38,617 nucleotides of DNA, from the NCBI GenBank assembly GCA_017936375.1, contig JAGBFR010000040.1:1-38617 (forward strand), written 5' to 3'. The DNA is from Clostridia bacterium. Its GTDB lineage: Bacteria; Bacillota; Clostridia; Christensenellales; Aristaeellaceae. Positions 1 through 38,617 of this stretch are shown here, piece by piece. Position 1 is the stretch's first letter; each line of letters starts with the position of its first letter. The notes beneath the pieces were generated by a model. The model saw only the letters and a list, made by a program, of their open reading frames with translations, searched no databases and was not told the origin of the DNA. The position numbers were made by a program, and so were the translations under genes.

Positions 1-99
1 CGTGCGGTCAAGATCCCAGCGAAGCTCGGGATACATATGCAGCTCCCGGCGGATGCGCACAAGCTCCTCCTGGCAGACCGGCGCGATCGTATAGTCCAT
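1..99 (-). CDS. M20-family amidohydrolase/peptidase, N-terminal fragment
   Basis: Only the first 33 codons are visible; the gene runs off the left edge. The ATG is complementary to 97-99 and is preceded by a GAGGGG-type ribosome site about 10 bases upstream. The residues RRELHMYPEL match the opening helix of M20 amidohydrolases (N-acyl-amino-acid or aminoacyl-sugar amidohydrolases), which usually starts with R-x-L-H-x-x-P-E. The metal ligands and the rest of the enzyme lie outside the window. A terminator and an extended -10 element separate it from the transporter genes, so it probably has its own promoter even though it points the same way. The family call rests on one short motif. Confidence 0.6.
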   Translation of the reverse strand, partial: MDYTIAPVCQEELVRIRRELHMYPELRWDLDRT

Positions 100-126
100 G
101 TCCGTTCATCCCCTCTCTATGGACCC

Positions 127-135
127 ATTATACCA
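127..135 (-). promoter_or_regulatory. Extended -10 promoter for the M20 gene
   Basis: On the minus strand this reads TGGTATAAT, a consensus -10 hexamer with the TGn extension, just upstream of the M20 start. No good -35 is seen because that position falls in the terminator stem. Confidence 0.55.
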
Positions 136-142
136 CAGATGC

Positions 143-171
143 AAAGAAGGGCGGAGGCCAAGCCTCCGCCC
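143..171 (-). terminator. Rho-independent terminator of the sugar ABC transporter operon
   Basis: A perfect 10-bp GC-rich stem (149-158 with 162-171, loop CAA) is followed on the minus strand by TTCTTT. It lies 40 bases after the binding-protein stop codon. Confidence 0.75.
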
Positions 172-211
172 CATAGGGTATTTCACTTGATGCCATCAGG
201 CGGGCAGATGA

Positions 212-1648
212 TTACTGCGCGAGATAGGCGTCCAGCTGAGCCTGGGCCTCGGCCTGAACAGCCTCGATGCCGGCAGCCTTCAGCTCTTCCTGGATGGTCG
301 GGAGCATCGCGTCGATGTCCAGCGTGCCGGTGAGCATCTCAGCGGTGTACTTCTCCATGACGGCGGAGCAGGCCGCGCACTCGGCCTCAACATTGGCCTT
401 GTCGAAGGTGAAGGTGCCCAGGGTGGACACGATCGCATTCTCGTAATCCTTGAAGATCTCGTTCCAATCGTAGTAGGAATCGGTGGTGCAGGAGGCGTTC
501 ACAACAGAGCCGGTGACGAAGCCGTCCATGGACCAGTTGTTGTTGCCCTGCTCGGTGCGCTCGACGACCTTATTGCCGTTGACCTCGGTGTAGTTGAAGT
601 GCGTTCCTTCAACGCCGTAGCGGAGGATGTCGCGGAAGGTGCGGTCGGTGTTGAGCAGCTCGAGGTACTTCAGGCACGCGATGGCCTGCTCCTCAGAAGC
701 GGCGGCGTTGATCGCGTTCATCGCGCCGCGCATGGTGGCGGTGGACATGAACGGGCCGGCGTAGCTCGCGCCGTGGACAACGATGCCCGCCCAGCTGGAG
801 TAACCGGCGTAGTAGCCCTTCCAGGCAGAGCCGGAACGGACAGCAGCACGGATGTCAGAGCCGATGGACTCGATGGTGGCAGCGTCCGGGTTGATGTAGC
901 CCAGCTCATACCACTTGTGGAGCAGCTGATAGCGCTCCATCAGAACCTCATCCTCCCAGAACGGGATGATCTTGTTCTCACGGTCGGTGCCGGCGAGGTG
1001 ATACGGAGAGCAGAGGTAGCTGCCCGCGATCCACTGCGCGCTGTTGGTCATGCCGGTCAGGCCGCCCTTACCCATCATCAGCGGGTACAGGTCGGTGTAG
1101 TTCTCCTTGTACGCCTTGAGCAGCGGCTCAAGATCGGCGAACGCCATTTCGTCCGGAAGCTCGCAGCCGATGGCCTCGAAGCGTTCCTTGTCCAGACGGA
1201 AGAACTGCTGGCTGGCCATATCCTTCAGGGTCGGCACAGCGTAGATCTTGCCGTTCAGGGAGCCGGCGACGTCCCAGTACTTCTGATCGATGGTCTCGTA
1301 GAGCGCCGGGGTAGCGGTCTTGACCAGATCAGTGATGTCATAGAACATCTCATTGTAGGCGTTGGACGCGAAGTCGTTCGCCCAGTCGCAGGTGAAGGTC
1401 ATGTCGTAGGGCTCGCCGGTCTGCATGCCCAGACCGAACTGCTCGTCGTTCTTGAAGATGAGCTCGACTTCCACGCCGATCTTCTCAGCGGAGTAGGCAT
1501 TGGCCGCATCGACGACCAGCTGCGTGTCGATCGGAGCGTCGCCGCTGGCGTAGACCCACCAGATGATCTTCTGGGTCTCGGCAGAGGCCGTGCAGGCGAT
1601 GGCGAGCACGAGCGCAAGCGCCAGAACGAGGGAGAGAATCTTCTTCAT
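212..1648 (-). CDS. ABC transporter extracellular sugar-binding protein
   Basis: 478 residues. Residues 1-24 form a typical signal peptide (MKK, hydrophobic core, ending in TASA before ETQ). A cysteine at residue 19 could alternatively be a lipoprotein site, but the lipobox (AIAC) is weak. The mature part resembles family-1 extracellular solute-binding proteins of the DUF3502-containing group, which pair with LplB/YtcP permeases and bind oligosaccharides outside the cell. The start has an AAAGGAGGT ribosome site 6 bases away. It is third in the operon after the two permeases and is followed by a terminator, the usual order for this transporter class. No ATPase is encoded here; such systems generally use a shared MsmX-like ATPase encoded elsewhere. 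The substrate is inferred only from the neighbouring glycosidase and kinase genes. Confidence 0.9.
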   Translation of the reverse strand: MKKILSLVLALALVLAIACTASAETQKIIWWVYASGDAPIDTQLVVDAANAYSAEKIGVEVELIFKNDEQFGLGMQTGEPYDMTFTCDWANDFASNAYNEMFYDITDLVKTATPALYETIDQKYWDVAGSLNGKIYAVPTLKDMASQQFFRLDKERFEAIGCELPDEMAFADLEPLLKAYKENYTDLYPLMMGKGGLTGMTNSAQWIAGSYLCSPYHLAGTDRENKIIPFWEDEVLMERYQLLHKWYELGYINPDAATIESIGSDIRAAVRSGSAWKGYYAGYSSWAGIVVHGASYAGPFMSTATMRGAMNAINAAASEEQAIACLKYLELLNTDRTFRDILRYGVEGTHFNYTEVNGNKVVERTEQGNNNWSMDGFVTGSVVNASCTTDSYYDWNEIFKDYENAIVSTLGTFTFDKANVEAECAACSAVMEKYTAEMLTGTLDIDAMLPTIQEELKAAGIEAVQAEAQAQLDAYLAQ

Positions 1649-1707
1649 AGTGGTACCTCCTTTTTATCAACATAAACGGCAGTTCAAGCCGTTCGTTGCG
1701 CAGGGAA

Positions 1708-2640
1708 TCAGCCCTTGACGGCGCCAATGGTCAGGCCGCCGACGAAGTAGCGCTGGAAGAACGGGTACGAGCAGGCAATCGGGATGACGACGACCATGAC
1801 GATGGCCATGCGCATCGTCTCCGACGGGAGATTTCTCATCGTCTCCTCGCGGAAGTAATCTTCATTGCGCGCCATGAAGGAAATGTTCTTCTCAATGGAA
1901 ATGAGCACGTACTGAAGCGGGTACAGGTCGCGGTGGTTGCTGTCGATGTAGAGCATCGCGCCGTACCATGCATTCCAGTAGTTGAAGGTCAGGAACAGGC
2001 CGATCGTCGCGATGACCGGCAGAGAAATCGGCAGCACCAGCTGGGTGAAGATGCGCAGCTGGCTCGCGCCGTCGATCTTGCCGGACTCGATGATGGAATC
2101 AGGCACCGTCGTCTGGAAGAACGTGCGCATGACGACGACATAGAATGTCGAGCACGCGCCCGGGAGGATCATCGCCCAGTAGGTGTTCTTGAGATGATAA
2201 ATCTGGGTATTGACCATGTAGCGGGCGACAAGGCCGCCGGAGAAGAGCATCGGGATGATCAGCATCCACGTGTAGAAGCCCTTCATGTAGTAATTCGGCC
2301 GGGACAGCACATAGCCCAGCGTTGAGGTCAGCACGAGGCCGATCAGCGTGCCCACGAGCGTGATGCCCACGGAATTGACGAAGGCGCGGCCAATGTAATC
2401 CTTGGACTGCCACAGATACTTGTACGATTCAATGGACAATTCCGCCGGGAAGAAGCTGTATCCATTCTGCGCGATGGACGCTTCAGACGAAATCGAGATG
2501 ACGAATACGAACACAACCGGCAGGAACGTGATGATCGCCAGCAGGATGAAGATCAGGGTGAAGACGGCATTTGTCGTGCCCTTGATGCTGTTAAAGCGGG
2601 CAAAACCGTCCTGATAGACCTTTTTCTTTGCGTTTGCCAT
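1708..2640 (-). CDS. Sugar ABC transporter permease, YtcP/LplC type
   Basis: 310 residues from the ATG at 2640, chosen over a longer open frame because AAAGGAG lies 9 bases upstream and MANAKKKVYQ is a typical short cytoplasmic N terminus. About six hydrophobic helices are visible. The cytoplasmic EAA loop, which contacts the ATPase, reads ESGKIDGASQLRIFTQLVLP near residues 200-220. This is the second permease of a CUT1-type importer (COG0395). It sits 25 bases downstream of the partner permease and 59 bases upstream of the binding-protein gene, so the three are probably co-transcribed. Confidence 0.92.
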   Translation of the reverse strand: MANAKKKVYQDGFARFNSIKGTTNAVFTLIFILLAIITFLPVVFVFVISISSEASIAQNGYSFFPAELSIESYKYLWQSKDYIGRAFVNSVGITLVGTLIGLVLTSTLGYVLSRPNYYMKGFYTWMLIIPMLFSGGLVARYMVNTQIYHLKNTYWAMILPGACSTFYVVVMRTFFQTTVPDSIIESGKIDGASQLRIFTQLVLPISLPVIATIGLFLTFNYWNAWYGAMLYIDSNHRDLYPLQYVLISIEKNISFMARNEDYFREETMRNLPSETMRMAIVMVVVIPIACSYPFFQRYFVGGLTIGAVKG

Positions 2641-2665
2641 GGTGCATGTCTCCTTTCCGCCGGAA

Positions 2666-3646
2666 TCAGAACAGACCGCTCTCCGGGTCGATCTTCTTGA
2701 CGACGATGTTGGAGAAGACCAGCAGGATACAGCCAAGCACGCTCTGCAGCAGCGCGACCGCGGAAGAATAATTGTAATTGTTGCTCTGAATCAATGCCTT
2801 GTGCACGTAGACGTCCAGCGTCTGCGTCACGTTGATCAGGGAGTTCGAGTCGCGCGTGACCTGGAAGAACAGGCCGAAGTCCGTCGAAAAGATGCTGCCG
2901 ACGTTCATGATGAACATGATGGAGATGACCGGGCGCAGCAGCGGCACGGTGATGCCCCATGTCTGCTGCCATTTGCTCGCACCGTCGATGACCGCACTCT
3001 CATAGAGGCTCTGGTCGATGCCCGTGATCGTCGCCATGTAGACGACCATCGAGTAGCCGAACGTCTTCCACGTGTTGATAAACGTCAGCAGATAGGGCCA
3101 GTACTTGGGCTCCTGATACCAGAGGATCGCCTCGCCGCCCATCGCCGTGATCAGGGAATTGACAAGGCCCTTATCGGTGGAGAGGAACGCATAGACAAAG
3201 TAGCTGATGACGACCCAGGACAGGAAGTGCGGCAGGAAGACCGCCGTCTGGCAGACCTTCGCCACCTTGCGCGAATGCAGCTGAGTGATCATGATCGCCA
3301 GCGCGACAGGGAGCGTCACGCCGATGAGCAGGAAGACCACGTTGTAGCCGATGGTATTGCGGAAGATATTGGCGATGTCCGGCGAGCGGAAGAGGAACTC
3401 GAAATTCTTCAGTCCCACCCACTTGCTGGAGACGAACAGGCTGTAGAGGAATCCCTTGCCGGGCTTATACTTGTAATTCTTGAACGCAAAGACGATGCCG
3501 AACATCGGCACATAGCAGAAGGCGATCAGCCATGCGATCGTCGGAAAGGACAGGAGCGTCAATTCAAGATCGTCCCACGTAAAGCGCCTGCGCTTCCTTT
3601 TCACGATGTGCGCGCCATCCTTGGCCGCGAGATTATCCCCACGCAT
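2666..3646 (-). CDS. Sugar ABC transporter permease, LplB type
   Basis: 326 residues and first gene of the transporter operon. The start has GGAGG 7 bases upstream. A basic N-terminal stretch (KRKRRR) precedes the first membrane helix, as is usual for LplB-like permeases (COG4209). About six membrane segments follow, and the EAA loop ESAVIDGASKWQQTWGITVP is clear. It should form a heterodimeric channel with the next gene's product. A well-placed promoter lies upstream in the divergent region shared with the kinase operon. Confidence 0.92.
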   Translation of the reverse strand: MRGDNLAAKDGAHIVKRKRRRFTWDDLELTLLSFPTIAWLIAFCYVPMFGIVFAFKNYKYKPGKGFLYSLFVSSKWVGLKNFEFLFRSPDIANIFRNTIGYNVVFLLIGVTLPVALAIMITQLHSRKVAKVCQTAVFLPHFLSWVVISYFVYAFLSTDKGLVNSLITAMGGEAILWYQEPKYWPYLLTFINTWKTFGYSMVVYMATITGIDQSLYESAVIDGASKWQQTWGITVPLLRPVISIMFIMNVGSIFSTDFGLFFQVTRDSNSLINVTQTLDVYVHKALIQSNNYNYSSAVALLQSVLGCILLVFSNIVVKKIDPESGLF

Positions 3647-3709
3647 GATTCGTCCTCCGTTTCCCCCGGGATTGCACCGACGGCGGCGACGCCGCCTGCG
3701 GATAATTCA

Positions 3710-3738
3710 GTATATCACAGCCGCCAAATGATAGCAAG
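3710..3738 (-). promoter_or_regulatory. Sigma-A type promoter of the ABC transporter operon
   Basis: On the minus strand the -35 TTGCTA (3733-3738) and the -10 TATACT (3710-3715) are separated by exactly 17 bases, about 65 bases before the LplB start. Confidence 0.65.
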
Positions 3739-3801
3739 TATTTTTCAACCCTTTTTATAAATGCAATTTTACTGGCAGGAAGTATGACGGCAGCGTCGAA
3801 T

Positions 3802-3817
3802 TAGTAATCAGTTACTA
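3802..3817. promoter_or_regulatory. Palindrome TAGTAA-tcag-TTACTA, candidate operator
   Basis: A perfect 6-bp inverted repeat with a 4-base centre lies in the divergent intergenic region between the transporter and the kinase operon. The TTAGT...ACTA arms resemble operator halves of ROK/XylR-type repressors, and a ROK regulator is encoded at the end of the plus-strand operon. Assignment to that regulator is an inference. A second short palindrome (GGGAG-gatt-CTCCC, 3827-3840) follows. Confidence 0.4.
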
Positions 3818-3881
3818 TGCCCTGACGGGAGGATTCTCCCTGCATATATGGTTATTCAGCACAGATGAGGAGGCGAAGCAT

Positions 3882-4847
3882 ATGAAATACGATCTGCTGA
3901 TCGGCATTGACGGCGGCGGAACGCATTCCACGGCTGCAGCCGCGTGGCCGGACGGCCGCATCGCTGCCGTCGCTTACGGCGACGGTCTGAATTATCATCA
4001 CATCGGCATTGAAAAGGTCCGTCTGCGCATGGAGGAGATGGTCGCCGTCCTGTGCGAAAAGGCGGGCGCCAGCCATCCGCTCGTCTGCGTGGGCATGTCC
4101 GCGCTGGACGCGCCCGCGGACGAAGCGACCCTCGCCCAGTTCACCACGGGAATCCTTAAGCCCGGCCAGCTGGATCTCCAGTCCGACGCCTATGCCGCGC
4201 TGATGGGCTTCACCCGCGGCAGACCGGGCATGATCGTCATCTGCGGCACGGGCTCCATGCTCCTTCTGCTCGACGAGGAAGGCCGCCAGCATGTCAGCGG
4301 CGGCTGGGGCTATCTGCTTGCCGACGAGGGAAGCAGCTATACCCTCGCGCGCGAGGCGCTCCTCGCCGTCATCGACGCCTATGAGGGGCTGGGCGAGCCC
4401 ACCGCGCTGACCGGGCATGCGCTTGACTACTTCGGCGTCAGCTCCCCGCGCATGATCATCGACAAGGTATACGCGCCCGACTTTACGCCCGACAGGCTGG
4501 CGGGCTTTGCGCGCCATGTGCTCGCGGAGGCGGAAAACGGCGAGCCGGTCGCCGGCGCCATCCTCCGGCGCACCATGCCGCGCCTCGCCGCGCAGGCGGC
4601 GCAGCTGATGAAGAAATCGCCGGATGCCTGTCAGGTCGGCCTGTACGGCGGCGTGTTCATGCACAGCGCCGCGGCGCGCGCCTGCTTTACCGATACCCTC
4701 TGCCGCCTTGCGCCGCAGGCGCAGATCTGCCCGCTGGATTACCCGCCGGAGCTGGGCGCCATCATTCACCTGATGCGCAAAGAGGGCATTCTCTGCCCCA
4801 GCGTCCTCGCGCAGCTCAAAGCCACCTATGAGGAGGTTCGGTCATGA
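3882..4847 (+). CDS. BadF/BadG-type ATPase, N-acetylglucosamine-kinase-like
   Basis: 321 residues, ASKHA-fold sugar kinase-like protein (COG2971). The phosphate-1 loop GIDGGGTHSTAA is at residues 7-18 and the phosphate-2 region ICGTGSM at about 118-124, followed by the GGWGYLLADEGS block typical of eukaryotic-type GlcNAc kinases and their bacterial relatives. The length is normal for the family. The ATG has GAGGAGG about 9 bases upstream. The gene overlaps the following SIS gene by four bases (ATGA), implying translational coupling. The likely role is cytoplasmic phosphorylation of an amino sugar (GlcNAc, glucosamine or a close relative) released from the imported glycan. The exact substrate cannot be read from sequence. 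Confidence 0.85.
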   Translation: MKYDLLIGIDGGGTHSTAAAAWPDGRIAAVAYGDGLNYHHIGIEKVRLRMEEMVAVLCEKAGASHPLVCVGMSALDAPADEATLAQFTTGILKPGQLDLQSDAYAALMGFTRGRPGMIVICGTGSMLLLLDEEGRQHVSGGWGYLLADEGSSYTLAREALLAVIDAYEGLGEPTALTGHALDYFGVSSPRMIIDKVYAPDFTPDRLAGFARHVLAEAENGEPVAGAILRRTMPRLAAQAAQLMKKSPDACQVGLYGGVFMHSAAARACFTDTLCRLAPQAQICPLDYPPELGAIIHLMRKEGILCPSVLAQLKATYEEVRS

Positions 4848-5581
4848 ACGCGATTCACACCTATTTTGATAACCTGAGCGCGCTGCTCGCCCGCACGCAG
4901 AAGACGCAGGCGGACGCCATGGAGCGCGCCGCGCAGAAGATCGCCGAAAGCCTTAAAGCCGGCGGCATGATCTACACCTTCGGCACAGGCCACGGCCATC
5001 TGCTCGCGCTGGAGATCTTCTACCGTGCAGGCGGCATGGCGCGCATCTGCCCGATTCTGGACGAAAAGCTGATGCTCCACATCAGCGCCGCGGGCAGCAC
5101 GCTCGAGGAGCGCAAAGAAGAATGGCTCCCCATCCTCCTTGAGCGCTATCCCATCAAGGCGGGCGACGTGCTCATCTCCATCTCCAATTCCGGCAGAAAC
5201 GCCGTGCCCGTGCTGCTGGCCCGCGAGGCGCAGAAGCGAGGCGCCTTCGTCATCGCGCTGACCAGCCTCCAGCACACCATGGCCGTCACCTCCCGCAACA
5301 GCCTGAATCTCCGCCTGTTTGAAACGGCGGATCTGGTCCTTGACAACGGCGGCGTGCTGGGCGACGCCTCCGTGTCCTTTGCCGACGGCGCCATGGTCGG
5401 CCCGACGTCCACCGCCATCGGCGCGGCCATCCTTCAGGCGATCGTCTGCCGGGTGAAGGAGCTCTCCCTTGAGGAGGGCTTTGAGGCCGACTTCTTCAAA
5501 TCCAGCAACGTGGACGGCGGCGACGAGTGGAACGACCGCCTGATCGAGCAATACAGCGCCATCATCCCCGGACTTGGCTAA
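4844..5581 (+). CDS. SIS-domain sugar isomerase-like protein
   Basis: 245 residues, a single SIS (sugar isomerase) domain of the COG4821 type. The phosphosugar-binding features TFGTGHGHLLALEIFYRAGG (about 45-64) and ISISNSGRNAVPVLLAREA (about 110-128) are visible. These proteins bind phosphorylated sugars, and several act as isomerases, deaminases or etherases. Start and stop are tightly packed: ATGA overlap with the kinase upstream, and the next ribosome site directly after its stop. Together with the kinase this suggests sequential phosphorylation and isomerisation of an amino sugar or N-acyl sugar. A MurQ-like lyase is less likely because the MurQ signature is absent. Confidence 0.85.
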   Translation: MNAIHTYFDNLSALLARTQKTQADAMERAAQKIAESLKAGGMIYTFGTGHGHLLALEIFYRAGGMARICPILDEKLMLHISAAGSTLEERKEEWLPILLERYPIKAGDVLISISNSGRNAVPVLLAREAQKRGAFVIALTSLQHTMAVTSRNSLNLRLFETADLVLDNGGVLGDASVSFADGAMVGPTSTAIGAAILQAIVCRVKELSLEEGFEADFFKSSNVDGGDEWNDRLIEQYSAIIPGLG

Positions 5582-5594
5582 AGGAGGCTTTCCC

Positions 5595-6818
5595 ATGCGC
5601 GCTGGCTATGGCAAATCCGAACTGACCCCGCCGATGGGCGTTGAGCTCGCGGGCTACGGCTACTACCTGGGCCGCTGCGCACAGTCCGTGCGCGATCCGC
5701 TCTATGCCCGGGCGATGATGATCGAAAACGGCGCCCTGCGCACGCTGATCATCTGCTGCGACCTGCTCGGCCTGAGCCGCGCGGTCTGCGGCGCCGTCTT
5801 TGCGCACGCCAGGACGCTGGGCGTCCCCGAGGAGCACATCCTCATCGTGAGCATCCACACACACACGGGCCCGACGATCAAATACCACGAGGGCTGCGGC
5901 TTTGTCAGCGACGATTATGTCGCCACCGTCGCTCCTGCCATCTGCCGGGCTGTCGACGCGGCGGCCGCCGATCTTGACGACGTAAATGCGCTCGAGTATA
6001 TCTGCGCGCCGTTTGAAGGGGATCACATCTATAACCGCACCATCAAGGACGGCCCTGTGGACCGCCATGTGCGCGGCTTCCTGATGACCCGGGCAGAGAA
6101 GGCGGATATCGCCGTCGTGAGCGCCGCCTGCCACGGCGTATTCCGCGGGCGCGTCACTGCCGTCTCCGCAGACTTTGCCGGCGAAATCTGCCGCCGACTC
6201 GACGCGCAGGGCCTGTGCAGCCTGTATCTCAACGGCCTGTGCGGCGACATCGACCCGACGAAGCAGGACGACGCGCTGCTCGATTCCTTTGCAGCGCTCG
6301 TCGTATCCCGCTTTAACGAAAGCAAAAAGCCGCTGCCGACGACCCTCAGCGCCGGCAGTTTCCCCTTTACGCTGAGGCTGACCCCTGTTAAAATAGAAGA
6401 TATCAGGGAGGCTGCCGCGCAGGCCGCCGCCCGTGCCGGCGGAGAAGCTATGCCCGCCGCGCGCGTCGCCCGCACATGGGAGCGGGAGATGCTCGAAAAG
6501 TTCGCCCGGCTGAGCGAGACGGAGGATATCGTCACCAAGTACATCCTGCTCGGCGGCGTGCCCGTCATGGCGCTGCCGTTCGAGGGCTTTACCCAGATCG
6601 GCATGGATATCCGCAGGATCTGCGGGCGCGAGGATGCGCTCGTCCTCGGCTGCGCAGAGGAGCTCCTCGGCTACCTGCCCACCAAGGGCGACATCGCCCG
6701 CGGTACATACGCCGCGCTTGAATCCACATTCCTGTACAAGCGACTGCCCGTCGTCCCCGGAGAGGCGGAGCGCCTCGGCGAAGAGATGGGCTTCGCACTT
6801 GAAAGGGTATTGTCATGA
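5595..6818 (+). CDS. Neutral-ceramidase-like hydrolase lacking the ceramidase serine
   Basis: 407 residues. The start at 5595 is chosen because AAGGAGG (5581-5587) precedes it by 7 bases. The N terminus (GKSELTPPMGVELAGYG) and the HTHTGP motif at residues 88-93 fit the neutral/alkaline non-lysosomal ceramidase N-terminal domain, a zinc-dependent amidase fold; His180 (CHG) is another likely metal ligand. In true ceramidases the conserved GDxSPN loop supplies the catalytic serine; here it is GDIDP, with Asp220 at the serine position, so activity on ceramide is doubtful. There is no signal peptide, so the protein is cytoplasmic, unlike secreted ceramidases. It overlaps the ROK gene by 4 bases. 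An amidase or hydrolase acting on an N-acyl sugar is a plausible inference from the neighbours. Confidence 0.75.
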   Translation: MRAGYGKSELTPPMGVELAGYGYYLGRCAQSVRDPLYARAMMIENGALRTLIICCDLLGLSRAVCGAVFAHARTLGVPEEHILIVSIHTHTGPTIKYHEGCGFVSDDYVATVAPAICRAVDAAAADLDDVNALEYICAPFEGDHIYNRTIKDGPVDRHVRGFLMTRAEKADIAVVSAACHGVFRGRVTAVSADFAGEICRRLDAQGLCSLYLNGLCGDIDPTKQDDALLDSFAALVVSRFNESKKPLPTTLSAGSFPFTLRLTPVKIEDIREAAAQAAARAGGEAMPAARVARTWEREMLEKFARLSETEDIVTKYILLGGVPVMALPFEGFTQIGMDIRRICGREDALVLGCAEELLGYLPTKGDIARGTYAALESTFLYKRLPVVPGEAERLGEEMGFALERVLS

Positions 6819-7966
6819 AGTCATTTGATCAATCCGCCATCAGAAGGCAGAATGTCCGCAGCATTTTGGATCTGCTGACACTCCAGTCGCCCAGAACGCG
6901 CCAATCCCTGGCCGAGGCGACCGGGCTGAGCCTGATGACGGTGACCAATCTGATCGACCAGCTCAAGGAGCAGCATGTGCTTGAGCTGGTTCCCGTCGCC
7001 CGCAGCGGAAAAGGCAAGCCCGCATCCGGCAGAAAGGCGGAGAATATCTCCCTGAGCGGCGCACACCACGCGTGGCTGATCGTCGACCTGTCCGGCGCAA
7101 GCTTCCGCTATGCGCTGCTGGGCTTTGATCTTTCCGTGATTCTTGAAAGGAACTGCATCAGCAGCGGCGCCTATCTGCCGCGGCTGGAAGCCTTCCTCTG
7201 CAGCACCCGCGATGAGATCGCCCCCTATCTTCAGGATCGTCTGCTGCTCGGCGTGGCGGTCGTCACGCCCGGCCCCTATGAAATCAGCAGCGACACCGTG
7301 TACAACCAGCGCCTGCCGGAGCTCAACGACGTCCGGATCAAGGCGCTGATGCAGCGCTGTCTGGGCGATTACGATTACTATGTGGATGAGGACGTCAAGT
7401 TCGCCGTGCGCGCCTTCTCCCCCCTCATCGAGCAGGAGCCCTGCGAATTGCTCTATTATCTGTTCATCGGCGAGGGCGTCGGCGGCGCGGCCGTCCACGG
7501 AGGCAACATGCTTCGCGGCTTCAACGCCACCGCGGGCGACGCAGGTCAGATGCGGGACCGCACCGGCGCAACCTACGAGAGCCGCCTTTCCCTTCCCGCC
7601 TTCGCCGCAGCGCTCGGCTGTGACGGCGGCAGCGCAAAGCAAATGCTCGAGCGCCTTCAGCGCGAGGCGCAGGAGTACCCCCGCGAATACCTCAGCGCGC
7701 TTGCACAGGCAGCGGATACCGCAGGCAGCATGCTCCACGGCGTGCTCTGGCTGCTCGACCCAAGCCATATCATCATCGACTGCCGCTACGCCACGCCCTT
7801 TGAGGACGCCTTCATCGGCATGATCGTCAGCAGCCTGTCCGCCCGCTTCTCCGGCACAGGCCGCAGCCTCCCCTCCATCGTCCCCGCGCCTCAGGGAATG
7901 ACCAGCATCACGCGCGGCGCTGTGCAGGTGCTGCAGCGGGAGTGGATTGCAAGGATTCTGGCATAA
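6815..7966 (+). CDS. ROK-family transcriptional regulator
   Basis: 383 residues. An N-terminal winged helix-turn-helix (residues about 10-65; RQSLAEATGLSLMTVTNLID is the recognition region) precedes a ROK sugar-kinase-like domain. The kinase-like part is degenerate: the usual D-x-G-G-T ATP loop reads VDLSGASFRYALLG, and the Cys/His zinc site (C-x-C-G-x-x-G-C) normally found after the GEGVGGAA block is missing. It is therefore a regulator rather than a kinase. It is last in the four-gene operon and coupled to the previous gene by ATGA. It probably senses the pathway sugar and may act on the palindrome in the divergent region at 3802-3817; that link is inferred. Confidence 0.88.
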   Translation: MKSFDQSAIRRQNVRSILDLLTLQSPRTRQSLAEATGLSLMTVTNLIDQLKEQHVLELVPVARSGKGKPASGRKAENISLSGAHHAWLIVDLSGASFRYALLGFDLSVILERNCISSGAYLPRLEAFLCSTRDEIAPYLQDRLLLGVAVVTPGPYEISSDTVYNQRLPELNDVRIKALMQRCLGDYDYYVDEDVKFAVRAFSPLIEQEPCELLYYLFIGEGVGGAAVHGGNMLRGFNATAGDAGQMRDRTGATYESRLSLPAFAAALGCDGGSAKQMLERLQREAQEYPREYLSALAQAADTAGSMLHGVLWLLDPSHIIIDCRYATPFEDAFIGMIVSSLSARFSGTGRSLPSIVPAPQGMTSITRGAVQVLQREWIARILA

Positions 7967-7985
7967 GCACCTACCTTAATAAAGC

Positions 7986-8038
7986 AAAAGACCTGCATGA
8001 CAGGGATGCTCAGCCATCCCCCGCATGCAGGTCTTTTT
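7986..8038. terminator. Bidirectional terminator between ROK and alpha-mannosidase genes
   Basis: A 14-bp stem (7986-7999 with 8024-8037; AAAAGACCTGCATG paired with its complement) encloses a second stem GGGATG/CATCCC. T runs exist on both strands, so it can serve both convergent transcription units. Confidence 0.85.
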
Positions 8039-8063
8039 ATATCTTCTTTAGACGCCGCTTCCG

Positions 8064-11000
8064 TCACTCAATCAGCAGCGTTACAATCTCATAGGGCTTG
8101 AGTTCAAGAGAAATCCTGCCGCCGCAGATCGCCTCTTCAGCCAGCCTGTCCTCCATCATCGACGCCCTGAATGCGTGCTCAGCCTCAAAGCCGAGGGTGA
8201 GCGCGGCCTTTGTCCGCTGCCCGAAGCATTCATACAGGCGAATCACCGTCGCTTCCCCGCCAAGGGCACGCTTGACGGACTCGATCATCACATTCCCGGC
8301 GTCAACCGCCGCAAAGGAAGCCGGAGCCTCATCGCCGCCATGGCCCGAGACTGCCGTCACCGGCACATTCAGCCTGTACGCCATCTCCGGCGTATTCGCC
8401 CCGCGCCAGTCGGCATCATGAGGCATGATGGAATAGGTAAAGACGTGCTCCTCCTGATCCGCCGTCGGGTTGGGCTCCGTGGAGCTCTTGAGCAGCGTCA
8501 GCGCAATGCCGTTTTCATCCGCGCTGTGGCCGTACTTGCAGTCGTTCATCAGGCTGAAGCCATAGCCGCCCTCGGAGACGTCCATCCACTTATGCGCGCA
8601 GACCTCAAAGCGCGCCACATCCCACGAGGTATTCTTGTGCGTCGCACGGCGGACATTGCCGAACTGAATGTCATACGTCGCCTCATTATAGAAGACGTCC
8701 GCCGGGAAATGCGCCTTGAGCATGTAATGCGGCTCCTTCCAGTCCACATACGTCTCAAAGTCGATGCGAGCGATATCCCGGTAGAAGACGATGTGCTGAA
8801 CGAGGAGCGAGCGGTTGATGCGGTACTCGCAGCGGATCTTCGTGAGCACAGGACCGCTCTCCACGACCTCGGCGGAGACCAGATCATCGACGTCCCAGCT
8901 CCGCTCGTCGTAGTAGATATTGATGTCCCATGCATCGTAGTTGTGCGGGCGATTCTCGTAGCAGACGATGCGGTTGAGCGCCTGCCCATCCCTGACCAGC
9001 TGCCTGCCGCAGCGCCGGTCGACGAGGGATACGATGCGCATCGCCGCATCGAACTCACCCTCAAAGTATGGCGTGCTGAATCGCTTTGTGTCGACGTCAA
9101 GCGCATCATCCTGCATCTCGCCGGATTCAAACCACATCGGCGCCGCGCCCATCGGCGGGAGGCCGCGCACGAACGCATACGCGCCATCCTTTGTCTGCTG
9201 CAGAGGATAGACGGCGCCGCGCTCATCCCTCAGCGCCATCACGCCTTCCGGCGCGTCAAGGCGGACGATATCCGCGCGCTCATGCGGAAGAGAGTTATAC
9301 AGAAGGACGTCGCCCCCCGCCTTCCCGCCAAGCGCTGCAAAGGCCTCATCCAGCAAAAGCCTCAGTTCCCTCTCAACCTGCTCATAGATCTCTTTCGAGT
9401 CGTCATAGACCTTTTTGATGGAGGAACCCGGCAGGATATCATGGAACTGCAGCGTCAGCACGCGCCGCCATATGGAGCGCAGCGCATCATTGGGATACGC
9501 AAGCCCGGCCGCCCTGCGCGCATATTCGCGCCAGAGCTCAACCTCGCGCAGCAAAAGCTCCGTCTTGCGGTTGCTCCGTTTGTTGCGCGCCATCGCCGTA
9601 TAGGTGCCGCGGTGATACTCAAGATACAACTCGCCCGACCACTTCGGCAGCCGCTTATTCCCCGCCACACGCTTTTCCAGCGCCTCAAAGAATTCGGACG
9701 GGAAGACCTGCGTTACCGCCGGAATGCCCTGCACGGGATGCTTCATCCGGCGGGCATTCTCGAGCATCCAGTCCGTCGGGCCGCCGCCGCCGTCGCCATA
9801 GCCATAGCTGACAGCAAAGTGGTTGTCCACGCCCTTCTGCTGGAAGCGCTGCCAGCCGCCCTTGATCTGCATCGGCGCAATCATCGCATTGTACGTCGTG
9901 AAGTAGGACAGGTCCTCATGCTTTTCATACGTTCCGCCGCCGGAATAATCGCGCGCGGGCGTAAAGTGCGTGAGCACCTCGCTGCCGTCGATGCCCTTCC
10001 ATCGGAAGGTGTCATAGGGCGAGAGGTTATACTCGCTCCACGAAAGCTTGCTGGTAAAGAAGTAGTCGACGCCGCTCTTTTTCAGGATCTGCGGCAGCGC
10101 CGCGCTGTAGCCAAAGACGTCAGGCAGCCACAGGATTCTGCTCCTGCGGCCGAATTCCGTCTCAAAGAACTCATTGCCGTAGAGCAGCTGGCGCACAAGC
10201 GACTCGCCGCCGGTGACATTGCAGTCCGCCTCAACCCACATGCCGCCCTCCGGCTCCCAGCGGCCGTCTGCAACCGCCTGGCGGATGCGCTCAAAGAGCT
10301 CCGGCTGATCCTCCTTAACGAACTGATACAGCTGCGCCTGAGACGACATGAACTTGAACTCCGGATACCGCTCCATGAGGTGGAGCATCGTCGCGAAGGA
10401 GCGCACCGCCTTGTGCCTCGTCTGATACAGATCCCACAGCCACGCCACATCGATATGCGTATGACCCACGATATCGGCATACGCCTCGGGCGTGATCTGG
10501 GCCAGCGGCTCATAGTAATGCACGCGCAGATGCTCCCGCGCCGCGGCGACAGACGCATGGAACGCCTCGCTGTGCGGATTGCGCAGGTCAAGCAGATTCA
10601 GCGCGTCGCTCAGGGTATAGAGCGCCTGCTCCCTGCTGCGGCAGCCGTCGGCCTCCAGCAGCGCCGCCTGATAGATCACGTCGATATCATACACCAGCTG
10701 CTCAACATCCGCGCAGACGTCCTGCAGCTGCAGATCAAGGCGCGGCGGCGTCAGATTGCGCGGACCGTGATTCGGCCATTCGCAGTTGGCGTATCCCTCC
10801 AGCAGGATGTCGTATCGCTTTCCGCCCTCCGCCTTCTTATCCAGCATGAGCACCGTGTGCTGCGTGTCAAACGCCTGCTCAATCCGTCCGTTTACCCAGA
10901 CGACAAACTGCGGATTGATCGCCTCCCACTGCCCCTCCCGGCCGGTGGTCATCAAAATGATCGCCTTGCCGGCAAAGTCCTGCGGGATCGTTACGCTGAA

Positions 11001-11186
11001 ACGGAAATTCATCCAGTCATGTTCCTTATCCGCGCCCCAGATTCCGCCGTTTACAAACGGTGCCATGGCCTCCTCGCCGCGGATTGCCGCCTCAATCCCC
11101 TCGACAGGCACGGACCTGCGGACAATCATCTCCCGGAGCACCTGAAGCATACGCCTCACGCGGGCGTCAAGCTGGTGCATCTGCAT
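8064..11186 (-). CDS. Alpha-mannosidase, glycoside hydrolase family 38
   Basis: 1,040 residues from the ATG at 11186; AAAGGTGG lies 7 bases upstream of this codon, while the ATG two codons earlier is too close and the longer open frame has no ribosome site. The GH38 catalytic domain shows HTHIDVAWLW (zinc ligands His244 and Asp246) and ILWLPDVFGY with the nucleophile Asp356. It is preceded by an N-terminal beta-sandwich (about 1-230) and followed by the GH38 middle and C-terminal beta domains. There is no signal peptide, so it acts in the cytoplasm and trims mannose from imported oligosaccharides. It fits the neighbouring transporter and amino-sugar genes, suggesting N-glycan-like or mannosylated substrates. 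Linkage specificity is not visible. Confidence 0.95.
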   Translation of the reverse strand: MQMHQLDARVRRMLQVLREMIVRRSVPVEGIEAAIRGEEAMAPFVNGGIWGADKEHDWMNFRFSVTIPQDFAGKAIILMTTGREGQWEAINPQFVVWVNGRIEQAFDTQHTVLMLDKKAEGGKRYDILLEGYANCEWPNHGPRNLTPPRLDLQLQDVCADVEQLVYDIDVIYQAALLEADGCRSREQALYTLSDALNLLDLRNPHSEAFHASVAAAREHLRVHYYEPLAQITPEAYADIVGHTHIDVAWLWDLYQTRHKAVRSFATMLHLMERYPEFKFMSSQAQLYQFVKEDQPELFERIRQAVADGRWEPEGGMWVEADCNVTGGESLVRQLLYGNEFFETEFGRRSRILWLPDVFGYSAALPQILKKSGVDYFFTSKLSWSEYNLSPYDTFRWKGIDGSEVLTHFTPARDYSGGGTYEKHEDLSYFTTYNAMIAPMQIKGGWQRFQQKGVDNHFAVSYGYGDGGGGPTDWMLENARRMKHPVQGIPAVTQVFPSEFFEALEKRVAGNKRLPKWSGELYLEYHRGTYTAMARNKRSNRKTELLLREVELWREYARRAAGLAYPNDALRSIWRRVLTLQFHDILPGSSIKKVYDDSKEIYEQVERELRLLLDEAFAALGGKAGGDVLLYNSLPHERADIVRLDAPEGVMALRDERGAVYPLQQTKDGAYAFVRGLPPMGAAPMWFESGEMQDDALDVDTKRFSTPYFEGEFDAAMRIVSLVDRRCGRQLVRDGQALNRIVCYENRPHNYDAWDINIYYDERSWDVDDLVSAEVVESGPVLTKIRCEYRINRSLLVQHIVFYRDIARIDFETYVDWKEPHYMLKAHFPADVFYNEATYDIQFGNVRRATHKNTSWDVARFEVCAHKWMDVSEGGYGFSLMNDCKYGHSADENGIALTLLKSSTEPNPTADQEEHVFTYSIMPHDADWRGANTPEMAYRLNVPVTAVSGHGGDEAPASFAAVDAGNVMIESVKRALGGEATVIRLYECFGQRTKAALTLGFEAEHAFRASMMEDRLAEEAICGGRISLELKPYEIVTLLIE

Positions 11187-11259
11187 CTTCATTCCACCTT
11201 TCGCAGCATTCTGCCGGCATCCCGGCAGATCATTCCAGTCACACATTGGCGCTGCCTGA

Positions 11260-11277
11260 GCGAAGCATTCGCTTCGC
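11260..11277. other. Short hairpin in the esterase/mannosidase spacer
   Basis: GCGAAGC-attc-GCTTCGC forms a perfect 7-bp stem in the 228-base spacer between the esterase stop and the mannosidase start. There is no T run, so it is not a convincing terminator; it could be an mRNA processing or stability element. On the minus strand, TTGCGC and TATGCT 18 bases apart further upstream could be a weak mannosidase promoter. Nothing else is seen in the spacer. Confidence 0.3.
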
Positions 11278-11414
11278 CCATGGCCATTTATTCTGAATAT
11301 CAGCATAACACCGGCAGCCTGCGCAGCGCAATAGCCTATAGCGCATTTGAAAAGCGAGCCGGCATTGCGAGGATGCCGGGACAGCCGGGAATCAGGCCGT
11401 CTGCAGCATGGATC

Positions 11415-12353
11415 TCATATTCTCCCCGCAAACATCTTCTTCATATAGGCAATCCGCTTGGCGATCATCTTCTGCGAAGTCGGCGCATGGAACACCGTAT
11501 CGAATCCATGCATGGTCCCCTTCGCCTCGTGGAATTCGACCTCGACGCCTTCGTCCCTCAGCAGCTGCGCATACAGCACGCCGTCATCATGCAGGCAGTC
11601 AAACTCGGCCACTTCCACATACGCCGGCGGGAGATCTGCATGGCTCTCCGCCTCCACAGGGGAGCGGTAAGCCAGCGGCGTGGCAGAAGGATCCGGGTTC
11701 ATAATCGGACCGACCTTTTTGGAAAGCGTCGAGTTCCACATAGGCGTATCGGTATACTTGCGGTAGGACTCGCTGTTATTCCGTCCATCAAGCCACGGAA
11801 ACACCAGCAGCTGGAACAGCGGACGCACGGCAGCGTGCCGGTCTCTGGCCATCATGCAGGATGTAACGGTCAGCGTGCCGCCCGCGCTGTCTCCGGCGAC
11901 GCCAATCCGCTCACGGTCGACGCCCAGCTCAGCCGCATGCTCATACACCCAGCACAGCGCCGCATAGCAGTCCTCCTGCGGTGTCGGAAACGGGTGCTTT
12001 GGCGCCAGGCGATAACGGACATAGACCACTTTGCAGCGCGCCTCTTTCGCATACGTCATCGCCAGCTTAAAATGACTGTCGGAGCCCTCAAACACAAATC
12101 CGCCGCCGTGAAAATGCACAAGGCACGGCGCAGGCTCGCTCAGACCTTCAGGGGTCAGAATGAATATTTCAATTTCACCGCCCTGATAGCCCGGAATCCA
12201 TCTCGACTGAACCTTCAGCTGCGGATCCTTCCACAGGAACTTCGGCGTTTTCATGCCCATCTGGGCCAGCAGCACAAAACGGCGGCTCATGGGCGGCGCA
12301 AACAGATTGAAGGGAAAGAACTCCTTGCTGATGGGGTATTTCGATTTAGCCAC
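11415..12353 (-). CDS. Alpha/beta-hydrolase, acetyl-esterase (HSL family)
   Basis: 312 residues starting with GTG at 12353, with GGAGGG 5 bases upstream. It has the hormone-sensitive-lipase family oxyanion motif HFHGGGFVF and the nucleophile elbow GDSAGG, followed by the Asp/His region near the C terminus (EFDCLHDDG and TMHGFD). These enzymes hydrolyse short acyl esters, and members near glycosidase genes often remove acetyl groups from sugars. No signal peptide is present, so it is cytoplasmic. It is upstream of and co-oriented with the mannosidase and has a good promoter of its own. Deacetylation of imported glycan is an inference. Confidence 0.88.
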   Translation of the reverse strand: MAKSKYPISKEFFPFNLFAPPMSRRFVLLAQMGMKTPKFLWKDPQLKVQSRWIPGYQGGEIEIFILTPEGLSEPAPCLVHFHGGGFVFEGSDSHFKLAMTYAKEARCKVVYVRYRLAPKHPFPTPQEDCYAALCWVYEHAAELGVDRERIGVAGDSAGGTLTVTSCMMARDRHAAVRPLFQLLVFPWLDGRNNSESYRKYTDTPMWNSTLSKKVGPIMNPDPSATPLAYRSPVEAESHADLPPAYVEVAEFDCLHDDGVLYAQLLRDEGVEVEFHEAKGTMHGFDTVFHAPTSQKMIAKRIAYMKKMFAGRI

Positions 12354-12393
12354 GCTTACCCTCCATACCTATATCAAAAGATATTGCATATTC

Positions 12394-12422
12394 ATTATAC
12401 ACGACAATCAGCGGGCTGTCAC
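12394..12422 (-). promoter_or_regulatory. Sigma-A type promoter of the esterase gene
   Basis: On the minus strand GTGACA (-35, 12417-12422) and TATAAT (-10, 12394-12399) are separated by 17 bases, about 40 bases before the GTG start. Confidence 0.7.
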
Positions 12423-12494
12423 GGTTCTTATGACATGCGCCGAAAAGTCTCTTCCGCGCCCTGCCGCAGAAGGGTTGCGATGAAGTGATTATAC

Positions 12495-12524
12495 AAAAAA
12501 CACAGCACCCCCGAGGGGGTGCTG
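12495..12524 (-). terminator. Terminator of the LRR-lipase gene
   Basis: A 10-bp stem (12503-12512 with 12515-12524) is followed on the minus strand by TGTTTTTT. It begins 9 bases after the LRR-lipase stop codon. The preceding bases 12448-12480 contain a CGCGCCCTGCCGCAG module that recurs near 25060-25085. Confidence 0.85.
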
Positions 12525-12532
12525 CGTTCTGC

Positions 12533-15500
12533 TCACTGCAGGCTTTCCATCCACTTGATGTAGGTCTCGGAGCTGTGCGTCGCGCCGGCGTCCTTGGCGA
12601 TCTCCGCGAGGTTCAGCTTCAGCTGGAAGTCCTTCTCATCGCTTACATCGTCATACACCTGGAAGCCCGCGCTGACGAGGAACATCACAATCTTGTGCGC
12701 GGTATAGGTTTCCTCCGTCTTCATCTCCGCGATAAGCGCGCTCTGGAAGGCGTCCAGCTGCTCGATGCCCGCCAGCCAGTCGACCACCTGATTCATGGTG
12801 GTGACGTCCGTCAGCTGTACGCCAAAGGCCGTCTCTCCGTTGTTGAGCTGCTGTGTCGTGCCGTAGCGGCCGAATCCCCAGTCCTCCAGCGGCACACGCG
12901 GCACGAGATCGCCGCCGAGATTGTAGTTGAATACGTTCGTCGCGCCGCTCACGCTGCCCGTCTTCACGGTCGGGCAGGCGAATGTGTAGCAGTGTACGTT
13001 GTTTCGCGCAAAGCCGTCCTCCATCAGCCAGCTGCCGGCGAGGATGTTGGCGACCGCCGCGCCGCGGCTGTGGCCCGTGACCCAGACCTTGCACTTTGCC
13101 ATCGAGCCGCCCTCCGGCCAGTGTTCATCCACATATTCGCTGAAATGCTCGCGCACCGCCTCTGCCGCCACAGAGAAGCCGTAGTGGTATTCATCCGGCC
13201 CGGCGAAGGTAAAGTCGCTGATCCATTCCTGCACGGAGTCGGGGCGCGTGCCGCGGCAGATGAGGGCGTACAGGCGCGTCGTCTCGCCCTCGCTGTCGAG
13301 CACGTCCTTGTAGCCGAAGAAGTGGCCGATGGTGTGCTCACCGGAGTTGAGCGAGTAGTACTCGATCGCCTCAAAGCCCAGCGCCGTCAGATTTCTGCGC
13401 AGCTTGTTCACGTCGTATGCCGCATTGGACAGCACGACGGATTCATAGCGCAGGTCGCTGTTAATCGCGCCGCTGCCGCTCAGCAGCGCGGCGTCCAGCT
13501 TCGCGGCGCGCTCGATTTCCTCGTCTCTCGTGGCGATCCGGAAGTGCGTCTCCTCCAGCGTGTATTCCTTCGCGCTGACGTAGGCCGTCACGCGGTAGGT
13601 ATATATGCCGGGCTTGAGGCTGCTGAAGTCAAGCGCGCTCTGCGCGTCGGCAACGTTAAACTCGGAGGCCTCCTTCTGCAGGAAGTAGCTGAGCACATCC
13701 TCGCCCTTGATGTCGTCGTGGACGACAACCTTGACCGTTCCGGTCGCAAACCTGAATTTGACCGTGCCCGTGATGGAGAACTCTTCGCCCTCGCTGAAGA
13801 TGCCGGTCGGGCTGGATGCATCGTAGATCTTGGCCCAGATGGTGTCGTCCGCCGATACGGTGAATACATTCTCCGCCAGCGTCTCGGTCACGCCGCCGAC
13901 GGTCGCCGTCAGGCGGAAGAGGTAGCGGCCCTGCTCCAGCGCCGCGAAGTCGAACGCGTCGCCCACCGTGGTCAGCAGCGGAATGTATGTCGCATCCGTC
14001 TGCTTGTTCGCGCCCTGAATCCACTCGCTGCCGTCCGCGTTGTAGACGGCGGCGGATACGTGCGTCACCGTCTGGTTCGAGCGGATGAAGCCGAGGATCG
14101 TGAAGTCCTCGCCCAGCGGAAGCGTATCCTTGGGCAGGTTCTCGTTGTCAAGCGACAGGTAATTGAAGGGGATGTCATGCGCCTTCAGGTGCTTGTAGGC
14201 CGCGGTGCCCCATTCGCACTCGGCGGTCAGATTGCCGCAGTCCGCGAAGGCGTCCTTGCCGATGATCTGCACCGAGGCGGGGATGCGGACCTTCTTCAGG
14301 CTTCCGCAGTTCATGAATGCGCCCTGCTGGATCTCCACCAGCGTGCTGGGCAGCACGACCTCCTCGATGTACTCGCAGTCGGTAAAGGCGAAGTACGGGA
14401 TCGTCATCACGCCCTCCGGCACCACGATCTTCTTGATCAGCGGGCAGCCGCCCACCTGATAGGCGCCGTATTCCGGGCCCGTCAGCGCCTGACCCACATA
14501 GGTGTCGTCCCAGCTGAGCGGGTAGTGGAAGGATTCCAGCGCCGTGCAGCCGGAGAAGATGCTCTGCTCGATGTGCTTCACGCTGTCGGGCAGGTCCGCC
14601 TCCTTGAGGCTCGTGCAGCCGGAGAAGGCGTAGCCGTCGATGTGCAGCAGCCCCTCCTTGAAGTGCACATCCTCAAGGCCCGTGCAGCCGCTGAATGCGC
14701 CGTATCCGATCTCCAGCAGCGAGCTGGGCAGGTAGACCTCCTTGAGACCGGTGTGCTGAGAGAAGATGTCGCGGGGGAGCTTTGTCACGCCCTCCGGGAT
14801 GGCGATCACATTCAGGTTCGGGCAGTTGTCAAATATCCAGTCCACGCGCTCCAGGCTGACCGGATAGTGGAATTTCTCCAGCGCCGTGCAGTTGTGGAAG
14901 GCCTCGTAGTCGATCTCCTTCACGCTGTCGGGCAGGTTGACCGCCGTCAGGCTCTCGCAGCCCCTGAAGGCCCTGACGCCGATGGTCTCAAGGCCATTCT
15001 TGAAGGTCACCGTCTTCAGCCCTTTGCTGTTCTCGAAGGCGCAGTCTCCGATCTCCCGCAGCGATGCAGGCAGCTCCACCTCTTCGATGATGGCGTTGTC
15101 AGAGAATGCGCCGGGCGCGACCCTCGCCGTCCCCTCGGGAATGATGATCTTCTTCAGGTTCGTGCAGCCCTCAAAGGCGCTGCTGATTGCGTATTCGGCA
15201 TTGCTCAATCCCACCGGGTAGACAAATGACGTCAGCCCGGTGCAGTTGTTGAACGCGCGGGCGCCGATGTACGTCACCGACGGCGGCAGCAGGATCTCCT
15301 TGAGGCCCGTGCAGCCGCTGAAGGCCAGCTGGCCGACCTTCACAAGCGTCGAGGGCAGCGTGATGCTCTCCAGCGATGCCGCGTCTCTGAATACATACTC
15401 CGGCAGGCAGGTGACGCCCTCCGGCACCTCGATGGTCTTGAGGCTGGTGCAGCCGTAGAAATAGCCGCCCACGCCGTAGCCCTGATCCTCCGTGAGGTTG

Positions 15501-16867
15501 ACGGGGTAGCCCACCTTCGTCAGCGCCGTGCAGCCGCTGAGCACGCCGCTGCCCAGATGGGTCACGCTCTTGGGGAAGCTGATGCGCGTGAGGCTCGTGC
15601 AGTTGGCGAATGCGCCCCCGCCGATCTTTTCCACGGCGGCAAGGTCCACCTTGCGCAGGTTTGCGCAGTCGGAGAAGGCCCGCTCGCCGATCACCTTCAC
15701 GTTGAAGGGGAGGATCAGCAGGCGCAGGCTCTCGCAGCCGTCGTAGCCAAAGCCCCAGTTGTCCGTGAAGGCCTCCATGCCGATCTCCACGACCGGCACG
15801 CCCGCGATCGTCTCCGGGATGACCACGCTCGAGCCCTCGCCGACGTAGCCGGTGATGACGGCCTCCGTCTCGCTGCGCAGCTCGTAGGTGAAGTCGCTCT
15901 CCGGCGCATAGGCCATACCGGCCACCGTCACCGGCTCCGAGACCATGCTCAGCTGCACGCCGTTTGCGTCCACCGCCGTGACCGTCAGGATGTACTCACC
16001 CTCCCTGTCCGGATCATAGCTGTAGGCATACCTCGACGACATGCTGTCGATCTCCACGCCGTCGCATGTCAGGCTGCAGGTGATGACCTCGCCGTCGCCG
16101 CCGTCGATCGACAGGCTCCATTCGATCGTCTCGCCGATCGCCGCGCTCGTGCGGTCCGGCGTGACGGAGATGAACCTGAGCGGCCTGGGCACGACCGTCA
16201 CGGGCGCAGAGGACGCCGTGGCCACGTTGCCCTTCGCGTCGGTGATGGTCACCTGCAGCACATACGTGCCCGTCCGCCACATGTAGGAATGAGCCTTCGG
16301 GCTCGTGCTGCTCCAGTAGCTGCTCATCTCGCCGTTGCGCAGGAGCACATAGTCATAGCTGAAGGGCGCATAGCTGCCCGCCGCGTCGACCGTCCATCTG
16401 CCATAGCCGTCGATCTCGACCGTCGTTTCTTCCGGCAGGACGCTCCTGATGACGATCGGCATGTCCAGCATGGTGTAGGCGATGCCGTGCGCCTCGCAGT
16501 ACGCCTTGGCATAGCTGCCGTCCATAACGGTCGCCGTCAGCCCGCTCACGCCGTCAAAGGCGTCGTCCGCGATCATGGTCAGCGACGCAGGCAGCTCGAT
16601 GGCCGTCAGGCCGGAGTCGGCGAACGCCCTCGCCCGGATCTCCTCCACGCCCTCCGGCACGATCACGCGCTCGATGGCGGCGCTGCCATAGAACGTCTCT
16701 TCCTCGATGACCGTCAGCTGCGCAGGCAGGGTGATGATCTTCTCTTCGTCCGCCGCCGCGCTCTCCGTGGCCGCCGTCTCCGTCTGCGCGCCTTCAGCCG
16801 CCGCGCAGGCAAAGAGCATGACCGCCGTCAGAAAGAGGACGATGTACTTCTTCCATTCGTGTTTCAT
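12533..16867 (-). CDS. Secreted BspA-like leucine-rich-repeat protein with C-terminal class-3 lipase domain
   Basis: 1,444 residues from the ATG at 16867 (GGGAGG 8 bases upstream). The N terminus is a signal peptide ending MLFAC, which could be a lipobox. Domain order: a short LRR_5 block (about 40-110), two Ig/PKD-like beta modules (about 140-325), a long run of BspA-like LRR_5 repeats (about 335-920, with the pattern IGxxAFxxCxxL), two beta-sandwich modules (about 930-1130), and a class-3 lipase domain (about 1150-1444). The lipase part has nucleophile elbow GHSRG (Ser1267), the DLVPRVP acid (Asp1320) and a C-terminal HSSETY histidine (His1431), so the triad looks intact. LRR_5 arrays usually mediate surface binding. 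The combination implies a cell-bound or secreted lipase or esterase with an adhesive stalk. It is monocistronic, with its own promoter and terminator. Confidence 0.88.
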   Translation of the reverse strand: MKHEWKKYIVLFLTAVMLFACAAAEGAQTETAATESAAADEEKIITLPAQLTVIEEETFYGSAAIERVIVPEGVEEIRARAFADSGLTAIELPASLTMIADDAFDGVSGLTATVMDGSYAKAYCEAHGIAYTMLDMPIVIRSVLPEETTVEIDGYGRWTVDAAGSYAPFSYDYVLLRNGEMSSYWSSTSPKAHSYMWRTGTYVLQVTITDAKGNVATASSAPVTVVPRPLRFISVTPDRTSAAIGETIEWSLSIDGGDGEVITCSLTCDGVEIDSMSSRYAYSYDPDREGEYILTVTAVDANGVQLSMVSEPVTVAGMAYAPESDFTYELRSETEAVITGYVGEGSSVVIPETIAGVPVVEIGMEAFTDNWGFGYDGCESLRLLILPFNVKVIGERAFSDCANLRKVDLAAVEKIGGGAFANCTSLTRISFPKSVTHLGSGVLSGCTALTKVGYPVNLTEDQGYGVGGYFYGCTSLKTIEVPEGVTCLPEYVFRDAASLESITLPSTLVKVGQLAFSGCTGLKEILLPPSVTYIGARAFNNCTGLTSFVYPVGLSNAEYAISSAFEGCTNLKKIIIPEGTARVAPGAFSDNAIIEEVELPASLREIGDCAFENSKGLKTVTFKNGLETIGVRAFRGCESLTAVNLPDSVKEIDYEAFHNCTALEKFHYPVSLERVDWIFDNCPNLNVIAIPEGVTKLPRDIFSQHTGLKEVYLPSSLLEIGYGAFSGCTGLEDVHFKEGLLHIDGYAFSGCTSLKEADLPDSVKHIEQSIFSGCTALESFHYPLSWDDTYVGQALTGPEYGAYQVGGCPLIKKIVVPEGVMTIPYFAFTDCEYIEEVVLPSTLVEIQQGAFMNCGSLKKVRIPASVQIIGKDAFADCGNLTAECEWGTAAYKHLKAHDIPFNYLSLDNENLPKDTLPLGEDFTILGFIRSNQTVTHVSAAVYNADGSEWIQGANKQTDATYIPLLTTVGDAFDFAALEQGRYLFRLTATVGGVTETLAENVFTVSADDTIWAKIYDASSPTGIFSEGEEFSITGTVKFRFATGTVKVVVHDDIKGEDVLSYFLQKEASEFNVADAQSALDFSSLKPGIYTYRVTAYVSAKEYTLEETHFRIATRDEEIERAAKLDAALLSGSGAINSDLRYESVVLSNAAYDVNKLRRNLTALGFEAIEYYSLNSGEHTIGHFFGYKDVLDSEGETTRLYALICRGTRPDSVQEWISDFTFAGPDEYHYGFSVAAEAVREHFSEYVDEHWPEGGSMAKCKVWVTGHSRGAAVANILAGSWLMEDGFARNNVHCYTFACPTVKTGSVSGATNVFNYNLGGDLVPRVPLEDWGFGRYGTTQQLNNGETAFGVQLTDVTTMNQVVDWLAGIEQLDAFQSALIAEMKTEETYTAHKIVMFLVSAGFQVYDDVSDEKDFQLKLNLAEIAKDAGATHSSETYIKWMESLQ

Positions 16868-16898
16868 GATTCGCGCCTCCCGGTATTCCAATGGATAT

Positions 16899-16907
16899 AA
16901 TATAGCA
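16899..16907 (-). promoter_or_regulatory. Extended -10 promoter of the LRR-lipase gene
   Basis: Minus-strand TGCTATATT lies about 35 bases before the ATG. The -35 position (TTTATT) is poor. Confidence 0.45.
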
Positions 16908-17011
16908 CGTTTTGTGCGGAAAATAAAGGGAAAAACGCTGCGGCGCCAAAGCCCGCGCCGTATCTCCCGTCACCCCCGTCTCCCCATGTGCGACCCGCGC
17001 ACGCTTCATTC

Positions 17012-17037
17012 AAAAAGCACCCCTCGGGGTGCTTTTT
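17012..17037. terminator. Terminator of the first InlB-repeat gene
   Basis: The stem AAAAAGCACCCC/GGGGTGCTTTTT has a TC loop and T runs on both strands. It lies 5 bases after the stop of the minus-strand gene. The same hairpin recurs at 19977-20003 after the paralogue. Confidence 0.9.
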
Positions 17038-17041
17038 GCGC

Positions 17042-18529
17042 TCATTCTTCTTCAATCTCGCGGAATTCCAGCCCGTTCTCCGTCGCAAACTCGTGCGCCG
17101 TGCTTCCCCTCGGCGCGATGATCACGATCTCCCCGCAGCCATCAAAGGCCGCCGCGTCGATCTGCACATCCGCCGCCGCAATCGCGACCTCGCGCAGCGC
17201 CGCGCAGTCCGCAAACGCGCGCGCACCGATCGCCTTCACCGTCTCCGGGCAGTACACGCTGCCAAACGCGCCGCCGGCGAAGGCCTCGCTCTCGATGCCC
17301 TCAAGCATCGACGGCAGCACAAGGTCGATCTCCGCCTTGTTCACCCTGTAGCGCGATTCGACGACGAGGTTCAGCGGATTGTCCGATCCCTTATATCGCA
17401 GGTAGTACGTCACCCCAGGCTCCAGCTCTGCCGCCACGCTGAAATCCTTCCATTCCGGATCCAGCATCGCCGTCGCCAGCGTCTCCATATACTTGCTGCC
17501 CGTCTTCTTCACGCCAAGCCACGCGCCGAGGTTGCCGCTTTTGAAATACTCTCCCGTCGAGCGCAGGCGGTACCAGCCCGCCTCACCCACGGTAAAGCTC
17601 ACATAGCCGTCTGCGCGCAGGATCGGGTATGCAATCTCAAATTCGTCCCCATCCTTGATCTCGCCCAGATTCCTCGGCTCCAGCCACACCGCGTACAGCG
17701 TCACGTCCGCGTCTTCTGTATACAGGTCGCCCGGCATGTATTCCGCCTGCGTTGCCTTCGGATCCCTGGACCAGCCCGCAAAGATATAGAAATCCTCGCT
17801 CAGCCTGTCCGTGCTCAGTTCCAGCCCCTCTCCCGGGTTCTTCGTCTGCATCGTAGGCGCATACCCGTGTCCGTTTACGTCGTATTTCACCGTGTAAAAC
17901 TCGTTGTCCACCTCAAGCGAAAGCGGATTGTCCGATCCCTTATATCGCAGGTAGTACGTCACCCCAGGCTCCAGCTCTGCCGCCACGCTGAAATCCTTCC
18001 ATTCCGGATCCAGCACCGCCGCCGCCAGCATCTCCATATACTTGCTGCCCGTCTTCTTCACGCCAAGCCACGCGCCGAGGTTGCCGCTTTTGAAATACTC
18101 TCCCGTCGAGCACAGGCGGTACCAGCCCGCCTCACTCACGGTAAAGCTCACATAGCCGTCTGCGCGCAGGATCGGGTATGCAATCTCAAATTCGTCCCCG
18201 TCCTTGATCTCGCCCAGATGCCTCGGCTCCAGCCACACCGCATACAGCGTCACGTCCGCGTCTTCTATATACAGGTCGCCCGGCATGTACTCCGCCTGCG
18301 TTGCCTTCGGATCCCTGGACCAGCCCGCAAAGATATAGAAATCCTCGCTCAGCCTGTCCGTGCTCAGTTCCAGCCCCTCTCCCGGGTTCTTCGTCTGCAT
18401 CGTAGGCGCATACCCGTGTCCGTTCGCATCGTAATTCACCAGATAGAATTGCGCCTCGTCCGCCAGCGCCGCGCCGCCAAGGAGCATCATCGCCAGCATG
18501 AGCAGGCACGCCATGATCCTTTTCATCAT
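17042..18529 (-). CDS. Secreted InlB-repeat/LRR_5 protein, paralogue 1
   Basis: 495 residues from the ATG at 18529 (GGAGG 8 bases upstream); the longer open frame is rejected because promoter and ribosome site lie inside it. The signal peptide ends around GGAALADEA. Two copies of a 183-residue module follow. Each starts with a Listeria-Bacteroides (InlB B-type) repeat with the YDANGHG, FAGWSRDP and VTLYAVW landmarks, and continues into a beta-rich segment ending ELEPGVTYYLRYKGSDNPL. The C terminus (about 395-495) is a short LRR_5 segment ending in EFREIEEE. No sortase motif or membrane anchor is seen, so it is probably released or non-covalently bound. A close paralogue lies beyond the MFS gene. 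Function is unknown; adhesion is a guess from the domains. Confidence 0.85.
   Translation of the reverse strand: MMKRIMACLLMLAMMLLGGAALADEAQFYLVNYDANGHGYAPTMQTKNPGEGLELSTDRLSEDFYIFAGWSRDPKATQAEYMPGDLYIEDADVTLYAVWLEPRHLGEIKDGDEFEIAYPILRADGYVSFTVSEAGWYRLCSTGEYFKSGNLGAWLGVKKTGSKYMEMLAAAVLDPEWKDFSVAAELEPGVTYYLRYKGSDNPLSLEVDNEFYTVKYDVNGHGYAPTMQTKNPGEGLELSTDRLSEDFYIFAGWSRDPKATQAEYMPGDLYTEDADVTLYAVWLEPRNLGEIKDGDEFEIAYPILRADGYVSFTVGEAGWYRLRSTGEYFKSGNLGAWLGVKKTGSKYMETLATAMLDPEWKDFSVAAELEPGVTYYLRYKGSDNPLNLVVESRYRVNKAEIDLVLPSMLEGIESEAFAGGAFGSVYCPETVKAIGARAFADCAALREVAIAAADVQIDAAAFDGCGEIVIIAPRGSTAHEFATENGLEFREIEEE
17371..18449 (-). repeat. Tandem 549-bp in-frame repeat inside paralogue 1
   Basis: Two units (17371-17900 and 17921-18449) are almost identical base for base over most of their length with a period of 549 bases (183 codons). 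The few differences are scattered single bases. The near identity points to recent duplication or homogenisation. Confidence 0.85.
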
Positions 18530-18572
18530 ATCAAAAACCTCCGCTGTGATCTGTCGGTCATTCTTACCTTTG

Positions 18573-18585
18573 AGTATACCATACT
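18573..18585 (-). promoter_or_regulatory. Extended -10 promoter with palindrome AGTAT-acc-ATACT, paralogue 1
   Basis: Minus-strand TGGTATACT is an extended -10. It is part of a perfect inverted repeat that is also present upstream of paralogue 2 (21545-21557), together with a conserved leader containing GACCGACAGATCACAGCGGAGG. It could be promoter only, or also an operator. Confidence 0.5.
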
Positions 18586-18715
18586 GAGGCGCTGCATGTA
18601 TCGTATTCAAATAAAATTTTCTGCCCGGGCGGGCAATCTGGCAGGCTCCCTCAGTCTGCCAATCGCCTTTTGACACAGATCGGGCAAATAGCGCTTTGTG
18701 CGAATCAATTTCGGC

Positions 18716-18744
18716 TTGTTTCGCGCTCCGTATGGCGATATAAT
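18716..18744 (+). promoter_or_regulatory. Sigma-A type promoter of the MFS gene
   Basis: TTGTTT (18716-18721) and TATAAT (18739-18744) are separated by 17 bases, 32 bases before the MFS start. Confidence 0.75.
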
Positions 18745-18776
18745 ACGTAAGAATACCATTCTGAAAGGAAAGCACC

Positions 18777-19967
18777 ATGACTGCACAGCCGAATTACCGC
18801 AAAACCCTGTTGGCCTGCTACCTTGGCTTTATCACGCAGGCGATCTCCGCCAACTTCGCGCCCCTCCTGTTCCTGACCTTTAAGGACAGCTACGGCATCC
18901 CGCTGGAGAAGGTCGCGCTGATCCCCATGGCCTTCTTCATGACGCAGCTGCTGATCGACCTTGCCGCCACCAGATTTGTGGACAGGATCGGCTACCGCAC
19001 CTGCGTGGTCTGCTCTCAGGTGCTGTCCGCCGTGGGTCTTTCGCTGCTTGCCATTCTGCCGGAGGTGCTGCCCGATCCCTTCACCGGCATTCTGATCGCC
19101 GTTGTGCTCTACGCCATGGGCGCAGGGCTGATCGAAGTGCTCATCAGCCCCATTGTCGAGGCCTGTCCCTTTGAAAACAAGGACGGCATGATGAGCCTGC
19201 TGCATTCCTTTTACTGCTGGGGCAGCGTGGGCGTGATTCTCGGTTCCACCTTGTTTTTCGCCGTATTTGGCGTGGAGAATTGGCAGATTCTGGCCATCCT
19301 GTGGGCGCTGCTGCCTTTCGTGAATGCCTTCAACTTCCTCAAGTGCCCCATTGAGCGTCTCACGGAGGACGGCGAGGGGATGAAGATGGGCCAGCTGTTC
19401 CGCATGCCGCTGTTCTGGCTGATGGCGCTGCTGATGGTCTGCTCCGGCGCATCCGAGATCTCCATGGCTCAGTGGGCCTCGGCCTTTACGGAGTCCGCCA
19501 TGGGCGTTTCCAAGACCATCGGCGACCTGATGGGGCCCTGCCTGTTCTCTGTGCTGATGGGCATTTCCCGCGTGTACTACGGCAGGATGAGCGAAAAGCT
19601 GGACCTGACCAGGACCATGCTGGGCTGCGGCGCGCTGTGCTTCGCGTGCTACATGCTGGCTTCCCTGTCCTCGTCTTCCGTGCTGGGTCTGATGGGCTGC
19701 GCGCTTTGCGGCATCTCGGTGGGCATCATGTGGCCGGGCACACTCAGCATTTCTGCCCAGAAATGCCCCAAGGGCGGCACAGTGATGTTTGCCCTGCTGG
19801 CGCTGGCAGGCGATCTGGGCGGATCGATCGGCCCTTCGATGGTCGGCAGCATATCCAGTCTGGCAGGCGGCAATCTCAAGACCGGCTTGCTTGCTGCATC
19901 CATCTTTCCGGTGCTGCTGATTGCCGGATTGATTGTGCTGAAGAAACGGGTCGCAGCCGCAAGATGA
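18777..19967 (+). CDS. Major facilitator superfamily transporter
   Basis: 396 residues with about 12 hydrophobic segments in two halves, typical of sugar- or drug-type MFS transporters (FucP/YfkF-like). The N-terminal half carries a loop RFVDRIGYRTCVV resembling the MFS motif between helices 2 and 3, and a corresponding loop, YYGRMSEKLDLTR, is in the second half. The ATG has AAAGGA upstream and a consensus promoter. It lies between two paralogous surface-protein genes on the opposite strand and shares its bidirectional terminator with the downstream one. The substrate is not predictable; codon use is like the neighbours. Confidence 0.88.
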   Translation: MTAQPNYRKTLLACYLGFITQAISANFAPLLFLTFKDSYGIPLEKVALIPMAFFMTQLLIDLAATRFVDRIGYRTCVVCSQVLSAVGLSLLAILPEVLPDPFTGILIAVVLYAMGAGLIEVLISPIVEACPFENKDGMMSLLHSFYCWGSVGVILGSTLFFAVFGVENWQILAILWALLPFVNAFNFLKCPIERLTEDGEGMKMGQLFRMPLFWLMALLMVCSGASEISMAQWASAFTESAMGVSKTIGDLMGPCLFSVLMGISRVYYGRMSEKLDLTRTMLGCGALCFACYMLASLSSSSVLGLMGCALCGISVGIMWPGTLSISAQKCPKGGTVMFALLALAGDLGGSIGPSMVGSISSLAGGNLKTGLLAASIFPVLLIAGLIVLKKRVAAAR

Positions 19968-19976
19968 CCTGTATGC

Positions 19977-20003
19977 AAAAAGCACCCCTCGGGGTGCTTT
20001 TTT
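19977..20003. terminator. Bidirectional terminator between MFS and InlB paralogue 2
   Basis: The stem AAAAAGCACCCC/GGGGTGCTTTTTT is the same hairpin as at 17012-17037. It serves the plus-strand MFS gene and the minus-strand paralogue. Confidence 0.9.
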
Positions 20004-20007
20004 ACGC

Positions 20008-21501
20008 TCACTCTTCTGCAATCTCGCGGAATTCCAGCCCGTTCTCCGTCGCAAACTCGTGCGCCGTGCTTCCCCTCGGCGCGATGATCACGATCTCTCC
20101 GCAGCCGTCAAAGGCCGCCGCGTCGATCTGCACATCCGCCGCCGCAATCGCGACCTCGCGCAGCGCCGCACAGTCCGCAAACGCGCGCGCACCGATCGCC
20201 TTCACCGTCTCCGGGCAGTACACGTTGCCAAACGCGCCTCCAGCGAACGCCTCGCTCTCGATGCCCTCAAGCAGCGACGGCAGCACGAGGTCGATCTCCG
20301 CCTTGTTCACCCTGTAGCGCGATTCGACGACGAGGTTCAGCGGTTCATCCGCCCCATAGAAGCGCAGGTAGTATGTCACACCCGGCTCAAGCTCCGCCGT
20401 CACGCTGAATTCGTACGCCTGCCAATTATACTCGGCACTCGCCAGCGTATTCATGTACTTCGAGTTCTCTCTGCGCGTTCCAATGCTCGCACTTCCAAGA
20501 CCCGTCGATTTCAGATACTCTCCTATAGAACGCAGCCGGTGCCAGCCCGATTCCTTCACAGTAAAGCTCGCCCAGCCCTCTGCATACCGGTGTACATGCT
20601 CCAGTTCAAAGACATCCTCGTCTGTAATCTCGCCCAGCTCCTCCGGCTCACGCCAGATCGCGTACAGCGTCACATCTGCGTCCGCTTCATACAGGTCGCC
20701 CGGCATGTATGCCGCCTGCGTCCCCTCCGGCTCCGTCGCCCAGCCGACAAAGACATAGAAATCCTCGTCCATCCGGCTCGTGCTCAGCTTCACAGAATCG
20801 CCCGGGTTCTTCGTCTGCATCTGCGGCGCATCTCCGTGCCCATTTGCGTCATAGGTCACCGTATAGAAATCATTGTCCACCTCGAGGTTCAGCGGTTCAT
20901 CCGCCCCATAGAAGCGCAGGTAGTACGTCACGCCCGCCTCGAGCTCCGCCGTCACGCTGAATTCGTACGCCTGCCAATCATACTCGGCATTTGCCAGCGT
21001 ATTCATATACTTTGAGTTCTCTCTGCGTGTTCCAATGCTCGCGCTTCCAAGACCCGTCGATTTCAGATACTCTCTCACAGAGCGCAGCCGATACCAGCCC
21101 GTTTCCTTCACCGTAAAGCTCGCCCAGCCCTCTGCGTACCGATGCACATGCTCCAGCTCAAAGGCGTCTCCATATCCGATCTCGCCCAGCACCTCCGGCT
21201 CACGCCAGATCGCGTACAGCGTCACATCTGCGTCCGCTTCATACAGGTCGCCCGGCATGTATGCCGCCTCCGTCGCCTCCGGGTCCGTCGCCCAGCCGAC
21301 AAAGACATAGAAATTCTCGTCCATCCGGCTCGTACTCAACTTCACAGAATCGCCCGGATTCTTCGTCTGCATCTGCGGCGCATCTCCGTGCCCGTTCGCA
21401 TCGTACTGCACCAGATAGAATTGCGCCTCGTCCGCCAGCGCCGCCGCGCCATGGAGCATCATTGCCAGCATGAGCAGGCACGCCATGATCCTTTTCATCA
21501 T
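20008..21501 (-). CDS. Secreted InlB-repeat/LRR_5 protein, paralogue 2
   Basis: 497 residues from the ATG at 21501, with the same leader and GGAGG site as paralogue 1. The architecture is the same: signal peptide ending near GAAALADEA, two 184-residue modules each beginning with an InlB-type repeat (YDANGHG, FVGWAT, VTLYAIW), and a C-terminal LRR_5 segment ending EFREIAEE. The signal peptide and the last ~100 residues are nearly identical to paralogue 1, whereas the central modules differ clearly (for example LRFYGADEPLNL versus LRYKGSDNPLNL). No cell-wall anchor is seen. The function is unknown, probably surface or extracellular binding. Confidence 0.85.
   Translation of the reverse strand: MMKRIMACLLMLAMMLHGAAALADEAQFYLVQYDANGHGDAPQMQTKNPGDSVKLSTSRMDENFYVFVGWATDPEATEAAYMPGDLYEADADVTLYAIWREPEVLGEIGYGDAFELEHVHRYAEGWASFTVKETGWYRLRSVREYLKSTGLGSASIGTRRENSKYMNTLANAEYDWQAYEFSVTAELEAGVTYYLRFYGADEPLNLEVDNDFYTVTYDANGHGDAPQMQTKNPGDSVKLSTSRMDEDFYVFVGWATEPEGTQAAYMPGDLYEADADVTLYAIWREPEELGEITDEDVFELEHVHRYAEGWASFTVKESGWHRLRSIGEYLKSTGLGSASIGTRRENSKYMNTLASAEYNWQAYEFSVTAELEPGVTYYLRFYGADEPLNLVVESRYRVNKAEIDLVLPSLLEGIESEAFAGGAFGNVYCPETVKAIGARAFADCAALREVAIAAADVQIDAAAFDGCGEIVIIAPRGSTAHEFATENGLEFREIAEE
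20341..21440 (-). repeat. Tandem 552-bp in-frame repeat inside paralogue 2
   Basis: Two units with a period of 552 bases (184 codons), starting near 20341 and 20893, are highly similar at DNA level. The arrangement mirrors that of paralogue 1, but the sequence is a different lineage. Confidence 0.8.
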
Positions 21502-21544
21502 ATCAAAAACCTCCGCTGTGATCTGTCGGTCGTTCTTATTTTTC

Positions 21545-21557
21545 AGTATACCATACT
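21545..21557 (-). promoter_or_regulatory. Extended -10 promoter with palindrome, paralogue 2
   Basis: TGGTATACT on the minus strand sits within AGTAT-acc-ATACT, identical to the element at 18573-18585 and at the same distance from the start codon. Confidence 0.5.
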
Positions 21558-21585
21558 CTTCCCCCTTCCGGCACCCGATTCCAAA

Positions 21586-21618
21586 GAAAAAAGTCTCTGC
21601 CCCGTCCGGGCAAAGACC
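21586..21618 (-). terminator. Terminator of the small LRR gene
   Basis: On the minus strand a GTCTTTGCCC.../...GGGGCAGAGAC stem is followed by TTTTTTC, starting about 25 bases after the stop codon. Confidence 0.7.
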
Positions 21619-21640
21619 CTGTTTGCTGTGTGTTTGTGCG

Positions 21641-22111
21641 TCATGTCCCTGGCACGCGGACAACCTTGTCCGTATACCTGTGGAATGCGCCCCTCTCGAT
21701 CATCGTCCCCTGCGGCACCTCAATACTTTGCAGGCGGAAGCACATGTCAAACGCTCCCTTTTTGATGACGCGCAGGCCGTCGGGCAGACGCACATGCGTC
21801 AGATTGGCGCACCTGCGGAACGCATCCTCCCCGATGACCTTCACGCTCTCGGGCAGGTACACCTCTTTCAGGCAGTGCAGGCCCACCCGCTCCTGATACT
21901 GGCTGGATTCCCTGTCCAGCTCCGGGTTGTCCATCCCGTCCCACGAGCACATCGGCGGCGGCCCGCCCATGGCGCCCGCCATGGTCAGCGTCTGGGTGAA
22001 TGCGCCCTCGCCGATTTCCACAACGCCCTCCGGTACATGCACAATGGCGTCCCTGCCGTTATAGGCGAGCAAGCGTCCGTTCTCGATCCTGAAATCCCTG
22101 TTGCTGGTCAT
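21641..22111 (-). CDS. Small LRR_5 protein without signal peptide
   Basis: 156 residues from the ATG at 22111, with GGGAGGGG about 6 bases upstream. At least three LRR_5 (BspA-like) repeats are seen: VVEIGEGAF, VKVIGEDAFRRCANL and LRVIKKGAFDMCFRL. A non-repeat insertion of about 30 residues rich in Gly, Met and Pro sits between the first two. Unlike its neighbours it has no signal peptide or membrane segment, so it should be cytoplasmic. It has its own extended -10 promoter and terminator. Small intracellular LRR_5 proteins are common in Clostridia but have no known function. Confidence 0.75.
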   Translation of the reverse strand: MTSNRDFRIENGRLLAYNGRDAIVHVPEGVVEIGEGAFTQTLTMAGAMGGPPPMCSWDGMDNPELDRESSQYQERVGLHCLKEVYLPESVKVIGEDAFRRCANLTHVRLPDGLRVIKKGAFDMCFRLQSIEVPQGTMIERGAFHRYTDKVVRVPGT

Positions 22112-22159
22112 CAGATCCCCTCCCGCTGCAATGTTATGCTTACACTTGGTGACGTCTGT

Positions 22160-22168
22160 ATTATAGCA
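22160..22168 (-). promoter_or_regulatory. Extended -10 promoter of the small LRR gene
   Basis: Minus-strand TGCTATAAT lies about 50 bases before the start codon. Confidence 0.55.
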
Positions 22169-22204
22169 CACCCAAGGCGGGGAAATCATCTACTTCGCTT
22201 ATAG

Positions 22205-22499
22205 ACATGTCGCCCGCGCCTTCTCGCGGCAGGGTTACGCCGATTTTGCGTCAGCCTAAAACCTTCCCCGATGGCACCGGAGCCCGCGCCACCTGTGGCG
22301 GATAAGAGCGGGCGAAGCGTGGGGAATCATTGCCTTCCCCTATGGGGAAGGGATCGAAGCCTGCCGCCGCCAGTGGCGGAAACAGGCAGGCGGAGCATCG
22401 GGAACTGCAAGGAGCCGTAAGGCGACTATGCAGGCTCCCCGGAGGCATTGCCGAAGGGCAGACGGATGAGGTCTCGCGCCGCAGCGCGATGGAGCTCCG
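22205..22499. repeat. Mosaic of intergenic hairpin modules, no gene
   Basis: No coding signal is found. The stretch is a chain of GC-rich inverted repeats, for example CTTCCCC-tat-GGGGAAG near 22334-22351 and CCGCC-agt-GGCGG near 22370. Two modules recur elsewhere in the window. CCTTCCCC(C)TATGGGGAAGGG plus ATCGAAGCCTGC recurs at 25100-25133. GGGAACTGCAAGGAGC with GACTATGCAGGCTCCCC (22400-22440) recurs inverted at about 24865-24913. Confidence 0.7.
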
Positions 22500-22603
22500 G
22501 TGAGGGGAATCTCCTCTCGCGCCTCGTCGGCGCTCGATCAGCCCGGCTCTGACAGCCCACTGGGCTGTCATTCACATTCCGGGCCAGGTTCGATTCCCCT
22601 CAC
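22500..22603 (+). repeat. Structured tmRNA-arm-like repeat, unit A
   Basis: 104 bases bounded by a perfect 12-bp inverted repeat, GTGAGGGGAATC/GATTCCCCTCAC. Inside are a 5-bp stem GCGCC/GGCGC and a long arm made of GCCCGG/CCGGGC around GACAGCCC-act-GGGCTGTC. Together they would fold into a three-way junction. The 3' end GGTTCGATTCCCCTCAC equals the T-arm and acceptor end of the tmRNA gene 170 bases away, but on the opposite strand. It may be a structured RNA, a SINE/MITE-like element derived from tmRNA, or an attachment-site relic. Confidence 0.7.
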
Positions 22604-22622
22604 AACTACTCTGTACGCTCCG

Positions 22623-22725
22623 GTGAGGGGAATCTCCTCTCGCGCCTCGACGGCGCTCGGTCAGGGCGGCTCTGACAGCCCACTGGGCTGTCATTCACTT
22701 CCGCCCCAGGTTCGATTCCCCTCAC
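22623..22725 (+). repeat. Structured tmRNA-arm-like repeat, unit B
   Basis: A tandem copy of unit A, 103 bases, starting 123 bases later. The lower part of the long arm is GGGCGG/CCGCCC instead of GCCCGG/CCGGGC: two base pairs flipped on both sides so that pairing is kept. Other differences lie only in loops or junctions (tcgtc to tcgac, tcgatca to tcggtca, one base lost in an internal loop). The 12-bp terminal inverted repeat is unchanged. Both units are preceded by CTCCG. Confidence 0.7.
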
Positions 22726-22740
22726 ACCTTATTACCAAAT

Positions 22741-22767
22741 CAAAAAACACCCGTAAAGGGTGCTTTT
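22741..22767 (-). terminator. Terminator of the tmRNA gene
   Basis: On the minus strand AAAAGCACCC-tttac-GGGTGTTTTTTG directly follows the tmRNA 3' end. Confidence 0.85.
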
Positions 22768-22771
22768 GATT

Positions 22772-23118
22772 TGGTGGAGGTGAGGGGAATCGAACCCCTG
22801 TCCGAAAAAGCGACTGCCGGGCTTTCTCCGAGCGCAGTCTGTGTTTTAACATTCCCTCTCCCCAGCGCCCGCAGACAGGCTCAGGGGTTCAGTAGCTTCA
22901 TCATGTGGCCCTGCGGCAAAGCTTAGGCAGGGTCATGGCCCGCTAATTGACGCCGGGATCCGGGGCAGCGGGATCCCCGGGCCGACGCGCAGCCAGATTA
23001 GGCCGCGAAAGCGTATTCGCTATTGTCAGTTAATATTTAATTCCCGCTTTTAACGTGGCGCGGGGCCACGGCTCGCTTACCCGACCGCCCACGATCCCGT
23101 CGAAACCAGTACACCCCC
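22772..23118 (-). ncRNA. ssrA: Transfer-messenger RNA (tmRNA)
   Basis: 347 nt. The 5' end GGGGGTG pairs with CACCTCC next to the 3' A-CCA (one G-U). The 5' domain has the universal ACTGGTTTCGACGGGAT, and the 3' domain has the T arm GGGGTTCGATTCCCC. The tag reading frame ends in codons for DNSEYAFAA then TAA (complement of 23000-23027), giving the usual proteolysis signal ending in hydrophobic-Ala-Ala. The resume codon is a few codons upstream and cannot be fixed by eye. Pseudoknot-like hairpins lie on both sides of the tag. CCA is encoded. The gene sits just downstream of smpB on the same strand, the classical pair for trans-translation, which rescues ribosomes stalled on broken mRNAs and tags the peptide for degradation. 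Confidence 0.97.
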
Positions 23119-23285
23119 ATGGCGGGCCGTGCCCGCACCCGCTTCCCAGTCCGCCCTGCAGTCCATCAATCCTTCGCGCCCGAGGCCGAAAGAATGCGTC
23201 TGCCGGCAGCCGGTGTCAGGTGCACACAGCGCAGCTTATGTCAAAGCCAAAGCTCTGCATACCGGAATCCCGACGATCCTATGGA

Positions 23286-23759
23286 TCAGTCGTATCTGTT
23301 GTTGGCGCGCAGCGCGCGCTGCATTTCGCGCTTGGTATCGCGTTCTGCGATGCTGTCGCGCTTGTCGTGGAGCTTTTTGCCCTTGCAGACGCCCAGCTCC
23401 AGTTTGAATCGCCCGTCCTTCAGGTAGACCTGCAGCGGGATGAGCGAATAGCCCATCTTGCCGGCCTCCTGCGCCAGATGGCGGATCTGGCTCTTGTGCA
23501 GCAGCAGCTTCTTCTGCCGCAGCGGATCGGTGTTGAAGATGTTGCCCTGCTCGTAGGGGCTGATGTGCATGCCCACGACGAGCACCTCGCCGTCCTTGAC
23601 GATGGCGAAGGATTCCTTGAGGTTCATCCTCCCCTGCCGCATGCTCTTGACTTCCGTGCCCTTGAGCTCCATGCCGCACTCGATGCGCTCCTCGACGAAG
23701 TAATCGTGGAACGCTTTTTTATTCTGCGCCATGGGCTTGATGCCCTTTGCCCGCGCCAC
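23286..23759 (-). CDS. smpB: SsrA-binding protein SmpB
   Basis: 157 residues starting at GTG (23759), supported by GGAGGG 6 bases upstream; the later ATG (MAQNKK) lacks a site. It shows the conserved SmpB pattern: KKAFHDYFVEERIECGMELKG, VKSMRQGRMNL, the HISPYEQGN loop, and the basic C-terminal tail KKLHDKRDSIAERDTKREMQR that enters the empty mRNA channel. SmpB delivers alanyl-tmRNA to stalled ribosomes. The 10-residue N-terminal extension is slightly long but normal. It lies 167 bases upstream of ssrA; no terminator is seen between, so a joint transcript is possible. Confidence 0.97.
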   Translation of the reverse strand: MARAKGIKPMAQNKKAFHDYFVEERIECGMELKGTEVKSMRQGRMNLKESFAIVKDGEVLVVGMHISPYEQGNIFNTDPLRQKKLLLHKSQIRHLAQEAGKMGYSLIPLQVYLKDGRFKLELGVCKGKKLHDKRDSIAERDTKREMQRALRANNRYD

Positions 23760-23790
23760 ACGAATCCCTCCTCAATTTGCTGTGCGTTAT

Positions 23791-23820
23791 AGTATAGCAT
23801 ATTCCGGCGGGGGAATGCAA
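23791..23820 (-). promoter_or_regulatory. Promoter of smpB
   Basis: Minus-strand TTGCAT (-35, 23815-23820) and TATACT (-10, 23791-23796) are 18 bases apart; the -10 is extended (TGCTATACT). Confidence 0.65.
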
Positions 23821-23841
23821 GTTCACAGGCGAGATTGAAGC

Positions 23842-24309
23842 TCACTCTTCCTCCCACCAGCATCTGCGCACCCTCGGCTCATAGCCGCCCAGCCGTACCA
23901 TCGGCTTGCCCAGTTTGAGCATGTGATCAAGCGGTTCATGGATCCTGCTTTCATCGTGATTGACGTACGTGATCGCCATATCACACTCCTCCGCCATCCA
24001 AATGTTGCGCCGCGGTATCCTCGCCTTCAGCTCATACTCATCCAAAATGTCCGGGCAGAACGCCTGATCAAACCACGAATCCGGCGCATGCACAGGCGGA
24101 TAGGCATATACCATCCTGCTGCAGATCTGCGGATGCTTCTCCTTGAGTTCTGCGACCACCCGCGCCGCCATCATGTCGAAGCCGCCGTAGCCGCCGTTCC
24201 AGAATTCCGTCACCCCGTCCGCAATCGCCTGCTCCACCGCTTCCTCCAGCCGCTCTCTCAGATCCTCGGGGATCTCCCTGTGCCCAAAGAATACGCATCT
24301 TTTCGCCAT
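23842..24309 (-). CDS. SLOG/YpsA-like (DUF1273-type) protein
   Basis: 155 residues; the start has AAAGGAG about 9 bases upstream. The N-terminal strand CVFFGHREIP followed by helix and FWNGGYGGFDMMAARVV has the Gly-rich nucleotide-binding look of SLOG (Rossmann-like) proteins of the YpsA/DUF1273 type. These are predicted to bind nucleotide or ADP-ribose-type ligands, some in phage or stress contexts. It is divergent from a small XRE regulator, and its promoter -10 overlaps a palindrome, suggesting control by that regulator. The precise ligand and role are unknown. Confidence 0.6.
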   Translation of the reverse strand: MAKRCVFFGHREIPEDLRERLEEAVEQAIADGVTEFWNGGYGGFDMMAARVVAELKEKHPQICSRMVYAYPPVHAPDSWFDQAFCPDILDEYELKARIPRRNIWMAEECDMAITYVNHDESRIHEPLDHMLKLGKPMVRLGGYEPRVRRCWWEEE

Positions 24310-24343
24310 ACTCTCACACTCCTTTTCTCAATAGATTATCTAT

Positions 24344-24372
24344 ATAGTAAGGTACTATTTAATAATTTGCAA
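24344..24372 (-). promoter_or_regulatory. Promoter of the SLOG gene overlapped by palindrome ATAGTA-agg-TACTAT
   Basis: Minus-strand TTGCAA (24367-24372) and TACTAT (24344-24349) are 17 bases apart. The -10 forms one arm of a perfect 6-3-6 palindrome (24344-24358), and a second half-site ATATAGTAA lies 30 bases further (24372-24380). This is a plausible operator for the divergently encoded XRE protein. Confidence 0.55.
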
Positions 24373-24404
24373 TATAGTAAATTATGATTCCCGGAATTCT
24401 TCCA

Positions 24405-24410
24405 TATAAT
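24405..24410 (+). promoter_or_regulatory. -10 box of the XRE gene
   Basis: TATAAT lies 30 bases before the ATG at 24440. The -35 17 bases upstream is TTATGA (weak). It places the transcript start downstream of the ATG at 24419, supporting the later start. Confidence 0.45.
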
Positions 24411-24439
24411 CAACCCAGATGAATCAAGAGGGGATCATT

Positions 24440-24682
24440 ATGCTGCAAAACGAAATCACCGATTATGGCCGCATTGAAATGCGCATCGACGCTCTGCTTG
24501 CTGAGCGCGGCATCTCCAAGAATCGCATCTGCAAGGATCTGGACATCCCGCGTCCAAACTTCAATCGCTACTGCCGTAATGACTTCCAGCGGATCGACAC
24601 AGGTCTTTTATGCAAGCTCTGCGCCTATCTGAATGTCACGGTCGGCGAGCTGATCGTCTATAAGAAGGCCGGGGAGGATTAA
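24440..24682 (+). CDS. Small XRE/Cro-type helix-turn-helix regulator
   Basis: 80 residues from the ATG at 24440, chosen over the upstream ATG (24419) because GAGGGG lies 6 bases before it and a -10 box sits too close to the earlier codon. Almost the whole protein is a Cro/C1-type (HTH_26) domain: RIDALLAERGISKNRICKDL, then IPRPNFNRYC as recognition helix, then TGLLCKLCAYLNVTVGELI. Such single-domain proteins bind short palindromes. It is divergent from the SLOG gene, and the 24344-24358 palindrome is the natural target. It is followed by a hairpin terminator. Confidence 0.8.
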   Translation: MLQNEITDYGRIEMRIDALLAERGISKNRICKDLDIPRPNFNRYCRNDFQRIDTGLLCKLCAYLNVTVGELIVYKKAGED

Positions 24683-24717
24683 CCCCCTCAGGCTGCATCA
24701 TCCATGTTCTTCTGTAG

Positions 24718-24743
24718 GGGAGGGGCTTTGCCCCTCCCTTTTT
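24718..24743 (+). terminator. Terminator of the XRE gene
   Basis: Perfect 9-bp stem GGGAGGGGC-ttt-GCCCCTCCC followed by TTTTT. The hairpin belongs to a module that recurs in weaker form at 27435-27460. Confidence 0.8.
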
Positions 24744-25146
24744 CGCGCCGCAGCGCAATGCTTGCAGGGCTTCCACCCATCTTTGCCCTGTGGCGCATCG
24801 CCGCAAAGAGGCTTGTTTGCTTGCGTGTCAGGGTTACGACTCTGTTAGGCCCCACCCACCCGATCCGGGGAGCCTGCATAGTCGCGGTGTTCCACCGCTC
24901 CTTGCAGTTCCCCACGCTCCGCCTCGCTTCTTCGATCCGGGAACAGTAATGGTCGCGCAAGCGCTCCCTTACAGTTCCGATCTCCATCTCGCTGTTTCGC
25001 CCACTGGGCGCGCTCGATTCCGATCCCACCGGGCGCGCTCGGCTTCGGTGCCAATTTCTTCCGCGCCCTGCCGCAGCAGGGTTCCCCCGTATCCCCAAAG
25101 CCTTCCCCCTATGGGGAAGGGATCGAAGCCTGCACCGCCCCTCAAA
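24744..25146. repeat. Mosaic of dispersed intergenic modules, no gene
   Basis: About 400 bases without a convincing gene. It carries an inverted relative of the 22400-22440 module (24865-24913), two CACTGGGCGCGCTCG/CACCGGGCGCGCTCGG direct repeats (about 25011 and 25028), a CGCGCCCTGCCGCAGCAGGG module similar to 12453-12475, and the CCTTCCCC...GGGGAAGG hairpin shared with 22332-22364. The open frames in it are by-products of its GC-rich composition. Confidence 0.65.
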
Positions 25147-25176
25147 TTGACAGTCCCTTTCCGCACATGATATAAT
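25147..25176 (+). promoter_or_regulatory. Consensus sigma-A promoter of the large membrane-protein gene
   Basis: TTGACA (25147-25152) and TATAAT (25171-25176), both perfect, 18 bases apart, 29 bases before the ATG. It starts immediately where the repeat mosaic ends. Confidence 0.85.
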
Positions 25177-25205
25177 ACCACAGATCACAATCCGGAGGCC
25201 ATGTT

Positions 25206-27365
25206 ATGAATCAAGCCATGCTGTTCATCGTCTCGCTCTGCGGCTATATGTTTCTGCTGTACGCCCTCTTCCGCGGCAAAAAGTCCGCGCTCTATCCCGC
25301 GCTCACCGTTTCCGCCATCACGGCGCTGAGCCTGCCCGCCGCGCTTGCGGGCGTTCTGGCTTCCTATTATCAGGCCGTGTATGCCGGCGGCTTTGCCGCC
25401 TTTGCGCTGGGCGCGCTCTGGCTCCTCAAGCCGGAGAAGCGCCGCCATAGACAGTGGCAGCCCCGCAGAACCCGCGCCCGCCAGCTGGAGCAGCTTGCGC
25501 GGCTCTATCCGCTGCTCGTCTTCGCCGTGCTCGCCATCGCGTTCTTCCCGCTGTTTACGGGCCGCTTCCTCCACGCCTATGACGACTTCACGCATTGGGG
25601 AAGGATCGCTCGCATCATCTCCACAGAATACCGTCTCCCCGTCGAGGCAGATCAGCTCTCTCACGCAGCCTACCCGCCCGGCAGCGCGCTGTTCATCGGC
25701 TATGCCTCCAGCGTGCTCGGCGCCTCCCACGGCGTATGGACCTATGCCCAGCTGGTCATGAATCTCTCCTTCTGGGTCTCCCTGCTGGTCATCGGCAAGA
25801 GCGCCCTGCATCAGGCTGTGCTCACCCTCTTCGTCCTGCTGTTCGCCAATTATAATATCAACCCCGATCTGCTCAGCGTCGATAACCTTCTCTCCGGCGC
25901 TGCAGTCGCCGCGCTGATGGTGTTTACCGCAGATGACGAGTCCTCCGGCGCAGACTTCCTCGCGCTCGGCCTGATCATGTCCGCGCTCGTCCTCATCAAG
26001 AACAGCGGCATCCTCTTCTTTGTCCTGATCACCGCCTACGCCGTCTGTCTGTATGTCCGCCGCGAGGAAGAATTCTCGCCGTGGATGCTCGCGCTTCTGC
26101 TTCCGCTGGCGCTTCTTGCCGCATGGCATCTCTATGTCGGCACAGCGTTTTCCGGCGTTTCCAATCATCAAGTCTCCCTGACCTACTATCAGCAGGTTCT
26201 CAGTGAAAAGACGTCTGCCGACATCCTCCTCATCCTCCGCCGCTTCCTCACGCTGCTCGTTCAGCCGATGCAGAATCGCGTGCTCCTGTTCGCCCTCGCC
26301 TATCCGGCGATCTATGCCGTCCTGCGCCGTCAGGATCTCCTGCAGGACCTCAGGCATGTCCTCATTTTCTCTCTCGTGCTGTTTATCGTGTATGAGATCG
26401 GCATCCTGCTGATGTATATCTTCAGCATGCCCATGGCCGAGTTCATCGCGCAGAACGGCCGGGACTATAACCGTCATAACAATACCCTCACCGCAGTCCT
26501 CGCCAGTCTTTTGCTCACGCTGATCTTCAGCATCCGCTTCCCGGATGACGAAGAGGAGCACGACGCCGCCCGGCACATCACCTCCGCGCTCTCCGTGGCC
26601 GCGATCGTGCTGGTCACCTTCGCGGCCTATACCTCCTACAGGATCATCCTGTCCGTCGACCACCGCATCAGCCTCCACGAGACCGCCTATCACTTTTCTC
26701 AGATGAGCGACCGGCTCTCCGCCATCCCCGCCGACAGCCAGTCGATTGTCTTTCTCAGCGAAGCAGACTCCAAGGAAGATCAGCGGCATATCGCCCGGTA
26801 TTATCTAAGCTCAGCGGACGTCGAGCTTGTCCACGACCGCGACGAGGCGCTCGCCCTGTATGATATGGAGCCGTGGCGCTATCTGATCGACCTGCATGAG
26901 GGCACGATTCAGGAGCCGACGCAGACCCGCGGCGTCGAGCTCTTCGCGGAGTCCTATACCAATCGCTACAACAATCTGCTCAGCTCCGTGGGCTATAAGG
27001 AGAATACGCGCTTCTCCGCCAGCAACGCCAAGGACGTCAGCTGCCGGGGCTGGGACATCACGGGCTATATCCCCGCCCATTCCGGCGACATTCTGCGCCT
27101 GCATAACGTCGTCTGGTCGCCGACGGATGAAAACGACGCGCGCGGCGGCGTGATGTGGTACGGCAGGGACATGAATTACCTCGACAGATCGGCCTTTGTT
27201 TCCGAGGCTTCCCTTGCCGCATGGGATCCCGTCTATGACGAGGCCGGCAACATCGTGCAGCTCACCGTTCCGGAGAACATCTCGGCGGAGACCCATTATC
27301 TGCGTATCACCGCGCAGGACATCCGCCATCTCTCCGTCGTCACCGTCAACGAGGAGATCCGCTGA
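25206..27365 (+). CDS. Large polytopic membrane protein, GT-C glycosyltransferase-like
   Basis: 719 residues with GGAGG 7 bases upstream of the ATG. Roughly 11-13 membrane helices occupy residues 1-485, followed by a soluble C-terminal domain (about 490-719) rich in beta strands and aromatic residues. After the first helices an extracytoplasmic loop contains AYDDFTHWGR and then AAYPPGSALF. Acidic residues in the first large loop followed by a Y-P-P-G stretch are typical of GT-C enzymes that use polyprenyl-phosphate sugars. A role in glycosylating surface polymers or proteins is therefore possible but unproven. No partner genes are adjacent; it has a strong promoter and its own terminator. I do not recognise a named family. 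Confidence 0.65.
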   Translation: MNQAMLFIVSLCGYMFLLYALFRGKKSALYPALTVSAITALSLPAALAGVLASYYQAVYAGGFAAFALGALWLLKPEKRRHRQWQPRRTRARQLEQLARLYPLLVFAVLAIAFFPLFTGRFLHAYDDFTHWGRIARIISTEYRLPVEADQLSHAAYPPGSALFIGYASSVLGASHGVWTYAQLVMNLSFWVSLLVIGKSALHQAVLTLFVLLFANYNINPDLLSVDNLLSGAAVAALMVFTADDESSGADFLALGLIMSALVLIKNSGILFFVLITAYAVCLYVRREEEFSPWMLALLLPLALLAAWHLYVGTAFSGVSNHQVSLTYYQQVLSEKTSADILLILRRFLTLLVQPMQNRVLLFALAYPAIYAVLRRQDLLQDLRHVLIFSLVLFIVYEIGILLMYIFSMPMAEFIAQNGRDYNRHNNTLTAVLASLLLTLIFSIRFPDDEEEHDAARHITSALSVAAIVLVTFAAYTSYRIILSVDHRISLHETAYHFSQMSDRLSAIPADSQSIVFLSEADSKEDQRHIARYYLSSADVELVHDRDEALALYDMEPWRYLIDLHEGTIQEPTQTRGVELFAESYTNRYNNLLSSVGYKENTRFSASNAKDVSCRGWDITGYIPAHSGDILRLHNVVWSPTDENDARGGVMWYGRDMNYLDRSAFVSEASLAAWDPVYDEAGNIVQLTVPENISAETHYLRITAQDIRHLSVVTVNEEIR

Positions 27366-27383
27366 TCTTATACCACAATCTGC

Positions 27384-27411
27384 AAAAGGAGGAGCTTTCC
27401 CCTCCTTTTTT
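27384..27411 (+). terminator. Terminator of the large membrane-protein gene
   Basis: AAAAGGAGG/CCTCCTTTT stem with an 8-base loop and TTTTTT tail, 20 bases after the stop codon. Confidence 0.85.
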
Positions 27412-27434
27412 CGTGCCGCATAATCCGTCCCTCC

Positions 27435-27474
27435 CGTAGGGGAGGGGCTCTGCTCCTCCCTTCCCGCGCCGCAG
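27435..27474. repeat. Dispersed GTAGGGGAGGGGC hairpin module
   Basis: GTAGGGGAGGGGCTCTGCTCCTCCC followed by CGCGCCGCAG is a diverged copy of the module at 24714-24756. It lies between the membrane-protein terminator and the broken response regulator. Confidence 0.6.
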
Positions 27475-27524
27475 AGCGGTAATAAAAGACGCCCCTTACG
27501 GAGCGGCTTATTATATTAAGTTTG

Positions 27525-27726
27525 CTCAGCCGATTACTGCATGACCAATCCCGTGGATCTGATCCTGATGGACATCTGCACAGCCATGGACGCCAACGGC
27601 ATCGAAGTCGCCGAGAAACTCAAAAAGCGATTCCCGCATATCAGGATCATCATCATCACCAGCCAGCTGGAATACAGCTACAAAAACATAAGCCGCCTCA
27701 GGAAAGGCGGCAAGATATCAGGTTGA
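27525..27726 (+). pseudogene. Broken response-regulator receiver fragment
   Basis: The translation from codon TGC at about 27525 gives SADYCMTNPVDLILMD... up to LEYSYK. It matches residues about 38-92 of the intact-looking receiver encoded at 34085-34719, and the DNA is about 90% identical over roughly 160 bases. The start, the first two strands of the receiver, everything after the fourth strand and the whole DNA-binding domain are missing. An in-frame TAA lies just upstream. After the match the sequence jumps directly into the double-terminator repeat that in the other locus lies about 600 bases further on. So this is an internally deleted duplicate, not a gene. Confidence 0.85.
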
Positions 27727-27833
27727 TTGAAACTGGGTAAAAAAGAACTCACCAAGCATTTCTACTTGGTGAGTTTGTGGCTAAAGGGGTAAATTGTGAT
27801 ACAAGGGACGGATGTGGGATTGGGTGGGTGCAT
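27688..27833. repeat. Double-terminator repeat, copy 1
   Basis: Two hairpins: GCCGCCT/AGGCGGC (27692-27711) and AACTCACCAAG/CTTGGTGAGTT (27746-27775), read on the minus strand as tandem terminators with CTTTTTT after the second stem. The bases from 27776 to 27833 (including GATACAAGGGACGGAT and ATTGGGTGGGTGCAT) are shared with copy 3. On the minus strand it follows the SPFH operon, which it can terminate. Confidence 0.8.
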
Positions 27834-27897
27834 GGACATCAGAAACGATACCCCATTCCACTCCATTTTCCTTAGCATTCATCCATCCTAAACCAGC

Positions 27898-29286
27898 TCA
27901 CTGAATATCGCCCTCATCAAAAGGATCGCCGCACTCCGGGCAGAACCTCGGCGCTTTCGTGGGATCAGCGGGCTTCCAGCCGCACTTGTCGCACTGATAG
28001 ACAGGCAGCCCCGCAGGCTTCTTCGCGCCGCACTCAGCACAGAACTTGCCCTTGTTCACTGCGCCGCAGCTGCAGGTCCAGCCATCCTCGGCAGGTTTCT
28101 TCGCACCGCACTCCGGGCAGAATTTGCCCGTTACCATCGCGCCGCACGCGCACTTCCAGCCAGCCTGCGGTTCCGGCTTCCTGCTGCCGCATTCCGGGCA
28201 GAACTTGCCGGTCGCTGTCGCGCCGCATGCGCACTTCCAGCCATTTGCCGCACTTTGCTGCACGGGCTGCACCTGCTGCTGCGCGCCCATCTGGAAAAGC
28301 TGAGCCGCGTTCACGCCGCCGCCCTGTGCCATGTTCATGCCCATAAATCCGGTAAACGCGCCGCCCTGATTCTTCGCCGCATCCTGCATGGCCTGCGCCT
28401 GTGCGCCGACCAGATGCGCCGCCGCCATGTTCGCATTGCGGAAGACAGCGTTGCGCTGCAGCTCCTTGATCATGGCCTCGTCCTCTTCGGAAGCCTTCAC
28501 GGAGTTGACGCCGAAGGACACAACCTCCACGCCGCGCAGCTCCGCCCACTTGGAGGAGAGCACCTCGTTAAGCGCCTCGGCAAGCTCCATGGTATGCCCC
28601 GGCAGCGCACTGTAACGGATGCCCATCTCGGAGATCTTGGCAAAGGCAGGCTGAAGAGCCGTCAGCAGCTCGCTCTTGAGCTGGCTGTCGATCTTATCTC
28701 GGGTATAATCGCCCTCGACATTGCCGCAGACATTGGTATAGAACAGAATCGGGTTGGTGATGCGGTAGCTGTATTCGCCGAAGCAGCGGATGGAGACGTC
28801 CATGTCAAGGCCGATGTTCGCATCCACCACGCGGAAGGGCACAGCGCCCGGCGTACCATACTTGTTGCCAATGATCTCCTTGGTATTGAAGTAGTACACG
28901 CGCTGATCCCTGCCCAGCTGGCCGCCGAAGGAGAAACGGTCAAACGCTTCCTTGAGCACAGCCTTGAGCTTCTCGGTATTAAAATCACCGTAGAGCAGCG
29001 TCGGCTGCGCATTGGTATCGAAGATATACTCGCCCGGCTCGGCGCAGAAATCGACGATTTTCCCCTGATCGACGATCATCATGCACTGACCATCGGCAAC
29101 GGCAACCACGGAGCCCTGAGAAATCACATTCTCATCCTCAACCTTGAAGCCAAAGACGCCCTTGGTCTTCTTCATCGCCTTGGTCGCCAGCACGCTCTCC
29201 GGCATCGCGTCGCAGTAGAAATACTCCTTCCACTGGCTTTCAAGCGTTCCGGTCACGGCGTTGATCGCAGCAGCAATCAGTCCCAT
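27898..29286 (-). CDS. SPFH-domain protein with four C-terminal zinc ribbons
   Basis: 462 residues. Residues about 1-300 form an SPFH/band-7-like domain of the YdjI/virion-core-like group (AINAVTGTLESQWKEYFYCD at the start, then VVEVVSFGVNSVKAS-type strands and an alpha-helical region), followed by a Gln/Met/Gly-rich linker. From residue 350 there are four Cys4 ribbons: CACG...CPECG twice, CSCG...CAECG, and CDKCG...CPECG. There is no N-terminal membrane helix. Such proteins form membrane-associated scaffolds. It is last in an operon after a zinc-ribbon membrane protein and a lipoprotein, suggesting a membrane-stress or envelope assembly. The partners' zinc ribbons are a shared theme. Confidence 0.85.
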   Translation of the reverse strand: MGLIAAAINAVTGTLESQWKEYFYCDAMPESVLATKAMKKTKGVFGFKVEDENVISQGSVVAVADGQCMMIVDQGKIVDFCAEPGEYIFDTNAQPTLLYGDFNTEKLKAVLKEAFDRFSFGGQLGRDQRVYYFNTKEIIGNKYGTPGAVPFRVVDANIGLDMDVSIRCFGEYSYRITNPILFYTNVCGNVEGDYTRDKIDSQLKSELLTALQPAFAKISEMGIRYSALPGHTMELAEALNEVLSSKWAELRGVEVVSFGVNSVKASEEDEAMIKELQRNAVFRNANMAAAHLVGAQAQAMQDAAKNQGGAFTGFMGMNMAQGGGVNAAQLFQMGAQQQVQPVQQSAANGWKCACGATATGKFCPECGSRKPEPQAGWKCACGAMVTGKFCPECGAKKPAEDGWTCSCGAVNKGKFCAECGAKKPAGLPVYQCDKCGWKPADPTKAPRFCPECGDPFDEGDIQ

Positions 29287-29307
29287 AGTGTTTCCCTCCT
29301 GAACGGT

Positions 29308-29865
29308 TTATTCTGTAAAGTCGATCACAAGTCCGCCTTGTGCGTCCGTGTTCATCTCACCGCGATTGAAATCGACGTATGGATTCCACAGCATCACGCT
29401 GCCCACGCTGTCCGCAATGATGACATGACAATCGTAGGACTCGCTGACATCCTCAAAATCGGAAAGATACAAATCCTCTTCCCACGGCGATGCGGCTGCG
29501 TTGCAGCGCAGCAGGAACGGATCGCCCGTTTCACTGTAATAAACCAGCTTCTCTCCGTCCTCCGAAAAATGCACAACCATCACCGTCGCGTCTGCATCCA
29601 ACGGGAGAATCAGATACAATTGCTTTCCCCCGCGAATGTCCACGACGCGCTCATCCGGCACGTCCATGGCAATGTCATACCAATCCTCGCCGAGGCCTGT
29701 GAGCACGGCGTCCAGATGCCTGCGCTCCTCAAGGATCGACCAGTCTCCGCCCATGCTCTCAGACACGAGCACAGCGCCGCAGAGCGGGGGCACTTCCTCC
29801 GCCGCAGCTGCACAGCCCCAAACAAGCAGGAGGCATGCAAGCAGCAGACCCAGATATTTCTTCAT
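29308..29865 (-). CDS. Small secreted or lipoprotein of unknown function
   Basis: 185 residues from the ATG at 29865 (GGAGGG 6 bases upstream); the longer open frame overlaps the upstream gene and is rejected. The signal peptide is MKKYLGLLLACLLLVWGCAAAAEE; the cysteine after VWG could be lipidated, or signal peptidase I could cut after AAA. The rest is a beta-rich domain with many acidic and aromatic residues, resembling SMI1/KNR4-like or DUF-type small domains only vaguely, and I do not recognise it. It lies 14 bases after the zinc-ribbon gene and 21 bases before the SPFH gene, so it is part of that operon and should sit on the outer face of the membrane. Confidence 0.7.
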   Translation of the reverse strand: MKKYLGLLLACLLLVWGCAAAAEEVPPLCGAVLVSESMGGDWSILEERRHLDAVLTGLGEDWYDIAMDVPDERVVDIRGGKQLYLILPLDADATVMVVHFSEDGEKLVYYSETGDPFLLRCNAAASPWEEDLYLSDFEDVSESYDCHVIIADSVGSVMLWNPYVDFNRGEMNTDAQGGLVIDFTE

Positions 29866-29879
29866 CAAGCTCCCTCCGA

Positions 29880-31169
29880 TCACGCCTTGTTTTCCTGCTT
29901 CTGCTCGATCTTTCTGCGCGTCTGCGTGGTATGGAGATAGTGATCGCGGCGGGTAAAGAGCTGGAAGGAATCCTTCACCACATAGTTGCCTGCGCCAAGC
30001 ACGCTTGCAGCCTGCTTGAGCTGGCTGACCAGCGCGCCATAGACCAGAACCGCCGCAAACAGCGCGACAACCGCCGCGCCCACAAGCGTACCGCTCGCCA
30101 GATTGCCCATGAAATAGAACACAGCGCACATGAGCGCAAACACCAGCGCAAACACGCCGCCGCCATACAGCCAGCTCTTCTTCGTATCCGCCGGGACGTC
30201 GCAGGTGAGCTTTCCGGTCTGGCCGTTGATGGCAAAGGTATAGGTCTTTCCGTCCTTCTCGGTGGTAATGAGCCACACAGGCATGAGCACCGGCGTAACC
30301 TTGCCTTCCTCGGTGTGGAAGCTCCTGCTGCGCGGGACGACGGAGGTGTAGCCGCTGACGGTATTGCGCAGCGCCTGCTCCATGCTGTTTTCCACGCGCT
30401 GACGGGCGCGCTCCTCGCAGTCGCTGCTGTCCACATCCGCATGATCCGCCATCGCGCCGGCGAGCACAGCGGGCACAAACGGCACCGCAGCGCTCAGATC
30501 ATAGGGCTCCAGGGATTCGGTGATCTTGTTATCCAGCTTCACGCTGCCATCCACCGGGATCGCTTCAAAGTCCATCATGCCAGCGCGGGAGACGAAGTAA
30601 TGCTCGGTATAGGTCACTTCCCACTCGCCCTCGCGGCGGGTATGCTTCTTCTCCGCATTAAATACGATGCGGCCGCCTGCACGGCAGTCAAAGAGCCAAT
30701 ACGGCACGTAGAGCTTGCGCATCTCGGCGATGCGGTTGCGGGTGTTCAGGAACACATTGGGCAGCAGCCTCTTGCCCTTGAAATAGTTTTCAAACTGAGA
30801 CTGCGCCTGCTCCTTGGTGACGGTAAAGGGAATGACCAGTTCCGGCTTCACGGCGCTGTCAATGCGCTCGGGCAGGACACTCGGGCTGCCGCAATAGGGG
30901 CACTCCGTGGCGGTGGTGGTCTCCTCGGTCATCAGATCCGCGCCGCATCCCTGGCAGATATAGGCGCGCATCTGCGCCGCTTCGCTCTCATCAAAGGTTT
31001 CAGTGGGCATATCGAACCGGATGCCGTCCGTCTGCTGCGGTTCATTCATCGCCTCCAGCGCGTCAAGCTCATAGCTGTTTCCGCAGGCGCCGCATTCCAG
31101 CTTGCCGCTCTCTGCGCCGTACGCAAGCGGCGCGCCGCAGCAGGGACACTGATACGCAATGGTACTCAT
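29880..31169 (-). CDS. TFIIB-type zinc-ribbon membrane protein
   Basis: 429 residues; AAGGG lies 6 bases before the ATG. Two zinc ribbons open the protein (CPCC...CGAC at 8-30 and CQGC...CPYC at about 70-95), followed by a soluble region with VPYWLFDC and a second related beta module (VLMPVWLITTEKDGKTYTFAINGQTG). Two adjacent membrane helices near residues 335-385 and a basic cytoplasmic tail finish it. This architecture is common in Clostridia and annotated only as a zinc-ribbon protein. It is the first gene of the operon with the lipoprotein and the SPFH protein. Only 26 bases separate its start from the divergent sensor gene, and no promoter is seen there. Confidence 0.82.
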   Translation of the reverse strand: MSTIAYQCPCCGAPLAYGAESGKLECGACGNSYELDALEAMNEPQQTDGIRFDMPTETFDESEAAQMRAYICQGCGADLMTEETTTATECPYCGSPSVLPERIDSAVKPELVIPFTVTKEQAQSQFENYFKGKRLLPNVFLNTRNRIAEMRKLYVPYWLFDCRAGGRIVFNAEKKHTRREGEWEVTYTEHYFVSRAGMMDFEAIPVDGSVKLDNKITESLEPYDLSAAVPFVPAVLAGAMADHADVDSSDCEERARQRVENSMEQALRNTVSGYTSVVPRSRSFHTEEGKVTPVLMPVWLITTEKDGKTYTFAINGQTGKLTCDVPADTKKSWLYGGGVFALVFALMCAVFYFMGNLASGTLVGAAVVALFAAVLVYGALVSQLKQAASVLGAGNYVVKDSFQLFTRRDHYLHTTQTRRKIEQKQENKA

Positions 31170-31195
31170 ACTCAGCCCTTCTTTCGCATTTATCA

Positions 31196-32809
31196 GTGAT
31201 CGGCGTGCTGCTGCTGATTGCCTACAGCATGCGACACATCTTTCATCATATGACGAATAACGCGCTGCTGGGCATCTCGATGATGACGCTGCGCTGGGTG
31301 ATTCACATCACGCTGACGGTCTTCTGGTGCCTGTCGCTGCGCAGGCGCATTCTCAGCAGGTCGATCCGAAAGCTCTTGCTGAGCGTGGGAGGCCTTCTGC
31401 TCTTCTGGCAGATCGTGCGCATCATCAAGTATGACTACGTCATCATCACCGAGCCCATCGGGCGCTACTGCTGGTACGGCTTTTATGTCGCCATGATCCT
31501 CGTGCCGACAATTGGCGTCTTCATCATCGACCACATCGGCAAGCCCGAGGGCTATCATTCGCCGGGATGGATGAAGCTGCTGTTCGTCCCCGCCTTTTCC
31601 CTGCTTGCCGTCGTATTCACCAACGATCTGCACCAGCTTGTCTTTACCTTTCACGAGGGATTTCGAGATTACAACTTCGATTACGGCTACGGTTTCATGT
31701 ACATCATCGTCATGGGCTGGTTTGTCGTAACGGGGCTCTATTTCGTCATCATGCTTCTGGTTAAGAGCCGCGTACCGGGCAGCAAGAGCTTTCAGAAGCT
31801 GCCGCTCATGATCATGCTCGGCGCCATCGTCTTCTGGGCGGGCTACAGCATGAAGCTCTACACCGGCGACCTGACCGCGATGGACTGCATCATCATCATC
31901 CTGCTGCTGGAAAGCGCCATTCAGAGCGGCCTGATTCCCTCCAATATGCACTACAGCGAGCTGTTTAACCAATCCACCATCGCCGCGCAGATCATCGATC
32001 ACCATCATGCCGTGCACTACAGCTCTGCTGCCGCTGAGCCTCTGGGCGAACAAACCATCCAAAAAGCGCTCACGCAGACCGTGGCGCTTGGGGATATGCT
32101 TCTGCACAGCCAGCCCATCGCCGGCGGCCATATTCTCTGGCAGGATGACGTGAAGGAAATCAACACCCTGACGACGCACCTGCGCGAGGCCAACGAGCTG
32201 CTCAGCGAGCACGTCGATCTGATGAAAGCCGAAGTCGAGCTGCGTGAGCGCAGGCTGCAGGCTGAGGAAAAGAGCCGCCTGTATGACCGAATCGCCACAG
32301 AGATTGCGCCGCGTCTTCACAAGGTCGATGAACTGCTGCTTAAGAGCCGGGAGAATCCCGGTCAGGCCGACGCGCTGATCGCACAGATCTGCGTCATCAG
32401 CGCCTACATCAAGCGCCGCGCCAATCTCATTCTGCTGGGCGAAGAGAATCCAGACGCCTCTTCCCGAGAGCTGGAATCCTGCCTGCGCGAATCGCTGGAT
32501 AACCTGAAGCTCTGCGGCGTGATGACCTATCTGGACAGCTGCTGCGAAGGATCCGCTTCTCTTTCGGATATCGTTGCCGTCTATGATCTGTTTGAGGACG
32601 TCGCGGAAGCGCTGCTGCTCAATCTGAGCGCCATGGTGGTCACCGTATCCTGCAAAAGCGATGCAATTCATCTGCGCATTCAGGCGGGATGCAAGGAAAG
32701 CATTGAGGCTCTCCCGGCATTCACCCTCTTAGGCGATGCTGTCCGCTGCGTGATTCAGGACGAAGACGTCATCATCGACGCAACGCTTGCGCGGGGAGGT
32801 GCACAGTGA
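31196..32809 (+). CDS. 7TM sensor protein (histidine-kinase N-terminal 7TM type) without kinase domain
   Basis: 537 residues if started at GTG 31196. Seven membrane helices (about residues 25-245) match the histidine-kinase 7TM sensor module. The cytoplasmic part (about 255-537) is helical with a coiled-coil stretch (LTTHLREANELLSEHVDLMKAEVELRERRL) and a degenerate dimerisation/ATPase-like region with no recognisable N or G boxes. It probably works with the next gene's kinase, overlapping it by the stop/start. The start is suspect: no ribosome site or promoter is visible, and the frame stays open upstream into the antisense of the zinc-ribbon gene, so the true 5' end may be missing. Confidence 0.7.
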   Translation: MIGVLLLIAYSMRHIFHHMTNNALLGISMMTLRWVIHITLTVFWCLSLRRRILSRSIRKLLLSVGGLLLFWQIVRIIKYDYVIITEPIGRYCWYGFYVAMILVPTIGVFIIDHIGKPEGYHSPGWMKLLFVPAFSLLAVVFTNDLHQLVFTFHEGFRDYNFDYGYGFMYIIVMGWFVVTGLYFVIMLLVKSRVPGSKSFQKLPLMIMLGAIVFWAGYSMKLYTGDLTAMDCIIIILLLESAIQSGLIPSNMHYSELFNQSTIAAQIIDHHHAVHYSSAAAEPLGEQTIQKALTQTVALGDMLLHSQPIAGGHILWQDDVKEINTLTTHLREANELLSEHVDLMKAEVELRERRLQAEEKSRLYDRIATEIAPRLHKVDELLLKSRENPGQADALIAQICVISAYIKRRANLILLGEENPDASSRELESCLRESLDNLKLCGVMTYLDSCCEGSASLSDIVAVYDLFEDVAEALLLNLSAMVVTVSCKSDAIHLRIQAGCKESIEALPAFTLLGDAVRCVIQDEDVIIDATLARGGAQ

Positions 32810-34092
32810 TGCTGAATTATGCAAGTCTGTCCATGCCCTTCAAAACGCTGCTGGTCACCGCGCTGTTTCTCTCGCTCTGCACGGGCGTATGCACAAGCAT
32901 CCTCGTAGGCAAAAAGCAGGGAAAGCTGCGTCAGCTGCTTCTGATCCTGAGCACAGCGGCGCTCGCCGCTATGATGCTTCTTTATGCCTCCATCATCCCT
33001 GCCGAGCGGGCAAAGCCGGATATTCCTTCCGTTGCGATTGGATTTGCTGAGCTTCCCGTTCTCTTCCCCGTTTTGCTCTGGCTGCTCATCCTGTTCTTCC
33101 TCATTCACGTGATTGCGGCAGAATTCAAGCGCCGCTCCATGGCCATCACGCCTTCCTCAATCAAAGAAAGCCTGGATCACCTTCAAACCGGCTTGTGCTT
33201 TTCTCTGCCGAACGGTCTGATTCTTTTGAGCAACCATCGCATAAACGAACTGAGCCACACGCTCTTCGGTCAGCCGCTTCAGAATGCGAATCTGTTCTGG
33301 AAAGCGCTTCAAAGCGGCGAAGCAGCCAATGGCGTTTCCCGTCTCTCCGCCGGCGATCATCCGGAATTCTCTCTGGCAGACGGCTCCATCTGGTCGTTCA
33401 AGTTTGAAAAACTGGACAGCGTCATCCAGATCACAGCTGCACAGACCACCAGGCAGCATCAGCTGCTCGGCGAGCTTCAGGTTCGCAATCGTGAGCTTGA
33501 AGCCATGAGCGAGCGTATCCGAAGCTACGGCGAAAAGGTTGATGAATACATCACCGCTCGTGAACGGCTCGATACCCGTGTCAATCTGCATGGTTTTCTT
33601 GGTCAATCGCTGCTGATGACCCGCCACTATCTGCAAAGCAAAACCGGAGACAGGCAGAAGATTCTGGACATCTGGCAGCACAACGTCGATATCCTGCGCC
33701 TTGAAGCTGAGCCGCAGCAGGAAGCCGATTCCCTTGTGAGCCTTAAAAGAGCTGCACAGGCAATCGGCATGCAGGTGCATGTCCATGGCAGCTTACCTCC
33801 CAACCCCAGCCACAGAAGGCTCATCGCTTCTATCGGTGCTGAAGCGCTGACCAACGCCGTCCGCCACGCAGGGGCGACGCAGCTGTTTATCGACGCGCAG
33901 GAATCAGAAGATGCCTATGTTGTTCGCTATACCAATGACGGCATTCCGCCTGATCATGCGATCACCGAGGGCGGCGGCCTTAGCAGCGCCCGCAGAAAGA
34001 CTGAGGCTGCCGGCGGTACCATGCAAATCGAAGCCTCGCCGCGCTTTGTCCTGATACTCTCCTTTGATAAAGAGGTGATGACCCATGTATAA
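32809..34092 (+). CDS. Sensor histidine kinase (HisKA_3-like)
   Basis: 427 residues from the ATG at 32809; GTG at 32806 is also possible, both after GGGGAGG. Three N-terminal membrane helices (about 10-105) precede a PAS-like or linker region (115-215). A coiled coil follows, then a phospho-acceptor region RVNLHGFLGQSLL (His261) and an ATPase domain with N box EALTNAVRHAG (Asn349) and G box GGGLSSARRKTEAAGG. In most HisKA_3 kinases His is followed by Asp or Glu; here it is Gly, which may reduce kinase activity. The following response-regulator gene overlaps by 8 bases, so signalling between them is expected. Confidence 0.82.
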   Translation: MLNYASLSMPFKTLLVTALFLSLCTGVCTSILVGKKQGKLRQLLLILSTAALAAMMLLYASIIPAERAKPDIPSVAIGFAELPVLFPVLLWLLILFFLIHVIAAEFKRRSMAITPSSIKESLDHLQTGLCFSLPNGLILLSNHRINELSHTLFGQPLQNANLFWKALQSGEAANGVSRLSAGDHPEFSLADGSIWSFKFEKLDSVIQITAAQTTRQHQLLGELQVRNRELEAMSERIRSYGEKVDEYITARERLDTRVNLHGFLGQSLLMTRHYLQSKTGDRQKILDIWQHNVDILRLEAEPQQEADSLVSLKRAAQAIGMQVHVHGSLPPNPSHRRLIASIGAEALTNAVRHAGATQLFIDAQESEDAYVVRYTNDGIPPDHAITEGGGLSSARRKTEAAGGTMQIEASPRFVLILSFDKEVMTHV

Positions 34093-34669
34093 TGTACTGA
34101 TCGTCGAAGATGATCCCATGGCCAGAAAGCTCATGGAGATTTTTATCAGTTCCAGTGAAGGATATCAGCTGGTCCCTTCGCTGGACAGCGCTGCCATGGC
34201 TGAGCTTTACTGCATGACCAATCCCGTGGATCTGATCCTGATGGACGTCTGCACAGCCATGGACGCCAACGGCCTCGAAGTGGCCGGGAAGCTCAAAAAG
34301 CGATTCCCGCATATCAAGATCATCATCATCACCAATCAGCCGGAATACAGCTACATTGACCATGCGCGCCAGAGCGGCGTGGAAAGCTTCTGGTACAAAG
34401 AGCCCACCTCCGAAGCGCTGCTGGACGTGATGAACAGAACGATGGCTGGGGAATCCATCTATCCGGATTGTGCACCTGTTATTCGCCTTGGCGCGGCGCT
34501 GAGCAGCGATTTTACCGATCGTGAGCTGGAAGTCCTGCGCGAGCTGGTCAGCGGCAAAACCGACGCTGCGATTGCTGAGGCGCTGTATATGTCTGTCACG
34601 CGCGTAAAGCAGCATATCCTGCACATCCGCGAAAAGACACAGTTTCCAACAGAACCGAGCTTGCTGTGA
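34085..34669 (+). CDS. NarL/LuxR-type response regulator, C-terminal frameshift
   Basis: 194 residues as read. The receiver domain has the acidic pair EDD near residues 8-10, the phospho-acceptor in LILMDVCTAMD (about residue 55), and the conserved KEPTS-type lysine near residue 101. The LuxR DNA-binding domain starts at DFTDRELEVLRELVSGKTDA but breaks after HIREKTQ. In the frame one base back, the codons from 34642 read VSNRTELAVRARESGIV, the exact expected end of a LuxR domain, and continue to TAA at 34719. A one-base deletion near 34636-34641 or a -1 frameshift is therefore likely, giving a native product of about 211 residues. It overlaps the kinase gene by 8 bases. Confidence 0.82.
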   Translation: MYNVLIVEDDPMARKLMEIFISSSEGYQLVPSLDSAAMAELYCMTNPVDLILMDVCTAMDANGLEVAGKLKKRFPHIKIIIITNQPEYSYIDHARQSGVESFWYKEPTSEALLDVMNRTMAGESIYPDCAPVIRLGAALSSDFTDRELEVLRELVSGKTDAAIAEALYMSVTRVKQHILHIREKTQFPTEPSLL

Positions 34670-34770
34670 GGGCACGGGAAAGCGGTATTGTGATCGGAGA
34701 TCGGAAGATCTCTGTATAATCTATTTTACATTTTCTCATAATTCAAGAAAAATACCATCGCCTCTGGCAA

Positions 34771-34824
34771 CAAAGAAAGTGTTTCATTCCGGCATTCATC
34801 CACCGGTATGAAACACTTTCTTTG
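34771..34824 (+). terminator. Terminator after the two-component genes
   Basis: A long inverted repeat (34771-34792 with 34803-34824; CAAAGAAAGTGTTTCAT... and its complement, one mismatch) with a T-rich right arm. It lies about 50 bases beyond the restored stop at 34719. Confidence 0.65.
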
Positions 34825-34860
34825 ATTCAGTTTTCATCCACTCAAAAACTCAAATCAGAA

Positions 34861-34965
34861 TCAAGCTCTTACTGCCGAAACATCACTCAATACATTTTGA
34901 AGCGCTTGTGAGAAATGGTCATCGGCTTCTTTGGCAGCGGCATTAAGCCATGCGGCGCGAACTGC
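34861..34965 (-). pseudogene. Possible C-terminal remnant of a lost gene
   Basis: On the minus strand one frame reads AAWLNAAAKEADDHFSQALQ and onward to VRA and TGA at 34863-34861, a helix-like protein tail without a start. It sits between two terminators, next to a tRNA fragment. The match to any family is unknown; it may be chance. Confidence 0.3.
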
Positions 34966-34976
34966 GGAAAAAACAA

Positions 34977-35063
34977 AAGCCGCCTCAGGAAAGGCGGCAA
35001 GATATCAGGTTGATTGAAACTGGATAAAAAGAACTCACCAAGCATTTCTACTTGGTGAGTTTG
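34977..35063. repeat. Double-terminator repeat, copy 2
   Basis: The same two hairpins as copy 1 (34979-34998 and 35032-35061) with the same spacer GATATCAGGTTGATTGAAACTGG. On the minus strand it lies directly after the tRNA fragment's CCA and after the enolase/EamA unit, so it is their terminator. Confidence 0.8.
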
Positions 35064-35115
35064 TGGTGGCTCAAGACGGATTCGAACCATCGACCTGCCG
35101 GGTATGAACCAGCAG
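35064..35115 (-). pseudogene. 3' half of a tRNA-Met(CAU) gene
   Basis: The minus strand reads, 5' to 3', anticodon stem-loop GCTGG-TTCATAC-CCGGC (anticodon CAT), variable bases AGGTC, T arm GATGG-TTCGAAT-CCGTC, then acceptor strand TTGAGCC, A and CCA. The matching 5' half (GGCTCAA, D arm) is absent; searching the next 50 bases upstream finds no complement. It is a truncated tRNA gene, such as is left by integration or recombination within a tRNA. Confidence 0.75.
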
Positions 35116-35216
35116 TTTTACGCATCTGTACTTACATGCCGGATTTTCCCGATGCTTTCTATCCAGAATACGCGCACAAAAAAGGATGCATTTTCTCAAG
35201 CTTCTCTTCCATATCA

Positions 35217-35630
35217 TCACAGCACCATGAGCAAAGTACCAGCAGCGATCAATCCGCAGCCAAGAATTGACTTTGTCGTAAACTGCTCATGCAGGATCAC
35301 AGCAGCCAGGATCATTGTGATCACAACGCTGAGCTTATCGACAGGGACAACCTTGGAAGCCTCACCAATTTGCAGAGCCTTGTAGTAACACAACCACGAA
35401 GCACCCGTTGCCAGACCCGAAAGAATCAGAAATACCCAGCTTCGCCGGCCAATCTCAGAAATACCATTCAGAGAATTGGTCAGAAAAACCATACCCCAGG
35501 AAAGAATCAGCACAACGGCAGTACGGATTGCTGTAGCAAGATTCGAATTCACCCCGTCAATTCCGATTTTGGCAAGAATAGAGGTCAATGCCGCAAAAAG
35601 AGAGGATGCAAATGCCAGGATAAACCACAT
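35217..35630 (-). CDS. EamA-type small membrane transporter
   Basis: 137 residues with GAGGAG 8 bases before the ATG. Four to five hydrophobic helices and the EamA (DMT superfamily) signature near the end (YYKALQIGEASKVVPVDKLS, then AAVILHEQFTTKSILGCGLI) identify it as a single-EamA-domain protein of the 140-residue class that works as a dimer. The substrate is unknown; related proteins are annotated as metabolite or drug exporters. It follows enolase by 27 bases and is probably co-transcribed. Confidence 0.85.
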   Translation of the reverse strand: MWFILAFASSLFAALTSILAKIGIDGVNSNLATAIRTAVVLILSWGMVFLTNSLNGISEIGRRSWVFLILSGLATGASWLCYYKALQIGEASKVVPVDKLSVVITMILAAVILHEQFTTKSILGCGLIAAGTLLMVL

Positions 35631-35657
35631 AACCTGTTCTCCTCTGTACGTTTATGC

Positions 35658-36965
<1,308 letters not shown>

Positions 36966-36982
36966 TCAATAATTTCTATATA

Positions 36983-36991
36983 AGTATACCA
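36983..36991 (-). promoter_or_regulatory. Extended -10 promoter of eno
   Basis: Minus-strand TGGTATACT lies about 35 bases before the GTG start. The -35 position is not conserved. Confidence 0.5.
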
Positions 36992-37134
36992 CAAAAATAC
37001 AAATCTTCCACAGATTTATCATACCGGCGATAAACTCTTGTTCACACAGAATACCTGCATATACAATGATGGTCTTGAAATGGCCCCTGCTCACTTCCAG
37101 AACAGGCACGACACGATATGTGACAAAAACAGAA

Positions 37135-37279
37135 AAAGCCGCTTCAAACGAAGCGGAAAAAATACAATTCTATTGAAACTGCACAAAAAAGAACTCACCA
37201 AGCATTTCTACTTGGTGAGTTTGTGGCTAATCCGGTTTATTTTGATACAAGGGACGGATAGGAGATTGGGTGGGTGCAT
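37135..37279. repeat. Double-terminator repeat, copy 3
   Basis: Hairpin 1 is CCGCTTC-aaac-GAAGCGG (37139-37156): a different sequence from copies 1 and 2 but the same structure and position. Hairpin 2 (37192-37221) is identical to the other copies. The 37222-37279 stretch matches copy 1. On the minus strand it lies after the GH32 gene. The remaining bases 36992-37134 hold no recognisable gene. Confidence 0.8.
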
Positions 37280-37359
37280 CACCCATCCTCCTCTATGAGC
37301 ATCATTTCTCCATGCTCTTGTAATCATGTATTTTCTTCCGTTCCGGCAGATATGCCTGC

Positions 37360-38617
37360 TCAGTTCATTTCGTAGCTTTCCAGACGCGCAATGACCGCCT
37401 TGCCCTTGGCCGCCGCCGATACACCGTAAGCCTTGCCCTTGGGGAACGCCTGACAGGTCAGCACCTTTTCGCCGACATTGACATATACCTCAATGATCGA
37501 TACATCCACAAAGATGCGAAGCGACAGCATGTCTTCATTTAAAGATACATCTGCAGTGGCGCAGGTTCTGGGCTTGCCCGCATCTTCCTTGGTCAGGGAG
37601 TAACCCGACGCGCTGCGGTCCATCGTTAGCTTGCCTTCCTGCTTGTTGTAGGAAAGCAGCACGTATTCCGCATCCGTCTCCATCAGGCGCATCTCAAAAG
37701 CTTCCGCTGCGCTCATGTCGACGTCCAGAATCATTTCCTTGCACGGGCCTGCGCACTCAGCAAGCGCCGTCTTGCCTTCAACAACCAGATTGTCGCAGGC
37801 AAACGCTTGGCCGCGCTTTCCTTCCATCTCCCTGATCGGTCGCTGATACAGGCTGTCATTTTCAATCCAGCATTCGCGCATGAGCGTCATCGTGCCCGTC
37901 CAGCCGTGGCCCAGCTTATGCATCGGCGTTTCGCAGCCCCACGCATGCGCCCAGCCAATCAGGAGCCTTCGTCCGTCCGGCGCAAGGCAGGTCTGCGGCG
38001 CATAGAAGTCAAGCCCCCTGTCGATATCGCGCATACGCGTCTGCGCGCAGAACTTCCCGTCCTTCTCACAGCCGATCATGTAGGCAACCGGCTGAGGCAG
38101 CACAAGGCTTTCGTCCCTGCAGGCCATAATGGAGGAAACCAGTACGCGGCGGCCGTCGATTTCAAAGCAATCCGGGCATTCCGCCATCTCGCCGAATCCC
38201 TCTGCATACACGCCGTCGTACGTCCATTTCTTCAGATCCGGGGACGAGAAGCTCAGTACCTTGCCCTCGTTGTTCACCTTTGCCGCCACGACAATCCTGT
38301 AGTGATCACCGATCTTCTCCAGCTTGGGATCACGGAAATCATACGGGCAGATGCCCTCCGGCGCCAGTTCAAGGCCAATGACCGGGTTTTCTGCCGCCTT
38401 TTCCACATGGATACCATCGTCGGTCCATGCCAGGCACTGATGCTGCGGCGTTCTGCCGGTGGACGGTTCGTCGATGACGCCGGTATACATGATCCAGTAT
38501 CTGCCGTCCTCTTCAATCGCCGTACCCGAGAAGCATCCCGCGGCATCGAACGCACGGTCGGGCGCCATGGCCACAGGCTCCTGCTTCCAGTCCAGCAGGT
38601 TTTCAGACGTCCAGTGC
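37360..38617 (-). CDS. Glycoside hydrolase family 32 (sucrose-6-phosphate hydrolase/fructosidase), 5' end missing
   Basis: The gene runs off the right edge; 419 codons are visible. The GH32 five-blade propeller is recognised by FSGTAIEEDGRYWIMYTG, the conserved DFRDPKL (RDP motif, transition-state stabiliser), and AECPDCFEID (EC motif, acid/base Glu). The nucleophile motif (WMNDPNG-type) would be upstream of the window. The C-terminal beta-sandwich has LRIFVDVSIIEVYVN and ends ARLESYEMN. It hydrolyses terminal fructose from sucrose, sucrose phosphate or fructans. There is no sign of secretion in the visible part. The double-terminator repeat follows. Confidence 0.93.
   Translation of the reverse strand, partial: HWTSENLLDWKQEPVAMAPDRAFDAAGCFSGTAIEEDGRYWIMYTGVIDEPSTGRTPQHQCLAWTDDGIHVEKAAENPVIGLELAPEGICPYDFRDPKLEKIGDHYRIVVAAKVNNEGKVLSFSSPDLKKWTYDGVYAEGFGEMAECPDCFEIDGRRVLVSSIMACRDESLVLPQPVAYMIGCEKDGKFCAQTRMRDIDRGLDFYAPQTCLAPDGRRLLIGWAHAWGCETPMHKLGHGWTGTMTLMRECWIENDSLYQRPIREMEGKRGQAFACDNLVVEGKTALAECAGPCKEMILDVDMSAAEAFEMRLMETDAEYVLLSYNKQEGKLTMDRSASGYSLTKEDAGKPRTCATADVSLNEDMLSLRIFVDVSIIEVYVNVGEKVLTCQAFPKGKAYGVSAAAKGKAVIARLESYEMN

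Follow-up and report, generated by a model that had tools for sequence, protein, structure and literature searches.

Candidate mobile elements with a folded core behind tRNA and tmRNA genes of Clostridia

Two ~104-bp repeats beside the tmRNA gene ssrA of a Clostridia bacterium belong to a family of folded sequences, present in many gut Clostridia, that stand behind tRNA and tmRNA genes and carry arms matching the gene they follow. That such blocks have been inserted behind tRNAs is highly likely. The repeats themselves are probably, though by no means securely, units of a non-autonomous and mostly gene-less mobile element that inserts behind the 3' ends of tRNA and tmRNA genes, site-specifically at the T-loop, by way of a folded attC-like site. 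Small non-coding mobile elements and tRNA-targeting islands are kinds already known; as far as could be found, there is no description of a gene-less family with both arms matched to the target tRNA.

The two units beside ssrA

The window, the whole stretch of 38,617 nucleotides that was analysed, holds a distal unit at ~22500-22603 and a proximal unit at ~22623-22725. Both lie beyond a hairpin 3' of ssrA, and the direction in which they are best read is that of ssrA (minus strand). The features are as follows.

22772..23118, minus strand: ssrA (tmRNA), from ARAGORN and Rfam RF00023
22734..22775, minus strand: terminator-like hairpin from the tmRNA to the first unit, overlapping the CCA (inverted repeat I8)
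22709..22725, minus strand: proximal unit, 17-nt arm antisense to the tmRNA T-arm/T-loop (inverted repeat I3)
22635..22708, minus strand: proximal unit core, with stems GGGCGG/CCGCCC, TGACAGCCC/GGGCTGTCA and GCGCC/GGCGC (folding; covariation across relatives)
22622..22634, minus strand: proximal unit, arm that is a direct copy of the tmRNA sequence GATTCCCCTCACC (direct-repeat family D3)
22604..22621, no strand: short spacer separating the units (sequence read)
22587..22603, minus strand: distal unit, 17-nt arm antisense to the tmRNA T-arm (inverted repeat I2)
22512..22586, minus strand: distal unit core, with stems GCCCGG/CCGGGC, TGACAGCCC/GGGCTGTCA and GCGCC/GGCGC (folding)
22499..22511, minus strand: distal unit, arm that is a direct copy, GATTCCCCTCACC (direct-repeat family D3)

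In each unit, then, a three-stemmed core of ~75 nt is flanked on one side by the 17-nt arm complementary to the tmRNA T-arm and on the other by directly copied tmRNA sequence. The antisense arm, GGTTCGATTCCCCTCAC, matches the 3' part of the T-arm exactly over its 17 nt (I2, I3), as the original prediction had it when it described unit ends that repeat the T-arm in inverted orientation. The arm at the opposite end of each unit, GATTCCCCTCACC, which is tmRNA sequence in the orientation of the gene (D3), had escaped that first reading. The 3' end of ssrA at 22772 is presumed to be the target of insertion, and at comparable loci, where filled and empty sites can be set side by side, the terminator-like hairpin is part of the inserted block. 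The spacer at 22604..22621 contains no terminator hairpin, which leaves the distal unit short of the usual ~160 bp. Both units of the window look decayed, their copied end stopping short of CCA and the terminator between them being absent. A spurious ORF that spans them has no Pfam family over cut-off.

Both units fold as had been proposed: the 12-bp outer stem is perfect, and it encloses a long arm in two parts and a short hairpin. Their RNA folding energies are -57.6 and -58.3 kcal/mol (z -6.66 and -7.05), with none of 200 shuffles as good, and folding as DNA gives z -6.1 to -6.7 on either strand. The compensatory change first noticed in the long arm is also there: from GCCCGG/CCGGGC to GGGCGG/CCGCCC, two pairs are altered on both sides, while the remaining differences between the units lie, by eye, in loops or at the junction.

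The same pattern extends to relatives. In an alignment of 39 tRNA-linked copies, 11 of the 16 predicted pairs are changed on both sides in at least one copy, and unpaired bases are conserved alongside the covarying stems. A control in which stem arms were re-dealt among copies (71 copies, from the genus only; 500 re-dealings per stem) covers stems P2 and P3, the alignment of P4 being too poor; the P1 figures from this test were selected for pairing and hence are no evidence. In P2, with 20 distinct arm pairs, 83% of positions are paired, against a re-dealt mean of 67% and a maximum of 76%; in P3, with 12 distinct pairs, the figures are 94% against 77% and 88%. The structure is under selection.

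Copies, carriers and arms

BLAST finds 8 copies in this genome, the two window units included, and a covariance model finds 9, behind four genes: two behind the tmRNA, two behind tRNA-Ser(CGA), one behind one tRNA-Ala(GGC) and four behind another, where protein genes intervene between the tRNA and the last two units. Copies here stand singly or as arrays. The sequence behind 25 other tRNA genes of the genome, read in 20 regions, shows no unit; one tRNA-Ser(GCT) is followed, 67 nt downstream, by a 12-nt copy of its own end.

Within the genus, and counting this genome, carriers number 10 of 29 by BLAST and 16 of 29 by the model at E<=1e-4, the other 13 of the 29 having no match at that threshold. 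Carriers, again including this genome, number at least 38 of 150 sampled genomes (15 of 50 genera) in the family and at least 9 of 291 (8 of 181 genera) in the class; these are lower bounds, obtained with stricter filters and with at most 28 candidates scored per genome in the family and at most 14 in the class. The model used, R1, draws on 39 of the 52 tRNA-linked copies that qualified, after 13 odd or redundant ones had been dropped by hand, and several of its source genomes, later searched with it, match by construction. An exact-pattern scan of GTDB genomes adds at least 118 stretches, in which variation of P3 is understated because the pattern held one fixed P3 sequence; titles among the matches listed include MAGs of Clostridia, Clostridiales, Oscillospiraceae, Ruminococcus, Ruminococcaceae, Christensenella and Faecivivens. 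The presence of the family is patchy across genus, family and class. Homologues exist beyond this locus and keep their stems, as the original prediction of a folded family with many copies and covarying stems had anticipated.

Five of the stretches from the GTDB scan (L101, L102, L131, L186 and L188) show the core motif in a single MAG that carries the label Candidatus Colimorpha enterica, whose genus belongs to Bacteroidales according to NCBI; they may represent either transfer across phyla or an error of binning or labelling.

Among 177 distinct copies collected by motif, 66 have a tRNA or tmRNA on the same strand within 400 nt upstream; the 111 that do not are members of dispersed classes or lie near contig edges. 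The relation between unit and gene was followed in 90 element-like copies within 400 nt after a tRNA or tmRNA on the same strand, which are distinct sequences although sister genomes share ancestry. In 88 of these there is an antisense stretch of 8 nt or more, or a copied end of 12 nt or more; 66 have both and two have neither. The antisense stretch reaches at least 9 nt in 81 copies, with a maximum of 19, and the copied 3' end at least 14 nt in 67, with a maximum of 23. For the antisense arm, the copy's own tRNA beats every other amino-acid type in 73 of the 88 and ranks in the top quarter in all 88. The TGAA motif of the core begins 50-99 nt past the tRNA in 68 of the 88 and at 180 nt or more in the other 20, of which 16 have a nearer unit at the same locus. 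Copied 3' ends that reach the CCA are mostly 20-23 nt long and start between the first base of the T-loop and three bases further on.

These 88 copies are distributed behind 19 tRNA isoacceptors in addition to the tmRNA. An element confined to tmRNA is thereby rejected, and the description of the repeats as tmRNA-derived is not supported, as the arms match whichever gene precedes the unit. The comparison with a SINE fares no better: of the tRNA, only the end from T-arm to CCA is present, the core matches no Rfam family, and no tRNA is called inside the window units, which lack the tRNA-derived 5' region with an internal promoter by which a SINE is recognised. The other half of that comparison, a MITE-like way of life, holds good in that the units are small, non-coding and inserted.

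Of 39 testable copies, 31 have a core closest to one at the same tRNA in a different genome, and in 8 the closer core stands at a different tRNA within the same genome. Such grouping is expected of lineages specialised for a target, and also of vertical descent.

Taken by themselves, the covarying stems and conserved unpaired bases, an antisense arm specific to the local tRNA, and a constant orientation and spacing are what would be expected of a structured RNA acting in cis at tRNA genes. In such a scheme, the anti-T-arm, reached by read-through, would pair with the tRNA or with the downstream copy and so affect maturation or read-through, insertion being secondary. This is, however, an unlikely account of the family. 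A terminator-like hairpin lies between the tRNA and the unit; in this genome, model units are restricted to two tRNA-Ala(GGC), one tRNA-Ser(CGA) and the tmRNA, with none behind the 25 other tRNAs that were read; 13 of 29 congeneric genomes are without a match at threshold; and related cores also occur in dispersed repeats.

The antisense arm could also be seen as a primer-binding site for the tRNA 3' end, the unit being a tRNA-primed retroelement spread as cDNA. One copy, L161, has an antisense arm that spans 18 nt of the tRNA-Gln 3' end, including the CCA, as this would require. By eye, however, most antisense arms stop at the T-stem, and a direct copy together with the native flank is better explained by recombination; a retroelement is accordingly very improbable.

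Occupied and empty sites

Followed in the same sense as the tRNA, a unit opens with a terminator hairpin, continues with an arm antisense to the local T-arm and a covarying core of ~75 nt, and closes with a copy of the tRNA 3' end. At sites with an empty orthologue, the tRNA is intact and the copy of its 3' end is found at the far side of an added block of ~160 bp. The tmRNA gene provides the clearest case. In genome G026 the site is empty, and CCACCA is followed directly by a terminator, whereas in G005 there is a 157-bp block comprising a different terminator, a folded unit and a second copy that ends in CCACCA. When compared with the empty site, the distal flank in G005 scores 75 and the proximal flank 12, the 95% point of shuffled sequences being 20. 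The values at tRNA-Val of the same genome are 78 and 16 (shuffled 19). At tRNA-Trp the contrast is weaker, with 36 against 18 in G013 (shuffled 19) and 30 against 18 in G011 (shuffled 18).

One unit is present at 12 of the 16 loci compared, and its block measures 157-161 bp in nine and 178-179 bp in three, all of the latter at tRNA-Val; the tail word used for tRNA-Ser(GCT) ends 4 nt short of CCA, and its 157 bp would otherwise be 161. These comparisons use one empty genome per tRNA, and two loci for tRNA-Val. A distal flank like the empty site with an unlike proximal flank is seen at L199, L073, L326 and L335, and weakly at L296. At L331 and L018 the proximal flank scores slightly above the distal one; the comparison is uninformative at L329 and L339 and weak at L343, and no tail was found at L344. 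Several loci clearly show the insertion of a block that brings its own terminator.

At five further loci (L336, L337, L069, L328 and L342), the terminators on the two sides are nearly the same, and a local duplication of ~60 bp is possible there. These near-identical terminators, and the occurrence of tandem arrays, are the grounds on which the whole family might be ascribed to local tandem duplication and template switching at palindromes, with no mobile element involved. As a general account this is the least probable of those considered. It is disfavoured because a common covarying core is shared by many tRNA loci and by other families; in addition, the proximal terminators at four loci are unlike the empty site, and T-arm palindromes lacking the core, sought as two exact patterns, are absent from the 29 genus and 150 family genomes. 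The same null result rejects such palindromes as pre-existing targets of the core. In one array, L275, for which the tRNA falls outside the stretch, three consecutive units show two types of terminator and of arm, and simple tandem duplication is thus disfavoured at this locus too.

Recombination, cargo and known systems

Direct copies at the two ends, an inverted copy and a covarying core together resemble the geometry of an integron attC site or of a CTX-type folded attP. An attC is a folded site formed from direct copies of the core site and an inverted copy, and its cassettes stack; CTX-type phages use a single-stranded, folded attP. By analogy, insertion of the tRNA units would be a site-specific recombination within the T-loop, near TTC|RA, with a recombinase supplied in trans. 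The complementary arms would let one strand fold, such that the arm stem forms a double-stranded attachment site beside the core hairpins. The arm stem would then be the recombinase site, with strand exchange in the T-loop; the core would be a recognition structure that units share whichever tRNA they follow, while the choice of tRNA would depend on the arms. Both the recombinase and the strand mechanism are what we infer from this arrangement, and the folded-site step taken alone is a serious possibility rather than a probability. A simple attC-like exchange would not adapt the antisense arm, which nevertheless matches the local tRNA, so that target-specialised lineages must be assumed.

The likeness to integrons is considerable: the units are small and stack, have a direct copy at each end, one of which folds with an inverted copy, and in some cases bear genes. 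The differences are as marked. The integron integrase model TIGR02249 (IntI) has no match over cut-off in any of the 29 genus genomes; the targets are many tRNA genes rather than a single attI; and most units are gene-less. The arms of attC sites follow the consensus RYYYAAC ... GTTRRRY, whereas the arms here read, by eye, as T-arm sequence (for example TTCGAAC / CGAATCCC). IntI is unsupported as the mobiliser. Tyrosine-recombinase matches below threshold are present in 28 of the 29 genomes, carriers or not. The Y1 transposase (PF01797, TnpA_REP) is equally unsupported, being found in 8 of 16 carriers and 8 of 13 non-carriers, although these drafts are incomplete; the carriers without it are G012, G013, G014, G017, G019, G023, G026 and G028.

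Some units bear genes. In one tRNA-Ala array of this genome, two gene-less units are followed by a unit with an AraC-type regulator and an MFS transporter, and then by a unit with a Macro-domain gene. The two gene-bearing units match over 235 columns at 86% at one end, and over 212 columns at 79% and 71 columns at 87% at the other; the 71-column match is the unit's own core, and the cargo differs. Common ends around different cargo would fit cassettes, and likewise two islands with common ends. A more ambitious reading, which we offer only tentatively, is of an integron-like cassette-capture system operating on tRNA genes. Here, T-arms of many tRNAs would serve for docking, a folded three-way-junction hairpin would be the cassette's recombination site, and a recombinase from gut Clostridia would do the inserting, with empty and gene-bearing cassettes being stacked and each tRNA receiving a new 3' end and terminator.

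At tRNA-Trp of G013, units flank a gene for a xanthine/uracil permease (PF00860), and ~450 nt past the last unit stands one for a tyrosine recombinase (PF00589); a half-tRNA copy and an integrase fragment are found as well. An ordinary island is also present at this locus. More generally, tyrosine recombinase (PF00589) genes or fragments adjoin units at tRNA-Trp (L326 4154-5074, L307 and L059) and a fragment adjoins those at tRNA-Val (L051 1096-1323), half-tRNA copies typical of islands occur in L051 and L326, and a further integrase-like ORF lies 2.9 kb from a unit in L158. A viral contig with tail genes (L195; PF10145; PHROG tape measure and Dit) ends, at ~11850, at a two-unit array of the tRNA type. 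An ssrA-like 3' fragment directly precedes that array, with no tmRNA called in the stretch, and the contig can be read as a prophage that used the same tmRNA end.

All these neighbours would be accounted for if the units were attachment-site scars, the ends of integrase-borne islands or prophages that once used the tRNA genes and have since been lost. An island integrase usually serves one site, however, and a single core family here serves 19 isoacceptors and the tmRNA. The block size is narrow, and a strict motif gives 4 distinct integrase hits in 345 partly overlapping loci, an undercount that missed the L051 fragment. Scars of this kind therefore have a low probability as a general explanation, and a mobile element with a folded site is preferred. 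Islands and tycheposons that integrate at tRNAs insert at the 3' end, keep the tRNA whole and leave a copy of that end, and the units do the same; yet at ~160 bp they are too short for an integrase, the gene-bearing pair of this genome carries AraC and MFS genes and a Macro-domain gene, and one family with a covarying core and an inverted antisense arm extends over the 19 isoacceptors and the tmRNA.

The core has other homes. In G004, G012 and G013 it is found inside the loop of a two-hairpin, REP-like repeat (GAAGCG..GGGAGTCTGAGGG-loop-CCCTCAGG..GGGCGGCAGCCC). Core-free REP-like hairpins, mostly with a 7-nt loop, occur in the same genus; they were found by pattern over the fetched loci, and this is the only class in which core-less versions were seen. 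REP-like loci are L040-L056, L060-L068 and L074-L076 (G004, G013, G012), while L049, L051 and L058-L059 are of the tRNA type. A third home is a clostridial dispersed repeat, CCTTCCCC...GCGAAGCG...GGATGAGG, with variants (L078, L088, L113, L126 and others). More than one kind of hairpin loop seems capable of accommodating the core, with the tRNA class the most orderly. The dispersed form is also seen in seven viral stretches (L350-L356), contigs of 6-20 kb of which some are nearly identical to one another; by eye they have no T-arm-like arms, and small ssDNA phages were rejected as the source.

These related cores in REP-like loops of the same genus are a point of likeness to hairpin repeats of the REP/RAYT kind, from which the family is set apart by a Y1 transposase found in only half of the carriers. 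MITEs and small dispersed repeats such as RU elements (PMC2229807, PMC2759123) are likewise short, non-coding, multi-copy, interspersed and presumably mobilised in trans; the ends of the present units, in contrast, vary with the target tRNA, and there is neither a fixed terminal inverted repeat nor a short target duplication. The MRSC-65-2 motif, found in diverse phyla, is also an abundant structured repeat, proposed to be selfish; it is a single long stem, and the accessible part of its description does not associate it with tRNAs (PMC11109978). The 250 mobile or repeat candidates of that paper could contain the tRNA-unit family. A palindrome behind tRNAs in Methanopyrus appears unrelated from the accessible part of its report (PMC5217627).

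Against Rfam 15 at gathering score, the window and loci L003-L008 give tmRNA and tRNA only. At lax thresholds, the units have one match at chance level, and eight relatives have none beyond tRNA, with two weak matches elsewhere in their loci. Phage and plasmid records contain no match to the units, and the open-access literature yielded no description of the family, in keeping with the original suggestion that it is undescribed.

By using universal tRNA ends and leaving each gene whole, these tiny elements seem to have found a way of inserting safely. If the folded-site mechanism is true, it would provide gut Clostridia with an integron-like route of gene capture, could account for gene islets stacked behind tRNAs, and would offer a recombination substrate that can be tested directly. 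The units may also account for some of the spurious ORFs and 'tRNA fragments' near tRNA genes of gut genomes.

Two minor observations concern the surroundings of the units. Short direct repeats near tRNA or ssrA insertions were noticed by eye in L037 (6200-7800), L208 and L199 (TGCACCC / AAAACGAAAG; CCCGTAGGCTTAT; AGTTTCATTGTGG), and are possibly arm-type integrase sites. In the window, a GC-rich dispersed repeat at 22261-22490 adjoins the units; by eye, it resembles the interruption within the final unit of this genome's tRNA-Ala array (L037 ~6013-6103).
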